Source: Thermoplasmata archaeon (GTDB lineage: Archaea; Thermoplasmatota; Thermoplasmata; Methanomassiliicoccales; Methanomethylophilaceae). From it: 64,000 nucleotides of DNA. The stretch is taken from NCBI GenBank assembly GCA_015063165.1, contig SUSZ01000007.1:1-64000 (forward strand). The letters run 5' to 3'. A program made the translations under genes and the position numbers. This document shows positions 1-64,000 of the stretch, in pieces. A model generated the notes under the pieces. It saw only the letters and a list, made by a program, of their open reading frames with translations, had not been told where the DNA came from and searched no databases. Each line of letters starts with the position of its first letter. The stretch's first letter is position 1.

Positions 1-121
1 CTTTGTCACACAGGCTTCATACAACCTGTTACCAGGTTGCATGCTGTGTTAGGGTCAGACAGAACAGATTGTCTGGTTACTCATCTTCTAGATTTTCGCA
101 ATCCTCCATATCACTTTCACG
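1..121. other. Non-coding left edge with two short hairpins
   Basis: No convincing gene is seen here. Two perfect inverted repeats are visible: CAACCTG/CAGGTTG at 22-39 with a four-base loop, and CAGACA/TGTCTG at 56-75. They lie downstream of the transposase-like gene, which reads leftward, so they may be its terminator or part of the end of a mobile element. The window edge prevents a decision. Confidence 0.4.
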
Positions 122-1546
122 TCACACCGATTCTTCCGGGTTCATCAGGGAGTCCTTGTACTCGGATGCGGACAGCTCCGCCGGAATCTTCATGCCGATG
201 CCCTTGAACATCTTGGACGCTCCGGAACCAGCCTTCTCCACGACCACCTTGTCGCCGATGCAGCACATGACCGACTGAGCTGTTCCGAGCGCCTCGGTAA
301 GGCTGACGCCCTTGGAGGTGAAGTCCGCCGAGATCTTCTCCTGGATGCAGGAGGCGACGAAGTTGCACACGGCTGCTCCGCATGCGTCCTGGACAGGGAT
401 GTCGGAGGGGATCGTGGCTCTGCAGGCGGCTTCCAGCTCAAGTCCGGAGGCATATGCGTCCGCGACCAGCTCGGGGCTTCCGCCCTTGTTGGAGATCAGG
501 ACCTGGAACATGGGCGAAGGGGTCTCGTATCCGCCCATGTCGGCAATGACATAGGCGTAAGCCTTCTTTCCGAAGACATCGATCTTCTTCCTCATGGCGA
601 ACAGCTCCTTGCCGTCCTTCTCGAAGACGCATTCCTTCTCTCCGATGCGCTTCAGAGCCTTCTGGCAGAGGTCCTTGTACGGGAACCCCTTCTTGGTAGG
701 CATGACCGCGATGAATGTCATTCCGGAATCCGGCCCGTAAGCCTTGAACAGGGATTCCGTGACGTAGCTCTCGTTCAGGATGGCCACGCCGTCCCCTCCG
801 TGGTCCAGGGACCAGCGTCCGGGATCGACCACAGGCTCGCATCCGACCGGCTTTCCTCCGACTCCGTCGAAGATCAGGACGGTCTTGGTTCCCATGTAGC
901 TCACGGCGTCCGTGTAGAACGGCACCCTGTCGATGGCCAGCATGTCCTTGATCGCACTCCTGACGGTGGCGGACCCCATCTTGTGGTAGTACTTTCCGCC
1001 GCCGACGGCGTCCTTGGAGAAGACTTCGGAGACGAACGACCTATCCACCAGGGACTTCACTGGGATCCTGGACCCGTCCGCCACGATCCTGTGCATGATG
1101 CGGACTATAGTCCCCTCGTAGAGGGCATCGTCCGAAAGGCATGCCCTGAGCTTCGGAAGCTCGCCGGAAGACTTCAGCGCCTCCAGCGCCATATAGACGT
1201 CTCCGAAGACCTTGTGAGGGCCTTCCGGAGCGCTCACGACCTTCTCCACGACCTTCTCCGGCTCTACGGCAGAGGCCTCGGCCTCCTTGGGAGCGGGCAT
1301 CTCGTCAGGATCGTAGAAGCGGTCTTCGTCGACATCGTATGCCACCAGTCCGCGCGTGGGGGACATGAAGACTCCCCTGCGCTTCGAGGGATCGAGGCTC
1401 ACTATCTTCCCGAGCTTCTCCCTCTGAACCTGCTTGGAATGGTACTTGCCATCCTTCACATAGACGACATCCATAATCACAGCGCTGCCGGAACGGACGC
1501 TGCCGTCCTCGTTGCGTACAAGCTTCTGAACTTTGATGAATGACAT
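122..1546 (-). CDS. IS4/IS1634-like transposase or derived protein
   Basis: A 474-residue protein resembling the DDE transposases of the IS4/IS1634 groups. Around residues 185-300 it has the typical order of a short strand with GTKTVLIFDG, a glycine/proline turn, then an alpha/beta segment ending FIAVMPTKKG. An acidic, proline-rich stretch occupies roughly residues 90-120. The expected catalytic Asp-Asp-Glu positions are not obvious, so it may be inactive or domesticated. The start is the ATG at 1546, just downstream of AT-rich DNA (TTAATATTATTG) that could hold the promoter. A CACTATAG inverted repeat lies at about 1585-1615. Terminal inverted repeats of an element could not be paired by eye. 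A lineage-specific hypothetical protein is the alternative. Confidence 0.5.
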   Translation of the reverse strand: MSFIKVQKLVRNEDGSVRSGSAVIMDVVYVKDGKYHSKQVQREKLGKIVSLDPSKRRGVFMSPTRGLVAYDVDEDRFYDPDEMPAPKEAEASAVEPEKVVEKVVSAPEGPHKVFGDVYMALEALKSSGELPKLRACLSDDALYEGTIVRIMHRIVADGSRIPVKSLVDRSFVSEVFSKDAVGGGKYYHKMGSATVRSAIKDMLAIDRVPFYTDAVSYMGTKTVLIFDGVGGKPVGCEPVVDPGRWSLDHGGDGVAILNESYVTESLFKAYGPDSGMTFIAVMPTKKGFPYKDLCQKALKRIGEKECVFEKDGKELFAMRKKIDVFGKKAYAYVIADMGGYETPSPMFQVLISNKGGSPELVADAYASGLELEAACRATIPSDIPVQDACGAAVCNFVASCIQEKISADFTSKGVSLTEALGTAQSVMCCIGDKVVVEKAGSGASKMFKGIGMKIPAELSASEYKDSLMNPEESV

Positions 1547-1717
1547 ACGTATTGTGTATATTCATAGACGTTAATATTATTGCCCTATAGTGATAAGCTG
1601 AACTTCACACTATAGTGAAAAAAGAAAATTCATCGCTAACGATCGAACCCTCGTGTTTGAAACCTCCCCTCTCCGTTTGAGGCCTAAGAGGTTGTTGCGC
1701 GGAAGTCCACGATCGCA

Positions 1718-1734
1718 CCACCGCAAGGCGGTGG
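1718..1734 (-). terminator. Hairpin downstream of the AbrB-type gene
   Basis: A perfect 7-bp stem, CCACCGC/GCGGTGG with a three-base loop, lies 11 bases beyond the stop of the leftward AbrB-type gene. There is no strong T-run, so its use as a terminator is inferred from position. Confidence 0.4.
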
Positions 1735-1744
1735 GTAGCTGTGC

Positions 1745-1933
1745 TCAGCGCTTGCCCTCGTTCTCGGAGTTTTCCCAAACGAGCTTTCCGGCACGTATCA
1801 CGATGTCGCCATCGGACTCTATGAAGACAACGTAGTCGCCCTCGGTTATTCCGAGACGCTCCTTTACAGCCTTGGGTATCGCTATCTGGCCTCTGCCTGA
1901 AACTTTGGCTTCCGATATGAAGTGACTTCCCAT
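1745..1933 (-). CDS. AbrB/SpoVT-type DNA-binding protein
   Basis: A 62-residue swapped-hairpin AbrB protein. Residues about 9-45 match the family core: a KVSGRGQIAIPKAVKE segment followed by GITEGDYVVF and a second strand GDIVI. Such proteins are dimeric transcription factors or the antitoxin half of toxin-antitoxin pairs. No toxin gene is adjacent, so a stand-alone regulator is more likely. The start is the ATG at 1933, placing the AbrB core at the N-terminus. The frame stays open about 40 codons further upstream, but that extension is rich in Cys and His and does not look like family sequence. A hairpin follows the stop. Confidence 0.75.
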   Translation of the reverse strand: MGSHFISEAKVSGRGQIAIPKAVKERLGITEGDYVVFIESDGDIVIRAGKLVWENSENEGKR

Positions 1934-2141
1934 GCAACGGTATTGCATCAGGGTGTTGATATAGGAAACGCAACAATAAGGCAACTGAAACAATAGCTGA
2001 TTCCCGTTTTCACTATGGCAATACGATCTCACCCTTAGAGTGTCATGTACCACTGACATAGCTGGTCAGCGGACAACCAATAATCGATTAGCTAGCGAGT
2101 TGCAGGATAGTAAGAAATAAACGGCTACCGATTCCGCAAGC

Positions 2142-3434
2142 ATGCCCACATTGCAGATTGCTTTGGACCTGATGCAGCTCAGCAGAACTTTGGTCATCGC
2201 ACACGAAGCAGTGGATGGAGGTGCCGACTGGATCGAGGCCGGGACCCCTCTGATCAAAAGCGAAGGTGCCGAGGCGGTCCGCGCTCTGAGAAGGGAATTC
2301 CCCGGAAAAAAGCTCATCGCGGACACCAAGACCATGGACGTCGGAGCCTTCGAAGTGGAGATTATGGCGAAGGCTGGGGCCGACATCGTGACGGTCCTCG
2401 GTCTCGCGGAGAATTCCACCATCGACGAAGCCGTCAAAGCCGGAAGGAAGTACGGCGCCGAGATCATGGTCGACATGATCAACGTGCCGGACAAGGTCGC
2501 CCGCGCGAAGGAAGTGGAGAAGCTCGGGGTGGCCTATATCTGCCTCCACATGGGGATCGACACCCAGATGAAGGGCGAGGAGCCCCCTATCGACATCCTC
2601 AGGAAGATCGTGGACGCGGTCTCCATACCTGTCGCCGTTGCTGGTGGCATAACCGCGGAGAACGCCGGCTCCTATGTCGAGGCCGGTGCTTCCGACGTCA
2701 TCGTCGGCGGGGCCATCATCAAGACCGAGAACATCAAAGGCGCTGCAGAGAACATCAAGAAGGCCATGGCGGGAGCCAAGATCAACACCGACCTGGCCAA
2801 GAAGTACACCGAGGAGGACCTCTTCGAGGCTTTCGCGAGGGTCTCCACCTGCAACATCTCCGACGCGTTCCACAAGCAGGGAGTTATGATCGGCATTCTC
2901 CCCCAGTCGCTGAAGCACAGGCAAAGGATGGTCGGACGCGCTCTGACCGTCCAGACCACCAACGGGGACTGGGCGAAGCCTGTCGAAGCCATAGACCGCG
3001 TGAACAAAGGCGACATCCTCGTCGTGGACGTCGGAGGAGCGCCTGTAGCCGTATGGGGAGAGCTCGCCACCTGCTCGGCCATGGTCATGGGTGCGGCCGG
3101 GATAGTCATCGACGGAGCAATAAGGGACATCGACGACATCCGCGACCTGGAGTTCCCCGCGTTCTCCCGCACTGTGGCGCCCTGCGCCGGCGAGCCTAAA
3201 GGATACGGCGGCATCGGCATCGAAGTAACCGTAGGCGGCCAGAGGGTCCGCACCGGGGACTGGATCGTCGGAGACGAGTCCGGCGTCGTCGTCATCCCCA
3301 AGGAGTCCGCGGTCGAAGTCGCGAACCGCGCTCTCGATGTGCATGAGAGGGAGAACAGGACCAGGGAGGAGATCCGCAGAGGGTCGACCCTGTCCAAGGT
3401 GAACGAGCTCGCCAAGTGGGAGCCTGTAAGCTGA
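2142..3434 (+). CDS. hps: 3-hexulose-6-phosphate synthase fused to RraA-like domain
   Basis: A 430-residue two-domain protein. Residues 1-210 are an OMP-decarboxylase-type TIM barrel of the hexulose-phosphate synthase family, with the ADTKTMD signature at 60-66 carrying the catalytic Asp-Lys-Asp set. Residues about 215-400 are an RraA/demethylmenaquinone-methyltransferase-like fold. The synthase condenses formaldehyde with ribulose 5-phosphate. In archaea it is often run in reverse to make ribulose 5-phosphate for nucleotides, or to handle formaldehyde for pterin C1 pools. The same fusion is known from methanogens such as Methanosarcina. The function of the RraA part in this setting is not known. 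The gene is monocistronic and convergent with htpX. Confidence 0.88.
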   Translation: MPTLQIALDLMQLSRTLVIAHEAVDGGADWIEAGTPLIKSEGAEAVRALRREFPGKKLIADTKTMDVGAFEVEIMAKAGADIVTVLGLAENSTIDEAVKAGRKYGAEIMVDMINVPDKVARAKEVEKLGVAYICLHMGIDTQMKGEEPPIDILRKIVDAVSIPVAVAGGITAENAGSYVEAGASDVIVGGAIIKTENIKGAAENIKKAMAGAKINTDLAKKYTEEDLFEAFARVSTCNISDAFHKQGVMIGILPQSLKHRQRMVGRALTVQTTNGDWAKPVEAIDRVNKGDILVVDVGGAPVAVWGELATCSAMVMGAAGIVIDGAIRDIDDIRDLEFPAFSRTVAPCAGEPKGYGGIGIEVTVGGQRVRTGDWIVGDESGVVVIPKESAVEVANRALDVHERENRTREEIRRGSTLSKVNELAKWEPVS

Positions 3435-3439
3435 ATTCA

Positions 3440-3481
3440 AAAAAAAGAGCCCGGACATCCTGCCCGGACCCTTGGTTTTTT
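3440..3481. terminator. Bidirectional T-tract terminator between hps and htpX
   Basis: A run of A residues after the hps stop (about 3440-3447) and a run of T residues at 3475-3480 flank two direct copies of GCCCGGAC. Read from either side, a GC-rich block is followed by oligo-T, as expected for convergent archaeal terminators. The GC block gives only a weak hairpin. Confidence 0.6.
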
Positions 3482-4374
3482 CAATATCCGCGAAGCTCGG
3501 CGTCGAGCTCGCGGAGCTTTGCGACCCTGTCCTCGGTGGAGGGGTGGGTCCTGAAGAGACCGGAGATCGTGGACTTGATCTTGGTCCCAGAGGGGTTTGT
3601 GATCCACACGCTGCTGTAAGAGTCCCTGTCGTAGCTGCCGGACATGCTCGCAGATGCGGTGCATCCTCCCTCGAGCTTCATGAGGGCGTTAGCGAGCGCC
3701 ATGGGCTTGCCGGTGAGCCTTCCTCCCGACTCGTCAGCCAGGAACTCGCGGCTCCTGGACACTCCGAGCTGGATCAGCGCGGCGGCGATAGGGGCTGCGA
3801 TATCCGCGATTATCAGGATGATCAGCCCTGCTGGATTCTTGTTGTCGTTGTTGAATATCGCCGCGTAGACCCCCATCCTGGTCACGAAGGAGATTATCGA
3901 AGCCAGAGTGGAAGCGACGGACATCACGAGTATGTCGCGGTTCTTGACATGGGACATCTCGTGCGCCATGACCCCCTCGAGCTCTTCGTCGTTGAGAAGG
4001 TCCAGCAGAGGCCTGGTGGCCACCACAGCAGCGTTCTTGGGGTTGCGCCCGGTCGCGAACGCGTTGGGCATGGGGACCTCGGATATGCCCACCTCGGGCA
4101 TGGGAAGGTCCGCCCTGATGGCCAGGCTCTCGACGATATCGTACAGCCTGGGCTCCTCGTCCCTGGTGATCAGATGCACCTTGTTGGCAACGAGGGCCAT
4201 CTTCTTCGAGCAGAAGTACGAGTAGATGTTGATCCCTATGGAAAGGGCAAGCATGACGTAGAACCCTGCCCAGACGTTGTTGAACACGTAACCGACCGCG
4301 ATGCCTATGGCTACGAGCAGCCCGGTCATGAACGCGAACATCATAGCGGTTTTCAAGCGCCAGAACACTTTCAT
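3481..4374 (-). CDS. htpX: HtpX-family membrane zinc metalloprotease
   Basis: A 297-residue M48B peptidase. The zinc motif HEMSH is at residues 138-142 inside GVMAHEMSHVKNRD, and the third ligand probably lies near FLADESGGRLTG. Two N-terminal membrane helices (about 9-30 and 36-55) and two more after the zinc motif (about 148-205) give the usual HtpX topology, with the active site facing the cytoplasm. The family degrades misfolded membrane proteins. The ATG at 4374 has GAGGG upstream and a TATA-like TTATATATC further back on the minus strand. The gene is convergent with hps and is followed upstream by the separate metallo-beta-lactamase-like/TatD pair. Confidence 0.9.
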   Translation of the reverse strand: MKVFWRLKTAMMFAFMTGLLVAIGIAVGYVFNNVWAGFYVMLALSIGINIYSYFCSKKMALVANKVHLITRDEEPRLYDIVESLAIRADLPMPEVGISEVPMPNAFATGRNPKNAAVVATRPLLDLLNDEELEGVMAHEMSHVKNRDILVMSVASTLASIISFVTRMGVYAAIFNNDNKNPAGLIILIIADIAAPIAAALIQLGVSRSREFLADESGGRLTGKPMALANALMKLEGGCTASASMSGSYDRDSYSSVWITNPSGTKIKSTISGLFRTHPSTEDRVAKLRELDAELRGY

Positions 4375-4451
4375 CGTTTTCCCTCTTCTATTACAGATAT
4401 ATAATCAATATGGATAAAACTGTATCACATCGCTTTCCATCGAGTTCAGTA

Positions 4452-5213
4452 TCAGGACCTCTCGTCGGTGTACGAGAAGCCGGCGTAGAACTCCTTCACG
4501 CCTGCGAGGCCCAGGTTGACCCTCATGTTGGTGATCCCGTTCCTTCCGGTGCGGTGGTTGAGGTAGACATCGTCGACGGAATGGGCCGCCAAAGATGCGG
4601 CGTAAGCATCAGCCACAGGCTTCTTCGATTTCTCGAGGTCCAGGGACCCCAGGAATGCCATCGTCCTCTTGTTGAAGCGGGACTCTGCCTCCGTCAGAGC
4701 GTTCTCGGGACCTCCGACCCCACGTCCACTCAGTATGACCAGACCGCGGGGAGCGTCGATCACCGCATAAGCCTCCTTGTATCCGTTACCGGAATCAAAG
4801 TATGGCGTCCTGAAGACCCTGGGGATCGGCTCTATCCATCCGTCGTCGTAATGCAGGATGGCGTTGGCCCTGTCGGATTCCGAAATGCCGCTGGACTTGG
4901 ACAGGAGGCCGGACTTCTCCGGATACATCCCCTGCATCACGTAGACGTCCACCGGCTTCGTCCTCTCCTTGAGGAGGCCGTCCAGCCCGCGGTAGTTATC
5001 TGGGTGGGGCTGGGACACCACGACGGCGTCTATGGAGTCCGGCTCGATGCCCAGGCATGACAGGTTGTGGGCCAGGTATCTTCCGCGGAGTCCCGTGTCG
5101 AACAGGAGCCTCCTCTCTCCGACATCGACCAGCATGGCCGAGCCTTTCGCGCCTATCAGGGACGTGTTCTCCTTGGCGCCCTCGTCGTATACGCATGTGA
5201 CCTTGAATGACAT
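4452..5213 (-). CDS. Metallo-beta-lactamase-fold protein with altered metal motif
   Basis: A protein of about 253 residues. Its N-terminus resembles the MBL-fold branch related to the so-called dihydropteroate/RFA-P-synthase-like hydrolases: LVDVGERRLLFDTGL, then a strand ending AVVVSQPHPDNYRGLDGLL. That last segment sits where the HxHxDH metal motif should be, but reads S-Q-P-H-P-D-N, so most ligands are lost or changed. It may bind one metal or none. The ATG at 5213 is preferred over a GTG nine bases upstream because GAGGTGA lies six bases before it and overlaps the stop of the TatD-like gene. The two are therefore probably cotranscribed and translationally coupled. Confidence 0.7.
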   Translation of the reverse strand: MSFKVTCVYDEGAKENTSLIGAKGSAMLVDVGERRLLFDTGLRGRYLAHNLSCLGIEPDSIDAVVVSQPHPDNYRGLDGLLKERTKPVDVYVMQGMYPEKSGLLSKSSGISESDRANAILHYDDGWIEPIPRVFRTPYFDSGNGYKEAYAVIDAPRGLVILSGRGVGGPENALTEAESRFNKRTMAFLGSLDLEKSKKPVADAYAASLAAHSVDDVYLNHRTGRNGITNMRVNLGLAGVKEFYAGFSYTDERS

Positions 5214-5223
5214 GGACTTCACC

Positions 5224-6060
5224 TCAGCGCTTGTAAAGGGAATCGGGTATGTCTCCGCATATCCGGTGGATGCTCTCCACGGGAACCTGCCCGTTGGCCA
5301 GCCAGGCGGACACCTTCTTCGGTACGGTCGTGACCGACATTATCGCTCCAGGCTTCTCCGGATCGTCGATGTAGTCCGTCTCTATCATGAAACGGTCCGT
5401 GCCCTTCCCTATAGCCGTCTTGACGTTGGTCTTGGAGGCGGGAATGGAGGGCATTACCCCGTACGTCTCCTCGTCCGTGACCAGCGGAGGGGACGAATGC
5501 TTGACCACCAGCCCCCTGTCCAGACCGGCGCGGTCGGCGAGCTCCGCGAGGGAACGGTCGGTGTCCTCCTCGGATTCGCAGTGGATGATCACAGGGCAGT
5601 CGTTCTCCTTCGCGAGCTCCATCCCGCGGAGCAGGACCCTGTTGGAAGCGTCCCATATCTCCTGGGACACGGGGAAATGCGGCCTTCCGATCTCTCCGAG
5701 AGCCACTGCTTTGCCCTCTGCGACGTCTCTCGCGGCATCCTCCATGCCCTTGATGAGCATCTCCTCCGCCTTGTCGAGCCCGTAAGCCTCGGCGAGAGGT
5801 ATTATAAGAACAGGATACGGCCCGACGGCGATGTTTATCTCCAGGTTCGTGGCTTCCCTGGCCTTCGCCGCGAGGCTGTAGGTTATCTCGAAGGACCTGG
5901 CGAAGTCCTCCCCTCTGGAGATCCGGACCTCCTTGTACGGAAGGGTGACAAGCGTGAGGCCGGTCCCGCCCAGGGACTCGTACTCCTTGAGAGCATCCAC
6001 ATTGCGTCCTGACGGGCTCATGTGGATGTGGTTGTCGTAGACCGGGACCTTTTCACTCAT
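5224..6060 (-). CDS. TatD-like metal-dependent hydrolase
   Basis: A 278-residue amidohydrolase-superfamily protein. From the ATG at 6060, residues 8-14 read YDNHIHM (the HxH metal pair), followed by a Glu in ALGEIGRP, a His in VIIHCE, a His in VVKHSS and an Asp in IETDY, which is the TatD ligand order. TatD proteins are metal-dependent nucleases or hydrolases; the substrate here is unknown. An upstream in-frame ATG at 6084 sits inside the probable TATA box (TAAAATAT on the minus strand), so the start at 6060, about 24 bases downstream, is favoured and the mRNA would have little or no leader. First gene of a two-gene unit with the MBL-fold protein. Confidence 0.8.
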   Translation of the reverse strand: MSEKVPVYDNHIHMSPSGRNVDALKEYESLGGTGLTLVTLPYKEVRISRGEDFARSFEITYSLAAKAREATNLEINIAVGPYPVLIIPLAEAYGLDKAEEMLIKGMEDAARDVAEGKAVALGEIGRPHFPVSQEIWDASNRVLLRGMELAKENDCPVIIHCESEEDTDRSLAELADRAGLDRGLVVKHSSPPLVTDEETYGVMPSIPASKTNVKTAIGKGTDRFMIETDYIDDPEKPGAIMSVTTVPKKVSAWLANGQVPVESIHRICGDIPDSLYKR

Positions 6061-6116
6061 GTCAATGGGAACGGACACACACATATTTTAGTTTCATAGC
6101 CCATGCTTCGGTCGTC

Positions 6117-7346
6117 ATGGACGGAAACGGACGGTTCCTCTACAAAGCCTTCAAAAGGTACTACCAGACGAACACGCCGTCTCTCCCCGACAGGTTCACC
6201 AGAAGGGAATTCGGCTTCATGTTCTTCGACAAGTCGTATGTCCAGAGGCATCTCTCCTTCAAGAGCCTGGAGGAACTAGGAAGGTTCATGGCCTATCAGA
6301 TCCCGTCACACAGCTACTATTCGACATCGTACTACCGCAAGCCGGACGCCCCGACCATGGACGAGAAGGGCTGGATGGGAGCAGAGCTCATCTTCGACCT
6401 GGACGCGGACCACCTGGAAGGCGCCAAGGAGATGACCTACTCCGAGATGCTGGCTCAGATCAGGAGCGAGATGATCGGCCTGGTCGACAACTTCCTCATC
6501 GGAGACCTGGGATTCTCGGAGGAGCAGGTGCACATAACCTTCTCCGGAGGAAGAGGGTACCACGCTCACGTCAGGCGCCCGGATATCATGAGCCTGAGAA
6601 CGAGCGAGAGAAGGGAGCTGGTGGACTACATCACCTGCTCCGGGCTCAACATAGACTGGGTCTTCCCGTACCACGTGGTGGCCACATCGAAGGTGTCCAC
6701 GGCCGCCGGAACCTACACCAACGTCTCGAAGGACAGGCTGCTGCCTCCCAAGGAGTGCGGAGGATGGAGGCGCAGGATGAGGAAAGGCTTGGAGAAGGTC
6801 GTCGACGACATCTGCGTCATGGACGTGAAGGACGTCAAGAAGACCTATCCGAGCATCAAAGGCAGCAACAACCAGACCGTCCAGAAGGCGAAGGAGGAGC
6901 TCGCCGCCAACAGAGCCAACATGTTCGAGAGGGACACCATGGCGTTCGTGTCGAAGCCGACGCAGGACATCCTGGTCAAGATCATGAAGGAGGACGTCGC
7001 ACATCGCCTCTCCGGAGAGGTCGACGAGCCTGTGACAGCCGACATCAAGAGGCTTATACGTCTTCCAGGGTCTATCCACGGCAAGAGCGGCCTGAGGGTC
7101 ACGCCGATCACCCGCGACGAGCTGACCGACTTCGATCCTCTCCAGTACGCTGTGCCGGAGGTCTACACGGACGAGCCTGTGAAGATAACGATGAGGAGGG
7201 ACGCCTCCCTGAACATGAAAGGACAGGACTTCACACTCAAAGGGGAGACCGAGGTCCCGGAGTTCCTGGCGATATTCCTGATAGGAAGGAAGATGGCAGA
7301 CATAGGATTCGCTTCTGAGAACGAGGGAAGGGAGAGGCTGTTCTGA
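6117..7346 (+). CDS. priS: DNA primase small (catalytic) subunit PriS
   Basis: A 409-residue archaeo-eukaryotic primase. The catalytic DLD (FDLDADHL) is at residues 94-96, the nucleotide-binding SGGRGYHAHV at 143-152, and the conserved RLPGSIHGKSGL motif near residue 318. Together with PriL, encoded at 55619-56653, it makes primers for replication. The start at 6117 leaves 56 bp to the divergent TatD-like gene. The protein is slightly longer than many archaeal PriS, with extra C-terminal sequence. It lies about 7 kb from the probable origin. Confidence 0.93.
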   Translation: MDGNGRFLYKAFKRYYQTNTPSLPDRFTRREFGFMFFDKSYVQRHLSFKSLEELGRFMAYQIPSHSYYSTSYYRKPDAPTMDEKGWMGAELIFDLDADHLEGAKEMTYSEMLAQIRSEMIGLVDNFLIGDLGFSEEQVHITFSGGRGYHAHVRRPDIMSLRTSERRELVDYITCSGLNIDWVFPYHVVATSKVSTAAGTYTNVSKDRLLPPKECGGWRRRMRKGLEKVVDDICVMDVKDVKKTYPSIKGSNNQTVQKAKEELAANRANMFERDTMAFVSKPTQDILVKIMKEDVAHRLSGEVDEPVTADIKRLIRLPGSIHGKSGLRVTPITRDELTDFDPLQYAVPEVYTDEPVKITMRRDASLNMKGQDFTLKGETEVPEFLAIFLIGRKMADIGFASENEGRERLF

Positions 7347-7442
7347 GGTTCCCGCCGTTAAAATCGTCCGCATGCAAAGGACGTCTAATACGGCACGGAC
7401 AAGGGGCTGAGTTGCCGTTCCTGCAGAATCTTCACCTAAACC

Positions 7443-7450
7443 TTTATTAA
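7443..7450 (+). promoter_or_regulatory. TATA box of the L18a-prefoldin-FtsY operon
   Basis: TTTATTAA at 7443-7450, preceded by a purine-rich AACC/BRE-like stretch, sits about 37 bases before the L18a start. It is the best archaeal promoter in the 140-bp gap after priS. A hairpin ACGGCA/TGCCGT lies just upstream at about 7389-7416. Confidence 0.5.
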
Positions 7451-7486
7451 TAGTATAGAGTTCATGGGCACTCTTAGGTAATCACT

Positions 7487-7714
7487 ATGAAAGCATTCCG
7501 CATCACTGGCAGTTACGCAGACGAGAGATTCGTCAGGCAGCCCTTCTCCGTCGAGATGGCGGCAGAGGACTGCGAGGCAGTAAAAGAGAAGGCCTACTCC
7601 ACCATCGGCAGCAAGCACAAGCTCAAGAGATGGCAGATCGACATCACCGATGTCTCCGAGATCCCCGCAGACCAGGTCACTAACCACGTCGTGAAGTACC
7701 AGATCGGTGAGTGA
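7487..7714 (+). CDS. rpl18a: Large ribosomal subunit protein eL20 (L18a/LX)
   Basis: A 75-residue LX/L18Ae protein with the family opening MKAFRITGSY and a basic KHKLKRWQIDI segment at about 44-54. It binds the large ribosomal subunit. It is the first gene of a conserved archaeal operon with prefoldin alpha and FtsY, joining the ribosome, nascent-chain folding and membrane targeting. The stop overlaps the ribosome binding site of the next gene. Confidence 0.92.
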   Translation: MKAFRITGSYADERFVRQPFSVEMAAEDCEAVKEKAYSTIGSKHKLKRWQIDITDVSEIPADQVTNHVVKYQIGE

Positions 7715-7716
7715 AC

Positions 7717-8139
7717 GTGGAAGACGCAGAGCTCCGCCAGGCGATTTCCGTCGCGGAATCATACAAGCAGAGGGTCGAGGCCCTTTCCCGTCAGGTACAG
7801 GTGCTCCGCGTATCCCTCGACGAGGTCACTCTGGCCTCCAACGCTCTCAAAGCATTCAGGGACGCAAAGGACGGGGACGAGATCATGGTCCCCATCGGAG
7901 CGACCTCCTACATCACCGTGAAGGTCACCCCCAACAGGAACGTCGTCGTCGACGTCGGCTCCGACATCTCCGTTGAAAAGGATACCAACTCAGCCATCGA
8001 GTACATGGATGCCAACAACGCTGAGATCTCCGAGGCCTTGACCAAGACCATGGAGGCCCTCAACGAGTCCCAGAACGCTCTCAACAATCTTACTGCGGCT
8101 ATCCAGCAGGAATACAAAGCGAGACAGCAGCTCCAATGA
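7717..8139 (+). CDS. pfdA: Prefoldin alpha subunit
   Basis: About 140 residues with two long coiled coils (roughly 3-45 and 95-138) flanking a beta-hairpin core that includes MVPIGATSYITVKV. This is the prefoldin alpha layout; two alpha and four beta subunits form the jellyfish-shaped holdase that hands unfolded proteins to the thermosome. The GTG at 7717 is preferred over the GTG at 7711 because GGTGA ends six bases before it. The beta subunit is not in the window. Confidence 0.9.
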   Translation: MEDAELRQAISVAESYKQRVEALSRQVQVLRVSLDEVTLASNALKAFRDAKDGDEIMVPIGATSYITVKVTPNRNVVVDVGSDISVEKDTNSAIEYMDANNAEISEALTKTMEALNESQNALNNLTAAIQQEYKARQQLQ

Positions 8140-8152
8140 TCCGGGTGTGAAC

Positions 8153-9415
8153 ATGTTCGAGTCCCTCAAAGCCAAGATGAAGAGCCTCTTCTCCAGAGCG
8201 GAGAAGAAGATCGACGAGAAAGCGGTGTACAAAGAGGGACCGGACGCACCCCAGGTCGAGCCTCCCAAGGTGGAGACGCCAGAGGTCCCGAAGGTGGAGA
8301 CCCCTAAAGTGGAGGTTCCTGAGGTAAGGACCGAAGTTCCGAAGGTGGAGACGCCCGAGATCCCGAAGGTGGAGACTCCTGCGGTCGAGCCTGTCAAGCC
8401 GGTCGAACCCCCGAAGGTAGAGGTTCCCAAGGTCCCCGAGACTCCCGCACCCAAGGTGGAGACCCCTGCCGAGCCTCCCAAGAAGCTCTCCAGGAAGGAG
8501 CAACTCAAGCTGGAGAAGCAGAAGAAGTCCGGAGGAGAGGCATCCAAGCTCCTCAACAACGACTTCCTGAGCAAGAGGATCAAGGAGGATCCCTTGGACG
8601 AGATCCTCGACGAGCTCGAGATCATCCTTCTGGAAGCGGATGTCGCCTACCCTGTGGCCGAGGAGATCAAGTCCGGCGTCAGGGAGAACCTAGTCGGAAA
8701 GAAGTACGACCGTTCCTACACCCTTGAACAGGTCGTCGAGCTCTCCGTCAAGGACGCTGTAAGGGATGTCCTGAAGATCAACGAATTCGACTTCGACGAG
8801 TGGCTCGATGGACGCGAGAAGCCCACCGTGATCATGTTCGTCGGCATCAACGGGACCGGCAAGACCACCGCTATCGCGAAGCTGACCAATCGCATCCAGA
8901 AGCAGGACAAGACCGTCGTCCTCGCAGCATGCGACACCTTCAGGGCTGGAGCGATTGAGCAGCTCGGCATCCACGCCGACAAGCTCGGATGCAAGATCGT
9001 CAAGCAGGATCACGGCGCAGACCCTGCGGCCGTCGCCTTCGACGCCATCGAGCATGCCAAGTCCAAGAGAAAGGACGTCGTGTTCATCGACACCGCCGGA
9101 CGCATGCAGACCAACAACAACCTCATCGAGGAGATGAAGAAGATCGTCAGGGTCGCCAAGCCCGACCTGAAGATCTTCGTCGGAGACTCCCTCGCAGGGA
9201 ACGACGCCATCGAGCAGGCGAAGGTCTTCGACAACGCGATCGGGATCGACGCCGTCATCCTTACCAAGATCGACACCGACGCCAAGGGAGGTGCGGCGCT
9301 GTCCATAGCCCACACCATCGGAAAGCCCATCGCGTTCGTCTGCAACGGTCAGGAATACGACGATATAATCAAATTCAACACGGATTGGATGATCGACAGG
9401 ATGTTCGAAGAGTGA
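8153..9415 (+). CDS. ftsY: Signal recognition particle receptor FtsY
   Basis: A 420-residue SRP receptor GTPase. After a short N-terminal amphipathic stretch, residues about 34-110 form a Pro/Val/Glu-rich linker built from imperfect PKVETPEV-type repeats. The NG domain follows, with GINGTGKTT at about 231-239, DTFRAGAIEQL, DTAGRMQTNNN and TKIDTDAKGG as the G motifs. FtsY docks ribosome-SRP complexes at the membrane. The repeat linker replaces the charged A domain of bacteria and is longer than in many archaea. The ATG at 8153 has GGTG five bases upstream; a GTG six bases earlier is less likely. Confidence 0.94.
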   Translation: MFESLKAKMKSLFSRAEKKIDEKAVYKEGPDAPQVEPPKVETPEVPKVETPKVEVPEVRTEVPKVETPEIPKVETPAVEPVKPVEPPKVEVPKVPETPAPKVETPAEPPKKLSRKEQLKLEKQKKSGGEASKLLNNDFLSKRIKEDPLDEILDELEIILLEADVAYPVAEEIKSGVRENLVGKKYDRSYTLEQVVELSVKDAVRDVLKINEFDFDEWLDGREKPTVIMFVGINGTGKTTAIAKLTNRIQKQDKTVVLAACDTFRAGAIEQLGIHADKLGCKIVKQDHGADPAAVAFDAIEHAKSKRKDVVFIDTAGRMQTNNNLIEEMKKIVRVAKPDLKIFVGDSLAGNDAIEQAKVFDNAIGIDAVILTKIDTDAKGGAALSIAHTIGKPIAFVCNGQEYDDIIKFNTDWMIDRMFEE

Positions 9416-9427
9416 GCATCCTGCCAT

Positions 9428-9443
9428 TCCAACCTTTTTTCTC
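9428..9443. terminator. T-rich termination region after ftsY
   Basis: CCTTTTTTCTCTCTTATTC follows the ftsY stop and overlaps the 3 prime end of the convergent M20 peptidase. This pyrimidine run is a typical intrinsic archaeal terminator for ftsY. Confidence 0.5.
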
Positions 9444-9445
9444 TC

Positions 9446-10681
9446 TTATTCTTCGCCTTTCAGGCAGAGGTTGTAGAACAGGGTGGCGAACACCTTGCAG
9501 TCCGTCATGAGATTGCTGAGCTCGACGTACTCGTTGGGACCGTGAAGGGTTCCACCTCCGCACTGCCACACGTACGCATCCAGGCCTTTAAGCCTGAAGA
9601 AGTTGGCACATGTGGCTCCGCCGGTGCCCGAAGGAACAGGCCTGGTGCCTGTGATATGCTCCACGGCATCGGAGAGCGCCCTGAATCCCAGAGAATCAGT
9701 GGAAGAAGGTGCTCCGGAGAGGTTCCTTTGTATCTCAGACACGGTTATCCTCGCTCCGGACCTCTCGGAATGTATCTTTGCCACCTCTTCCGCCGCTTGG
9801 ATGACGTCATCCATCGAATACGAGGGGAGCAGGCGTACGTCCATAAAGAAGCTGTCCGTTCCAGGAATGGTGTTTACGTTGTCCACCGTCGCAGGCCTCT
9901 TGGTAGGCTCGAACGTGGAGAACGGAGGGGAGAACATAGGATCCTGGAGGTCGAACCTCTCCGCAAGCTCGTCCATGAGGTCGGCAAGAAGATAGGTGGA
10001 CACGCGGAACGCGTTGATTCCCTTGTGGGGCGTGGAACCGTGTACCGACTTGCCTTCGATGTCGAATCTCAGCCAGAGCAGGTTCTTCTCGGAAAGCCAT
10101 ATCCTTGTCCCGTTGGGTGATCCCCAGTCCGGCACGACGATGACGTCGTCCTCAGTGAAATAATCATTATCCACTAGGTATCCTATGCCCATCTCGCTGG
10201 TGGTCTCCTCATCTGCCACATACGCGAGGCCTATCGACATCCCGTTCAGCTTCTCGAAGAGCAGAGGACGTGCCGCGAAGAACGAGGATATGACTGCCTG
10301 TCCGTTGTCCTCGGCGCCCCTTCCGTATATCCTCCCGTCCTTGCAGACAGGGTCGAAAGGAGGGCTGTCCCATTTCTCCAGATCGACCACAGGAACGACA
10401 TCCATATGTGCGACGATCCACACGGTCCCTTTCTTAGGACCGATCTTTCTGGCTAGTATATTGGGTCTGGTGACGGAGGGATCGAAGGAATCCTGAACCT
10501 CTATCCTGCGGACCTCGTCGTATCCCTGAAGCCTCTCCATCAGGAAATCCGCCTTCTTCCCTTCGCCTGAGCCTCCGCTCTCGGGAGCTATGGCTGGAAT
10601 GCGGATCATGCCCATCATCATGCTGATGATGTCGTCTTTGGAAGAATCGATCTCGGATAGAACCTGATCCAAAGGCTTCAT
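9446..10681 (-). CDS. M20-family metallopeptidase (ArgE/DapE-like)
   Basis: A 411-residue M20 amidohydrolase. Family motifs are HMDVVP at about 91-96 (His and Asp metal ligands), GRGAEDN with the bridging Asp at about 120-126, and DEETTSEMG with the catalytic Glu pair at about 158-166. A dimerization domain follows the KSVHGSTPHKG segment. Such enzymes remove acyl groups from amino acids or cleave dipeptides; the exact substrate cannot be read from sequence. The ATG at 10681 is preferred over a TTG two codons upstream. Monocistronic and convergent with ftsY. Confidence 0.85.
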   Translation of the reverse strand: MKPLDQVLSEIDSSKDDIISMMMGMIRIPAIAPESGGSGEGKKADFLMERLQGYDEVRRIEVQDSFDPSVTRPNILARKIGPKKGTVWIVAHMDVVPVVDLEKWDSPPFDPVCKDGRIYGRGAEDNGQAVISSFFAARPLLFEKLNGMSIGLAYVADEETTSEMGIGYLVDNDYFTEDDVIVVPDWGSPNGTRIWLSEKNLLWLRFDIEGKSVHGSTPHKGINAFRVSTYLLADLMDELAERFDLQDPMFSPPFSTFEPTKRPATVDNVNTIPGTDSFFMDVRLLPSYSMDDVIQAAEEVAKIHSERSGARITVSEIQRNLSGAPSSTDSLGFRALSDAVEHITGTRPVPSGTGGATCANFFRLKGLDAYVWQCGGGTLHGPNEYVELSNLMTDCKVFATLFYNLCLKGEE

Positions 10682-10772
10682 GACCAAGTAAACGACATTG
10701 CCGTTAAAATTATTGGCTCAAGGAATAACATGAAAAGAGCAGAAAAAGGGGTTTGGTTGCCGCTGGATGGAA

Positions 10773-11951
10773 TCAGCAGCGGCGAATGATAGTGGTGACG
10801 GCGTTCCCTCCGCCCAGACAGAGGGTTCCGAGTCCGACTTCCTTGTTGCGGTTGATGAGCGCGTACAGGAGAGTGGTGAGGACACGGGCTCCAGAGCATC
10901 CGATGGGATGTCCGAGGGCGACTGCTCCTCCATTAACGTTGAATATCTCGTCAGGGACGTTGAGCTCCTTCTTCACAGCGCAGGATGCGGAAGCGAAGGC
11001 CTCGTTATGCTCGAAGAGGTCGATGTCGTCGATGGTCATTCCGGCTTTCTTGAGGACATGCCTGGTAGTGGGGATGGGAGCCTCCATGATGTACTCGGGC
11101 TTGACTCCGCGCTCTCCGTAAGCCTCGATGGTCGCCAGAGGCTTGTATCCGTTCTCCTCGGCCCACTTGCGGGACGCGACGATGAGAGCGGAAGCTCCGT
11201 CGCTCAGCTGGGAGGAGTTTCCTGCGGTCACGAGCCCATCCTTCTTGAAGACGGGTTTGAGCTTTCCGAGAACCTCCATACTGGTGTCGGCCCTGATTCC
11301 CTCGTCGGTGTCGAAAATTATGTCCCCTTTCTTGGAAGGGATGGTGACGGGGATGATCTCGTCCTTGAACCTGCCTTCCTTGGTGGCTGCAGCGGCTTTA
11401 AGGTGGGACTCCATGGACAGCCTGTCCGCGTCCTCCCTGGTGACGTTGAACCTCTCTGCGACGATCTCTCCGGTGAATCCCATGTGCTGGTTGTTGAAGA
11501 TGTCCCACAGACCGTCATGGACCATAGCGTCGACCATGGTCTGGTCGTTCATCTTGTATCCCCACCTGGCTCCGTTGAGGAGATAAGGAGCAGCGGACAT
11601 GTTCTCCATGCCGCCGACAGCGAGGACGTTGTACTCCTTCGCTTTGATGGCGTCGGCAGCCAGCATGAGCGCCTTCATTCCGGATCCGCAGACCGCATTC
11701 ACGGTGAAGGATCCTATCTCGACGGGAAGACCGGCTCCAATAGCGGCCTGCCTGGCAGGATTCTGTCCGAGACCTGCGCTGATGACATTGCCCATGATGC
11801 ACTCTTCGACATCCTGGGGCTGGATCTTAGCTCTGGAAACAGCCTCTTTGACAGCTATGGCGCCGAGGTCGGTCGCCTTGATGCCTGCGAGGGTTTTTCC
11901 ATATTTTCCTATGGGTGTTCTGACTGCACTGAGTATGACTGCTTCATCCAT
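10773..11951 (-). CDS. Acetyl-CoA C-acetyltransferase (thiolase)
   Basis: A 392-residue biosynthetic thiolase. The acyl-accepting Cys is C88 in NAVCGSGMKA, GHPIGCSGA carries the catalytic His near residue 349, and the C-terminal CLGGGNA gives C378. It condenses two acetyl-CoA to acetoacetyl-CoA, the first step of the mevalonate route to archaeal lipids. Length and motifs are those of bacterial AtoB/PhaA rather than of the archaeal thiolase that pairs with a DUF35 protein and HMG-CoA synthase. Neither partner is nearby. This suggests acquisition from bacteria, by inference. GAGG lies 10 bases before the ATG and TTTATATAC further upstream is a TATA candidate. Confidence 0.92.
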   Translation of the reverse strand: MDEAVILSAVRTPIGKYGKTLAGIKATDLGAIAVKEAVSRAKIQPQDVEECIMGNVISAGLGQNPARQAAIGAGLPVEIGSFTVNAVCGSGMKALMLAADAIKAKEYNVLAVGGMENMSAAPYLLNGARWGYKMNDQTMVDAMVHDGLWDIFNNQHMGFTGEIVAERFNVTREDADRLSMESHLKAAAATKEGRFKDEIIPVTIPSKKGDIIFDTDEGIRADTSMEVLGKLKPVFKKDGLVTAGNSSQLSDGASALIVASRKWAEENGYKPLATIEAYGERGVKPEYIMEAPIPTTRHVLKKAGMTIDDIDLFEHNEAFASASCAVKKELNVPDEIFNVNGGAVALGHPIGCSGARVLTTLLYALINRNKEVGLGTLCLGGGNAVTTIIRRC

Positions 11952-12001
11952 GGAATGTTCCTCTAGCCGAACGATAATGCCTGTATATAAATTAGTGTCG
12001 A

Positions 12002-13327
12002 TTATTGACTACGACTATTGACGAATTCGACAGGCTGGATCAATCCCATTCTCTTCAGAGGCTTGGAAAGATGTCTCCTGGCCGCAGTAGGAGGCTCGTA
12101 CCATCCCGGTACCATGGGACGAACGACACGCTCCATGATGGGATCCGAAGCGCGAGTATGGCACTTCTTGCACCTGAATCCGGCTCCGGAACCTGCCGAA
12201 CCCATGGTCCTCGAACATACAGGACATACGGGATTCGATATCTTCCTCCATTCAGGAACAGCATCGACGACGTGCATCTTCTCGAGATTGAGTGTGCGAG
12301 GATCCTCTCTGAGCTCTCCCATCACCTCGACCTCGTCTCCGACATCCAGCCAGTCCAACGACATGCGGAACTCCTTGGAAGGCTCGTATGCACCGCATTC
12401 GACAGTTCCATACTTGGTGGAGATATCGAAGAACACGTGTCCGCCGGGGATGTGCCTGGCAGGAGAGGAGACCTTCCCTTTGAGAAGATACGACTGATTG
12501 GGAATCAAAGACTTGGGATCATGGATTATATGGTCGTCGGTTCCCTGATTAGTGAGGAAGACCATCCACCTCTCGAGCGGTTCGGTCGATATCTTCGCCG
12601 AAGCTTCGATAAGATCGGATTCCACATCTCCGCGAAGCCCGTACATGACCGGACATGGAGTGGAAGGAACCATCGCAACCTTCTGCATACGGTCCTCCCA
12701 ACTGTTGAAAGTAGTCGGATATCCGTGCTCTACGTCGCGGATTGTAAATGGGTCGAATATCCTCTCGGTGCCCCATCTCTCGGAAGGCCTGTAGGAAAGA
12801 AGTTCGAAAGTGCTGTCTCTAGGCCTCCACGCCATGCCGCAGGTGCATCCGATAAGGCCTCTGCCGCAGCCGATGGTGAAGGTGGTGCCGCCGATCCTCT
12901 CTATCTCCGGATCCACATCGTCCCGCGAAAGAATCGTCCTCACGCCTCTCCAATAGAAAGATTGGGAAGGCTTGGATACGGATATCAGGAGACCGGGATC
13001 GGATTCGTCCTCATGATGATTCTGTATGTGAGGGATGATCCTTTCCCTCATCATCTCGGGATCCGGCTCGAAGGAAGAGCACCTGTCGTAGCAGAATATG
13101 TCGCGGTCGCCGATCTTTCCGATCTTCCTCTTCTTCCCTACGCCCTTTCCGAATCTCATCACAAGAGCCCCGTTGCCACGGGTCTTCCAGGGCACGGCGG
13201 GATTGAGGCGAACGAGACGTGGATTCCCGATCAGGTCCAGATCGGAAAACTCGCGAATGATCTCCGTCGCCAGGAAGGTCGTGCAGTTTCCCTTCATCGA
13301 ATCTGTATCGTCAACAGCAACGAACAT
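12002..13327 (-). CDS. tiaS: tRNA(Ile2) 2-agmatinylcytidine synthetase TiaS
   Basis: A 441-residue protein matching TiaS, which attaches agmatine to C34 of the AUA-reading isoleucine tRNA using ATP. The N-terminal FVAVDDTDSMKGNCTT contains the DDTDS phosphate-handling motif. A central domain has the Cys-containing IGCGRGLIGCTCG segment. An OB-like domain lies near 270-345, and a zinc ribbon (CPVC at about 370, CKKC at about 389) closes the protein. The start at 13327 overlaps the preceding membrane OB-like gene by 17 bp, so both are likely one transcript. Confidence 0.92.
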   Translation of the reverse strand: MFVAVDDTDSMKGNCTTFLATEIIREFSDLDLIGNPRLVRLNPAVPWKTRGNGALVMRFGKGVGKKRKIGKIGDRDIFCYDRCSSFEPDPEMMRERIIPHIQNHHEDESDPGLLISVSKPSQSFYWRGVRTILSRDDVDPEIERIGGTTFTIGCGRGLIGCTCGMAWRPRDSTFELLSYRPSERWGTERIFDPFTIRDVEHGYPTTFNSWEDRMQKVAMVPSTPCPVMYGLRGDVESDLIEASAKISTEPLERWMVFLTNQGTDDHIIHDPKSLIPNQSYLLKGKVSSPARHIPGGHVFFDISTKYGTVECGAYEPSKEFRMSLDWLDVGDEVEVMGELREDPRTLNLEKMHVVDAVPEWRKISNPVCPVCSRTMGSAGSGAGFRCKKCHTRASDPIMERVVRPMVPGWYEPPTAARRHLSKPLKRMGLIQPVEFVNSRSQ

Positions 13328-13688
13328 CGGAACCTGGGATGGTAAACGCCGTCTTATAACCTACCAGGTCCGGATCGTCAAGAAGAACCACGGACGATGC
13401 GAAGAATATGGAACCGTCCTGAGAAAAGGAGCCTGATATGCCATAATGGCCGAGATCGACGACGCTCTCCTTAGAGAAGCATTTCATGAAGCTTCCATCG
13501 GAACAGTCCATCTGGAACGTGTATCCGTTGGAAGTCCTCTTCACATCATGAACGATCCCTCTCTGATCGAATTCCAAAAGAGGATTGCCGCTGAAAACGA
13601 TGAATACCGCCACAACAGCTACTACCGCCACAGCTAGAATGACATATCTGTTCAACAGAGCCACCAGAACAAGATTCTCGCGGCTCAT
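13311..13688 (-). CDS. Membrane-anchored small OB-like protein upstream of tiaS
   Basis: A 125-residue protein with one N-terminal membrane helix (about residues 12-32) and a compact beta-rich domain beginning DQRGIVHDVKRTSNGYTF, whose strand pattern resembles small OB folds. Function is unknown. The start at 13688 (MSRENL) excludes a Cys- and Pro-rich upstream stretch that overlaps the origin recognition box. Its 3 prime end overlaps the tiaS start by 17 bp, which points to cotranscription, but coupling to tRNA modification is only inferred from neighbourhood. Confidence 0.7.
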   Translation of the reverse strand: MSRENLVLVALLNRYVILAVAVVAVVAVFIVFSGNPLLEFDQRGIVHDVKRTSNGYTFQMDCSDGSFMKCFSKESVVDLGHYGISGSFSQDGSIFFASSVVLLDDPDLVGYKTAFTIPGSDVRCC

Positions 13689-13718
13689 TGAATAAGGAAA
13701 GGGGTGCTGTAGACATAA

Positions 13719-13750
13719 CACCCCCCCACCCCTTCATTTCCACTGGAACT
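13719..13750 (-). repeat. Origin recognition box, left copy
   Basis: On the minus strand this reads AGTTCCAGTGGAAATGAAGG followed by a GTGG-rich G tail. It matches the archaeal ORB/mini-ORB pattern, a TTCCAGTGGAAA dyad followed by a G-string, bound by Orc1/Cdc6. It differs at only two of 32 positions from the copy at 15509-15540, which faces the other way. The G tail points away from cdc6. A palindrome ACTCGAAAATTCGAGT abuts it at 13748-13763. Confidence 0.85.
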
Positions 13751-13772
13751 CGAAAATTCGAGTCAGCGGTTT

Positions 13773-13859
13773 TCAGAGCATGGAGTTGATGAGACAGAGA
13801 ACACCGATGAATGCGGCGATTCCGAGAACGCAAGCACCAATGACGAGCCAACCCTTCAT
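13773..13859 (-). CDS. 28-residue hydrophobic membrane microprotein
   Basis: A short frame encoding MKGWLVIGACVLG, then a hydrophobic run ending INSML, predicted as a single membrane helix. Support comes from GGAGGGG eight bases before the ATG and a TATA-like TTAAATAATA about 40 bases upstream on the same strand, both well placed. It is transcribed away from cdc6, out of the origin region. No family was recognised. It could instead be a chance frame in the 5 prime leader of the membrane OB-tiaS transcript, where it might act as a leader peptide. Confidence 0.5.
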   Translation of the reverse strand: MKGWLVIGACVLGIAAFIGVLCLINSML

Positions 13860-13869
13860 TTCTTTTACC

Positions 13870-14089
13870 CCTCCGAGAGTATTATGGTGAGTAAGAGAGA
13901 CCTATTATTTAACATGGTTGAGGTTTAGAAAAGCTGCATCAGAACAACCACCAGATTTCCAGTAGAAGGCAAATAGATCAGAGACATCAGAGACAAGGAA
14001 AAAACATGGAAATGAAATTATTATAAACAACTTCAAGATACAGTGGAAATAAATTGGAAAAAAGGTTTTTCCGATGAAAGGGTGGTGAA
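13870..14089. other. AT-rich origin core upstream of cdc6
   Basis: A 220-bp non-coding segment between the divergent microprotein and cdc6. AT-rich stretches at about 13890-13915 and 13985-14060 are candidates for the unwinding element. Degenerate origin-box cores are visible: TTTCCAGTAGAAGGC near 13956, CATGGAAATGAAAT near 14005, and ACAGTGGAAATAAATTGG near 14040. With the two full boxes flanking cdc6, this is the best candidate for oriC. Promoters of both divergent genes also lie here. Confidence 0.7.
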
Positions 14090-15325
14090 ATGAGCGAACC
14101 GAACATCTTCACACAATACATGCAGAAAAGAAATGTAATAGTGAAGAACAAGAAGATACTCCAGTCATCCTACATCCCAGAGAATCTTCCTCACAGGATG
14201 GACAAGATCAACGAAGTCGTCGAGATAATCGCTCCTTCCCTCAACAAAGATAAACCATCCAACATCCTCATAATCGGAAAGACCGGAACCGGAAAGACCG
14301 CTGTGATGAACTACATCGGAAAAGAGCTGAAGAAAGCTGATCCGGATCAGGAGAACTGTGCGTTCATCTATGTAAACTGCGAAGTCGTCGATACTCCTTA
14401 TGGAATCCTTTACAACATCTCTAATCAGATAATATCCGAACCCAGCAAAAAGATACCTTTTACCGGATGGAGCCTCGACAAGGTATTCGCTGAGCTGACC
14501 GAATACATCGACAAGAAGAACAAGATATTCATCATCGTTCTGGACGAGATTGACAGGTCCTTCCAAAAGAACGGGGATGATATATTCTATTATCTCACCA
14601 CTATTAATGAGGTTCTTCAGAACTCGAAAGTGTCTGTTATCGGAATCACGAACAATGCGAAGTTCACCGAGTTCCTGAGTCCGAAAATCAAGAGCAGACT
14701 CGGAGAGGAGAAGATCATTTTTCCCCCTTACAACGTCAATCAGCTGAAGGATATTCTTTACGAAAGGGCGAAAATCGCATTCGATGACGGAATTCTCGAA
14801 GAGGATGTGATCCCGTACTGTGCGGCTCTTTCCGCACAGGAGATGGGAGATGCAAGAAGGGCTCTCGATCTTCTGAGGATGTCTGCAGATATGGCTGAGA
14901 GGAACGGCGACAAGAAGGTCACTTCCGCTCATGTTCGTTCCGCTAAGAACAAGATCGAATTAGATGCGGTTTCGGAAGTCATCAAGACTCTTACCATTCA
15001 ATCCAAGACCGTTCTCATGAGCGTCATCATGAACAACGAGGAAGGGAACGAGCCTATGACTACCGGGGACGTCTATACAAAATACAAATTCATATGCGAA
15101 GTCATCGGTCAGTCTGTTCTCACTCAGAGAAGAGTCGCAGGACTGATCTCTGAATTGGATATGCTCGGAATCGTTCATGCGAGGGTCAAATCCTTCGGGA
15201 GAGCAGGCCGCACTAAGGAGATCGAGCTCAGCACTCCTAAGGAAATCGTCAACATGATCAAGAACGACGATGCTTTCAAAGATCTCTATTCCTACAGGCC
15301 TCCTAAACAGACCACTATCTGCTGA
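14090..15325 (+). CDS. cdc6: Orc1/Cdc6 replication initiator
   Basis: A 411-residue AAA+ initiator. Walker A GKTGTGKTA is at residues 63-71 and Walker B LDEID at 151-155, sensor regions follow, and a C-terminal winged-helix domain spans about 300-405. It binds origin recognition boxes and loads MCM. Two 32-bp ORB sites flank the gene and weaker ones lie just upstream, so it probably acts on the origin beside it and may regulate its own promoter. GGTGGTG precedes the ATG. Its codons are noticeably richer in A/T at third positions than those of neighbours. Confidence 0.95.
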   Translation: MSEPNIFTQYMQKRNVIVKNKKILQSSYIPENLPHRMDKINEVVEIIAPSLNKDKPSNILIIGKTGTGKTAVMNYIGKELKKADPDQENCAFIYVNCEVVDTPYGILYNISNQIISEPSKKIPFTGWSLDKVFAELTEYIDKKNKIFIIVLDEIDRSFQKNGDDIFYYLTTINEVLQNSKVSVIGITNNAKFTEFLSPKIKSRLGEEKIIFPPYNVNQLKDILYERAKIAFDDGILEEDVIPYCAALSAQEMGDARRALDLLRMSADMAERNGDKKVTSAHVRSAKNKIELDAVSEVIKTLTIQSKTVLMSVIMNNEEGNEPMTTGDVYTKYKFICEVIGQSVLTQRRVAGLISELDMLGIVHARVKSFGRAGRTKEIELSTPKEIVNMIKNDDAFKDLYSYRPPKQTTIC

Positions 15326-15508
15326 GCTTCATAGGAAATTTCGGATCTCTAAGAGTATTCCCTTGCGAGTTCTGAATTTCTTCTGAAATTTCTTATCAAA
15401 TCCCTTCTATTCTTCGAATTTCAGTCAAATTTCTAAAAAATAAATCGTTTTACTCCTTCAGGATCAGGGTTTTTTGTCTCTGAAAAATGTCCCTGTTTTT
15501 TTTTCAGG
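15326..15508. other. AT-rich segment between cdc6 and the right origin box
   Basis: A non-coding, strongly AT-rich stretch containing repeated GAAATTTC-like words (for example near 15340, 15375, 15385 and 15420) and T-runs at 15472 and 15493. It ends at the right origin box. It may serve as a terminator for cdc6 and as a second candidate for DNA unwinding. Confidence 0.5.
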
Positions 15509-15540
15509 AGTTCCAATGGAAATGAAGGGGTGGGGGGGTA
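15509..15540 (+). repeat. Origin recognition box, right copy
   Basis: AGTTCCAATGGAAATGAAGG plus a GTGGGGGGG tail, 30 of 32 bases identical to the left copy at 13719-13750 but in the opposite orientation, so both G tails point outward from cdc6. Flanking boxes of opposite polarity with AT-rich DNA between them are the classic archaeal origin design. Confidence 0.85.
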
Positions 15541-15550
15541 AGCCCCGCTT

Positions 15551-16378
15551 TCATGGGTCTTCCTTCTTCCTGAAGGACCACCCGTTGATGTTCTTCCAGA
15601 CTGTTGCGACATCGATCAGGAGTATCGCTCCGATGATCGTCACGATCACCATCGCAAGCGAAGGAAGGCTGTTAGGGACGTAGCTGAGGTTCGCGTTGTT
15701 CCCGTTGATCAGCAGCTTGATAGTTCCCAGCCAGGGGATCTCGAAGAAAGGAACGGACCTGATGTCGTCGTTTCCTATCGGATGGGAAATTATCCCCGAG
15801 GCCTGGTCGAAGGAGAGGTTCGTCTTGGGGTTGTCTCCCAAGGTCAGGTATCCGCTCTGCCTTTCCAAGGTGCTGAGATTGATCTTCACCGTCTTCCCCG
15901 ACTGGGTCAGGTTCTCGAACGTCAATGTGCCGCGGAGGTTGTTCGTGTTGTTCTCGTGCGAGCCGTTGACGTTGCAGTACCATTCTCCCTTGTAGTCGAC
16001 GAGCTCTTTGGACGACCATGTCTCCGTGGTTGGGTTCCAATCCAGCCAGACTATCGCTCTGTGGATGACGGGGTTCGAACTGGAATCCCTTTCATAGATG
16101 ATGACCGAACCGTAGTCTCCGAACGTGGAGTATCCGGTGTTGGTGGCTACGACGTAGCTCTCGATGGTGGCGCTGTTCTTGTTCTTCACCACGACGACAT
16201 CGCCTGTGTCGATGCATCCGATCTCCGACCTGTCGGGATCGTGCTGCATGCTTTGCGACATGACCACGCTGAACGGTGTGCCCATTCCGGTGTAGCTGAT
16301 CAGAGTGGCGTATCCGCCTACGATGATCGCCACCACTGCGATAAGAACGAATATCATCTTCCTGTTTTCGTCATTCAC
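15551..16378 (-). CDS. Archaeal-type signal peptidase I
   Basis: A 275-residue S26B peptidase with an N-terminal membrane helix (about 8-28), the nucleophile Ser43 in VVMSQSMQ, and His106 in NPVIHRAI in place of the bacterial Lys, as in Sec11. A conserved LGDN segment follows near residue 186, and a second membrane helix lies near 242-262. It cleaves signal peptides of exported proteins at the outer face of the membrane. The extracellular domain has an Asn/Ser-rich insert (about 120-170) with several N-glycosylation sequons, longer than in minimal archaeal enzymes. Monocistronic; it ends 10 bp from the right origin box. Confidence 0.88.
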
Positions 16379-16467
16379 GGCTCTCCGAATGGATTGCGGA
16401 TATAAACAAATGCGTAGCGCTGTTTTCTCGGATACGGTTTATATCCTGCTGTCTATATGCACCATCC

Positions 16468-16917
16468 ATGACAAGGCCTAGCAACGATGAATATTTCATG
16501 AGCATGGCTAAACTAGTGTCAACCAGGTCCACCTGCATCAGAAGGCAGGTCGGAGCAGTCATAGTCAAGGACAAGAGGGTCCTCTCTACAGGCTACAACG
16601 GCTCTCCTAAGGGAACCCGCCATTGCGAGGAGCTCGGATGCATTAGGGAGCAGCTCCACGTTCCTTCCGGAACCAGGCATGAGCTGTGCAGAGGCGTCCA
16701 CGCGGAGCAGAACGCCGTCATCCAAGCGGCCTATTTCGGAACCAGCGTCAACGGCGGAACGCTGTACACCACGACCTATCCCTGTTCGATGTGCGCCAAG
16801 ATAATCATCAACGCCGGAATCTCAGAGATCGTCTACGACGAGGACTATGTCGACGACCTGTCCAACGATATACTCTCGGAGACGAACGTGATCGTGAGGA
16901 GATACAGACCCGACTGA
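16468..16917 (+). CDS. dCMP deaminase
   Basis: A 149-residue zinc-dependent deoxycytidylate deaminase of the ComEB type. Zinc ligands are His78 with catalytic Glu80 in HAEQNAV, and Cys106/Cys109 in PCSMCAK. It makes dUMP for thymidylate synthesis. The conserved GYNGSPKG and a Cys/His-rich insert at 53-74, typical of dCMP deaminases, separate it from cytidine or tRNA deaminases. The short upstream gap contains a TATA-like TTTATATCC about 25 bases before the ATG. Confidence 0.92.
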
Positions 16918-16950
16918 TTTCCTGTAGCGGAATCGCTGCGTTCTGTTTAA

Positions 16951-16990
16951 AGAACGTATATAAACCGTTTTCTAATCATTTATAATCAGG
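16951..16990 (+). promoter_or_regulatory. Promoter of the ATP synthase operon
   Basis: GTATATAAA at 16956-16964 preceded by A-rich BRE-like bases, and a second TATA-like ATTTATAA at about 16979, lie 65-95 bases before ahaH. A leader of roughly 60 bases, or two start sites, is likely. Confidence 0.55.
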
Positions 16991-17052
16991 TTGTTGTACT
17001 AACAGTTAAGTATACCTGCTTATTTACGTCTTTAGGGTCGGGGAGTGTGTAT

Positions 17053-17385
17053 ATGAGCCGAACTGACATACTATCGGGAATAAAGCAGGCGGAGAAGGAT
17101 GCTGATGCACTCATCGCTGATGCAGAAGCAGCCAGGAAATCCGCTATTGCTGAAGCTCGCAGGAACTCTGTGAAGAAGATTCAGGACGCTGAGGCCCAGT
17201 GCCGCAGTGCTTTTGAGTCTGCTATCACCACGACCAAAGTCAAACTCGAGTCGGAGCGCGAGGGGCTGTTGAAAAACGGCGTTTCCGCTGCCGCCTCTAT
17301 CGAACAAAGGTCGACGGTGAAAATGCAGGAAGTGAAAGATTTTCTCTATAAAGAATTCGAGAGGACCTTAAATGTCACTTCCTGA
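17053..17385 (+). CDS. ahaH: A-type ATP synthase subunit H (peripheral stalk)
   Basis: A 110-residue, almost entirely helical, Ala/Lys/Glu-rich coiled-coil protein. With subunit E it forms the peripheral stalks that hold the catalytic head against rotation. The ATG at 17053 has GGGGAG eight bases upstream; a GTG two codons earlier is less likely. First gene of the ATP synthase operon; its 3 prime end overlaps ahaI by 14 bp. Confidence 0.88.
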   Translation: MSRTDILSGIKQAEKDADALIADAEAARKSAIAEARRNSVKKIQDAEAQCRSAFESAITTTKVKLESEREGLLKNGVSAAASIEQRSTVKMQEVKDFLYKEFERTLNVTS

Positions 17386-19435
17386 GTCGATGAGTAGGAT
17401 TGTGATTGTGGGCACAAAATCACACATGGACGAGGCTATCGACGCCCTGTTCTCTGTGGGTGCTGTCCACCTGATCGATCATACTGTCGACGCAGATGAA
17501 GGCTTCACCCTCGGAACATCCCGTCCGTACGCAGCCAAAGCATCCGAGAGGCTGCTGAAAGTGCGTGCGATGGAAAAGGATCTGGGAATCACCAAAAGGA
17601 CTCCCACCGCTCCTATTTCCGAGAGTGAGATCAAAAGCAAGATATCATCTAACAGCGTCGAACTTGTCGAGGACGAGGTAATATCCGTTCTCGATAAGAA
17701 GAATGATCTCAATCAGAGAATCACTGAGCTAAACGCTACGAAGAAGAGTCTTGAGCAGCTTTCTAAATTGGATATCGACCTGGACCTGTACTCTGGTTAC
17801 AAGAGTATCTTCTCCACCGTCGGAACCGTGACCTCCGATCCCGCATCGGTTCTCGCAGACATACCCTGCGAGATCTATAACAGCGGAATCAGCAAGAAGG
17901 AAGGCGGAGTCGTCGCAGTCTTCGCGAAGAAGGAGGACAGGGAAAAAGTCCTGTCCGCTCTCTCCGACTGCGAATTCTCCGAGATTTCCGTCCCTGATGA
18001 GACCGGAAAGCCTTCTGCAGCCCTGGCGAAGACCGAGCACGATCTCGCTGCCACCCAGGCTGAACTTGCAAAGGTCGATGAAGAGCTCAACAAGCTTCTT
18101 GAGAAACACAAAGATTTCCTCAAAGCCTCTGAGGAAGAACTGTCCATCGAGGCCCAGAAAGGAGAGATCCCTGTGAGGATCGCCTCCAGCGACTATACCT
18201 TTGTCATCGACGGATGGGTACCCACGAAGAAGGCCGAGGCCGTCAAGATCGACATCGAGGCCAAGGTGGAGGGAACCTACGTCGAGATCCAGGAGACTCG
18301 CGGAAGGACCATGAAGGAGGTTGAAGAGGCAGAGGACAGATTCAAAGAAGTCCCCACCAAATTCAACAACGGAAGAATTGTGAAGGAATTCCAGTATCCG
18401 ACCAAGCTTATGTCGGTGCCGAGATATCAGGAGATTGACCCTTCGATCCTGATTGCGATTTTCCTTCCTCTGTTCTTCGGTATGATGATTGGTGACGTGG
18501 GATACGCGATTCCTTTCATAATACTCGGAGCGTACGGCCTTAAGGTCACGCACCACAAGGACTGGCGTGCAATCGCTACCGTCCTGTTCTTCGGTGGAAT
18601 CTGGGCATTCATCTTCGGATTATTCTTCTATGGAGAATGTCTAGGAATGCACTTCATCGGAGAGAACACTGGCGTTGAATACACATGGGAAGCCCTTCTC
18701 GGTCTCCACAACCTTCCTGATCTCTTCCAGGGAATTCTGCCTTCCGTCGTCCTTGACAACGGAGAGGTCGAGTACGGAGGAGTTCACAAGCTCGGAGCGG
18801 ACTGGATCGGATTCCAGCTCAAGCTTTCCGTGTACATCGGTATCTGCCACCTTCTCCTCGCGTACTGCTGCGCGGTCTACAACAAGACCATCCAGCACGG
18901 ATTCGCCCACGCGTTCAAGGAGAAGGGCGGATGGGTCCTCAGCTTCATCGGCATGGTCCTCATCTGTTACGCTCTCGCTATGATCCTCATAGAGGGACAG
19001 GCCTTCGATGCCGTGCTGATCCCCTTGGCTATTGGAGCCGTGCTCCTTGTCATCGGTATCATCCTCAACTTACCTGAAGAAGGAATGCAGGCCGTCATGG
19101 AGCTTCCCGGAATCGTGGGAGGTATCCTTTCATACACTCGTATTGCCGCTATCGGAATGTCCAAGGCGGGAATGGCGCTCGCATTCAACTACATCTGCAT
19201 CGGAATGATTTACGGAGGACTCGGAGAGGGCCCCATCGCGCTTGTCGTGGCCTTTGCGCTCTTCGCGTTCCTGCATCTCATGATCTGGACCCTCGGTATT
19301 CTGTCTGCGGGACTTCACTCTCTCAGGTTGCAGTTCGTCGAGCTCATGGTCAAGTTCTTCGATGGTGGCGGAGTAGAGTACGAACCCCTTAAAATCAAAC
19401 GCGTGAAAACCACTTCAAGCAAAGACAAAGCATAA
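17372..19435 (+). CDS. ahaI: A-type ATP synthase subunit I (a)
   Basis: A 687-residue membrane subunit. A cytoplasmic N-terminal half (about 1-365) with coiled coils joins stator elements. A C-terminal membrane half of about seven or eight helices includes LSYTRIAAIGMSKAGMALAFN near 585-605, with the conserved Arg that faces the rotor glutamate. It forms the ion half-channels. Overlap with ahaH and a 13-bp gap to ahaK indicate coordinated translation. Confidence 0.93.
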   Translation: MSLPESMSRIVIVGTKSHMDEAIDALFSVGAVHLIDHTVDADEGFTLGTSRPYAAKASERLLKVRAMEKDLGITKRTPTAPISESEIKSKISSNSVELVEDEVISVLDKKNDLNQRITELNATKKSLEQLSKLDIDLDLYSGYKSIFSTVGTVTSDPASVLADIPCEIYNSGISKKEGGVVAVFAKKEDREKVLSALSDCEFSEISVPDETGKPSAALAKTEHDLAATQAELAKVDEELNKLLEKHKDFLKASEEELSIEAQKGEIPVRIASSDYTFVIDGWVPTKKAEAVKIDIEAKVEGTYVEIQETRGRTMKEVEEAEDRFKEVPTKFNNGRIVKEFQYPTKLMSVPRYQEIDPSILIAIFLPLFFGMMIGDVGYAIPFIILGAYGLKVTHHKDWRAIATVLFFGGIWAFIFGLFFYGECLGMHFIGENTGVEYTWEALLGLHNLPDLFQGILPSVVLDNGEVEYGGVHKLGADWIGFQLKLSVYIGICHLLLAYCCAVYNKTIQHGFAHAFKEKGGWVLSFIGMVLICYALAMILIEGQAFDAVLIPLAIGAVLLVIGIILNLPEEGMQAVMELPGIVGGILSYTRIAAIGMSKAGMALAFNYICIGMIYGGLGEGPIALVVAFALFAFLHLMIWTLGILSAGLHSLRLQFVELMVKFFDGGGVEYEPLKIKRVKTTSSKDKA

Positions 19436-19448
19436 AGAGGTATCATAA

Positions 19449-19676
19449 ATGGCAGCAGCAGAAGCAGCAGGACTCATCGCAGTTGGAGCAGGACTTGCAG
19501 TTGGACTTACCGGTCTCGGAGCAGGTATTGCGGAAGGAAACGTCGGAGCGGCCGCAGTCGGAGCAATCACCGAGGACGCGAGCCTTTTCGGAAAAGCAAT
19601 GATCTTCATGGTCCTTCCTGAGACTATCGTCATCTTCGGACTGGTTATCTCCATCCTTGCTATCTTCGTGATGTGA
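19449..19676 (+). CDS. ahaK: A-type ATP synthase subunit K (rotor proteolipid)
   Basis: A 75-residue two-helix hairpin with a Gly-rich first helix (GAGLAVGLTGLGAGIAEG) and a second helix with the ion-binding Glu58 in VLPETIVIFG. Copies assemble into the membrane ring. This is the simple one-hairpin form, not a duplicated one. Glu29 near the end of helix 1 is another possible coordinating residue, so H+ versus Na+ specificity cannot be settled by eye. Confidence 0.93.
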   Translation: MAAAEAAGLIAVGAGLAVGLTGLGAGIAEGNVGAAAVGAITEDASLFGKAMIFMVLPETIVIFGLVISILAIFVM

Positions 19677-19696
19677 TTCCGCCAAGAGGTAATCTC

Positions 19697-20257
19697 ATGG
19701 CAGTATTAGCAAACGTCACTCAGGAGATCCTCAAGGCCGCAGAGGAAGAGGTTTCCAAGATCAAGGCGGACGCAAAAGCGGAAGCCGACAGGATCCTCTC
19801 CGATGCGGCTTCGAAGGTCGCTGAGCTTGAACAGAATGAGGCCAAGAAGCGCGACGAGGAAGTCGAGCGTCTTAAGCGCCAGGAGATCTCCAGCGCAGAG
19901 CTGGAAAGCAAGAAGATCGTCCTGGCCAAGAAGAAAGAAGTCCTCGCCAAAGCCTTCGACCAGACTCTCTCCGACCTTAAGAACACTCCGGCTGACAAGA
20001 AGCTGGAGCAGTACAAGGCCATGGTGAACAAGGTCAAGGACATCATCCCCAACCCTAAGGCTATCATGTCCTCCAAAGACAACTTCACCGCGGAGCAGCT
20101 CGGGGTATCCAGCGTCGTCAAGGACGACAGGATCTCCGGCGGTCTGATCCTCCAGAGCGAGGACGGACAGGTCGAGGTCGATATGCAATACTCCACCATA
20201 CTCCAGTCCATCTGGAACCGCGAGATCAAGACCGTGTCTGACATACTCTTCGGGTGA
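19697..20257 (+). CDS. ahaE: A-type ATP synthase subunit E (peripheral stalk)
   Basis: A 186-residue protein with a long charged N-terminal helix (about 5-100) that pairs with subunit H, and a globular C-terminal domain contacting the A/B head. The start is the ATG at 19697, eight bases after GAGGT; an upstream in-frame ATG lacks this signal. It is followed by a 5-bp gap to ahaC. Confidence 0.9.
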   Translation: MAVLANVTQEILKAAEEEVSKIKADAKAEADRILSDAASKVAELEQNEAKKRDEEVERLKRQEISSAELESKKIVLAKKKEVLAKAFDQTLSDLKNTPADKKLEQYKAMVNKVKDIIPNPKAIMSSKDNFTAEQLGVSSVVKDDRISGGLILQSEDGQVEVDMQYSTILQSIWNREIKTVSDILFG

Positions 20258-20262
20258 ACCAG

Positions 20263-21321
20263 ATGTTCAAGCGCAGTGTAAGGAAAGGAAACTACGCCTA
20301 CGCCGTAACCAGGGTGAAAGCGAAGAAGTCGAAACTCCTCAAAGAGGAAGATTACGACAAGATGATCCAGATGAGCGTCCCCGAGATCTCCCGTTACATC
20401 AGCGAAGCCGGCTACCAGAAAGAGATGACCGACCTCGCCGGGAAGTACTCCGGAATCACGCTCGTCGAGCACGCGACCTATCAGAACATGGCGAACGTGT
20501 TCAACAGCATCCTCGGAGCTTCACAGGGCGAGCTGGCCGACATGGTAGCAGCATATCTCGAGAAGTGGGACCTTTGGAATCTTAAGGTCATCCTTCGCGG
20601 AAAGTCGTACGGTGTCGATGCCGATGGAATAAGGGAAGACCTTGTTCTTGCAGGCAAGGTGGACGAAGAGTCCTTGAATAAGCTTATCTCGCTTGATTCC
20701 GTCGAAGACGTGCTTTCAGAAAGCAGCAGAACTGGAATGGTGACCATCCCCAACGAAGTCATAGCCTCTTACAAAGAGACCGGGAACCTTGGGGTCGTCG
20801 AGGACCACCTCGACAAGTTGCACTACCAGAGGCTGCTCGACAGCATCAACCCCTACACCCAGCCTACGAGGATCTTCCTGAACTACATCAGAAAAGAGAT
20901 CGATATCGTGAACCTCAAGACCATCATGAAGCTCAAGCATGAGGGCATCTACGGCGACGAGGTCATGAAATACTACATCCCCGGAGGGATGGAGATCGAT
21001 ACCAAGTACGCCCAGCTTCTCGCCAACTACGACACGATCAAGGCCTCCTTGGGAGACCTGTCCCGTCTCGAGGTCTTCGAGGAGTACATCAAGCCTGCCA
21101 TGGAGGGGGACGACATCACCCACAAGGGAATCCTCTCGTCCATGAAGAAGTACCAGGCTGATCAGGCGAAGAAGATGGCACACATGTATCCTCTGTCCGT
21201 GCTTCCCATCATCGACTTCATGGTCGCGAAAGAGACCGAAGTCAGGAACATCAGGGTCGTGGCCAGAGGCGTCGATGGTGGACTCAGCAGAGAGACCATC
21301 AAAGGACTGGTGGTGATCTGA
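20263..21321 (+). CDS. ahaC: A-type ATP synthase subunit C (d-like)
   Basis: A 352-residue helical subunit that couples the central stalk to the proteolipid ring. Family features include the repeated long helices and a central segment DSINPYTQPTRIFLNYIRKEIDI split across about 192-212. The ATG at 20263, with GGTGA five bases upstream, is chosen over a GTG three codons earlier. Its stop overlaps the ahaF start (TGATG). Confidence 0.9.
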   Translation: MFKRSVRKGNYAYAVTRVKAKKSKLLKEEDYDKMIQMSVPEISRYISEAGYQKEMTDLAGKYSGITLVEHATYQNMANVFNSILGASQGELADMVAAYLEKWDLWNLKVILRGKSYGVDADGIREDLVLAGKVDEESLNKLISLDSVEDVLSESSRTGMVTIPNEVIASYKETGNLGVVEDHLDKLHYQRLLDSINPYTQPTRIFLNYIRKEIDIVNLKTIMKLKHEGIYGDEVMKYYIPGGMEIDTKYAQLLANYDTIKASLGDLSRLEVFEEYIKPAMEGDDITHKGILSSMKKYQADQAKKMAHMYPLSVLPIIDFMVAKETEVRNIRVVARGVDGGLSRETIKGLVVI

Positions 21322-21626
21322 TGGAGATAGCAGTCATAGGAAGCGAGGATTTCGTACTCGGGTTCAGGCTCGCAGGAATTAAGCGCGTTTTCGTCGCGAA
21401 TTCGGACAACTACCAAGACAAAATGCTGGAGGCAATGAGCCAGCCAACAATAGGTATCCTTGCAGTAGATGCAAAGGACCTCGACAATCTCTCCTACCAG
21501 GTCAGGCAGAAGGTCACAGATTCCATTCAGCCTGTCGTGGTGCCCGTCGGAGGCGACGAGAGCGACCTCCGCGAGAAGGTCAAGAGAGCGATTGGCGTTG
21601 ATTTATACAAGAACGAGGATGAATAA
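21321..21626 (+). CDS. ahaF: A-type ATP synthase subunit F
   Basis: A 101-residue Rossmann-like central-stalk subunit starting MEIAVIGSEDFVLGFRLAGI, the family signature. It binds the D subunit and modulates catalysis. It overlaps ahaC by one base and abuts ahaA directly. Confidence 0.92.
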   Translation: MEIAVIGSEDFVLGFRLAGIKRVFVANSDNYQDKMLEAMSQPTIGILAVDAKDLDNLSYQVRQKVTDSIQPVVVPVGGDESDLREKVKRAIGVDLYKNEDE

Positions 21627-23357
21627 ATGAGCACTGAAGGTGTAATTTACAGAGTCGCTGGACCTGTCGTGACCGCCACCGGTATCTCGCCCAAGATGTA
21701 CGATGTCGTGCATGTCGGAAACGAGCAGCTGATGGGAGAGGTCATCAAGATCGTCGGCGAGTACTCTATCATCCAGGTTTACGAAGATACTGACGGTATA
21801 AAACCCGGAGAGCCCGTCACCAACACTGGCAGGCCTCTTTCCGTTGAGCTCGGCCCCGGACTTCTGACTTCCGTTTACGACGGAATCCAGAGGCCTCTCC
21901 CCATCCTTAGGGAGAAAATGGGCGACTACATCTACCGTGGAGTCTCCGCGCCTGGACTTGATCACAGCAAGAAATGGGAGTTCGTTCCCACTGTCAAAGT
22001 CGGCGACCTCGTCTCCGAGGGAGAGGTCTTCGGTACCGTCCAGGAAGGACCTGTCGTCCACAAGATCATGGTCCCCATAGGAATGAAGAACGCCAAGGTC
22101 GAGAACATCAAGAGCGGTCACTTCACCATCGATGAGACCGTTGCCACCATCGGCGGCAGAGACGTCCCCATGATCCAGTACTGGCCTGTCCGTAACCCCA
22201 GGCCCGTCGCCGAGAAGTACCAGCCCGACATACCCCTGGTCACCGGACTTCGTGTCCTGGACACCATGTTCCCCCTCGCGAAGGGAGGAGCGGCTGCCAT
22301 TCCCGGAGCTTTCGGAACCGGAAAGACCGTTACCCAGCAGTCCCTGGCTAAGTACTCTGATGCAGAGATCGTCGTCTACATCGGATGCGGAGAGCGTGGA
22401 AACGAGATGACCGAGGTTCTTACCGAGTTCCCCGAACTGAAGGACCCCAGGACCGGCGAGTCCCTGATGAAGAGGACCGTCCTTATCGCGAACACCTCCA
22501 ACATGCCTGTGGCAGCTCGTGAGGCATCGGTTTACACCGGAATGACCATCGCCGAGTACTTCAGAGACATGGGATACAACGTGGCTCTCATGGCAGACTC
22601 CACCTCCAGGTGGGCAGAGGCCATGCGTGAGATCTCCTCCAGGCTGGAAGAGATGCCCGGAGAAGAGGGATATCCCGCATACCTTGCAGGACGTCTCTCC
22701 GAGTTCTACGAGCGTGCAGCCCGTGCCAAAGCTCTCTGCGGACAGGACGGATCCGTTTCCGTCATCGGTGCGGTTTCTCCTCCTGGAGGAGACCTTTCCG
22801 AGCCTGTTACTCAGAACACCCTCCGTATCGTCCGTGTCTTCTGGGCGCTGGACACCAAGCTGAGGGAGAGGAGGCACTTCCCCACCATCAACTGGCTGAC
22901 CTCCTACACCATGTACGACAGGCAGCTTCAGTCCTGGTACAAGGACAACGTCGCCGAGGACTTCCCCGCCCTCAAATCTTGGGCGATGAAGACCCTCCAG
23001 AGGGAGGCTGAGCTGCAGGAGGTCGTGCAGATGGTCGGTTCCGATTCTCTGCCCGACGAGCAGAAGGTCACCCTCGAGATCGCCAAGATGATCCGTGAGA
23101 TCTTCCTCCAGCAGAACGCTTACCACCCGGTCGACTGTTACTGCCCGCTTGCCAGGCAGTACAAGATGCTGACCCTGATCAAGAAGTACTCCGACCTCTC
23201 CGACAAGGCTCTGGTCTCCGGAGCGCAGGTCGACAAGATCGTGCACCTTCCCGTCAGGACCAGGTTCAACCAGGCTAAGTATGAGGACAACGTCGACGAG
23301 GAGCTCGCCGGCGTCGAGGCGGACATGGAATCCCAGTTCGCAGCCCTTGGAGCGTGA
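21627..23357 (+). CDS. ahaA: A-type ATP synthase catalytic subunit A
   Basis: A 576-residue catalytic subunit. The P-loop GAFGTGKT lies at about 229-236, preceded by the approximately 90-residue non-homologous insert typical of A/V-type A subunits (about 110-200, containing [11 protein letters not shown]). The [24 protein letters not shown]-type region spans about 317-340 and holds catalytic contacts. It forms the three catalytic sites with subunit B. No intein is present. Confidence 0.96.
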
Positions 23358-23362
23358 TTCGA

Positions 23363-24745
23363 ATGGCAGACATATCCAAAGAGTACAAGACAATCTCCCA
23401 GATCGCGGGACCTCTGGTGTACGTGAAGAACACCGACCCTGTCGGATACAAGGAGATGGTCAACATCAGGCTCTCCGACGGATCCATGAGAAGAGGACAG
23501 GTTCTCGACACTTCCGGCGAGATCGTCGTCGTCCAGGTCTTCGAGGGAACCTCCGGTATCGACAAAGATGCGTCCGTCCGTTTCCTCGGCGAGACCATGA
23601 AGATGCCTGTGTCCAAGGACATGCTCGGAAGGATCCTCTCCGGATCCGGAAAGCCCCTCGACGGAGGAGCCGACATCGTCCCCGAGGACGAGCGTGAGAT
23701 CCTCGGAGCGGCTATCAACCCCTGGGCAAGGGACAGCCCTTCCGACTTCATCCAGACCGGTATCTCCACCATCGATGGAATGAACACCCTGGTCAGGGGT
23801 CAGAAGCTGCCTATCTTCTCCGCGTCGGGACTTCCCCACAACGAGATCGCTCTTCAGATCGCCAGGCAGGCAAAGGTCCGCGGAGAGAACGAGGAGTTCG
23901 CCGTCGTGTTCATCGCCATGGGTATCACCAACGAAGAGAAGCAGATGTTCATGAAAGAGTTCGAGAGGACCGGTGCCCTGAAGAGCGCTGTGGTCTTCCT
24001 GAACCTCGCTGACGACCCTGCTGTCGAGCGTACCCTCACTCCCCGTCTCGGTCTGACCACCGCGGAGTACATGGCTTTCGACCTCGGAATGCAGGTTCTG
24101 GTCATCATGACCGACATCACCAACTACTGCGAGGCTCTCCGTCAGATCGGAGCGGCTCGTGAGGAGGTGCCTGGAAGGCGTGGTTACCCCGGTTACATGT
24201 ACACCGACCTCGCTCAGCTGTACGAGCGTGCGGGAAGGATCAAAGGAAAGAAGGGATCCATCACTCAGATCCCCATCCTGTCCATGCCCGGAGGAGATAT
24301 CACCCACCCGATCCCTGACCTGTCCGGATACATCACCGAGGGACAGATCGTTCTGTCCATGGATCTCCACAGGAACGGCATCTATCCGCCTATCAACGTT
24401 TCTTCTTCCCTGAGCAGGCTCATGGGAGGAGGAACCGGAGAGGGCAAGACTCGTGAGGACCACAAGGGAGTGTCCGACCAGCTGTACGCCGCGTACGCTG
24501 AGGGTAAGGACCTCCGTGGACTGGTGGCCATCGTCGGTAAGGACTCCCTTTCCGACATGGACAGGAGGCTCCTCGATTTCGCTGACGTCTTCGAGGACCG
24601 CTTCGTCCGCCAGGGACCCGAAGAGGACCGTTCGATCGAGCAGACCCTCGACCTCGGATGGGAGCTGTTCACCTACCTGGACCCCGAGCAGATCACCAAG
24701 ATCGGCCGTAAGTACATCGAGAAGTACATGCCCAAGAAGGAGTGA
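23363..24745 (+). CDS. ahaB: A-type ATP synthase subunit B
   Basis: A 460-residue nucleotide-binding but non-catalytic subunit. It lacks the P-loop Lys/Thr pattern of subunit A and keeps the family stretches [16 protein letters not shown] (about 259-274) and [15 protein letters not shown] (about 305-320). The ATG at 23363, 11 bases after GGAG, gives the normal length; a GTG overlapping the ahaA stop is three codons upstream. Confidence 0.95.
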
Positions 24746-24750
24746 TCCCA

Positions 24751-25371
24751 ATGGGAGCACACGATGTCACCCCCAACCGTTCCGTCCTGCTCCAGCTGAA
24801 GAGCAAGATCAAGCTGACCCAGGGAGGTCACAAGGTCTTGAAGATGAAGAGAGACGGTCTCATCATCGAGTTCTTCGAAGTGCTGGAGAAGGCCAAGCAG
24901 ATGCGTGCAGGAGTATCCTCCGACTATGAAGCGGCAATGGAGAAAATCAACATCGCGACCACGGTCAAGGGAGAGATCGCCGTCAAATCCGCGGCGTATG
25001 CTCTGAAGGCAGACCCGCAGGTGAAGCTCAGCAGCAAGAGCATCATGGGAATGATGGTTCCCAAGGTAGAGGCGGAGCGCATCCACACCAAGCTCACCGA
25101 CAAGGGATACGGTGTGATCGAGACCTCCACCTACATCGAGGAGGCCGCAATGGCGTTCGAGAAGCTTCTCGACACCATCGTCCGCGCCGCCGAGGTGGAG
25201 ACCACCATGAAGAAGCTGCTCGAAGAGATCGAGAAGACCAAGAGAAGAGTGAACGCTCTGGAATTCAAGATCATCCCTGAGCTCAAGGAGTCGGAGAGGT
25301 TCGTCAAATTCAGTCTCGAAGAGATGGAAAGAGAGAACACCACCCGTCTCAAGCACCTGAAGAAGGAATGA
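24751..25371 (+). CDS. ahaD: A-type ATP synthase subunit D (central shaft)
   Basis: A 206-residue long helical hairpin with the family opening DVTPNRSVLLQLKSKIKL and a C-terminal coiled coil. It is the rotating shaft inside the A3B3 head. The ATG at 24751 has GGAG about ten bases upstream inside the ahaB end. The next small gene begins three bases after its stop. Confidence 0.92.
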   Translation: MGAHDVTPNRSVLLQLKSKIKLTQGGHKVLKMKRDGLIIEFFEVLEKAKQMRAGVSSDYEAAMEKINIATTVKGEIAVKSAAYALKADPQVKLSSKSIMGMMVPKVEAERIHTKLTDKGYGVIETSTYIEEAAMAFEKLLDTIVRAAEVETTMKKLLEEIEKTKRRVNALEFKIIPELKESERFVKFSLEEMERENTTRLKHLKKE

Positions 25372-25373
25372 GT

Positions 25374-25526
25374 ATGAAATCACTCGAAGAGCGCGCGGAG
25401 GAGATCAGGAACGACCCGAAGAAGCTGAAGAGGGTCTTCACGATCACCTGGATAGCCGCTTATTCGATGCTGATACTAGGAGCCATCATAATCATCTGGG
25501 TCTTGTTGATGGACAAGTTCCAGTGA
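25374..25526 (+). CDS. Small single-helix membrane protein in the ahaG position
   Basis: A 50-residue protein: a charged N-terminus (MKSLEERAEEIRNDPKKL), then one hydrophobic helix (about 21-46) ending LLMDKFQ. It begins three bases after ahaD and precedes a strong terminator, so it is the last gene of the ATP synthase operon. Methanosarcina operons end with a small gene, ahaG, in the same position; equivalence is suggested by place, size and a membrane helix, not by sequence recognised here. It may assist assembly of the ring or stator. Confidence 0.65.
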   Translation: MKSLEERAEEIRNDPKKLKRVFTITWIAAYSMLILGAIIIIWVLLMDKFQ

Positions 25527-25542
25527 AACCCTTTCTTTCATT

Positions 25543-25570
25543 CCCCGGACGTTCCTGACACCGTCCGGGG
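25543..25570 (+). terminator. Terminator of the ATP synthase operon
   Basis: A perfect 9-bp stem CCCCGGACG/CGTCCGGGG with a 10-base loop, placed 17 bases after the last operon gene. Confidence 0.75.
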
Positions 25571-25597
25571 AGTCAACCATTTCTGATTTCTGGAATC

Positions 25598-25800
25598 TCA
25601 GCACTTTATGATGGGGAGGTCGGTCTTCAGGCCGAAGCTCTCGTAGCCGTCCTCCGCTTCGACGCTCCATCCATGAAGGATGTTGTGGCTGCTCGCATAG
25701 ATGCTCGTGTCGCGTTCATCGCCAAGACGGTAAGGACCTTCTTGTTCATAGTTTGGAGTCCATATGTCCGCTATTGCAATCTGTGAACGGATGCGTGAGG
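25598..25800 (-). pseudogene. Possible C-terminal gene remnant without a start
   Basis: On the minus strand an open frame of about 67 codons runs into the 3 prime end of the PolD small-subunit gene without a start codon. It reads ...IWTPNYEQEGPYRLGDERD... then ...HNILHGWSVEAEDG... and ends LPIIKC. Its composition looks protein-like (Trp, Tyr, Gly and balanced charge), suggesting the tail of a lost or truncated gene. No family was recognised and chance openness remains possible. Confidence 0.25.
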
Positions 25801-25820
25801 CACTCCGATGGAACGGGGCT

Positions 25821-27257
25821 TCATTCCATGAAGTTGTGCATGCGGATGGCGCCGTCGGAGAGCGACACCACCGGCATTATGGCGGGATCCGGGTTGAAGT
25901 TGTGCATCTTCTGATACTCGGTCTGGCTCTGCCAGGTAGATGCGTTGATCATCCTCACCCCGTTGTAGATCTCCTGTCCGGCTCCATGGACGTGTCCTGA
26001 GACGAAGATGTCCGGAACGTACTCCATCACCAGGTAGTCCCTTTTCTCGGGCGCCAGGGCGTTCCTTTGGCCGTAGATGGGCGCGAGATGGCGACAGGTG
26101 CACATGTGCTTCATGACCTTCAGGGGATCCTCGTACGACAGTCCGCGGACTCCAGCGATCCAGTCGTCCATGCTCTTGCCGTGGTAGGTGAGGACGGTCC
26201 TGCCTTCCACGCTCATGTAGACGGGATTCCCGACCATCATGATGTTGGAGTCGAAGCTCTTGGTGAAGACCTTGTTGAGGGCCGGCTGAGGCTCGGCAAG
26301 ACGGCAAGCATCGTGGTTCCCGGGATGGATGACCATCTTGATGTGGTCGGGGATGTCCTTGAGGTACTCGGAGAGCTTCTCGTACTGGTCGTAGATGTCT
26401 GAGATGATCAGCTCCTTGTCCTGGTCGGGGAACACTCCGATCCCGTCGACGACGTCTCCGGGGAACACTAGGTAGTTGATCTCCTCCTTGACGGAGTTCT
26501 CCTTGAGCCATCTGGTCATGCGGTTCCATGCGGGTTCCAGGAATGTCGTGCTTCCGACATGGACGTCGGAGAGGAAGGCTATCTTCGACACCAGGTCCAT
26601 GTTCTCCCACCTGTGGTCCCTCGGTATGTCCGGCCTGAAGATCTTGTCGGCGATGATGAACGCTCTGTTCTTGCCGGAAGGCTTGGTCAGAATTCCGATG
26701 ACCTCGTCGCTCACGAATACCTCGTTAGCGAGGGGGGAATCCTTGGAGATGAACACCTTGGCGATGCCGCTCTCGTCCTCTATGGTGAGCATCGTATGGC
26801 CGTTCTTGGTCGTGCTTCTGTCGTAGACCATCCCGATGATGCGGCATTCCCTGTCGAGCTCCTTGGCCTTCTCTATGGTCGTGCAGAACCCGAAGTCCCT
26901 GCGTTTCTCGATGATCTTCTTCAGAGCCTGGTATCTGCTCATGAAATACGCCGCGAAGTCGTTGATCTTACCTTCGCAGGTGGACTCGCCGGTGATGTCC
27001 GTTCCTCTTACGACATGGAGGTCGTTGGTCACCTTGTTCATGGGCTTGACCTCCTTCTGCGACTCGAACATTATCTTGTCGCCGGCGATGCAGTCCATTA
27101 TGTCCTTCTTGCTCACGAAGACGGCATCCTTGGCCAGATGGGCGAAAACCGTGTTGGTGAAGGTCATCGGATCGCTGTTGGATAGTATCATCTCTACAGC
27201 ATCGGGAGAGAGAAGTATCTTCCTCTTCGCGGCCTCCGATAGAATCTCCGTCTTCAT
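25821..27257 (-). CDS. polB: DNA polymerase D small subunit (DP1)
   Basis: A 478-residue PolD small subunit, the 3 prime-5 prime proofreading exonuclease partner of the large DP2 subunit. An OB domain (about 150-220) precedes the calcineurin-like phosphoesterase domain with FLSDVHVGS, FPGDVVDG, HPGNHDA, TYHGKS and VSGHVHGAG, the complete metal set in order. DP2 is not in the window. PolD occurs in euryarchaea and related lineages, which helps place the organism. It is about 11 kb from the probable origin. Confidence 0.94.
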   Translation of the reverse strand: MKTEILSEAAKRKILLSPDAVEMILSNSDPMTFTNTVFAHLAKDAVFVSKKDIMDCIAGDKIMFESQKEVKPMNKVTNDLHVVRGTDITGESTCEGKINDFAAYFMSRYQALKKIIEKRRDFGFCTTIEKAKELDRECRIIGMVYDRSTTKNGHTMLTIEDESGIAKVFISKDSPLANEVFVSDEVIGILTKPSGKNRAFIIADKIFRPDIPRDHRWENMDLVSKIAFLSDVHVGSTTFLEPAWNRMTRWLKENSVKEEINYLVFPGDVVDGIGVFPDQDKELIISDIYDQYEKLSEYLKDIPDHIKMVIHPGNHDACRLAEPQPALNKVFTKSFDSNIMMVGNPVYMSVEGRTVLTYHGKSMDDWIAGVRGLSYEDPLKVMKHMCTCRHLAPIYGQRNALAPEKRDYLVMEYVPDIFVSGHVHGAGQEIYNGVRMINASTWQSQTEYQKMHNFNPDPAIMPVVSLSDGAIRMHNFME

Positions 27258-27409
27258 GATTTCGGCATGAACGTAACCTTATTATTTTATTTGGTTCTGC
27301 GATTCAACAGCCTAAAGCCCTCCGAAAAAGGGGCATGATGACCTTTCCTGGCCCATGGTCGCCATCTGGAATCACATATCGTTTTTATCTTCGACACATA
27401 TTCACGGCT

Positions 27410-27796
27410 ATGGCCACAGTCGAGATATTCTGTCCGGTCAATCCGAGCGAGGACCCGGACAAGGTGCGCGCAGCCATAGAATCCATATTCCCCGATGCGG
27501 AATTGGAACAGATCGATAGTGGTTTCAGGGGAACCGCGACTCTGGATCATTTTGCGAAGGCTATCCGCAGGCAGATGATCCTCGATGCCGTCCGCGGCGT
27601 TATGCTCTCCAACGTCAGAGGGAACTCCACCAGGATGAGCCTCAACAAGCAGGTCGCGACCGTGGGGAAGGTCTCCTTCACCGACAGGCGTCCCGTTCTC
27701 GGAGCGATAGAGGTGATCGTCAAGGACGACGACATCGAGGCTCTCATTGACAGGGTGGCGCCGATGACCGTCGACGGGGAAGAGGTGAAACCTTGA
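27410..27796 (+). CDS. UPF0201-family RNA-binding-fold protein
   Basis: A 128-residue conserved archaeal protein of the UPF0201/DUF54 kind, opening MATVEIFCPVNPSEDPDKV. Homologous structures resemble the RNA-binding ribosomal L5-like fold; cellular function is not established. The ATG at 27410 lies about 25 bases after a TATA-like GTTTTTATC, implying a short leader; upstream in-frame ATGs precede the promoter. Its stop overlaps the TTG start of the isomerase gene. Confidence 0.75.
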   Translation: MATVEIFCPVNPSEDPDKVRAAIESIFPDAELEQIDSGFRGTATLDHFAKAIRRQMILDAVRGVMLSNVRGNSTRMSLNKQVATVGKVSFTDRRPVLGAIEVIVKDDDIEALIDRVAPMTVDGEEVKP

Positions 27797-28557
27797 CCAT
27801 CGGCATATCCTGCACCTCCTTCAGCGCCAATCCCATCGAGGATTGGATAATACCCATCTTCGAGGAGTTCGACCACTGGGAGATATTCTCGGAGGCATTC
27901 CATTCCGTTCTTTACCATGCTCGCGAGATGGAGGACATCCTTCCATCCTACGACATGTCCTATTCCATCCATTCCCCGATATGCGATGTGAACATCGCTG
28001 CGATATCCGATTGCATGAGGGACGCCTCCATCAACGAGATCATCCGCACCGCGGAGCTGGCTGCCAACCTCGACATAAGGACGATAACGGTCCATCCCGG
28101 CCTCTTCTCTCTGGCCGTGGCCGACATGGAGGCCCACACACTGGAGATTGTCAAGGAGTCCATGAAGATCATAGACAGGGCGGGAAAGGAGTACGGCGTG
28201 GCCATGGCGATAGAGAACATGCCCAATATGCCCTACTTCGTCGGTCGCACCGCGGCTCAGCTGGGGGAGATCATAGAAGGGACCGACCTTCCGGTCTGCT
28301 TCGACATAGGCCATGCCAACACCACAGGGCAGATTGACGCTATGATCGATGCCTTCTCCGACAGGATCGCCAACGTCCATATACACGACAACAACGGCGA
28401 CAGGGACGCCCATATGACCATCGGAGACGGGAGCATCGATTTCCAGCATGTTCTGAAGAGGCTGTCCCGTTATAGCGGGAATTACATCATAGAGTCCCGC
28501 AGCTTCGAATCCGCAGTGGAATCTCAGTCCAGGCTCGAATCGCTGCTCTCCTCGTGA
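27793..28557 (+). CDS. Sugar-phosphate isomerase/epimerase-like TIM barrel
   Basis: A 254-residue xylose-isomerase-like/AP-endonuclease-2-fold protein. Metal-binding elements are seen in order: His in TITVHPG, Glu in AIENMPN, Asp and His in CFDIGHAN, His in NVHIHDNNGDRDAH, and Glu in IIESRS. The substrate is unknown. The start is the TTG at 27793 with GAGGTGA four bases upstream, overlapping the stop of the preceding gene by four bases. Its 3 prime end overlaps the convergent CPBP gene by 34 bp. Confidence 0.8.
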   Translation: MTIGISCTSFSANPIEDWIIPIFEEFDHWEIFSEAFHSVLYHAREMEDILPSYDMSYSIHSPICDVNIAAISDCMRDASINEIIRTAELAANLDIRTITVHPGLFSLAVADMEAHTLEIVKESMKIIDRAGKEYGVAMAIENMPNMPYFVGRTAAQLGEIIEGTDLPVCFDIGHANTTGQIDAMIDAFSDRIANVHIHDNNGDRDAHMTIGDGSIDFQHVLKRLSRYSGNYIIESRSFESAVESQSRLESLLSS

Positions 28558-29645
28558 TCCGGCTCGGGCTCCTTCTCGAAGATCCAGACCGGCATTCCGC
28601 GAATGTGCGAAACCCCTTCCTTCATGTACTTGAACACTCCAGCGACAGCCACAAATCCGGTTATCGCCACGAGTATGAAGATGAAGCTGAACAGCTCGTG
28701 GCCTATGACCTCGGTTATGACCGCGGAGTAGTCGAGCAGGAAGTGGAACACTATCGACGCGTGTATTCCGAACCTCACGTAGAGGTATCCCATCAGCAGG
28801 CCGCCGATGATCGTGGGTATGATCTTGGAGCTTCCCCACGCTCCCTCGTGGGCCATTCCGAAGATGATCCCCGATACGACGATGAGGACCAGAGCCACGC
28901 GGGTGACGCCGAAGCCTCCGAACAGGAACTTCAGGCAGTCCCTTCTTCCGCAGAGGCCGGCGACGATGGCCATTGGAATCCCGATCGGGATCATGCGAGA
29001 GATGATCTCTTCCCACACGGCCGCATCCGCGAACGAGAATATCGATTCGGGGGAGACTCCGGTGGGCAGGTCTTCCGGGATGACGATGCTGTATCCGAGC
29101 GCTCCCTCGATGGCGCTTATGACGATGCTCAGTATCAGGTAGGCTCCGAAGAACAGGGCGATCCAGTAGACGGGGGTCGTCCTTATCCTCGGGATGAAGT
29201 TGGGGGAATTCTTGTCCAGGATGGTGCGCGACTGGTACGCTATGACTATGCAGGATGCTATTATGGCGACTACGATGAAGATCCAGAACAGCTGCAGAGC
29301 CACTCCGTCCAAGGTTCCGACGGTGACCATCGTAGGCAGGAGCAGGATCATGCTTATGCTCCTGTCCGAGAGAAAGCTGTAAGTGTCCGCCGAATACCAG
29401 AGCATGGTGATGGCTTCTATCACCAGCATCACAGCGACGCAGATGACTGTGATGAACACAGTCTTCTCGACGATGAAGTCCTCCTTTTTCTCAGGCTCCT
29501 TCAGGTTCCTGCCGCATCTTCCGCAATACTCGTAGCCTTTGCTGGCGTACTCGGCGCACATCGTGCAGGCATCCAACGGCTCTCCGCACTTGGGGCAGAA
29601 TCTGCATCCTTGCCGTGCGGCCTCATCGCATCTATCGCAGGTCAT
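28524..29645 (-). CDS. Zinc-ribbon CPBP (Abi/CAAX-like) intramembrane protease
   Basis: A 373-residue membrane protein. Two N-terminal zinc ribbons (CDRC...CPKCG and CTMC...CGRCG, residues 3-46) precede a membrane domain of about eight helices with CPBP motifs: EEIISRM near residue 221, FGMAHEG near 267 and the His in IVFHFLLDY near 310. Family members act in prenyl-protein processing, bacteriocin self-immunity or phage defence in other organisms; the role here is unknown. The ATG at 29645 overlaps the upstream stop (ATGA). Last gene of a three-gene leftward operon. Confidence 0.78.
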   Translation of the reverse strand: MTCDRCDEAARQGCRFCPKCGEPLDACTMCAEYASKGYEYCGRCGRNLKEPEKKEDFIVEKTVFITVICVAVMLVIEAITMLWYSADTYSFLSDRSISMILLLPTMVTVGTLDGVALQLFWIFIVVAIIASCIVIAYQSRTILDKNSPNFIPRIRTTPVYWIALFFGAYLILSIVISAIEGALGYSIVIPEDLPTGVSPESIFSFADAAVWEEIISRMIPIGIPMAIVAGLCGRRDCLKFLFGGFGVTRVALVLIVVSGIIFGMAHEGAWGSSKIIPTIIGGLLMGYLYVRFGIHASIVFHFLLDYSAVITEVIGHELFSFIFILVAITGFVAVAGVFKYMKEGVSHIRGMPVWIFEKEPEPDHEESSDSSLD

Positions 29646-30253
29646 CTCTTTCCGAGAAGCGCGACCACGCCGTCGCACCTCTCGACCTCCAGCAACACTA
29701 ACAGGCTCTTCCTGTATTTTGCTACATCGGAAATCTGCTCGGCCAGGTACTCTTCCCTTTTCCGGGAAACTTCGTGATAGCTTCCTATCTCGTTCACGAA
29801 GTCGTCCCATTGGACCGCCAGCTCCTCAGGGGTGCTGGCATCGAACGTCTTCTTCATGCCCTTCTTGGCATGGCGGTGCTCCTTGACGAAGTCGAGCGTC
29901 TTCACCGTGTTGCAGTACAGCTCGGTGAAGTCGGCGTCGTTCATGTCGAGGGGGATCAGGGGGGTTCCGTTCTCCTTGCATAGGTCCACCAGGACGCAGG
30001 CGGCCGGCGAAGGCATCTCCACCGTGCCGAACCACTCCATCTTGTTGGCGTAGACCAGGTCCAGCTCGCTGACGCCGAAGTCGTCGTCCAGCTCTTCCCT
30101 GTGCTCCAGGGCCTGGACCCCTTCGATGCTCATCGCTATGCCGTAGGCCTCATGTTTCCCGTAGGCGTCGCGGACCTTGTCGGCCTCTGACTGGAGACCG
30201 TTGACGAACGGTAGTATGTCCACGTCGCAGTCCCCGACTCTTACAGATATCAT
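29642..30253 (-). CDS. Conserved hypothetical protein, operon with HTH regulator
   Basis: A 203-residue soluble protein, MISVRVGDCDVDILP..., with an alpha/beta N-terminal half and a charged helical C-terminal half (about 120-190). No family was recognised with certainty. The DxD near residue 10 and the acidic LDDDFGVSELD segment near 55-65 are visible. It overlaps both neighbours by four bases (ATGA), so translation is coupled from the HTH regulator through to the CPBP protein. Start at 30253. Confidence 0.7.
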   Translation of the reverse strand: MISVRVGDCDVDILPFVNGLQSEADKVRDAYGKHEAYGIAMSIEGVQALEHREELDDDFGVSELDLVYANKMEWFGTVEMPSPAACVLVDLCKENGTPLIPLDMNDADFTELYCNTVKTLDFVKEHRHAKKGMKKTFDASTPEELAVQWDDFVNEIGSYHEVSRKREEYLAEQISDVAKYRKSLLVLLEVERCDGVVALLGKR

Positions 30254-31194
30254 TTCTTGGTTCTCCTGGAAGCCACCAGGTCGGTGAGCTCCTTGGGCGC
30301 GTCTATCTTCTTCAGCTCTTCGTTGGACATGACGACGGTGTCGTCGATGCTGTCGTGCTCCTTCTTGCGCTCCACGATCATTATCGAGAAACGGTCCATG
30401 ACCTTGGACAGCTCCGAGGCCACGATGGCCTTCTGGATGATCTTGGAGTCCTCGTCCCCGAAGCAGGTGAGCATCCTGGTGCTCGTGTCGTGGGTGACCG
30501 CGTCGAAGGGGCTCTTGATGACCGGGGATACTGTGAATCCCAGCCGGGAGAGCTGGTTGAGGGCGAACATGTCCGGCATGCTGTGGACTATCCTCTCCTC
30601 CTTCTCCCTCTCCTCGCTCTTGAAAGTGAACGGGTCTATGGTCTCGATGACTGGAAGGTCCAGATACTCCTCTATGCGGAGGGCGGCGTCTATCATCGCC
30701 CCCATCCCGGACTCGTACATCTGGATCGTGCGTCTGGAGACTCCTGCGGTCTCCGCAAGGGTTCCCAGGCTGATACCGCGGGCTTCGCGGGCGCTCTTCA
30801 GGAGCTCGCTGTCCAGCTTGACGTACAGCCCACCCGGGGCCGCGAAGATGTACGGAGGGGCGTTCTCCAGCAGAAGGTCGGCCAGCGTCTCGTTGGAGAC
30901 GATGGATATGTTGAACCTGGAGTATACTATCCCGACCTCCAGGCCTCCGGAGCTCGAGCGCTCTCCGGTGACGAGAGGGGTGGCTCCCAGAGCATCGGCC
31001 AGCGTCTTCATTTCGTCCGCGTTCTCTTTGGAAAAGGCATCGATGTTGCTGAGGACCTTGATGATCAGGACCTTGTCGTCGAGCCTTGCGACCACATCGA
31101 AGCATATCCCCCTCACGTTTATCGCGGAGGAGACGTCGAAACCGGCCTTCGCCAGGATCGCCCTTGTGGTGTTTATCAGCTCGTTGCGTCCCAT
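30250..31194 (-). CDS. Archaeal HTH (XRE-type) transcriptional regulator
   Basis: A 314-residue protein of the conserved archaeal putative HTH-type regulatory protein family. The N-terminal domain (about 1-110) resembles a restriction-endonuclease-like fold with DVVARLDDKVLIIKVLSNID. A cro/C1-type helix-turn-helix occupies about 125-175 (LKSAREARGISLGTLAETAG). The C-terminal part is family-specific. The ATG at 31194 lies about 25 bases from a minus-strand TATA-like AAAAGTTAA (31220-31228), so the ATG at 31209 is less likely. The insertion sequence ends only nine bases beyond that TATA box. First gene of the three-gene operon. Confidence 0.82.
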   Translation of the reverse strand: MGRNELINTTRAILAKAGFDVSSAINVRGICFDVVARLDDKVLIIKVLSNIDAFSKENADEMKTLADALGATPLVTGERSSSGGLEVGIVYSRFNISIVSNETLADLLLENAPPYIFAAPGGLYVKLDSELLKSAREARGISLGTLAETAGVSRRTIQMYESGMGAMIDAALRIEEYLDLPVIETIDPFTFKSEEREKEERIVHSMPDMFALNQLSRLGFTVSPVIKSPFDAVTHDTSTRMLTCFGDEDSKIIQKAIVASELSKVMDRFSIMIVERKKEHDSIDDTVVMSNEELKKIDAPKELTDLVASRRTKK

Positions 31195-31306
31195 GGAGGG
31201 TTGATGCATGTGTAAAGATTAACTTTTATCGTCAGAACTAGCGGTTGCAGATTCTGATAAGAAGCGGATATCTTTACAGATGAGAGGGAAGAGTTGAGGA
31301 GATATA

Positions 31307-31374
31307 AAGCCCGCAGAAAGAGGGGATATACCGAGGACGTCAGGACGAGGTTATATCCCTCTTTCTGCGGGCTT
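31307..31374 (-). repeat. Long hairpin inside the insertion sequence
   Basis: An 18-bp perfect inverted repeat (31307-31324 with 31357-31374, AAGCCCGCAGAAAGAGGG), extended by an ATATA/TATAT pair inside it. It lies downstream of the transposase reading frame and is followed on the minus strand by CTTTATATC, so it may terminate transposase transcription. A second hairpin CCTTGGC/GCCAAGG is at 31395-31431. Confidence 0.6.
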
Positions 31375-31483
31375 CGCCTGCCCATGAGGCGGATCCTTGG
31401 CGAAGAAATGCGCCGGGCTCCATAGCCAAGGCTGACGCGCCTAGTACGCTAAGCTGGATTCCAGCAACCGCTCAATGCGGAGG

Positions 31484-32640
31484 TCACGATCTGGACGCCA
31501 TGAACGTCTCATCTATCATCCCGGCGATGTCCGGTATCTGGATTCCGAGAGCGGAAGTCTTCTCGAAGACTTCCTTCGGGGTGCGATACCCCAGGGCGCA
31601 ATGCGGGCGAATCTCGTTGTAGTGGCGCACGTAGCTCTCCATGAGGGCCCTGCAGTCCTCCACCGCGGCTTTCTCCGGGAACTTTATCTCGGCCCTCATG
31701 GACCCGTGGACCCTCTCCGTCTTGCCGTTGCATTCCGGGGTCCTGATCGGAGCCATCGTATGCTTGGTGCCCCATTCCTCGCATTTGGCATCGAAGCGGC
31801 TGTCGCCGCCTCTCACGGCGTACCATTGCGATCCGTGGTCGGAATGCACCATGGGCGGGACGCCGTGGGCCGCGAACACCTTGTCGAGGCATTCGATGAC
31901 GAAATCCGTGGTGGGAGACGTCGTGACGAACGCCCCGAGATAGAATCTGGAGTGGCCGTCCACGACCGTCAGGGACTCCACCTTGCGGCCCGTCTCGGAA
32001 TCGATCCCTATCTCCACGAAGTCTTGCACACCCGCTCCATCGGGCACGGCATAGCGAACCTCTTGACATGCTTCCCCTTGCGCTTCACCACGGGCTCGAA
32101 GCCGCTGGCGAACAGTATCTTGTTGGCCGTGGGGCCGGACACTCCCGAGCCGGACATCAGGGCTATCTTCCCGCCGCCAAGGTTCTCGCAGAAAGGCCTG
32201 CTCTTCTGCTCGATGATGGCCGCTTTGGCGGCCTAGGCCTTGGTGCACGAGCCCGGGGCCGGACCGGGCCTTTTCGTCGCGAGAAGGCCGCGGAAGCCCT
32301 CCTTGAACCTGCAGACGCGGACCCGCTTCACGACGCCGCCTACCTTCCTGCGGACCGTCCGCATATCCAGGAGCGTATGGCTCTAGTCGCTGACGAACTG
32401 GTGGCTCGTCCCCAGCATCTCGGCTGCCGCGCGGTACGAATAGCCGTCCTTGACAAGCTCCGCCGCCCTGTAGCGCTTGCTCTGCTTCTCGTCCTCAATC
32501 TTTTTAAGGCGCTTCTGCTCTTCTTGTCCGGATTCCTTTTGGTCATGGCAAATCACCGTAAGGAATCCGCTTCTTATCCTGCTCGCCGTCTCCGGCGTCT
32601 TCACCTTGTAAAGATAATTAATTATCAAGACAATCTGCAA
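31484..32640 (-). pseudogene. Decayed IS481-like transposase
   Basis: One reading frame runs from 32640 with a helix-turn-helix start region (SYRAAAEMLGTSHQFVSD), interrupted by TAG at 32383-32385 and again at 32233-32235, where relatives would be expected to have Trp and Gln. It then loses frame near 32026 (one G missing in TGTGCAAG). The integrase core continues in another frame to 31484: VDFVEIG-like start, VVDGHSRF, VHSDHGSQW with the second Asp, and KTERVHGS with the Glu. The DDE set is recognisable but no intact protein can be made without suppression and frameshifting. Confidence 0.85.
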
Positions 32641-32654
32641 CCGCTAGTACAAAG

Positions 32655-32663
32655 TTTTATATA
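32655..32663 (+). promoter_or_regulatory. TATA box of the heat-shock operon
   Basis: TTTTATATA at 32655-32663 lies six bases from the right end of the insertion sequence, so the BRE position is at least partly IS-derived sequence (CTAGTACAAAG). The expected start of transcription is about 25 bases downstream, near 32685. Confidence 0.7.
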
Positions 32664-32684
32664 GAATAGCAAACATATCTTGTA

Positions 32685-32707
32685 GTTGTGAACCACTGGT
32701 TAACAAC
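32685..32707 (+). promoter_or_regulatory. Inverted-repeat operator at the heat-shock promoter
   Basis: GTTGTGAACCA-C-TGGTTAACAAC is an 11-bp inverted repeat with one mismatch around a single central base. It covers the predicted transcription start and the leader of the ArsR-type regulator gene. Position and symmetry match autorepression by the adjacent regulator, as shown for Phr of Pyrococcus and HSR1 of Archaeoglobus, although the sequence differs from the published HSR1 palindrome as far as can be recalled. Confidence 0.65.
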
Positions 32708-32721
32708 CAAGAGGTGAAAAG

Positions 32722-33255
32722 ATGGACATTGACGATCTGCTGGCAATGGTCGAGAATCCGACCCGCAGGAGGATCCTGGAGCTGCTCACGAGCGGTCCCA
32801 GCTACCCGCTGCAGCTGTCGAAGGAGCTCGGGGTCAGCCAACAGGCCGTCATGAAGAACCTCGTACTGATGGAGAGGAACGGGATGGTCGTGAGCTACCG
32901 CGAGAGCAGCAGCATGGGGCCGGACCGTACCGTCTACACTCCGAGCACGGCGTTCACGCTGGTGGTGGACATGCACAACGGCATGTTCTCCGTCAGGCTG
33001 CTTCCCGAACCGGACGACATGGAGGAGCCCGAATCCCTTCCGTGCGCCGGCGAGACGCTGGAACGCATGTCGGAGATTGACGAGGAGATCGAAGAGCTTG
33101 AACAGAGAAGGTCGGCGCTCATGAGCGAACGCGACAGGCTCGCCGAGTACCTCGCGAAGATATGCGAGGACGAACCCGACGAGAACCTCAAGGCGAAGAT
33201 GCTCCAGGCGCTGGGAAGGACGACGGGAAGGGCGGAAACCCCTCTGAGAAAGTGA
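32722..33255 (+). CDS. ArsR-type heat-shock regulator (HSR1/Phr-like)
   Basis: A 177-residue protein with a winged helix-turn-helix at residues 1-75 (NPTRRRILELLTSGPSYPLQ, recognition helix VSQQAVMKNL) and a C-terminal coiled coil (about 112-150). It is the first gene of an operon with cdc48 and hsp20. The same three-gene order is known in Archaeoglobus fulgidus, where HSR1 represses the operon, and the Pyrococcus regulator Phr controls an AAA ATPase and Hsp20. By inference this is the autoregulated repressor of heat-shock genes. GAGGTGA precedes the ATG. Confidence 0.82.
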   Translation: MDIDDLLAMVENPTRRRILELLTSGPSYPLQLSKELGVSQQAVMKNLVLMERNGMVVSYRESSSMGPDRTVYTPSTAFTLVVDMHNGMFSVRLLPEPDDMEEPESLPCAGETLERMSEIDEEIEELEQRRSALMSERDRLAEYLAKICEDEPDENLKAKMLQALGRTTGRAETPLRK

Positions 33256-33269
33256 AAGGAAGTGATTGA

Positions 33270-35420
<2,151 letters not shown>

Positions 35421-35494
35421 TCCAAACCATTTCCAAACCCCTTCGAAAGAGAACGAAAGAAGAACGTGACGAAAAAGAGAGAAAGGTGAGAGAT

Positions 35495-35980
35495 ATGAGC
35501 AGCGATGACATCTGGAACAACTTCTTCGGAAGCTTCGAGAGCTTGAACAGAAGGATCGAGGACATGTTCGCGGATTTCGACATGAACGGGCCCGACGTCA
35601 AGACCTATGGGTACACCATGTACCAGGGTCCGGACGGAGTGAGGCACGTCAAAGAGTTCGGGAACACGGACGGATCCTTCGGAAGGCCCCAGATCGCCTC
35701 GGTGAGGGAGCCATTCACCGATGTGTCCATGGAAAACGGCAAGGTGAAGGTCGTAGCCGAGATCCCTGGGGTCGAGAAGAAGGACATCAATCTCGAGTGC
35801 ACCGGAAACAACCTCTCGATCAAAGTGGAGAGAGGGGACAAGCGCTTCTTCAAGGAGTTGGCGCTCCCCTGCGAGGCCGATCCCAAGTCCGCGAAAGCGG
35901 TCTACAACAACGGGCTCTTGGAAGTGACCCTCGACTCGGTCACCGCCAAGCCTGTCGGGACCCGCATCGATGTGATGTGA
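35495..35980 (+). CDS. hsp20: Hsp20/alpha-crystallin small heat-shock protein
   Basis: A 161-residue small heat-shock protein. The alpha-crystallin domain lies at about 75-158 with the characteristic MENGKVKVVAEIPGVEKKDI and NGLLEVTL, preceded by a Phe-rich N-terminal region (FFGSFESLNRRIEDMF). It holds unfolding proteins, probably feeding Cdc48 or other chaperones. The ATG at 35495 has AAGGTGA six bases before it; a GTG three codons upstream is less likely. 74 bp after cdc48, apparently the last gene of the operon. Confidence 0.88.
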   Translation: MSSDDIWNNFFGSFESLNRRIEDMFADFDMNGPDVKTYGYTMYQGPDGVRHVKEFGNTDGSFGRPQIASVREPFTDVSMENGKVKVVAEIPGVEKKDINLECTGNNLSIKVERGDKRFFKELALPCEADPKSAKAVYNNGLLEVTLDSVTAKPVGTRIDVM

Positions 35981-36049
35981 TCCCGAAACGCTCCGCCCAG
36001 CTTCCCTTCCTGGGCGGGGTTCCCCATTATTTTTTATACTACCTGTTTT

Positions 36050-36079
36050 AGACCCCATCATTTCCACTGGAAGATCCAG
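36050..36079 (-). repeat. Isolated origin-recognition-box-like site
   Basis: On the minus strand this reads CTTCCAGTGGAAATGATGGG followed by GTC. The core TTCCAGTGGAAATGAAGGGGT of the cdc6-flanking boxes is matched at 20 of 21 positions, but the long G tail is missing. It lies in the intergenic region between hsp20 and endA, 21-22 kb from cdc6, close upstream of the endA start. Confidence 0.65.
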
Positions 36080-36117
36080 ACCTCATGTTTACATACGCAC
36101 TCGGACATTGAGCATGG

Positions 36118-37170
36118 ATGACAGGCATACTTGTGGACGACATCGTAGAGGTCCGCGACCAGAGCGAGGGCAGCCGTCTGTACACTAGAGGCAACTACGG
36201 ATATCCGCGCAGCGGAGGCGGAGTGGACCTGGACCTGATCGAGGCGACATACCTGTCCGAATGCAACAGGCTGGATGTCGAGCTAGACAGCAGCCCCGTA
36301 CGCTTCGACGAGCTGTTCAGGCATTCGTCCACGGTCCTGGAGGATTTCGACATCCGCTACCTCGTCTACAGGGACTTCAGGCAGAGGGGCTTCGTCGTCA
36401 AGACGGAGACCGGCGACTACGACCTGTCTGTGTTCCCCAGAGGGAAGACCCTCAGCAACTCTCGCCCCGAGTACTATGTCAAAGCGGTCTCCGAGAGGGC
36501 CACGTTCGAGACCTCGGATCTCATCTCCCAGGCTATCGACGCCGAGGAGCGCAAGAGGTCCATCCTCTACGCCGTAGTCGATGAGGAGGGGGACGTCACC
36601 TACTACAGGATGGCCCTGAGGGATCCATTCGGGAAGGTGTTCCCGGTGAAGATGAAGGAGACCCCCGTAGGCTGGCTGGTCCGCGACAGGGTGTTCGTCT
36701 ACGAGATGGAGGACGCCGAGGCGCTCCGCACGTTCGGCTTCTACGGGAAGACCGTCGGCAACTTCATGCAGCTGTCCCTGGTAGAGAGCTGCCATCTGGT
36801 TTCCAAGGGGAGGATGCAGGTCCTGAACGCCGCCGGCGAGCCGATGTCGTTCGACGATCTGAGAGAGGTGAGCTCCAAGGTCCAGGACGGTTTCGACATC
36901 CGTCTGGCCGTGTTCTCCGACCTCAGGGAGAGAGGCCTCGTGGTGAAATCCGGTTTCAAGTATGGCAACCATTTCCGCGCGTACACCTCGTCCCCCGACG
37001 ACTGCCATGCTAGATATCTCGTCCATGCGATAATCGACGGCGGGATACGCACCTGGTCGGAGGTCTCCAAGACCGTGAGGCTGTCCGGCGGGGTGAAGAA
37101 GGAGATCCTGCTCGGGAGGGTCTCCCGCAGGGACATAAAATACCTGGAGTTCCAGTGGTTCAGGCCTTGA
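36118..37170 (+). CDS. endA: tRNA-splicing endonuclease EndA, two-repeat form
   Basis: A 350-residue protein built of two endonuclease units. The N-terminal unit (about 1-170) is degenerate. The C-terminal unit carries the catalytic triad: Tyr in FKYGNHFRAY, His in ARYLVHAI and Lys in SGGVKKEILLG. The tandem dimeric form occurs in Archaeoglobus and Thermoplasma relatives. It cuts bulge-helix-bulge motifs in intron-containing tRNA and rRNA precursors. The start at 36118 is the ATG within GCATGGATG that is in frame. Convergent with the TFB gene. Confidence 0.9.
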   Translation: MTGILVDDIVEVRDQSEGSRLYTRGNYGYPRSGGGVDLDLIEATYLSECNRLDVELDSSPVRFDELFRHSSTVLEDFDIRYLVYRDFRQRGFVVKTETGDYDLSVFPRGKTLSNSRPEYYVKAVSERATFETSDLISQAIDAEERKRSILYAVVDEEGDVTYYRMALRDPFGKVFPVKMKETPVGWLVRDRVFVYEMEDAEALRTFGFYGKTVGNFMQLSLVESCHLVSKGRMQVLNAAGEPMSFDDLREVSSKVQDGFDIRLAVFSDLRERGLVVKSGFKYGNHFRAYTSSPDDCHARYLVHAIIDGGIRTWSEVSKTVRLSGGVKKEILLGRVSRRDIKYLEFQWFRP

Positions 37171-37208
37171 AAAATGATTCCCGGGCTCGAAGGCCCGGGC
37201 GGAAGCTC

Positions 37209-38141
37209 TCAGAGCTGGATGTCGATGCCCAGCTTGTCCGTGAGTTCCTTGTAACGATTTCTGATGGTGACCTCGGTCACTCCAGCGACGTCCGCGACCT
37301 CCCTCTGGGTCCTCCTCTCTCCGCAGAGGATGGAGGAGATGTAGATCGCGGCTGCGGCCACGCCTGTGGGCCCCCTTCCGGAGGTCAGCTCCTTCTCGGA
37401 GGCGTCCTTGAGGATCTCGGCCGCCTTGCTCTGGACCTCTCCGGTCAGCTTCAGCTCGGAGCAGAACCTCTGGACGTAGTCCTGGGGCTTGGTGGGCATC
37501 AGCTTGAGCTTGAGCTCGCGGGTCATGAACCTGTAGGTCCTTCCGATCTCCTTCCTGCCTACGCGGCTGGATCCGGCGACCTCGTCGAGAGTCCTGGGGA
37601 CGCCGCACTGCCTGCACGCCGCGTACAGCGAAGCGGCCACGACTCCCTCGATGGACCTTCCTCTGATCAGGTTCTTGTTGACTGCCTTCCTGTAGATCAT
37701 GGCGGCGGTCTCCCTGACGTTCCTGGGGAGCCCCATGGCGGAGGCCATCCTGTCGAGCTCGGACAGAGCGAACGCGAGGTTCCTCTCGGTAGCGTTGGAG
37801 ACACGGATCCTTCTCTGCCACTTCCTCAGCCTGTAGAGCTGTGCGCGGTTCCTTGTGGGGATGCTCTTTCCGTAGCTGTCCTTGTTCTTCCACGATATCT
37901 CGGTGGAAAGACCCTTGTCATGAATGGTATAGGTCATTGGAGCACCGGTACGTGCCCTCTTCTCGCCCTGCTCGACGTCGAAAGCCCTCCATTCGGGCCC
38001 CTGGTCTATGAACTGGTCGTCAAGGACCAGTCCGCAGTCCTCGCAGAGAAGTTCGCCGCGTTCATAGTCACGTACGAGATGGTGGCTTCCACACTCGGGG
38101 CAGACCTCAATCTCTTCTGTTCCTTCTCTTGTTTTTGCCAT
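37209..38141 (-). CDS. tfb: Transcription initiation factor TFB
   Basis: A 310-residue TFIIB homologue. The N-terminal zinc ribbon (CPEC at about 14-17, CEDC at 33-36) and B-reader region (EWRAFD) precede two cyclin folds (about 115-205 and 210-305), ending with a recognition helix [21 protein letters not shown] that reads the BRE. It recruits RNA polymerase to TATA-TBP. Its start lies 35 bp inside the 3 prime end of gar1, a conserved archaeal gene pair. Confidence 0.96.
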
Positions 38142-38385
38142 TCTGCTGCCTCTCCTTGTAGAAGATTTCGATTCCTTTCATTTTGGGTGTGCCTCTGTCC
38201 GTGTCTGGTGTGACGGAAGCATATGGTTTGTCGATTGGACCGAATATCCTTTTGACGGTCCCGATCCGGTTCAGGCCGCTGTCGAACACGACGTCACCGA
38301 TGTCTGGCAGCACATCGCACGTCACAATCAGTCTGCCGTCGTTGGTTACCTCCTCAACGCGGCCAAGACGTTCCAATGTAGCCAT
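38107..38385 (-). CDS. gar1: H/ACA RNP protein Gar1
   Basis: A 92-residue Gar1-like beta-barrel with [15 protein letters not shown] and [18 protein letters not shown], the family core, plus a basic tail (KNKRRNRRD). It joins Cbf5, Nop10 and L7Ae to guide pseudouridylation of RNA. It overlaps the tfb start by 35 bp. A TATA-like TTTATTATAAC lies about 35-50 bases upstream on the minus strand. Confidence 0.88.
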
Positions 38386-38687
38386 TATTCGTCCGAACTC
38401 CGTGTACGTTGGTTATATCTCGTTATAATAAACCATTATTTAAAGTTTTATGAATTATTTATTAACAATGAGACAATCTGCGTGAGTGGTTCTATAAATG
38501 GATTCCCGAAAAACTCAACCATCCTGGATACATAGTACCGTGGGAATTTTTCTATTAGCCAGTAACATTTTCTTTATCTAGAATCTACACCGAAAACATC
38601 TGGTATTGTGCGTAGGTTTAACTACGGTAAACGTTTTCATGTCGTAACATAGGCCCGTTCCACGGGTAGAAAAACGGAGGCAGAAAA
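38386..38687. other. 302-bp AT-rich intergenic region
   Basis: No gene is seen. The left part holds the gar1 promoter; T/A-rich DNA at 38430-38470 has several TATA-like words. On the right are an inverted repeat GTTTA/TAAAC near 38615-38632 and a small hairpin CCCGT/ACGGG near 38651-38663, ahead of the ribosome binding site CGGAGG of the next gene. No tRNA or conserved RNA was recognised. Confidence 0.4.
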
Positions 38688-38990
38688 ATGGATCTCATGA
38701 CATTTGTGACCCTGATTGTCCTCGCTTTCGCTATCGTAATGGTCGTAGCAGGAGCGTTGGCAGCCATCCTCGGCTCTGGAAAAAGCAGGGCGTTCGGTGG
38801 CGTGATGGCAGTCGTCGGTCTCATCGTCTGTGTCGTCTGGGCTTACCTCGTTGGATGGAGCGACATCTCTCCCTTCTGCGAAGTCGAGCTGTACGAGACA
38901 GTATGGAACGCCGTCATCAACCTCATCGGTGTCCTCATCGGTGCGCTTGTTGCCGTCGGAATATTCCTGGTCGTCGTTCTCAAGAGCTGA
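38688..38990 (+). CDS. Small three-helix membrane protein
   Basis: A 100-residue protein with three predicted membrane helices (about 6-27, 36-57 and 73-97) separated by short polar loops, including GSGKSRAFGG and an acidic SDISPFCEVELYE. No family was recognised. A CGGAGG ribosome binding site precedes the ATG by eight bases. It stands alone between gar1 and the ABC exporter genes. Confidence 0.65.
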   Translation: MDLMTFVTLIVLAFAIVMVVAGALAAILGSGKSRAFGGVMAVVGLIVCVVWAYLVGWSDISPFCEVELYETVWNAVINLIGVLIGALVAVGIFLVVVLKS

Positions 38991-39046
38991 ACCCGGGATA
39001 CCCCAAACCATTTACCTAAACCATCTTCGTCCTTTCTTCTACGATT

Positions 39047-40843
39047 TCATTCGCAGTTCTCGAACTGGCTGTCGTATAGCTCCTTGTAGAATCCGCCCTT
39101 CGCGATGAGCTCCTTGTGGGTTCCGCGCTCCACGACCTCGCCTTTGCTGATGACGATGATAAGGTCGGCCGCCTTGATGGTGGATAGGCGGTGGGCTATG
39201 ACGAAGCTGGTGCGGTCCTTCATGAGCTCGTCCATGGCGTCCTGGATGCGCCTCTCGGTGCGGGTATCGACAGAGCTGGTGGCCTCGTCGAGGATGAGCA
39301 TGGGGGCGCGCTTGACGACCGCCCTGGCGATGTTTATCTGCTGTTTCTGGCCCGAGGATATGGAAGCGGCGTCCTTGATCACTGTGTCCAAGCCGTCCGG
39401 GAGGGACGATACGTACTTCGACAGGCCGACCGCTTCGCAAGCGGCCAGGATGTCCTCGTCGGTGGCCCCCTCGTTCCCGAGGGCGATGTTGTCGCGGAGG
39501 GTTCCGCTCAGTATCCATGACTCCTGCAGGACGACGCCGAACATCCTTCTGACCTCCTCCCTCCTGACGGTCCTCAGGTCCACCCCGTCCACGGATATGG
39601 TTCCGGAGTCGGGGTCGAAGAATCTCAGCAGGAGGCTGGCCAGCGTGGTCTTCCCGGCTCCGGTAGGCCCGACGATGGCTATCCTCTGCCCGGGCTCTGC
39701 GGTGAGGCTGAACCCGTGGATGACCTCCTTACCTGGGATGTACGAGAACGATACGTCGTCGAAGCACACCCTTCCGTTGACATGTTCCGGAGCATCCGAT
39801 AAGCCGGTCTCGTCCTCCATCTCGGGGGTGTCCAGGAACTCGAAGACCCTCTCGCAGGACGCGGCGACCATCTGTATGTTAGCGAGGGCGCCCGCGATCC
39901 TTCCGAGGGGCTGGTTCATGAGCTTGGCGTAGACGATGAACGCCACCACGGTTCCGTACGAGGACGTTCCCTCGAGGATCATGGCGCATCCTGCCACGCA
40001 GACGACGACGTATCCTATGTTGTTCACGAATCCGGACAGCTGGGGCATCATGCTGCCGACGAAACGGGACTTGAACGCGGTCTCGTACAGGTTCGAATTG
40101 ATCTCCAAGAAGTCCTCGCGGGCGGCTTCGGTGCCGTTGTAGACGTTCACGACATCCAGTCCGTCGAACACGTCCCCTATGAGGGTGTTCATGCGCCCGA
40201 GGTTCTTGGACTGGGCGCGATAGTATTTCTGGGACCAGCGCACCATCAGGCGGATGAACGCGAACCCTACCGCGGCTGGAATCATGACCAGTAATGCCAG
40301 GCGCCACTCGGTTATCAGCATCATGATGATGCACCCGGTCAGCATGGACACGGCGGCCGCCATGTTGACGAAGCAGTCGGCGCCCTTGCTGCGGATGTTG
40401 TCCGTGTCGTTGGCGACGCGGCTCATGACATCCCCGTGCCTCATGGTGTCCAGTATGCCGACCGAGATGCGGGAGATCTTCTCGGACATCATCTTGCGCA
40501 GGACGTCCCCGTTGGCCTCTTCGGCGACCCATGCCAGGCGGATGCTCAGGTAGTTGCACAGGAACGCCAGGGCGTAGATGGCGGCCAGCGTTATCGCCAG
40601 CCATGCTATTCCCGACACGTCCACGCCGGTTCCCTTGGAGATGCTCTCGGCGACCGAGTTCGTCATGGACGAGAGGTATGTGGGGCCGATGACGGACAGG
40701 ACCGAGCATACGAGCGTCAGGACGGTTCCCAGGTAGATGTACCACCTGTATTTCCCGAACGTGCGCAGGAGCCTTCCCAGGAGGGCCATGGTCTCGTGGC
40801 GGGTCCTGCCCTCCCTGTGGTCGATGAACTCCTCTGCCCTCAT
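39047..40843 (-). CDS. ABC exporter subunit (MsbA/MDR type), second subunit
   Basis: A 598-residue fusion of a six-helix membrane domain (about 25-320) and an ATPase domain with Walker A GPTGAGKTT, signature ISSGQKQQI and Walker B LILDEATSSVD. The signature SSGQ departs from SGGQ, while the catalytic Glu is present. It probably pairs with the upstream gene as a heterodimeric exporter with one weakened ATP site. The ATG at 40843 overlaps the upstream stop by four bases. Substrate unknown: drug, lipid or peptide export are all possible. Confidence 0.88.
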   Translation of the reverse strand: MRAEEFIDHREGRTRHETMALLGRLLRTFGKYRWYIYLGTVLTLVCSVLSVIGPTYLSSMTNSVAESISKGTGVDVSGIAWLAITLAAIYALAFLCNYLSIRLAWVAEEANGDVLRKMMSEKISRISVGILDTMRHGDVMSRVANDTDNIRSKGADCFVNMAAAVSMLTGCIIMMLITEWRLALLVMIPAAVGFAFIRLMVRWSQKYYRAQSKNLGRMNTLIGDVFDGLDVVNVYNGTEAAREDFLEINSNLYETAFKSRFVGSMMPQLSGFVNNIGYVVVCVAGCAMILEGTSSYGTVVAFIVYAKLMNQPLGRIAGALANIQMVAASCERVFEFLDTPEMEDETGLSDAPEHVNGRVCFDDVSFSYIPGKEVIHGFSLTAEPGQRIAIVGPTGAGKTTLASLLLRFFDPDSGTISVDGVDLRTVRREEVRRMFGVVLQESWILSGTLRDNIALGNEGATDEDILAACEAVGLSKYVSSLPDGLDTVIKDAASISSGQKQQINIARAVVKRAPMLILDEATSSVDTRTERRIQDAMDELMKDRTSFVIAHRLSTIKAADLIIVISKGEVVERGTHKELIAKGGFYKELYDSQFENCE

Positions 40844-42582
40844 AGGAGCTCCTCCGGCATCTGGGATTCTGCCATCTCCCTGTACAGTTCGCACGTCTTC
40901 ATCAGCTCGGAGTGCTTCCCGCGGCCTACGACCTTGCCCTCGTCGAGGACCACTATGAGGTCGGCGTCCATTATCGTGCCTATCCTCTGGGCCACTATTA
41001 TGAAGGTCGATCCGGCGGCGTTCTTCTTCAGCGCCTCCCTCACGGCCTTGTCGGTCTTGAAATCCAGAGCGGAGAACGAGTCGTCCAGGACGAAGATCTC
41101 CGGCTTCCTGCATATCGCTCTGGCTATCGAGAGCCTCTGGCGCTGCCCTCCGGAGAGGTTCCTTCCTCCCTGCTGGACGACGGTGTCGACGCCTTCGTCC
41201 AGGTCGTTCACGAACTCGGCCGCCTGAGCGGTCTCCAGGGCCTTCATGACGTCCTCGTCGGTGGCTTTCTTGGCCATGTCGCCGAACGCGACGTTGGAGC
41301 GGATGGTCCCTGCGAACGTGACGCTGGACTGGGGGACGTATCCGAGCTTAGCTCCGAGTGATTTGCGTTCGTATTCCCTCACATCGACGCCGTCGACCAG
41401 GACCTGTCCCGAGCTCGCCTCGTACAGGCGGGGGATGAGGCTCACCAGCGTGGTTTTCCCGCATCCCGTGGGCCCCACTATGGCCACCGTCTGTCCCTTC
41501 TCGGCGATGAACGAGACCCCGTCCAGGGCTTTCTCGCGGGTTCCGGGGTATTCGAACCCTACGTCGCGGAACTCTACCTTGCCGGTGGAGCCGTCCCCGT
41601 CCTTCCTAACCCCGTCGTCTATGGCGGGCTCGTGGCTCAGCACCTCCTGGACCCTCTTGGACGAGACCAGGGCCCTGGGGGACTCCTGGATGATGTGGGA
41701 CACGAGGATGAATGCCATCAGGACCTGCAATCCGTACGAGGAGAACACGATCATGTCCGAGAAGAGCTGCTGCCTCTCCCCTATGCCGTAGGTCTCCGCG
41801 ATCAGCAGGGTTCCGATCCAGTAGATGGCCAGGGTCAGGAAGTCGGACACACCGGACGATATGGGCGGCAGGAGGGCGGTGCGCTTCCAGATGTAAAGGT
41901 CGTTGTCGCGCAGCCTCTCGCTGGTGCTCTTGAAGGAATCGTCCTGGAACTCCTCGGCGTTGTAAGCGCGGACCACCCTGACGCTGGACACGTGGTCCTT
42001 GGTGTGGCGGTTGATGTCGTCCGTGAGAGGGGGGATCCTCTTGTAGTACGGGCGGGTGATCCACAGGATATACCCGACGGACGCGGCGATGGCCAGAAGC
42101 CCTGCGGCGGTGGCGGCGGTCCATTCCCAGCTGCCTCCGGATATGCGCGAGAGGGCCCAGACGGCCATTATAGGCGCCTTGATGATGATGGAGAGCGCCA
42201 TGGCGGCGAACGTCTGGACCTGCACGACGTCGTTGGTGGTGCGGGTTATGAGCGAGGCGGATGAGAATTTCACGGTGTCCTGCGGCGTGAACGTCTTGAT
42301 CTTATCGAAAAGCTTCAGCCTCAGGTTCCTTCCGAGGGTCGAGCCAACCTTGGCCGCCATGTACACGGTCCCGATGGCGGCGGCCAGGCTGGCGAACGCG
42401 CATAAGGCCATCTTCAGACCGTAATCCGAGACGGCGCCCAGGTCGCTCCCGGTCTGGAGGGCCATGGTCATGTCGTTCATGTAGGACGGGATCTGGAGGT
42501 CGAAGAACACCTGGATCAGTATGAACACGGCGCAAAGCGCCACCATCGCCCAGGATTTCCGGTCCAGATATTTCAATATCAA
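40840..42582 (-). CDS. ABC exporter subunit (MsbA/MDR type), first subunit
   Basis: A 580-residue membrane-ATPase fusion with Walker A GPTGCGKTT, signature LSGGQRQRL and Walker B FVLDDSFSALD. The residue after Walker B is Asp rather than the catalytic Glu, so the consensus site completed by this Walker B is weak. Together with the SSGQ signature of the partner, this gives the asymmetric arrangement known for heterodimeric exporters. First gene of the pair, with a short Met-Ile-Leu start at 42582. Confidence 0.88.
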   Translation of the reverse strand: MILKYLDRKSWAMVALCAVFILIQVFFDLQIPSYMNDMTMALQTGSDLGAVSDYGLKMALCAFASLAAAIGTVYMAAKVGSTLGRNLRLKLFDKIKTFTPQDTVKFSSASLITRTTNDVVQVQTFAAMALSIIIKAPIMAVWALSRISGGSWEWTAATAAGLLAIAASVGYILWITRPYYKRIPPLTDDINRHTKDHVSSVRVVRAYNAEEFQDDSFKSTSERLRDNDLYIWKRTALLPPISSGVSDFLTLAIYWIGTLLIAETYGIGERQQLFSDMIVFSSYGLQVLMAFILVSHIIQESPRALVSSKRVQEVLSHEPAIDDGVRKDGDGSTGKVEFRDVGFEYPGTREKALDGVSFIAEKGQTVAIVGPTGCGKTTLVSLIPRLYEASSGQVLVDGVDVREYERKSLGAKLGYVPQSSVTFAGTIRSNVAFGDMAKKATDEDVMKALETAQAAEFVNDLDEGVDTVVQQGGRNLSGGQRQRLSIARAICRKPEIFVLDDSFSALDFKTDKAVREALKKNAAGSTFIIVAQRIGTIMDADLIVVLDEGKVVGRGKHSELMKTCELYREMAESQMPEELL

Positions 42583-42840
42583 ACGTTGTCCCCTCGTATC
42601 CCTGCTTACGGACGCATCGCGAGACGCGCCCGTGCCTGAGTGAAGATACTAAGAGCTCTTCGTAAATGGATGTTACGTTCAACTGAGTTTCGAATGCCTG
42701 TTTACTCTGATTCCGTCATGGAATAACCAGAAAGGCGCCTTCAGCCAGGCCTTTGAGGACTGTGGCAGATGTTTTCCATCATACCTTTCTATAATTTGCC
42801 ATGCACAAGGTTATTTATCGTTAAAGCAGTCGTCGTCACA
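42583..42840. other. Divergent intergenic region, ABC exporter and purE
   Basis: 258 bp without a recognisable gene. GTTATTTAT at 42810-42818 is the probable TATA box of purE, giving a leader of only a few bases. An inverted repeat AAAGGC/GCCTTT lies at about 42731-42754. Confidence 0.45.
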
Positions 42841-43320
42841 ATGTCCAAGGTATCCATCATAATGGGAAGCAAGAGCGACCTGCCGGTAGCGGAGAAGGCC
42901 ATGGAGCTGCTGAAGAGGTTCGGAATCTCATTCGACATAGCGGTAGCCTCCGCGCACAGGACCCCCGGAAGGGTCGAAGAGCTCGTCAAGAGCAGCGGTT
43001 CTGAAGTGTTCATAGCGATAGCCGGCCTGTCCGCAGCGCTCCCTGGCGCCGTGGCATCCTACACCGTGAGGCCCGTCATCGGAGTCCCGGTCAGCGGCAA
43101 GGTCAACATGGACTCCATCCTCTCGATAGTCCAGATGCCTCCGGGGATACCTGTGGCCGCAGTCGGTCTCGACCGTGGGGACAACGCGGCCGTCCTCGCT
43201 GCGGAGATGGTCGCCATCAACGACCCTCTCGTCAGGGAGAAGCTCTGCGCGTACAGGCTGGAGCAGGCGAAGAAGGTCATAGCCGATTCGGAGCAGGTGG
43301 TTTCCGATGTTGGGTGCTGA
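42841..43320 (+). CDS. purE: N5-carboxyaminoimidazole ribonucleotide mutase PurE
   Basis: A 159-residue class I PurE with the MGSKSDLP start motif at 8-15, SAHRTPGR near 40-47 and the substrate-binding AIAGLSAALPG near 60-70. It moves the carboxyl group of N5-CAIR to C4 in purine synthesis. The ATG at 42841 lies about 23 bases after the TATA box, so the mRNA is nearly leaderless. It overlaps guaAB by 14 bp, forming a purine-synthesis unit. Confidence 0.92.
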   Translation: MSKVSIIMGSKSDLPVAEKAMELLKRFGISFDIAVASAHRTPGRVEELVKSSGSEVFIAIAGLSAALPGAVASYTVRPVIGVPVSGKVNMDSILSIVQMPPGIPVAAVGLDRGDNAAVLAAEMVAINDPLVREKLCAYRLEQAKKVIADSEQVVSDVGC

Positions 43321-44254
43321 GGATTTCATCGAAGACACTCTGCAGGCCGCTAAGGACAGGATAAAAGGCAAGGCGATCATAGCTTGCTCGGGCGGTGTGG
43401 ACAGCATGGTCGCTGCCACGCTGGTGAGCAAGGCGATAGGCGACAGGCTCCTCGCCGTCTACGTGGACAACGGGCTCATGAGGAAGGGCGAGACCGACGA
43501 GGTCCGCGGCATGTTCTCCGACATGGGCATCAACTACAGGATAGTCGACGCCGGGGACGAGTTCTTCGCGGCCCTCAAGGGAGTCATCGATCCCGAGGCC
43601 AAGAGGAAGGTCATCGGGGAGAAGTTCGTCCGCGTCTTCGAGAGGGAGGCCAAGGAGTTCGGAGCCGACGTGTTGGTCCAGGGGACCATCGCTCCCGACT
43701 GGATCGAGAGCGGAGACGGCGTCCGCGACACCATAAAGTCCCACCACAACGTCGGAGGGCTTCCCAAGGACATGGGGATGGAGCTGTTCGAGCCCCTCAG
43801 GGACCTCTACAAGGACGAGGTCCGCGACCTGGCCAGGATGCTGGGCGTCAGGGCTTCTGAGAGGCAGCCGTTCCCCGGACCCGCTCTCGCGGTCAGGTGT
43901 CTCGGAGAGGTGACTCCCGAGAACATCGAGATCGTCCGCGAGGCGTGCTTCATCGTCGAGGACGAGATCATGACCGCATCCGTGGCAGGGAAGATGGAGA
44001 TGCCGTGGCAGTACTTCGCGGTGCTACTCCCGTCCAAGTCCGTCGGAGTGCAGGGCGACAGGAGGGCTTACGGCCGCACCATCGCCATCCGCGCGGTGAC
44101 CTCCGTCGACGGAATGACCGCCACGTACTCCAAGATCCCTCTGGAGGTTCTCGATTCCATCTCCACGCGCATCACCAACACAATGAAGGAATCGGTTAAC
44201 CGCGTGGTCTACGACATCACCAACAAGCCTCCGGCGACCATAGAATGGGAGTGA
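43307..44254 (+). CDS. guaAB: GMP synthase ATP-pyrophosphatase subunit B
   Basis: A 315-residue ATP-PPase half of archaeal two-subunit GMP synthase. The PP-loop SGGVDS is at 29-34. The C-terminal dimerization domain includes the XMP-binding stretch RQPFPGPALAVR and ends PPATIEWE. It adenylates XMP and accepts ammonia from subunit A. It overlaps purE by 14 bp; the amidotransferase gene follows with its own likely promoter. Confidence 0.94.
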   Translation: MLGAEDFIEDTLQAAKDRIKGKAIIACSGGVDSMVAATLVSKAIGDRLLAVYVDNGLMRKGETDEVRGMFSDMGINYRIVDAGDEFFAALKGVIDPEAKRKVIGEKFVRVFEREAKEFGADVLVQGTIAPDWIESGDGVRDTIKSHHNVGGLPKDMGMELFEPLRDLYKDEVRDLARMLGVRASERQPFPGPALAVRCLGEVTPENIEIVREACFIVEDEIMTASVAGKMEMPWQYFAVLLPSKSVGVQGDRRAYGRTIAIRAVTSVDGMTATYSKIPLEVLDSISTRITNTMKESVNRVVYDITNKPPATIEWE

Positions 44255-44304
44255 GGGTCCCCCTCCTCTCATCAACTTTTTATCGTGTTCGTCTATGAGG
44301 CGGC

Positions 44305-44880
44305 ATGAAAGTGTACGTAGTCGATAACGGGGGACAGTGGACGCATCGCGAGTGGCGCGTCCTCAGGTACCTCAAGGTCGATACGAAGATCGTTCCCAAC
44401 ACCACTCCTTTCGAGGACATCTCCGACGCCGACGGGATCATTCTCTCCGGTGGCGCTCCTGGAGGGGCCTGCGATCAGAACCGCATGGGGAACAACGGCG
44501 TCTATCTCGACAGGGCCGAGGTCCCGATCCTCGGAATCTGCGCCGGCATGCAGTTCATCTGCGAGCATTTCGGCGGAAAGCTCGGTCCCGGATCCGTTCC
44601 CGAGTTCGGAGGAGTCGAGATCGACGTCCTTTCACACGAGGACCTGTTCGAAGGCCTTCCCGCCAGGTTCAAGGTATGGGCCTCCCACAACGACGAGGTC
44701 AAGGCCGTCCCGGAAGGGTTCGAGGTCATAGCTTCGTCCGCCACCTGTCCCAACGAGGCCGTCAGGTGCAAGGGCCGCCCCATCTACGGGGTGCAGTTCC
44801 ATCCCGAAGTGGAGGACTCCGAGCACGGAGTGGACGTCTTCAAGAACTTCCTGAAAATCGTAGAAAACCATAAGCGCTGA
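44305..44880 (+). CDS. guaAA: GMP synthase glutamine amidotransferase subunit A
   Basis: A 191-residue class I glutaminase with nucleophile Cys79 in GICAGMQ and His166/Glu168 in QFHPEVE. It supplies ammonia to GuaAB. A TATA-like CTTTTTATC about 27 bases upstream suggests an independent short-leader transcript within the purine cluster. Confidence 0.94.
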   Translation: MKVYVVDNGGQWTHREWRVLRYLKVDTKIVPNTTPFEDISDADGIILSGGAPGGACDQNRMGNNGVYLDRAEVPILGICAGMQFICEHFGGKLGPGSVPEFGGVEIDVLSHEDLFEGLPARFKVWASHNDEVKAVPEGFEVIASSATCPNEAVRCKGRPIYGVQFHPEVEDSEHGVDVFKNFLKIVENHKR

Positions 44881-44959
44881 TGGGGGCGGGCCTCCGCCTG
44901 CCCTTCTCTGCTTTTTTAAAGAAAGACTTCCCGGCCGCTATGGCCGGAGAATGCCACCC

Positions 44960-45220
44960 TCAGTTCTGCTGGCTCATGGTCTCCAGCTGACTGATGACCT
45001 GCCAGATGACCGTTCTGCCGTGCAGAGGGATGTTGGGGTCGTTAGCGAGATCGTCGAGGATGACAATCGCGCTGGTGGCGCGGACGTCCATGGCTTCTTT
45101 GGTGTCAAGGAGCCTCGCTTTCGCGTCGGTCGCGCCCTTCCTGATGTTCCTCGGGATGGACGTGTCTTCTGCGAGCATGTCAAGAACGTCTGTTACTTGT
45201 TTTACTTTATCTGCTGCCAT
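44960..45220 (-). CDS. UPF0147-family protein
   Basis: An 86-residue helical archaeal protein matching UPF0147, with DVLDMLAEDTSIPRNIRKGA and NDPNIPLHGRTVIW as the repeated core. Function is unknown; the repeated D-x-x-IP pattern suggests two similar helical hairpins. The start is the ATG at 45220, 11 bp after the preceding small gene, so the two form an operon. Confidence 0.85.
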   Translation of the reverse strand: MAADKVKQVTDVLDMLAEDTSIPRNIRKGATDAKARLLDTKEAMDVRATSAIVILDDLANDPNIPLHGRTVIWQVISQLETMSQQN

Positions 45221-45231
45221 GGTATCGCCTC

Positions 45232-45396
45232 TCAGAAGGATTCGAACTCTTCCTGGATGTCCTGGACGAGCTGCTCGAGAACCTCTTCGAACTGGACAGA
45301 CTTGTACTCTCTGATGCCGCCGAGATCGCTCTGGATCCTGACGACGAAGTCGTTGTTTTCTTTCACCAGTTCTACGTTGCAAAGGACCTCTTCCAT
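45232..45396 (-). CDS. 54-residue acidic protein upstream of UPF0147
   Basis: Encodes MEEVLCNVELVKENNDFVV, then RIQSDLGGIREYKS and a long acidic helix ending EEFESF. GAGGAGG lies seven bases before the ATG. Short acidic proteins of this kind precede UPF0147 genes in related archaea as far as can be recalled. Function is unknown. Codon choice and the strong ribosome binding site support expression. Confidence 0.7.
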   Translation of the reverse strand: MEEVLCNVELVKENNDFVVRIQSDLGGIREYKSVQFEEVLEQLVQDIQEEFESF

Positions 45397-45617
45397 AGTG
45401 GTACCTCCTCGGATATTGTCCTTATCTGCAACTCTTATTTATAATATGACATTCGGCGGTTTCGATGGGCACTCCCTGTTTATAGTCGAACCGTGTTAAT
45501 GTGCTGACGAAACTTTTAAAATAGGGACATGATTAAGGGGCGTTTCCGTAATGGTTGCCCCAGTGGTAACGAGGACGGATGGCGCCAAAGCTAGCTGGCG
45601 GATTGGAGAACGATAAG
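45397..45617. other. Divergent promoter region ahead of secE
   Basis: Contains CTTTTAAAATAG at about 45510-45522 as the likely TATA box for secE, and a hairpin GGGGC/GCCCC (45537-45561) that would lie at the 5 prime end of the secE-spt5-rpl11 transcript. The minus-strand promoter of the small-gene pair is in the AT-rich DNA at about 45430-45445. No gene was recognised. Confidence 0.45.
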
Positions 45618-45842
45618 ATGGCTGAAGAAGAGTCAGTAATGCGCGGATTCTCGGACGAGTTCGAGTCCAAGGCCCGCGGTTTCGGAAAGGGGAAGTACGG
45701 AAAGATCCTCAAGACTGCTCACACCCCTTCGAGGGAGGAGCACAAGAAGACCATGTACATTACCGGTCTGGGCATCATAGCCATTGGTGCCATCGGTTTT
45801 GCTATCTGGTGGATCATGACCTGTCTGCCGACCTACTTCTGA
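45618..45842 (+). CDS. secE: Preprotein translocase subunit SecE (Sec61 gamma)
   Basis: A 74-residue protein with an amphipathic helix and a single C-terminal membrane helix (about 46-68, GLGIIAIGAIGFAIWWIM), preceded by the family PSREEHKKT segment. It clamps the SecY channel. It is the first gene of the conserved secE-spt5-rpl11 cluster. The ATG at 45618 is chosen because GGAG lies 11 bases upstream. Confidence 0.9.
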   Translation: MAEEESVMRGFSDEFESKARGFGKGKYGKILKTAHTPSREEHKKTMYITGLGIIAIGAIGFAIWWIMTCLPTYF

Positions 45843-45857
45843 TAAGGGGGTAGAAGG

Positions 45858-46796
45858 TTGCAGAAGAACGTTTCCGGCGAATACGACGACGACATGGATC
45901 TCGATGATGTCTACGAAGACGAAGGTCTCGAAGAGGAGTTCAAGGTCGTCGAGAAGGAAGAGCCCACCGTCTCCGAGCCTGTGATGCAGACCGGCGGCAT
46001 GTTCGCCACAGAAGAGGACTCCATAAAGAAGGTCTCTGCCGGAAGCATAGCCGAGTGGTTGTTCTCGATTTCCGTGAATGCGTCCCCGGCGACTCTATCG
46101 TTCTCAGTCGTTTCCGGGCGCGACGATGCTCCTGAATGGGAGGTCTCGCTGTTCGACGGGGCCACCGAGCTCTGGAACAGCGCCGTCCCTGTCGAGAAGA
46201 TCGAGATCAGCGCTTCCAAGTCGCTGAGGCTCTCCGCCGAGTGTCCTAGCGGAGTCAGATACGGTGATTCCATAGTCGTCACCGTTTCTGCCAAAAACAA
46301 CAGAGGATCCGACTCGATAAGCTTCGAGGCGGTAGCAAAACAGTCCATAATGATCCTTAAGACCCAGATCGACCAGGAGAAGACCGTGGCGAACGAGCTG
46401 TTCGGGAAGACGGTCAGAAACAGCGATAAGGGAGAACAGGACATCTATGCGATCCTGAGCCCTCAGGGACTCAGAGGATATGTGTTCGTCGAAGGGATGA
46501 ACACGGAACGTCTGCTGGAGAAGACCAGGGAAATCAAAAAAGCCAGGAACTTCATCAACGGCGAGACGGCCATCGGTGACATCGAGGCGTACCTCACCCC
46601 CGCATCCCCTGTCATCGGTATTGCCGAGGGAGACATAGTCGAACTCGTCAACGGACCCTTCAAGGGTGAGAAGGCTAGGGTCCAGAAGATCGAAGAGGTC
46701 AAAGAGGAAATCACGGTCGAGCTCATCGAGGCCATGGTTCCCATACCTGTCACTGTCAAAGGAGACAGCGTCAGAGTCATTGAAAAGGAGAAATGA
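45858..46796 (+). CDS. spt5: Transcription elongation factor Spt5 with long N-terminal extension
   Basis: A 312-residue NusG/Spt5 protein, about twice the usual archaeal length. Residues 1-55 are very acidic. Residues about 60-160 form a beta-rich, Ser/Val-rich domain resembling an immunoglobulin-like sandwich. The NGN domain spans about 163-245 and the KOW domain about 255-312 (GDIVELVNGPFKGEKARVQK). With Spt4 it clamps RNA polymerase. The TTG at 45858, with an AGGGGG ribosome binding site, fits the extension; internal ATGs lie within the acidic part. The extension could recruit other proteins. Confidence 0.9.
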   Translation: MQKNVSGEYDDDMDLDDVYEDEGLEEEFKVVEKEEPTVSEPVMQTGGMFATEEDSIKKVSAGSIAEWLFSISVNASPATLSFSVVSGRDDAPEWEVSLFDGATELWNSAVPVEKIEISASKSLRLSAECPSGVRYGDSIVVTVSAKNNRGSDSISFEAVAKQSIMILKTQIDQEKTVANELFGKTVRNSDKGEQDIYAILSPQGLRGYVFVEGMNTERLLEKTREIKKARNFINGETAIGDIEAYLTPASPVIGIAEGDIVELVNGPFKGEKARVQKIEEVKEEITVELIEAMVPIPVTVKGDSVRVIEKEK

Positions 46797-46799
46797 GAA

Positions 46800-47270
46800 A
46801 TGGTAGATACTGTTGAGGCAATGGTTGATGGAGGCAAGGCCACCGCAGGCCCGCCTCTCGGTCCCGCCCTGGGCCCTAAAGGAGTTAACATCGGTCAGGT
46901 CGTCGCCAAGATCAACGAGAAGACGAAGGCCTTCGCCGGGATGAAGGTCCCCGTGAAGATTCTCATCAACACCGACAAGACGTTCGACATCAAGGTCGGT
47001 ACTCCCCCCATGTCCGCTCTCATCAAAGGAGAGCTCGGCGTGAACTCCGGTGCGCACAACGCGAAAACCGAGAAAGTCGGAAACCTGACTCTCGACCAGG
47101 CGAAGAAGATCGCCGAGATGAAGCAGGACGACCTCCTCGGAGCCGACCTCAAGGCCAAGGTTCTCGAGGTCGCTGGAAACTGCGTCTCTGTCGGAGTCAC
47201 CATCGACGGCAAGGACCCCAAGGCGTTCACCGCTGCGGTCAAGGCCGGCGAGTACGACGACAAATTCTGA
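46800..47270 (+). CDS. rpl11: Large ribosomal subunit protein uL11
   Basis: A 156-residue L11 with the N-terminal GPPLGPALGPKGVNIG motif at about 17-32 and the rRNA-binding C-terminal domain. It shapes the GTPase-associated centre. Three bases separate it from spt5. A terminator follows, splitting it from the L1-L10-L12 operon. Confidence 0.95.
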   Translation: MVDTVEAMVDGGKATAGPPLGPALGPKGVNIGQVVAKINEKTKAFAGMKVPVKILINTDKTFDIKVGTPPMSALIKGELGVNSGAHNAKTEKVGNLTLDQAKKIAEMKQDDLLGADLKAKVLEVAGNCVSVGVTIDGKDPKAFTAAVKAGEYDDKF

Positions 47271-47277
47271 AACCATG

Positions 47278-47310
47278 GGGGCTCAGCCCCTGTCTTTTTC
47301 CTTCTTTTTC
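47278..47310 (+). terminator. Terminator after rpl11
   Basis: A short stem GGGGC/GCCCC with a three-base loop (47278-47290) is followed by CTTTTTCCTTCTTTTTC. It separates the secE-spt5-rpl11 unit from the L1 operon. Confidence 0.65.
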
Positions 47311-47370
47311 TATAGTCAAGGCCGCTATGGCTTCCAAGATGTGCTCCTGGTGTCGCGTCTTTAAATTAAC

Positions 47371-47449
47371 TTTAAATATAGGTTTTGTTTAGGGCGTTCT
47401 GCTTGTAGGAGAGTCGCAAGACTCGTTCGTACTACGAGGAGGAATTGTA
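47371..47449 (+). promoter_or_regulatory. Promoter and structured leader of the L1-L10-L12 operon
   Basis: TTTAAATATA at 47371-47380 is a good TATA box. The roughly 45-base leader contains a stem GAGTC-GCAA-GACTC (47411-47424, a GNRA-type loop) and ends with GAGGAGG before the TTG start. Archaeal L1 proteins are known to repress their own mRNA through a site near the start of the message, so this hairpin is a candidate, by inference. Confidence 0.5.
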
Positions 47450-48091
47450 TTGGCAGAAAAACCAACCGTAATGGCTGTGCAGAAGGCACTGGATAGTGCG
47501 AAGAAGCGCAATTTCACTGAAACGGTTGAGTTGGCCATCAATCTCACGGACGTCGACCTGACGATCCCCAAGAACCGTATCACGGAGGATATCATTCTCC
47601 CCAACGGTCGCGGAAAGTCGGTCAAGGTCTGTGTTATTGGTGGTGGCGAACTAGCCCTTAAAGCCAAAGACGTGGCCGATCGCGTCATCACCCCCGAAGA
47701 ACTCGGAGAGATCGCGAACGACAAGAAACAGGCTAAGAAGATCGTTAACAGCATCGATTACTTCATCGCCGAGGCTCCCCTCATGGCAGTCGTCGGTAAG
47801 AGGCTCGGTACCGTTCTCGGTCCTCGCGGAAAGATGCCTAAGCCCATCGCGCCCGGAGCAGATCCCACCGCGATGATCGAGGGTCTCCGCAAGTCTGTGA
47901 CCATCAGGACGAAAGACAGGAAGACTTTCCACGCACCCGTCGGAAACGTCAACATGAACGCCGAGGAGATCTCCGACAACATCGAGCTCATCCTCAAGCG
48001 TGTCGAGGCTCACCTTGAGAAAGGAAAGCACAACATCGCTTCCGTTTATGTCAAGACGACCATGGGACCGTCGGAGAAGATCGCATTGTAA
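47450..48091 (+). CDS. rpl1: Large ribosomal subunit protein uL1
   Basis: A 213-residue L1 with the family stretch GTVLGPRGKMPKP near 121-133. It binds the mobile L1 stalk of 23S rRNA and, in archaea, can regulate its own operon. The TTG start at 47450 has GAGGAGG seven bases upstream; the next in-frame ATG would remove eight conserved residues. Confidence 0.94.
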   Translation: MAEKPTVMAVQKALDSAKKRNFTETVELAINLTDVDLTIPKNRITEDIILPNGRGKSVKVCVIGGGELALKAKDVADRVITPEELGEIANDKKQAKKIVNSIDYFIAEAPLMAVVGKRLGTVLGPRGKMPKPIAPGADPTAMIEGLRKSVTIRTKDRKTFHAPVGNVNMNAEEISDNIELILKRVEAHLEKGKHNIASVYVKTTMGPSEKIAL

Positions 48092-48103
48092 GGAGGTTCA
48101 AAG

Positions 48104-49108
48104 ATGGCACACGTCGCAGCTTGGAAGAAGGACATGGTAAGCGAGCTGGTACAGGATATGCGCGAGTACCCCGTTGTCGCTATCGTCGACATGGAGGGTA
48201 TCCCCGGACAGCAGATCCAGTCCATGAGGGCCGGACTCAGGGCTCACGCGAAGCTCAAGATGACCAAGGACAAGCTCATTCTCCTTGCTCTCGATGAGAT
48301 CGCGAAAGAGAGACCCGGAATCGCAGACCTCAAGGATGCTGTTCACGGGCAGTGCGCGGTGGTCACCACCGACATCGACTCGTTCAAGCTCTTCAAGAAG
48401 CTCGAGTCGACGAAGACTGCAGCTCCCGCAAAGGAGGGGCAGCTTGCACCTTACGATATCGTCGTACCTAAGGGACCGACCCCGTTCGGACCTGGCCCGA
48501 TTATCGGTGAACTTCAGAAAATAGGCATTCCTGCAGCAATCGAGGCAGGAAAGATAGCAGTCAAGAAGGACACGACGCTCGTCAAGGCCGGAGAGCCGAT
48601 TCCCGGACCTGTCGCAGCGATGCTTCCCAAGCTTGAGATCCTCCCCATGGAGGTAGGTATGGACCTCAGGGCCGCCTACGAGGATGGTGTGATCTACAAG
48701 AGGGACGTTCTCGATATTCCTGAGGACTACTATTCCACGATGTTCGCTACGGCTGCACACGACGCCCTCGCGCTCGGTGTGTCGATCGCGTTCCCCACGA
48801 AGGATACGATCGTACCGCTCATTGCTAAGGCGTTCAGAGAGACAATGGGACTCTCGATCGCAGCCGCGATACCGACCAAAGAAAACATCGACAAGCTCCT
48901 GGCAAAGGCAGACGCGCAGATGCTCGCATTGGCATCCGCCGCTGGATACACCAACGACTCGATCGCAGCGAGGCTCAGCTCCGCCGCCGCAGCAACCGCT
49001 GCCGCACCCGCAGTCGAGGCATCCGCCCCTGCAGCAGCTGTCGAAGACGAAGAAGAAGAGGTCAGCGAGGAAGAAGCAGCCGCTGGCCTTAGTGCATTAT
49101 TCGGCTAA
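48104..49108 (+). CDS. rpl10: Large ribosomal subunit protein uL10 (P0)
   Basis: A 334-residue P0-type protein: rRNA-binding domain, an inserted domain, L12-binding helices, an Ala-rich hinge and the acidic tail [18 protein letters not shown] shared with L12. It is the base of the ribosomal stalk that recruits translation GTPases. 12 bp after rpl1. Confidence 0.95.
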   Translation: MAHVAAWKKDMVSELVQDMREYPVVAIVDMEGIPGQQIQSMRAGLRAHAKLKMTKDKLILLALDEIAKERPGIADLKDAVHGQCAVVTTDIDSFKLFKKLESTKTAAPAKEGQLAPYDIVVPKGPTPFGPGPIIGELQKIGIPAAIEAGKIAVKKDTTLVKAGEPIPGPVAAMLPKLEILPMEVGMDLRAAYEDGVIYKRDVLDIPEDYYSTMFATAAHDALALGVSIAFPTKDTIVPLIAKAFRETMGLSIAAAIPTKENIDKLLAKADAQMLALASAAGYTNDSIAARLSSAAAATAAAPAVEASAPAAAVEDEEEEVSEEEAAAGLSALFG

Positions 49109-49127
49109 ATAAAAGGAGATGAAATAA

Positions 49128-49442
49128 ATGGAGTATATCTACAGTGCAATGGTGCTCTACTCTGCTGGCAAGGACATCACCGAGGACGCTATCAAGGCCG
49201 TCCTGACCGCCGCTGGAGTCGACGCTGACGCAGCCAAGATCAAAGCACTGGTTGCTTCTCTCGAGGGAGTCGACATCAAAGAGGCTATCGCAAGCGCAGC
49301 TTTCGCCGCACCTGCAGCCGCTGCCGCCCCCGCCGCTGGAGCCGCCGCTGCCCCTGCAGCCGCAGCCGCAGCCGAGGAGCCCGAAGAGGAAGCAGTCAGT
49401 GAGGAAGAGGCCGCAGCTGGACTTTCCGCTCTGTTCGGATGA
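49128..49442 (+). CDS. rpl12: Large ribosomal subunit protein P1/aL12
   Basis: A 104-residue stalk protein: N-terminal dimerization domain ([15 protein letters not shown]), a long Ala/Pro hinge (about 62-85) and the acidic tail ending [10 protein letters not shown]. Several dimers sit on L10. End of the ribosomal operon; TTTTTTAC about 35 bases after the stop may terminate transcription. Confidence 0.95.
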
Positions 49443-49508
49443 TCTGGTTGGTCTACCTGACTATCACAAACCTTTTACCTTTTTTTACACATTGTCGGCT
49501 TCGATATC

Positions 49509-49667
49509 ATGTTGGCGGAGACGTGCGACAGTTCCAAAGAATCCAAGTCTCCGCTTTTGGACGAAGTCCCCCTCCCGATCGAGGACCTCATCCGCGACGG
49601 TCGTCCGTTCTCTTTCGAAGAATCCGTGGAGCGCATGGTCAAGAAGCGCTTCGAGAAGGAGGAGTGA
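49509..49667 (+). CDS. 52-residue acidic protein coupled to the FtsZ-like gene
   Basis: Encodes MLAETCDSSKESKSPLLDEV, then PLPIEDLIRDGRPFSF and a charged helix ending KKRFEKEE. The tight coupling (stop TGA one base before the next ATG) and the AAGGAGG ribosome binding site of the FtsZ-like gene inside its 3 prime end suggest a paired function. A start-proximal ribosome binding site is not evident, so it may be leaderless or translated by readthrough from the L12 transcript. No family was recognised; it could be a membrane or filament adaptor. Confidence 0.5.
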   Translation: MLAETCDSSKESKSPLLDEVPLPIEDLIRDGRPFSFEESVERMVKKRFEKEE

Positions 49668-49668
49668 G

Positions 49669-50484
49669 ATGCAGGACGTCCTGGTGGTCGCCTGCGGAGG
49701 CGCTGGCCGCAACGTGTTCTCGGAAGCATCCGACATCCTCGATTGCCCTGTCATGCTGATCAACTCCAACAGCTCAAGCGACATCCAGCTGGCCCCGGAG
49801 GATTTCAGCGGATGCCGCGGGGACCCCGAGCTCGCTTTCACCCTTGCTTTCGACAACGTGGACGCCATAAAGGAGGCGTTCAAAGGGTATCGTGCCGTCA
49901 TAGTCTTCTCCATGCTCGGGGGAGGAACGGGAACCGGCATGGTGCCAGTGATACTCAAGACGGCCGCCGGCTGCGGATGCCGCACCATATCCGTCATGGG
50001 TCTGCCCATGATAGTCGAGAAGGAGAGGCGCGCGCTGGCGCAGGGAGTGCTGGCGGAGATCTCCGCCCATTCGGACCGCATGTACCTTCTGGACGAGGAC
50101 GCCGTCATACGCATGAGCCCCGATGCGAAAGCGCACAGCTTCTTCAAGATGATCGCCCACTCGATCATATTCACCGTGAAGTGCATCGCGGACCTCCTCT
50201 CAGGACCGTTCTTCACCACGTTCTTCGACAAGGTGTACACCTTCGCCTATGTATCCGACATGAATCCTGTAATGGCGGTGGAGAAGGCGGTGAACTCGTC
50301 CGTTCCGACTGTGGTCGACCCCATCGGAAGGATAGTCGTCGCTGTGAGCTCGGCGACCGGAAGCGTGGAGTCCGATGCGATCTACGACAAAGTCGCGGAT
50401 ATGACCGGGGTCATGCCGGACATAGTCCGCAGGAACGACAAGGAGGACACGAAGATGGTCGTGTTCTTCTCTGTCTGGAGCTGA
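49669..50484 (+). CDS. Divergent FtsZ/tubulin-superfamily GTPase
   Basis: A 271-residue protein with tubulin-fold nucleotide motifs: ACGGAGRN at 8-15, LINSNSSS near 30-37 and the signature GGGTGTG at 84-90, then MGLPMIVEKERRALAQG (110-126), which matches the FtsZ region where PF-x-x-EG-x-x-R is usual. It is much shorter than FtsZ (about 350-390), lacks the C-terminal tail, and the NxDxxD catalytic loop is not recognisable beyond Asp175. It may polymerise weakly, act as a regulator, or resemble the FtsZ-like families proposed to remodel membranes. The ATG at 49669 has AAGGAGG eight bases upstream. Confidence 0.75.
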   Translation: MQDVLVVACGGAGRNVFSEASDILDCPVMLINSNSSSDIQLAPEDFSGCRGDPELAFTLAFDNVDAIKEAFKGYRAVIVFSMLGGGTGTGMVPVILKTAAGCGCRTISVMGLPMIVEKERRALAQGVLAEISAHSDRMYLLDEDAVIRMSPDAKAHSFFKMIAHSIIFTVKCIADLLSGPFFTTFFDKVYTFAYVSDMNPVMAVEKAVNSSVPTVVDPIGRIVVAVSSATGSVESDAIYDKVADMTGVMPDIVRRNDKEDTKMVVFFSVWS

Positions 50485-51231
50485 TCACTCCTCTTTCTTC
50501 TTCTCCCAGGGCTTCCCGTGCCTGATGATCTTGGAAGCGTCCCCGAACACGCCCATGATGGTGTTGTACTCGTACTTGGTGGGGATCGAGCGGCCCATCA
50601 TCCTTCTGAACATGATGCGGGTCATCTCCCTTCTGTTGGGAGGGTACTCGATGGCGTCCATGAGCTCGTCGAAGAACCTGAACATGCGCTCCTTCTCGGC
50701 CCTGTCGGCAGGCTCGGGCCTCCTGTTCTCGTGGCAGGCCTGGAAGAACTCGTACATAACGATGTTTGCCGCATGGGACAGGTTCAGGATGGGATACTCC
50801 TCGCCCGAAGGGATGGTGATGAGGACGTCGCACATGTTGAGCTCCTCCTGGAGAAGGCCGATGTCTTCTCTTCCGAACACGATCGCGATCCTTTCCGGGT
50901 ATCCTCTGCAGTGCTCGGCGAACTCGCGGACGGGAACGGGCACGCGGGAGTAGTTCCTGTCGCCTTTGGTGGTGACTCCGCTGGTCCCAACGACGAGGAA
51001 GCAGTCCTTGACGGCGTCCTCGAAGCTGGTGACGATCTGGGCGTTGTCCAGGATCTGGGACCCGTGCTTGGATCTGCGGTAGGCGTCGTCTCCGAGCTCG
51101 CAGGGATTGACGAGGTACAGCTCCTTCACGTCGAAGTTCGCCATTGATCTCGCGATGGCGCCCACGTTGCCTTCGAACTTCGCTCCCACCACCACTATGC
51201 GGATGTCAGGCCCTACGGACGACTCCATCAT
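50485..51231 (-). CDS. trmJ: TrmJ-type tRNA 2 prime-O-methyltransferase (SPOUT)
   Basis: A 248-residue SpoU-family protein: N-terminal knot domain with VVVGAKFEGNVGAIARSMANF, the FGREDIGLLQEEL motif and IPSGEEYPILNLSHAANIV, the three SPOUT motifs in order, plus a helical C-terminal extension. TrmJ methylates the ribose of position 32 in tRNAs. Two adjacent ATGs (51231 and 51228) follow GAGGAGG at good spacing. Its stop abuts the stop of the FtsZ-like gene. Confidence 0.88.
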   Translation of the reverse strand: MMESSVGPDIRIVVVGAKFEGNVGAIARSMANFDVKELYLVNPCELGDDAYRRSKHGSQILDNAQIVTSFEDAVKDCFLVVGTSGVTTKGDRNYSRVPVPVREFAEHCRGYPERIAIVFGREDIGLLQEELNMCDVLITIPSGEEYPILNLSHAANIVMYEFFQACHENRRPEPADRAEKERMFRFFDELMDAIEYPPNRREMTRIMFRRMMGRSIPTKYEYNTIMGVFGDASKIIRHGKPWEKKKEE

Positions 51232-51475
51232 TCCTGCCTCCTCGGGTCGAGAACGGAGGCTGTCTTCGGAAGGTCGGTGCGGATGTTGCGAGATTCTGCT
51301 TTTCCCATGGCTGTCAATTCCTTCGATACGATGTTCTGACGAACTGGATGCGACCTGCACCGATTGAATTTATTTGTATTGTTCGATGGGCACGGGCACA
51401 TACCTGAGCCTTCGTTCGTCTCGGCGGCTCATTCTATCAATAGCACTAAAATACGAGTGCGTAGGTATTCGGCGC

Positions 51476-52228
51476 ATGGAAATACCCAAGGACCACCCTA
51501 GATACAAATCCCTGATGACCAGGGAGCGTCTGGCGGAGATGGTGCAGAAGGGCCTAGTGACCCCCACCGGGCTCATCTCCCACGGACGCGGGGAAGCCTA
51601 CGACTATCTCATGGGAGAGAAGAGCACGGAGGCGGCGCTCGAAGCGGAGAAGGCTGCCGCAGCCTTCCTTCTGAACGCCAAGAACCCTGTCGTCTGCATC
51701 AACGGCAACGCGGCCGCTCTGGATCCCGAGGGTCTCATCGCCCTTGCCGAGGCCATTCCCGCCAAGATCGAGGTCAACCTGTTCCACAGGACCCCCGAGA
51801 GGATGGAGGGGATCATCTCGTATCTCGAGTCCAAAGGCGCCAAGGAGGTCCTCGGAAGGAACCCCGACCGCAGGATAGCCTCCCTCAACCACGACCGCGC
51901 CCTCTGCACCGAGGAGGGCATCTTCTCCAGCGACGTCATCGTGGTCCCCATAGAGGACGGAGACCGCGCCGAGGCCCTCGTATCCATGGGGAAGGTCGTC
52001 ATCTCGATCGACCTGAACCCCCTGTCCCGCACGTCGCGCACCGCCACCGTCCCCATCTCGGACGAGATGTCCCGCGCCCTGGAGAATATGATAAGGTTCA
52101 TCGGGGAGCTCCGCGGGGACGAGGCTACAATATTAAAGGAGACAAAGACGTTCTCCGCTAAAGATAACCGCCGCAAGACGGTTCAGTGCATCTGCGATTC
52201 GCTGATGTCCGAGTTTGATGAGGAGTGA
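51476..52228 (+). CDS. 4-phosphopantoate-beta-alanine ligase
   Basis: A 250-residue archaeal phosphopantothenate synthetase (formerly DUF137): the family start EIPKDHPRYKSLMTRERL, then SHGRGEAYDYLMGE and NGNAAAL. It joins 4-phosphopantoate and beta-alanine in the archaeal CoA route. The ATG at 51476 gives the normal family length. First gene of a five-gene rightward run; four bp separate it from ahcY. Confidence 0.92.
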   Translation: MEIPKDHPRYKSLMTRERLAEMVQKGLVTPTGLISHGRGEAYDYLMGEKSTEAALEAEKAAAAFLLNAKNPVVCINGNAAALDPEGLIALAEAIPAKIEVNLFHRTPERMEGIISYLESKGAKEVLGRNPDRRIASLNHDRALCTEEGIFSSDVIVVPIEDGDRAEALVSMGKVVISIDLNPLSRTSRTATVPISDEMSRALENMIRFIGELRGDEATILKETKTFSAKDNRRKTVQCICDSLMSEFDEE

Positions 52229-52232
52229 TTCA

Positions 52233-53471
52233 ATGGACGATCTGCTGAAGAAAGGGTCCCTCAGGCTCCATTGGGCGGAAAGCCACATGCCTGTCCTGAA
52301 GGATGTCAGGAAACGCTTCATCGACGAGCAGCCCCTCGCGGGACTCAAGATCGGAATGGCTCTGCATACGGAGGCCAAGACCGGCATGCTCGCCGTTACC
52401 CTTGCAGACGCCGGTGCCAAGATCAGGCTAGCCAGCTGCAACCCCCTGTCCACCGACGACTCCGTCGCCCTTGCCCTCCGCGAGGAGTACGGGCTCGAGG
52501 TCTACGCCAAGAAATGGGAGTCCTCCGAGGAGTACTACCGCAACCTGAACAACGTCCTGGACATGTCCCCGGACTTCATCATCGACGACGGGGCAGACCT
52601 CATCGCCATGGTCCACACCTCCCGCAAGGAAAAGCTGGGCAACGTGAAGGCCGCCAACGAGGAGACCACCACCGGCGTCGTCCGCCTCAGGGCCATGGCC
52701 AACGATGGAGCGCTCAAGTTCCCCGTCCTCGATGTGAACGACGCCAAGATGAAGTTCATGTTCGACAACCGGTACGGAACCGGCCAGTCCGCCTTTGACG
52801 GATGGATGAACGCCACCAACCTCATCGTAGCAGGGAAGAGGCTGGTCGTCGCCGGATACGGATGGTGCGGAAAGGGGGTCGCCATGAGGGCCAAGGGCCT
52901 CGGAGCGAGCGTCATCGTCACCGAAGTCGATCCCATCAAGGCGATCGAGGCCAAGATGGACGGATTCGAGGTCATGAAGATGATCGACGCCGTGAAGATC
53001 GCTGACATCATCATCACCGTCACCGGATGCAAGGACATCATCGCGGCCGAGCACATCGCGGCGATGAAGGACGGATGCATCATGGGCAACGTCGGACACT
53101 TCGACAACGAGATCAGCAAGCCCGCTCTCCAGGAGGCTTCCGTCTCCTGCGTGAGGGTCCGCGACTTCATCGACGAGTACAGGATGAAGGACGGGCGCAG
53201 CCTCTACCTGATCGCCGAGGGACGTCTGATGAACCTCGCCGCAGGCCAGGGACACCCCGCCGAGATCATGGACATGAGCTTCTCGACCCAGGCTCTGGGA
53301 ATCGTGCACATGTCCCAGCACTACGGCGAGATGGAGAACAAGGTCTACGCCGTCCCCCATGAGATCGACGCAGAGATCGCATCGATCAAGCTCAGGTCCA
53401 TGGGCGTGGAGATCGACGAGCTCAACGAAACCCAGGTGAAATACATCACCGGGTGGGAGGAAGGCACATGA
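52233..53471 (+). CDS. ahcY: Adenosylhomocysteinase
   Basis: A 412-residue SAH hydrolase. The catalytic region HTEAKTGMLA (about 45-54), an NEETTTGV segment, the NAD-binding VVAGYGWCGKG and NVGHFDNEI are all present. It splits S-adenosylhomocysteine into homocysteine and adenosine, keeping methyltransferases active, important in a C1-based organism. The C-terminus is the short archaeal type. Followed by a PfkB kinase overlapping by four bases. Confidence 0.95.
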   Translation: MDDLLKKGSLRLHWAESHMPVLKDVRKRFIDEQPLAGLKIGMALHTEAKTGMLAVTLADAGAKIRLASCNPLSTDDSVALALREEYGLEVYAKKWESSEEYYRNLNNVLDMSPDFIIDDGADLIAMVHTSRKEKLGNVKAANEETTTGVVRLRAMANDGALKFPVLDVNDAKMKFMFDNRYGTGQSAFDGWMNATNLIVAGKRLVVAGYGWCGKGVAMRAKGLGASVIVTEVDPIKAIEAKMDGFEVMKMIDAVKIADIIITVTGCKDIIAAEHIAAMKDGCIMGNVGHFDNEISKPALQEASVSCVRVRDFIDEYRMKDGRSLYLIAEGRLMNLAAGQGHPAEIMDMSFSTQALGIVHMSQHYGEMENKVYAVPHEIDAEIASIKLRSMGVEIDELNETQVKYITGWEEGT

Positions 53472-54382
53472 AGCCCTTCCTCTCCGTCTACGGACATGTG
53501 ACAGTGGACCAGATCATGAAGGTCAGGAAGTTTCCTGTCACAGGAACGACGGAGGACGTTCTTACGGCCACTACGACCCTCGGAGGCACCGGCACCAACA
53601 TAGCCGTCACCGCCGCGAGGCTAGGCTGCCCTACGGCGCTCTGCGCGCTCGTCGGGAACGATTTCCCCGGCGCGTACGAGAAGGAGATCCGCGATTCCGG
53701 GCTGATATTGGACGACTTCAGGCATGTGGACGGATACGACACCTCCAAGGCCGTCGTCGTCAACGATGCGGCTCTGGATCAGAAGGTGCTCTTCTACCAG
53801 GGCCCTCAGGGATTCGCCACCGAGATCGGGATAATGCTCGACAGGATGGCCTCCCAGTCCAAGTACGTGCATTTCTGCACCGGTCAGCCGTCGTTCTACC
53901 TGTCCGTGATGGAGAGAATACCCGAATCCAGCATATCGATAGATCCCGCCCAGGAGACTCATCGCATATGGAACTCCGAGAACTTTCCGAAGGCTCTTGC
54001 CATGGCCGACGCCCTGTTCTGCAACAAGATCGAGGGGGATTCCCTCAGGAAGTACATCGGGGAGTACGACATCTTCGACGCCGACGTTGGCCTCGTGGTC
54101 TGCACCTACGGCGCCGAGGGAAGCATGGCGCGCATAGGCGAGGAGAAGATCAAAATTCCTACGGTGAAGGCGGAAAAGGTCGTCGACGTGACCGGGGCGG
54201 GGGACTCGTATCGCGCAGGTTACTACACATCGCTGTACCACGGCTACGAGATCCCAGAATCGCTGGTCATAGCGTCCGCGGTGGCTTCGTTCACCGTAGA
54301 GAAGACTGGCGCCCTCACCAACACCCCCACCTGGGAGGCGGCCTTGGAGAGGGCCGAGCCCTACTTCACGGAGATATCCTGA
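53468..54382 (+). CDS. PfkB-family carbohydrate/nucleoside kinase
   Basis: A 304-residue ribokinase-fold enzyme with TLGGTGTNIAVTAARLG (a variant of the GGNAAN motif) near residue 38 and DVTGAGDSYRAGY near 242, whose last Asp is the catalytic base. Because it is translationally coupled to ahcY, which releases adenosine, a nucleoside or adenosine kinase role is attractive, by inference; ribose or fructose phosphorylation are alternatives. It overlaps both neighbours (ATGA and TGATG). Confidence 0.82.
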   Translation: MKPFLSVYGHVTVDQIMKVRKFPVTGTTEDVLTATTTLGGTGTNIAVTAARLGCPTALCALVGNDFPGAYEKEIRDSGLILDDFRHVDGYDTSKAVVVNDAALDQKVLFYQGPQGFATEIGIMLDRMASQSKYVHFCTGQPSFYLSVMERIPESSISIDPAQETHRIWNSENFPKALAMADALFCNKIEGDSLRKYIGEYDIFDADVGLVVCTYGAEGSMARIGEEKIKIPTVKAEKVVDVTGAGDSYRAGYYTSLYHGYEIPESLVIASAVASFTVEKTGALTNTPTWEAALERAEPYFTEIS

Positions 54383-54912
54383 TGCTGGTGGCTATAACCG
54401 GCACCCCTGGGACGGGAAAGACCTCCGTGGCCGCGGAGATCCGTTCGAGAGGCTATGAGGTCGTCGATCTTGGGAAGCACATCCGCGAGCATGGGCTCCT
54501 CGGTGAGCTGGACGAGGCCAGGGACACCCATGAGGTGGACCTCGACCTCCTAAACGACTCCCTCGAGGAGTACCGCTCCGGCGAGGGCGTCGTGTTCATG
54601 GAGGGGCACCTGTCCCATTTCATGGACTGCAGGAGCATAGTGGTGCTCAGGTGCCATCCCGGCGTCCTGGCCGAGAGGCTCAGAGCCAGAGGATACAGCG
54701 AGGAGAAGGTCCGCGAGAACGTCCAGTCGGAGGTGCTCGACGTCATACTGTGCGAGGCTACCGAATCGGACATCCCTGTCCATGAGGTAGACTGCACGTC
54801 GGCCTCCATAAAGGATACAGCGGACGAGATACTGTCAATTGCCAGCGGCGAAGGGGAGGGACATCCTCCCGGAAGCGTCGACTGGTCTTCGGAGATGGAA
54901 AGATGGTTCTAG
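54382..54912 (+). CDS. AK6/Fap7-type adenylate kinase
   Basis: A 176-residue P-loop kinase: GTPGTGKTS at 7-15, a DLGKHIREHGLL segment, DTHEVDLD and a LID-like region RARGYSEEKVRENV, the AK6 order. AK6 converts AMP and ATP to ADP and in eukaryotes also helps mature 18S rRNA. After ahcY and the kinase it would complete return of adenosine to the ADP pool. It overlaps the next gene by ten bases. Confidence 0.85.
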   Translation: MLVAITGTPGTGKTSVAAEIRSRGYEVVDLGKHIREHGLLGELDEARDTHEVDLDLLNDSLEEYRSGEGVVFMEGHLSHFMDCRSIVVLRCHPGVLAERLRARGYSEEKVRENVQSEVLDVILCEATESDIPVHEVDCTSASIKDTADEILSIASGEGEGHPPGSVDWSSEMERWF

Positions 54913-55559
54913 ACGGGCAGAGAGCGAGGGCGGACTTCGCATTGGCCCCAGTGGCGAAGAGGCTCATCAACGTGAACCCCAACACGATCTCGTGGATAGG
55001 GCTCATCATAGCGCTTCTTTGCGGAGTGATATTCTATTTCAGCGCGTACGAGGGCAAGGAGTACCTCCTGCTTGTGGGCGCCGTGGCGGTCATCGTGTCG
55101 GGGTACTTCGATGCCCTGGACGGGAAGATCGCCAAGCTGGCCGGGAAGGCCTCCCGCAAGGGGGACTACCTGGACCACGTGTTCGACAGGTACGCCGACG
55201 TGTTCATGATCGGCGGAGTGGCGTTCAGCGCCTGGTGCAACCCCTATCTGGGCATGCTAGCGCTCATCGGAGTGCTGCTGACCTCGTACATGGGAACGCA
55301 GGCCCAGGCTATCGGGGCGCCTCGCCTGTACGCGGGTCTGCTAGGACGCGCCGACAGGGTCGTGCTCTCCACGATATTCCCGATAATCCAGTACGTCATG
55401 ATGGCTGTCGGGTACGGGTCCTTCGAGGTGTTCGGGTTCGACATCAACTGGCTCGAGATCATGATGCTGTGGTTCGCCGTCGTAGGCAACCTCACCGCGA
55501 TCCAGAGGGCTATAATCACCTGGAACAACCTCAGCAAAGAGGATTCTGCCAAGAAATAA
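54903..55559 (+). CDS. CDP-alcohol phosphatidyltransferase (archaeal phospholipid synthase)
   Basis: A 218-residue membrane enzyme with about six helices. The catalytic motif is D70-x-x-D73-G74-x-x-A77-K78-(8)-G87-(3)-D91-(3)-D95; Lys78 stands where most members have Arg. It probably attaches a polar alcohol such as inositol phosphate to CDP-archaeol. Placed last in the operon and convergent with priL. Confidence 0.85.
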   Translation: MVLDGQRARADFALAPVAKRLINVNPNTISWIGLIIALLCGVIFYFSAYEGKEYLLLVGAVAVIVSGYFDALDGKIAKLAGKASRKGDYLDHVFDRYADVFMIGGVAFSAWCNPYLGMLALIGVLLTSYMGTQAQAIGAPRLYAGLLGRADRVVLSTIFPIIQYVMMAVGYGSFEVFGFDINWLEIMMLWFAVVGNLTAIQRAIITWNNLSKEDSAKK

Positions 55560-55565
55560 GTTCCT

Positions 55566-55620
55566 CGGATCGGTTCCGATCGGTTCGTCTATCAGTTCGG
55601 AACCGGTTCGGAACCAGTTC
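55566..55620. repeat. GGTTCC/GGAACC repeat cluster between convergent genes
   Basis: Interleaved direct and inverted copies of CGGTTC and CGGAACC (TCGGTTCCGATCGGTTCG, then TTCGGAACCGGTTCGGAACC) fill the gap between the phospholipid synthase and priL. They can fold into several alternative hairpins and probably act as a shared terminator. Confidence 0.5.
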
Positions 55621-56653
55621 ATTGGCTCGGTTTCTTGTCGAAGGGTTTTCCGGACTTTATCCTGTAGTAGTTCAGCGGGTGATGGATCTTCTCGCAGAGC
55701 TTGTCCGGCTCGTAGCAGAGGCCATTGGTCTTCATCGTCTTGCACTCCGGCGGGGTGTACGGGTCGTTGCCGTTGAGCTCCCCGGTGATATGCTTGATCT
55801 GGTACTCCGACTTGGACTCGTCGAAGTCCGGGGATTCCGAGAATATCTTGATAATGGCGTCGTAGTCGAGGCCCAGGGCGCTCATGAAAGTCACGAGGGC
55901 GAACCTTCCGCTATGGGGCAGGTTAATCCCTTTCAAGGAGGCGTCCAGCAGGTGCTTCACACAGGGCGGGAGGTACTCGTCCCTCATCCCCTCGCCTCTG
56001 GTCGGGCTCATCCTCATCTTGGCCTCGTCCAGAGCCATCTTCACGACCGCGGCGTCCTTCTCGAGGTACTGGCGCATCTCCTCCGGTGGCAGGAGCGGCA
56101 GCTCGGACTCTATCTTGTCCTGGAGCGCGTTCTGCATGAGGCGGTTGAACTTCTCCTTCGGAAGATGGACGATCCCGCTCCTGACGTCGCTGTTGATGAG
56201 CTTCCAGTCCACGCTCTTGAGCCTGCTGGCCAGCATGAGGTAGTCGGCGAATCCCATGTGCATGACGCCGTCGGAGTCCGTCGAAGCCTTGAATCCCAGC
56301 TCGTCCGAGACGTCCAGTATGGTCTGGTGGTCCTCTCCCGAGAGGATCTTGTTCATGCGGACGGCTTCCCCGAGGGCGTACCTCTTGGTCAGGTAGCGGT
56401 CCCATATGACGGACACGAGCATCCTGGCGTAAGGGTACGACATGACCTCCATCAGGCAGTCGTAATCCTTCATGAGAGGCTTGTAGACCACCTCTCCGGT
56501 GTTTATCGCGTCCAGGACGCGCTCCCTTCCGCGCATGCGGGCCGGAGAGAATCCCTCGGATGTCAGGAGGTCCTCTAGGTCGACGGAGTTCTCCGCCACG
56601 AATCCGGCGGCCTCCTTTAGGAATGGGAACTTCGCTGACAGCCTCGCGTCCAT
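55619..56653 (-). CDS. priL: DNA primase large subunit PriL
   Basis: A 344-residue primase regulatory subunit. The N-terminal helical domain contacts PriS; the C-terminal domain has four cysteines for a 4Fe-4S cluster (PPCVKHL near 242, TPPECKTM near 310, NGLCYEP near 319 and KLCEKIHHPLNYY near 326). It assists primer initiation. It lies 50 kb from priS, so the two subunits are not in one operon. Confidence 0.93.
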   Translation of the reverse strand: MDARLSAKFPFLKEAAGFVAENSVDLEDLLTSEGFSPARMRGRERVLDAINTGEVVYKPLMKDYDCLMEVMSYPYARMLVSVIWDRYLTKRYALGEAVRMNKILSGEDHQTILDVSDELGFKASTDSDGVMHMGFADYLMLASRLKSVDWKLINSDVRSGIVHLPKEKFNRLMQNALQDKIESELPLLPPEEMRQYLEKDAAVVKMALDEAKMRMSPTRGEGMRDEYLPPCVKHLLDASLKGINLPHSGRFALVTFMSALGLDYDAIIKIFSESPDFDESKSEYQIKHITGELNGNDPYTPPECKTMKTNGLCYEPDKLCEKIHHPLNYYRIKSGKPFDKKPSQ

Positions 56654-56766
56654 GCTGCCGGATACGTCTCTTGATAGAATACCCTTTTCGGAAGGTTGGG
56701 GCAGGGTTAATCGTGGCGTGCGTGCACGGACCGGGTTAATAAGGTGGAAATATAGGTCGAGAACGC

Positions 56767-57960
56767 ATGAGGAAGGAGATCGTCGACGACATGAGGCGCG
56801 ACCAGCGTTTCAAGTCGATCATGCTGGATACGCGTGTTCTGTCCAGGGTGATAGGCATCTTCGTTCCTGAGCTCGGGGGCATAAGCCCGGAAGAGATCGC
56901 GGAGATGCGCAAGAACGGCGATATCGTTCCCGTAAGCACGGAGCTGGTGTCTGCCAAGAGATCGATGTCGGCCGATGTCGTCTACAGCATCAGTCATCCC
57001 GGAGGCGAAAAAGCGTTGCTGGACATCGAGGGGCAGCTGTACAGGAAGCCCGGGGACACGGATTACAACAGGGCTCTGGCTTATGCTGTGAAGTTATTGG
57101 AAGACCAGAGAGGAAGCCCCGAATGGGTGGATTATGGAAGCCTGCGCAAGGTGTATTCGGCTTGGGTCATGCTCGATCCTCATGCTGACGAGCGCAACTC
57201 CGTTGTTAGGTATCGGTTGAAAGGGGAATTGGACACTGTTGACCACGTTCCGGAGATACCTGAGCTGGACAAGCTGGAGATCGTCAGAGTAGGCATCGGG
57301 GATCCATCCGAAGCGGAGTCCTAGGAGTCCTACATCCTCGATCTACTGTTCTGGACAGGAAGATGGGACGAGGAGCGCGAGTTAACTCTGAGGCAAGTCT
57401 TTAAGTTGAGCGCGCAAGATGATATTCTGTTGGTGAACAGCAGGGGTGTGAACATGAATCTCGACGAGGAGTTCGTGGAGCATTGGACGAGCATAGGAAG
57501 GGCCGAAGGAAAAGCCGAAGGAAAGGCTGAAGGAGAGGCCGAAGGAGAGGCAAGAGAGAGGGAGAAGGCTCGTCTCAGGATGATCGAGGCGTACGCGCTC
57601 TCCGTCCGCAGGGTCATCGAGGAGATGGGGGCTACGCTGGATTCTGCCATGAGGATAGTTCCGCAGGATATAGAGGATGACGTCAGGGCCCGTGTCGTCG
57701 CCCAGATGCGATCGGGTGGGTGTGAACATGAATCTCGACGAGGAGTTCGTGGAGCATTGGACGAGCATCGGAAAAGCCGAAGGAAAGGCAGAAGGAGAGG
57801 CAAGAGGGAGAAGGCTCGTCTCAGGATGATCGAGGCGTACGCGCTCTCCGTCCGCAGGGTCATGGACGACATGGGCGTCACCTTAGATGCCGCTATTAGA
57901 ATAGTGCCGCAGGACATAGCCGAGGATGTACGGATTATCGTCGTCGCACGTACTGATCGA
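56767..57960 (+). pseudogene. Broken Rpn/PD-(D/E)XK-type nuclease with duplicated tail
   Basis: The first open frame (56767-57324, 185 codons) resembles the N-terminal part of Rpn/PDDEXK_2 transposase-like nucleases (FKSIMLDTRVLSRVIG, DVVYSISHP, EKALLDIEGQ). A frame break near 57324 shifts to a second frame reading SYILDLLFWTGRWDEERELT, then MNLDEEFVEHWTSIGRAEGKAE and a Glu/Gly/Ala-rich linker, ending with RLRMIEAYALSVRRV. The tail is then repeated once, out of frame. The gene is therefore disrupted, though short peptides could still be made. Confidence 0.65.
57447..57959 (+). repeat. Tandem duplication of the Rpn-like gene tail
   Basis: The sequence TGTGAACATGAATCTCGACG recurs at 57447 and 57721, an offset of 274 bp, and both copies run on through the acidic linker to IVPQDI. 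The second copy lost part of the GAAGGA-type linker repeat. Since 274 is not a multiple of three, the second copy is read out of frame at first and re-enters frame after the linker deletion. Confidence 0.8.
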
Positions 57961-57968
57961 GGCAGCCG

Positions 57969-59579
57969 TCAAAACGTCACGATATCGCGAAGCCTTTCTA
58001 TCACGGTCGGGTCGTCTATTGCTCTGCTTATGTCATCTAGATTTCTGAACGGTCTTTCAATGACCAGTTTAGCGGCTCTTTTCTTTCCGATTCCAGGCAG
58101 AGCCTCCAGGGCCCCCAGCGGCATCTTGTTTATGTCGAACGGGTAGGTGATGCCCGTGATCGAGCGGAATCCCCATTCCGTCACGAAGATGTCGTACGGC
58201 TTCTCTATATCCAGCCTGTAAGGGACACCGACAAGAAGAGGATATGAGCCGATCTGTCTTCCGAAGGTCACGTTGCCGTCGTTCAGCTCCATGTACACGT
58301 CTTTGAGGATGGTTCCGTAGGGGACCATGCGTTCGAGCATGGCACGGTCGATCTCCTCGCGGACCTCCTCTTTGAACTTCTTGAAGGTCTTCTGGTTTAC
58401 CTTCACATTGAATTCGCGTCTTATCGGAAGGACCTGACGGATGTTGATGCGCCTTATCATCAGCCCCTCGTCGCGGACCTTCCTGAGGAAATCCAGGTCC
58501 ATGCCGTAGGTGGACTTCGTCTCCCCGTCCAGACCGCAGATTATGTTGATCCCGGGGAGCAGCTTCGGCATCCCTCTCTCGCCTCTCTTCCCTCCGACCT
58601 CGTTGATCATTCTGATCGCATCCAGGACCTGGTCGGATGTGCTGTTGAGATTGTTCTCGATGACCACCCTGGGGTCGGCCGTCTCCATCCCCAGAGCCAG
58701 GACGTTCCCGTCGGTGCAATGTTTCGCTATGCTCTCCAGGACCTTGCGGGATTCCTCCGGATAGGCGGAGATCACCGCAGGGTTGGCGTTATCCACGTGT
58801 ATGGTGTCGAAGCCCATCGCATGGAGTCCGGAGAACAGCTTCTCCACGGCTTCCGGATTGGGTCTCGGCACAGGAGAGTCGTCCAGGGACCCATACGAGA
58901 CGATGCAGGTCTGCCCGCCGACCCTTATGTTCCTCACACCGAGGTCCCTGAGCTTCTTCGCCTCGGCCAGCACGTCTTCGGGGGATCTCATCAGCGGTTT
59001 TCCTTTGAGGGCTTCGATGCAGTAGGAGCATCCTCCGGTGGAGTATCTGTGGCATCCGCGGTACGTCTCTATCTCGGCCACGAGAGGCTCCGGGAAGTCC
59101 TGATGTTGCGTCACTATGTTCGCACCGAGCATCATCCACCGGTTCCATTCGTCGAGGGTGCGGAGCCTCTCCCCTACTTCTTTCCCGGCCATTCCGTCGT
59201 AGAGGGATGCTGCGAGGTCCTTCTTGATGACGAAGTCGAAGGCTTTCGCCTCTTCGGTGTCCGCTGCAGAGCCGCTGATGAGGCGCCAACCCTTCAGCTT
59301 CGGGAAGATGTTGCGGAGCTCCTTGGTGGACATCGGCATGGAGCGGAGATACTTTCCAGGGACGGTGTTCCCCGACAAGACCGCTGTGACATCTGCATCT
59401 GGTATCTCCTTTCCCTGGCGGATCATGTCGATGGAGATGTATTCGACCCTGTCTGCTCCAGCATCGATCGCCGCTCCCGCTATGGAGCGTATCATGGGCG
59501 AGATGTAGGGCGGGACCCCGAGGGCCGCAGGGTCGTCTATGTAACCGTCGATGAGGACTACGGAGATCTCGTTCTCCAT
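57969..59579 (-). CDS. Radical SAM protein with C-terminal helix-hairpin-helix
   Basis: A 536-residue protein. The cluster motif is spaced Cys-x7-Cys-x2-Cys (CHRYSTGGCSYC near 174-185) rather than the usual Cys-x3-Cys-x2-Cys. A SAM-binding Gly-rich segment (IRVGGQTCIVSYG) follows, and the C-terminus has a helix-hairpin-helix motif LGALEALPGIGKKRAAKLV, suggesting nucleic-acid contact. Such archaeal proteins are conserved but uncharacterised. A TATA-like TTTATATCC lies about 20 bases before the ATG on the minus strand, so the message is nearly leaderless. Confidence 0.8.
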   Translation of the reverse strand: MENEISVVLIDGYIDDPAALGVPPYISPMIRSIAGAAIDAGADRVEYISIDMIRQGKEIPDADVTAVLSGNTVPGKYLRSMPMSTKELRNIFPKLKGWRLISGSAADTEEAKAFDFVIKKDLAASLYDGMAGKEVGERLRTLDEWNRWMMLGANIVTQHQDFPEPLVAEIETYRGCHRYSTGGCSYCIEALKGKPLMRSPEDVLAEAKKLRDLGVRNIRVGGQTCIVSYGSLDDSPVPRPNPEAVEKLFSGLHAMGFDTIHVDNANPAVISAYPEESRKVLESIAKHCTDGNVLALGMETADPRVVIENNLNSTSDQVLDAIRMINEVGGKRGERGMPKLLPGINIICGLDGETKSTYGMDLDFLRKVRDEGLMIRRINIRQVLPIRREFNVKVNQKTFKKFKEEVREEIDRAMLERMVPYGTILKDVYMELNDGNVTFGRQIGSYPLLVGVPYRLDIEKPYDIFVTEWGFRSITGITYPFDINKMPLGALEALPGIGKKRAAKLVIERPFRNLDDISRAIDDPTVIERLRDIVTF

Positions 59580-59797
59580 GAACCTCCATGCTCTGCTGGA
59601 TATAAAGGTGGTCGGCTCGAGCCGGACGAGGAGAAACTCTTGCGCACGGTTCCAAGAGGAGGGTCCCTTGTATGGGGGAAGCCTTCATTTCGACTAGGGT
59701 TGTACGTTTTTCTGATAATGATATAAACTAAAAGAGCGCCATCAGTCTTAGAAGATATAAATCCGACAAACGACGGTGATGCATATGCGGAGCCTTT

Positions 59798-60355
59798 TTG
59801 GCAGAAGAGAAGATATCCGATCTGGACAGGATTCTGGGGGCCCCTAGGGGAGCCATCCTCTACATGATGGCGGTGATGATCGTTCCTTACATCATATCCC
59901 GTCTCAACATATTCGTCGATACCGCCTGGGTGGCCGAGCTGGGCCCGGACGCCGTCACGGCGGCGTCCGTGGTCAAGCCGCTGTACTTCATCATATCCTG
60001 CGTCGGGGTCGGATTCGGAATAGGGGCTTCCGCATGCATATCGTGCTATATCGGACGCAAGAAGATCGAGAGAGTGGAGGATATAGCCACCAACGCGGTC
60101 CTATGCGGCATATTCATCTCGGTCGGCATATCTTTGATTCTCTTGGTGTTCATCGGTCCGATCCTCTATATCATAGGGGCCGAGAACGTCCAGGAGCAGG
60201 CTAGGGAGTACATGTTCCCGCTGAGCACATGCGCATCCATCCTCATAAGCTCAGGAATACTGGCCAGCATCCTCAAGGCCGAAGGCGCAGCAAAGAAGGT
60301 CATGGTCTCCGTCCTGCTCGGCGCCGTCGTGAACATTGTCCTGGACCCGACATGA
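59798..60355 (+). CDS. MATE-family transporter, N-terminal half
   Basis: 185 codons covering about the first five helices of a MATE (NorM/DinF) exporter, ending NIVLDPT where intact proteins continue into LGLGIAGAAWA. The stop TGA overlaps the ATG of the second half (ATGA, 60352-60355). One missing base would restore a single 12-helix protein, so this is either a frameshift mutation or a coupled two-piece transporter. TTG start at 59798 with CGGAG five bases upstream; TATA-like GATATAAAT at about 59754. Confidence 0.7.
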   Translation: MAEEKISDLDRILGAPRGAILYMMAVMIVPYIISRLNIFVDTAWVAELGPDAVTAASVVKPLYFIISCVGVGFGIGASACISCYIGRKKIERVEDIATNAVLCGIFISVGISLILLVFIGPILYIIGAENVQEQAREYMFPLSTCASILISSGILASILKAEGAAKKVMVSVLLGAVVNIVLDPT

Positions 60356-61179
60356 TATTCACCTTGGGCCTCGGCATAGCCGGAGCGGCATGGGCGACCA
60401 GCATATCCAGCATGTGCACGATCCTGCTGATCTACTACTGGTACTACACCGGCAGGACCTGTCTGAGGCTGAGGATCATAAGACGTCCCGAGAGGAGCAG
60501 TGTCAGGGAGATACTGTCAATAGCGACCCCCAGGGCGTTGGAGGAGTTCAGCTCGGGGGTGTTCCTCCTGCTGCAGAGGATGATCATAATGCTGGTCGCC
60601 GGGTCGGAGGCGGTCATGATGCATACCCTGGCGTTCCTGTATCTGGACCTGCTGATGGTCATACCGGACGCGCTGGGGTCCTCCGCCCTTACGGTGGGGT
60701 CGGCATGCATCGGCCAGAGGGACCAGGAGAAGCTCGACAGAGGGGTCAAGTTCACTGTTTATCTCGGTTTCGGGATTCCTCTGATAATGTCGCTGGTGCT
60801 CTTCATGTTCCCGGAGCAGCTCATGGCGATATTCATCAATTCTGAGACGGAGCCCTTCAAAGAGGAGATAATCTGGGCCACCAGGCTGTACTCCCTCCTC
60901 CTGCCGTTCTATGTGATGACCAAGATAACCTCGTATCTCCTGCAGGTGATCAGGAAATCGAAGCTATCCGCATCCTTCAACGTGCTGATAGGGGTGGTCA
61001 AGACCTTGTTCAACGTGATGCCCTTGGTCCTGGGGCTGTACACCTTCGAGGCCGTCGTCTGGAGCATCGCGGGAGGATACCTGGCAGCGGCTGTGATAAT
61101 GATGCTGGTGACGGTCATCCAATACAGGAAGTTCGACATAAACAGCCTGGACCTCGAGCCAGTGAAGGCGCGAAGCTGA
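60352..61179 (+). CDS. MATE-family transporter, C-terminal half
   Basis: 275 codons beginning MIFTLGLGIAGAAWATSISSM, the direct continuation of the N-terminal half, with about seven further helices. MATE proteins export cationic drugs or metabolites in exchange for Na+ or H+. The ATG overlaps the stop of the first half by four bases, allowing reinitiation. No independent ribosome binding site is evident. Both halves look well conserved, arguing against old decay. Confidence 0.7.
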   Translation: MIFTLGLGIAGAAWATSISSMCTILLIYYWYYTGRTCLRLRIIRRPERSSVREILSIATPRALEEFSSGVFLLLQRMIIMLVAGSEAVMMHTLAFLYLDLLMVIPDALGSSALTVGSACIGQRDQEKLDRGVKFTVYLGFGIPLIMSLVLFMFPEQLMAIFINSETEPFKEEIIWATRLYSLLLPFYVMTKITSYLLQVIRKSKLSASFNVLIGVVKTLFNVMPLVLGLYTFEAVVWSIAGGYLAAAVIMMLVTVIQYRKFDINSLDLEPVKARS

Positions 61180-61639
61180 CGATCTAAGGCCTCAGTTAAG
61201 AAATGCACTGGCCACAGTACATGAACTGCCGAGGGCCGTGAAAAGCACATCGGCTGTGGCTTGACGCATTGGCTTCAAGGGATTTGCCGCCGGTGGGCGT
61301 CCGACGTAAGGGGTTCATTCAGAGTACGCCAGGCGCTTCCATCACGGCCGTTGCGATGAGGATCGCCGTCAGCATCATCATCGTGGCAATCCCTTTCTTC
61401 CTTGTGAACGTGCAGATGCTATCATGGAAATATGTTGGCTGGTAAACTTTTAAGGACAACCAATTATATAAGAAATCGAAAGGGATAGCGGTTTTTGCTA
61501 GGATGAATGCGTATTATTTGTAAATCGTAACGGTTCGCATGAAGTTCGTTGTGGGATTACATATAAATACAGTCATAAACATGCAATGCGATAGAATTCG
61601 AAAAACTTTTTACGAAATTCGTAGAAAAGGAGATTTCAA
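61180..61639. other. 460-bp intergenic region with a structured segment and promoter
   Basis: No intact gene is seen. The left part contains the structured segment described separately (61202-61270). TATA-like words lie at about 61468 (AATTATATAAG) and 61559-61567 (CATATAAAT); the latter, about 75 bases before the malic-enzyme start, is the likelier promoter, followed by AAAAGGAG as ribosome binding site. A fragment reading RKKGIATMMM on the minus strand resembles a pilin N-terminus but stops early. Confidence 0.5.
61202..61270 (+). ncRNA. Candidate structured RNA or 3 prime UTR element
   Basis: Nested pairings stack in order: AATGC/GCATT (61202-61206 with 61266-61270), GCCACA/TGTGGC (61211-61216 with 61255-61260), GCCGA/TCGGC, and GTG/CAC around a short A-rich loop. 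The strand is not certain. It begins 22 bases after the MATE stop and could be a terminator, an mRNA element or an independent small RNA. Confidence 0.35.
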
Positions 61640-62998
61640 ATGGCTGCTGAGAAGAAGGATTACAAGGATTTGACTCCCGAAGAGAGGCTCGAGAGGGCGC
61701 AGAAGCCCGGAAAGGACGCCATGGTCATGCACCCCTACTACGGCGGAAAGATCGAGGTCGTCCCCAAGGCATGTGTCAGGGATTTCAACGATTTCGCGAT
61801 CTGGTACTCGCCCGGTGTTGCGGAGCCTTGTAAGGACATCGCCAAGAACCCCGAGAAGGTCTATGAGCATACCTGGAAGTGGAACACCGTCGCCGTCGTT
61901 TCCGACGGAACCCGTGTCCTCGGACTAGGGGACATCGGTCCCGAAGCCGCCATGCCCGTCATGGAAGGAAAGGGAATGCTGTTCAAGTACCTCGGAGGGG
62001 TGGACTGCGTGCCTATCTGCCTGGACACCAAGGACCCCGAGAAGATCATCGAGACTGTCAGGCTGATCGCCCCCTCCTTCGGAGGAATCAACCTTGAGGA
62101 CATCTCCAACCCCAAGTGCTTCGACATCCTCGACGAGCTCAGGAGGGACTGCAAGATCCCGGTCTGGCACGACGACCAGCAGGGAACCGCCACCGTCGAG
62201 GTCGCGGGAGCCATCAACGCCATGAAGCTCGTCGGAAAGAAGCTCGAGGACGCCAACATCACCGTCATCGGAGCCGGAGCCGCTTCCATCGCCATCGCCA
62301 GGCTCATGCTCGCCACCGGATTCAAGCCCGAGAACATGTGCATGTGCGACTCCAAGGGAATCCTGAACCTTGAGAGGAAGGACGTCGAGGCCAGCTTCAA
62401 GCAGAAGTGGGAGATATGCAAGAAGACCAACGGAGCCGGAAAGACCGGAGGAATGAAGGAGGCCTTCAAGGACGCCGATATCGTCATCGCCGCCTCCAAG
62501 CCCGGACCCGGAACCATCCCGCCCGAGTACGTCGACCTCATGGCGGACGACCCTATCATATTCGCCACCGCCAACCCCATCCCCGAGATCTGGCCTTGGG
62601 AGGCCAAGGAGCACGGATGCAAGGTGTTCGCCACCGGAAGGTCCGACTTCCCCAACCAGGTCAACAACTCCATGGGATTCCCCGCCATCTTCCGCGGTGT
62701 GCTCGACGTGAGGGCAAAGACCATCACCGACGAGATGTGCATCGCCGCAGCCAGATCCCTCGCGAAGACCGCTGAGGAGAAGGGAATCAGCGAGGATTAC
62801 ATCGTCCCGACCATGTCCGAGACCAACGCCTTCATCGAGGAGGCTGTCGCGGTAGGACTCAAGGCCCAGGAGCAGGGAGTCGCGAGGCTCAAGCTCTCCG
62901 CGAAGGAGCTCCGCGACAAGGCGGAATTCATGATCAACAGGTCCAGGAGCCTCACCGCCAAGATGATGTCGGACGGCTTCATCAAGGAGTACCGCTGA
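61640..62998 (+). CDS. NAD(P)-dependent malic enzyme
   Basis: A 452-residue oxaloacetate-decarboxylating malate dehydrogenase of the short prokaryotic type. WYSPGVAEPCKDI, GLGDIGPEAAMPVMEGK and DDQQGTATV form the malic-enzyme motifs, and VIGAGAASIAIARLM the dinucleotide site. It converts malate to pyruvate and CO2 with reduction of NAD(P), giving pyruvate or reducing power. Monocistronic with its own promoter and a strong double terminator. Codons are strongly biased, suggesting high expression. Confidence 0.93.
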   Translation: MAAEKKDYKDLTPEERLERAQKPGKDAMVMHPYYGGKIEVVPKACVRDFNDFAIWYSPGVAEPCKDIAKNPEKVYEHTWKWNTVAVVSDGTRVLGLGDIGPEAAMPVMEGKGMLFKYLGGVDCVPICLDTKDPEKIIETVRLIAPSFGGINLEDISNPKCFDILDELRRDCKIPVWHDDQQGTATVEVAGAINAMKLVGKKLEDANITVIGAGAASIAIARLMLATGFKPENMCMCDSKGILNLERKDVEASFKQKWEICKKTNGAGKTGGMKEAFKDADIVIAASKPGPGTIPPEYVDLMADDPIIFATANPIPEIWPWEAKEHGCKVFATGRSDFPNQVNNSMGFPAIFRGVLDVRAKTITDEMCIAAARSLAKTAEEKGISEDYIVPTMSETNAFIEEAVAVGLKAQEQGVARLKLSAKELRDKAEFMINRSRSLTAKMMSDGFIKEYR

Positions 62999-63005
62999 TC
63001 ATCAA

Positions 63006-63047
63006 GGGGCTTCGGCCCCCTTTACCCCTTCGGGGTTCTTCTTTTTG
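63006..63047 (+). terminator. Double-hairpin terminator after malic enzyme
   Basis: GGGGC-TTCG-GCCCC (63006-63019) is followed by CCCC-TTC-GGGG (63025-63035) and TTCTTCTTTTTG. A clear intrinsic terminator, also available to the convergent LicD-family gene through its complementary strand. Confidence 0.75.
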
Positions 63048-63062
63048 AATAATTGTTCCTGA

Positions 63063-63812
63063 TCAGGACCTCTTATGGTCTTCGAGGTAGTCCTTGTATA
63101 GGCTGCATGGGAATCCGGTAGCCCCGGACCTCTTGTCCTCGGGCGGGGGCACCATGAAGTCGCCGTACAGGCCGGTGAGGATGTCCTCCCATCTTTCGGG
63201 GAGAGGAATGTCGGTGTCCTCGAAAACGTGCATCACAGGCTTCCCGTACAGATCCCGGGGGCAGGTGTATTCCTTGTAGTGCGTGGCGCGGACGGTGACG
63301 AGACTGCAGTCCTTCCCCGCGCAGAGGTCCGCCAGCCTGGAGAAGAATCTGTGGGTCCAGCGGAGGCCCCTGTGGAGCCAGGCAGGGCCGATGCGGTCGA
63401 GGGCGTAGATGGCTATGTTGTCCCCCCAGATGGCCGCGCCGGTGGCGAGCTGCCTGAGCCTCCCATCGGGGAATCCGCTCAGGGGGAACAGGTCGATGAA
63501 GAGCGCCGTCTTATCCCTTATGCTCTCCTCCAGGTCGCCCTCGATCAGAACGACGTGAGGGTGGTCGTCCGCCCTGGGGACGTGGTAGTAGTACTTCTCG
63601 GGGTCCAGCTCCTTGGAGAGGGCCTCGTTGATGCGGGGGATGTCCTCGATCCATACCGCAAGGTCCATGTCGTCGTCCCAAGGTATGAACCCGTTATGCC
63701 TTACGGCTCCCAGAGCGGTCCCGAAGAACGCGTAGTATGCGATCCCGTTCCTGTCCAGAACCTCGCGTATGTCCTCATACATCTTCAGAAGCTTGCTCTG
63801 GACTTCGTTCAC
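63063..63812 (-). CDS. LicD-family transferase
   Basis: A protein of about 249 residues with the LicD/nucleotidyltransferase-like core FGTALGAVRHNGFIPWDDDMDLAV, whose acidic cluster binds metal. Family members attach phosphocholine or related groups to surface glycans. A minus-strand TATA box (GGTTATATACG) lies at about 63842-63853, making the GTG at 63812 (MNEVQSK) the likely start; the ATG at 63872 lies upstream of that promoter. Alone between malic enzyme and a divergent gene at the window edge. Confidence 0.75.
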   Translation of the reverse strand: MNEVQSKLLKMYEDIREVLDRNGIAYYAFFGTALGAVRHNGFIPWDDDMDLAVWIEDIPRINEALSKELDPEKYYYHVPRADDHPHVVLIEGDLEESIRDKTALFIDLFPLSGFPDGRLRQLATGAAIWGDNIAIYALDRIGPAWLHRGLRWTHRFFSRLADLCAGKDCSLVTVRATHYKEYTCPRDLYGKPVMHVFEDTDIPLPERWEDILTGLYGDFMVPPPEDKRSGATGFPCSLYKDYLEDHKRS

Positions 63813-63929
63813 GGCAGCACCGTCTGGTTCGATGCGCGGTTTCGTATATAACCTATGACCAGCGCGATTCATGTTGTATGGAACAGGGCTGGACGTCCAT
63901 GTTTCATGCTTGTCCGTACGATTTTGAAA

Positions 63930-63942
63930 CTTTTTATATAGG
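63930..63942 (+). promoter_or_regulatory. Promoter of the right-edge gene
   Basis: ACTTTTTATATAG is a strong TATA box about 30-40 bases before the ATG at 63972. Confidence 0.55.
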
Positions 63943-63971
63943 GCACTACGTTAGCAAGAGTCGGTGAGGAG

Positions 63972-64000
63972 ATGAGGCCTTCTGTAGCCAGCCTTGTGAT
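63972..64000 (+). CDS. Partial gene running off the right edge
   Basis: Begins MRPSVASLV after a GGTGAGG ribosome binding site and a good TATA box. Only nine codons are present, so its product cannot be identified. Confidence 0.5.

Follow-up and report, generated by a model that had tools for sequence, protein, structure and literature searches.

We consider it probable that the two genes following rpl12 in the window (the whole stretch of 64,000 nucleotides analysed, from a Thermoplasmata archaeon of the family Methanomethylophilaceae) are a decayed RHH-FtsZ cassette of the cdrS-ftsZ2 type, and that the second of them encodes a protein, P0002, that is now a non-hydrolysing and probably non-filamentous protein-binding module. 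P0002 is not the founder of a new cytoskeletal family; it is a real, conserved but degenerate FtsZ, and the small ORF before it, P0001, is a probable regulator remnant. In euryarchaea FtsZ is the principal division protein, and its stepwise dismantling with living intermediates is a natural experiment on the purpose of FtsZ and on its possible replacements. In this gut methanogen family the residual FtsZ has lost the catalytic loop and appears to have gained a new conserved face. The features referred to are as follows, with window coordinates for all but the last.

45579..49108, + strand: SecE, Spt5, L11, L1 and L10 (gene order)
49128..49442, + strand: ribosomal stalk protein L12 (P1), upstream neighbour and synteny anchor (gene order)
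49467..49477, + strand: CAAACCTTTTA, a conserved block downstream of rpl12, shared with close relatives (aligned gap sequences)
49509..49667, + strand: P0001, 52 aa, probable remnant of a second RHH repeat (RHH profile; slot of intact RHH genes in relatives)
49658..49662, + strand: GGAGG, Shine-Dalgarno-like site for P0002, inside the P0001 ORF (sequence)
49669..50484, + strand: P0002, degenerate two-domain FtsZ, 271 aa (PF00091 match, AlphaFold, Foldseek)
49693..49713, + strand: T1 motif CGGAGRN, residues 9-15 of P0002 (ortholog alignment)
49918..49938, + strand: T4 motif GGGTGTG, residues 84-90 of P0002, intact in the window (ortholog alignment)
50203..50250, + strand: T7-equivalent segment GPFFTTFFDKVYTFAY, with NxDxxD absent and a new family-specific conserved motif (alignment)
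50485..51231 (start approximate), - strand: TrmJ/SpoU-like RNA methyltransferase, convergent neighbour and synteny anchor (gene order)
G000:C40, about 98.8-100 kb (L001 1315-2437), - strand: GTPase-domain-only FtsZ (orthologs L044-L049 and L059-L071)

The gene order in the window is SecE (from 45579), Spt5 (45858), L11 (46800), L1 (47450), L10 (48104), L12 (49128), P0001, P0002 and TrmJ, and the initial annotation was right in placing the pair behind the stalk-protein operon, with Spt5-L11-L1-L10-L12 upstream. It was also right that the small ORF ends one base (49668) before the GTPase gene and contains its ribosome binding site, the GGAGG lying 6 nt from the P0002 ATG. P0002 alone gave no matches in the contig search, and the P0002-type loci were found with a profile made from the ortholog alignment. 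Among 30 such loci L12 lies within 450 bp upstream in 25 and there is a convergent TrmJ in 28; the names given to related loci include ‘Candidatus Methanomethylophilaceae archaeon’, and the samples are from rumen, omasum and colon. The P0002 type lies behind L12 in relatives too, but the small protein is eroded or lost in close relatives.

P0002 matches PF00091 at 47.5 bits, and as the cut-off is 33 this is not a chance match. The ftsZ equivalog model TIGR00065 gives 76 bits, far under its cut-off of 295, and Pfam finds no FtsZ_C domain (PF12327) in P0002, the scores for this domain being 69.7 bits in a sister-family ortholog and 20 in the intermediate G043. At 271 aa the protein has no C-terminal tail. 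AlphaFold, given P0002 and 13 orthologs, predicts for it a two-domain FtsZ fold (pLDDT 81.6, pTM 0.84), and with this model the 50 best PDB matches listed by Foldseek are all FtsZ, over about 300 aligned columns, with query-normalised TM-scores of 0.69-0.80 except for a single outlier at 0.51. The family profile matches M. jannaschii FtsZ1 (E 1.5e-20) at residues 4-176 only, and as the predicted fold covers the whole of P0002, both domains would be present with the second unrecognisable by sequence. By structure and profile matches only, no CetZ is among the named PDB matches shown for P0002.

Canonical FtsZ1 (M. jannaschii, PDB 1w58/1fsz) shares the two-domain fold and has a similar GTPase domain, but P0002 is without NxDxxD and without a tail, and has 271 aa against about 370. 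The FtsZl and Tubulin_2 families (PMC2875224) are, like P0002, non-canonical members of the FtsZ/tubulin superfamily, but P0002 has no match to their PF13809, and its structure and profile matches are to FtsZ. The initial annotation had described a tubulin/FtsZ-like GTPase of 271 residues with GGAGRN and GGGTGTG motifs and no tail, and all of this is present at 49669-50484, with the fold borne out by the structure prediction. Its proposal that the protein differs from canonical FtsZ stands on the absence of T7 and on the TIGR00065 score; the further proposal of an undescribed cytoskeletal GTPase or filament gives way, by gene order and intermediates, to a decayed RHH-linked FtsZ.

The roles of the T4, T6, T7 and H7 residues are known from established FtsZ structures, and the T7 loop of FtsZ inserts into the pocket of the next subunit. 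The T7 motif NxDxxD, whose absence had been noted for P0002 alone, is kept in none of 29 P0002-type orthologs: in the alignment neither the Asn nor either Asp is retained, and the region has a STFPK- or TTFFD-like segment followed by a deletion of about 10 residues. The aligned T7 regions of other genomes read NLDFADLKTVISHGG (G083), SVGMSKLRRMADESG (G043) and ESVYR------KMKGG (G037). The guanine-contacting Asn of T6 is also found in 0/29 P0002-type proteins, and elsewhere in 5/5 canonical FtsZ, 3/3 RHH-FtsZ of other families and 3/3 GTPase-domain-only proteins. T4 is canonical in 15 of the 29 and degraded in the other 14, and the H7 Asp is kept in 8. To judge from these alignments the P0002 type has decayed stepwise within Methanomethylophilaceae, at the T7 loop, the T6 Asn and T4.

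With the T7 loop deleted and the guanine contacts gone, P0002 would be unable to form a full GTPase site together with an adjacent subunit, while folding like FtsZ and probably keeping part of the phosphate-binding pocket. Nucleotide binding may persist, since the protein of the window has an intact T4, and both E117 and R121 are conserved. We infer that P0002 neither hydrolyses GTP nor forms an FtsZ-like treadmilling filament, and that the former longitudinal-contact face (GPFF[ST]xF..K.YT.AY and the C-domain) now binds another partner, for which the GTPase-domain-only FtsZ is one candidate. The same losses argue against a GTP-hydrolysing filament, and so bear on the membrane-remodelling filament of the initial annotation; a polymerisation regulator or sensor, also proposed there, is possible, but there is no canonical FtsZ left in the cell to regulate.

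It is unlikely that P0002, through a rewritten interface and with no classical T7 catalysis, still assembles into filaments for division or membrane remodelling, possibly together with GTPase-domain-only FtsZ, and so remains a working division protein. Such filaments would accord with the retention of both FtsZ domains, the intact T4 of the window protein, the strong conservation of the new motif on the T7 face and the finding of no other division system in our searches. However the loss of T7 and the guanine contacts extends to all of the orthologs and the degradation of T4 to 14 of them, and SepF, the FtsZ membrane anchor, is gone in the genus of the window. Further, several family members that retain the TrmJ locus have no gene of the P0002 type, and this type is thus unlikely to be the general division protein of the family.

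A non-filamentous module need not be a dead one. The gene is under purifying selection and its ORF is retained in orthologs: dN/dS for the P0002 type is 0.07-0.26 across seven ortholog pairs, with the C-domain evolving more slowly than the N-domain in all seven and clearly so in six. The T7-equivalent segment is the best-conserved stretch, with a mean top-residue frequency of 0.74 against 0.40-0.54 elsewhere in the type. From these dN/dS values and this conservation P0002 appears to have been repurposed rather than to have lost its function, and the segment itself points to a repurposed contact face. That P0002 is a functionless, dying gene is very improbable: the absence of the type in several relatives, its decaying motifs, the near disappearance of the RHH partner and the lack of the usual stop codon in four relatives could be taken that way, but the dN/dS range, the absence of internal stops in any listed P0002-type match and the lineage-specific conserved motif all go against it.

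With regard to ancestry, the sister families (G072, G083) have a TrmJ-like gene convergent with a gene for an FtsZ of 342-343 aa, with NLDFADL intact, that is downstream of a tandem-RHH gene. Two tandem canonical ftsZ genes are a few genes away, just upstream of Spt5, which is followed by L11 in G083, and a SecE-like ORF is seen near them in G072. G043, in the same family as the window, has kept the RHH-FtsZ (321 aa) and TrmJ; the canonical tandem is gone, and the RHH-FtsZ adjoins SecE-Spt5-L11. The tandem upstream of SecE-Spt5 is gone from the window also, and in the P0002 type the cassette is on the other side of the ribosomal operon, between L12 and TrmJ. An RHH gene directly upstream of ftsZ is the known cdrS-ftsZ2 arrangement (PMC7439475, PMC8406309; also PMC9871819). 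The window resembles archaeal FtsZ2/CdrS in having an RHH gene, here reduced to 52 codons, upstream of an FtsZ-family gene, and the sister families hold an intact version at the locus; it differs in that P0002 lacks T7 and the guanine contacts and has an unrecognisable FtsZ_C.

The G037 intermediate joins the P0002 type in the tree at 100/99. The free tree places the P0002 group, weakly (90/78), beside another long-branched FtsZ-like family, the L036-L043 type, and a constrained clade of P0002 with RHH-FtsZ is not rejected by the tree test (p=0.27). With such long branches a single-gene tree cannot settle orthology, and it is thus gene order that carries the ancestry claim. On synteny and the intermediates G043 and G037, we take P0002 to be the ortholog of the RHH-linked FtsZ of the sister families, and by the order of the RHH and TrmJ genes to descend from the FtsZ of cdrS-ftsZ2-type loci, which the tree does not reject. 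It is improbable that P0002 came instead from a divergent paralog of the L036-L043 type that moved beside an RHH gene, as the free tree might suggest, for the branches of both groups are long, no RHH gene turned up next to L036-L043, and the RHH-FtsZ/TrmJ order of the sister families is found again in G043, in G037 and in the P0002 type.

P0001 is directly upstream of an FtsZ-family gene, as are CdrS-type RHH regulators, and in relatives with an intact RHH gene that gene fills the slot between L12 and FtsZ. The RHH profile matches P0001 at 13.8 bits over profile positions 52-89, a score reached by none of 20000 shuffles (best 12.0), and the pairwise RHH match is weak, with 51 of 5000 shuffles scoring as well. 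There is no Pfam match for P0001, and only the last part of the second RHH repeat aligns, the RHH domain being incomplete; in the tandem-RHH protein of the sister families one half clearly repeats the other (score 86, where the best of 2000 shuffles reaches 41). Between L12 and FtsZ the window has 226 bp; in relatives lacking a full RHH gene the distance is 129, 99, 97, 65 and 57 bp, a shrinkage indicating that the RHH slot is being eroded. P0001 is thus most likely a C-terminal remnant (the end of the second repeat) of an RHH regulator, and would probably no longer be a DNA-binding regulator.

In G034, G044 and G064 (L090, L089 and L096) the RHH gene is still beside TrmJ and the FtsZ-like gene is gone, the regulator there having outlived its partner; in G035 the RHH shows up only in an antisense reading. 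As the RHH gene is kept there without FtsZ, and is eroded beside FtsZ in others, the two are not obligate partners. The initial annotation had paired P0001 with the GTPase; the idea of an antitoxin or a dedicated partner was rejected, as relatives carry either a full RHH protein in the slot or nothing. Its description as acidic is true only in a mild sense (14 D/E against 9 K/R).

The only other FtsZ-family gene in the genome of the window, which is 99.86% complete, encodes the GTPase-domain-only protein (G000:C40), with T4 intact. It is preceded by an RHH-like gene, for which the Pfam RHH_8 match is below cut-off, and it groups with a type that sister families hold alongside canonical FtsZ. 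Proteins of this type (G000:C40, L044-L049) resemble P0002 in being short FtsZ relatives behind an RHH or RHH-like gene, but they keep T4 and the T6 Asn and have no C-domain, whereas P0002 keeps the C-domain and has lost those contacts. The GTPase-domain-only FtsZ is conserved across the order and nearly universal in the family of the window, and is the sole FtsZ relative in many members. There is also the divergent FtsZ-like paralog of sister families and class relatives (L036-L043), of about 270-370 aa, with no T7, no RHH neighbour and a mostly degraded T4 (e.g. GGETGS).

Canonical FtsZ exceeds the cut-off in 48 of the 120 genomes, and these are all 48 of the relatives outside Methanomethylophilaceae and none of the 72 inside, the best E values being 1e-106 or better in G072-G119 (outside) and 1e-64 or worse in G000-G071 (inside). 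SepF is present in 46 of the 48 genomes outside the family and weak in other genera of the family. In the genus of the window there is no credible SepF with the Pfam model (one partial match below cut-off) or with a family-specific profile (two partial matches inside long ORFs), and no PRC-barrel match in any of its 31 genomes; the other six genomes without a PRC-barrel match are, by subtraction, G031, the g12 genomes G041, G051, G060 and G067, and G084. Three genomes of the genus (G007, G014 and G030) are single contigs, and assembly gaps thus do not explain the missing divisome genes. To all appearances the genus retains P0002 and an FtsZ reduced to its GTPase domain, with the known archaeal divisome dismantled. 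In genera g1 and g12 of the family SepF and PRC-barrel are both missing alongside canonical FtsZ, an apparent co-loss of that divisome.

The actin model matched 0/120 genomes and, among the controls, bacterial ones only, so that a divergent archaeal actin could be missed. Snf7 (ESCRT-III) was not found in the family, but the model is insensitive, matching among the controls only Sulfolobus and that below cut-off, and the absence of ESCRT-III is therefore weak evidence. Vps4_C matches were considered as dedicated Vps4 and rejected, since they lie mostly in open frames of about 740 aa that look like CDC48-type AAA proteins. We put forward, as a tentative suggestion and not the likelier outcome, that the whole genus (31 genomes, three of them single-contig) divides without canonical FtsZ, SepF, PRC-barrel, actin or detectable ESCRT-III, either independently of known machinery or with a tubulin system split between two proteins, where the nucleotide face would come from the GTPase-domain-only FtsZ and the rewritten opposite face from P0002.

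A divisome-poor methanogen lineage is a more interesting result than P0002 alone. Makarova et al. 2024 (PMC10936438) reported that some Thermoplasmata genomes have FtsZ but neither SepF nor PRC, and that three genera have none of the three, which is a partial precedent for divisome loss. We found no literature on FtsZ in Methanomassiliicoccales or Methanomethylophil-, in a search that most subscription papers fall outside, so that an earlier description is possible, and FtsZ is unmentioned in two genome papers on Methanomassiliicoccales. For annotation, a PF00091-based call of ‘FtsZ present’ in Methanomethylophilaceae refers to proteins that are very probably unfit for the job of FtsZ.

The block CAAACCTTTTA is a possible promoter element of the cassette; it has 10 matches in the window at up to 2 mismatches against 5.1 expected, and 3 of 100 shuffles reach 10. 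A promoter and terminator scan at the locus gave nothing with a sigma-70 model, which is unsuited to archaea. At L004, L005, L008 and L019 the FtsZ-like frame is without the usual stop and continues, antisense to the convergent TrmJ gene, for some 85-290 codons more.
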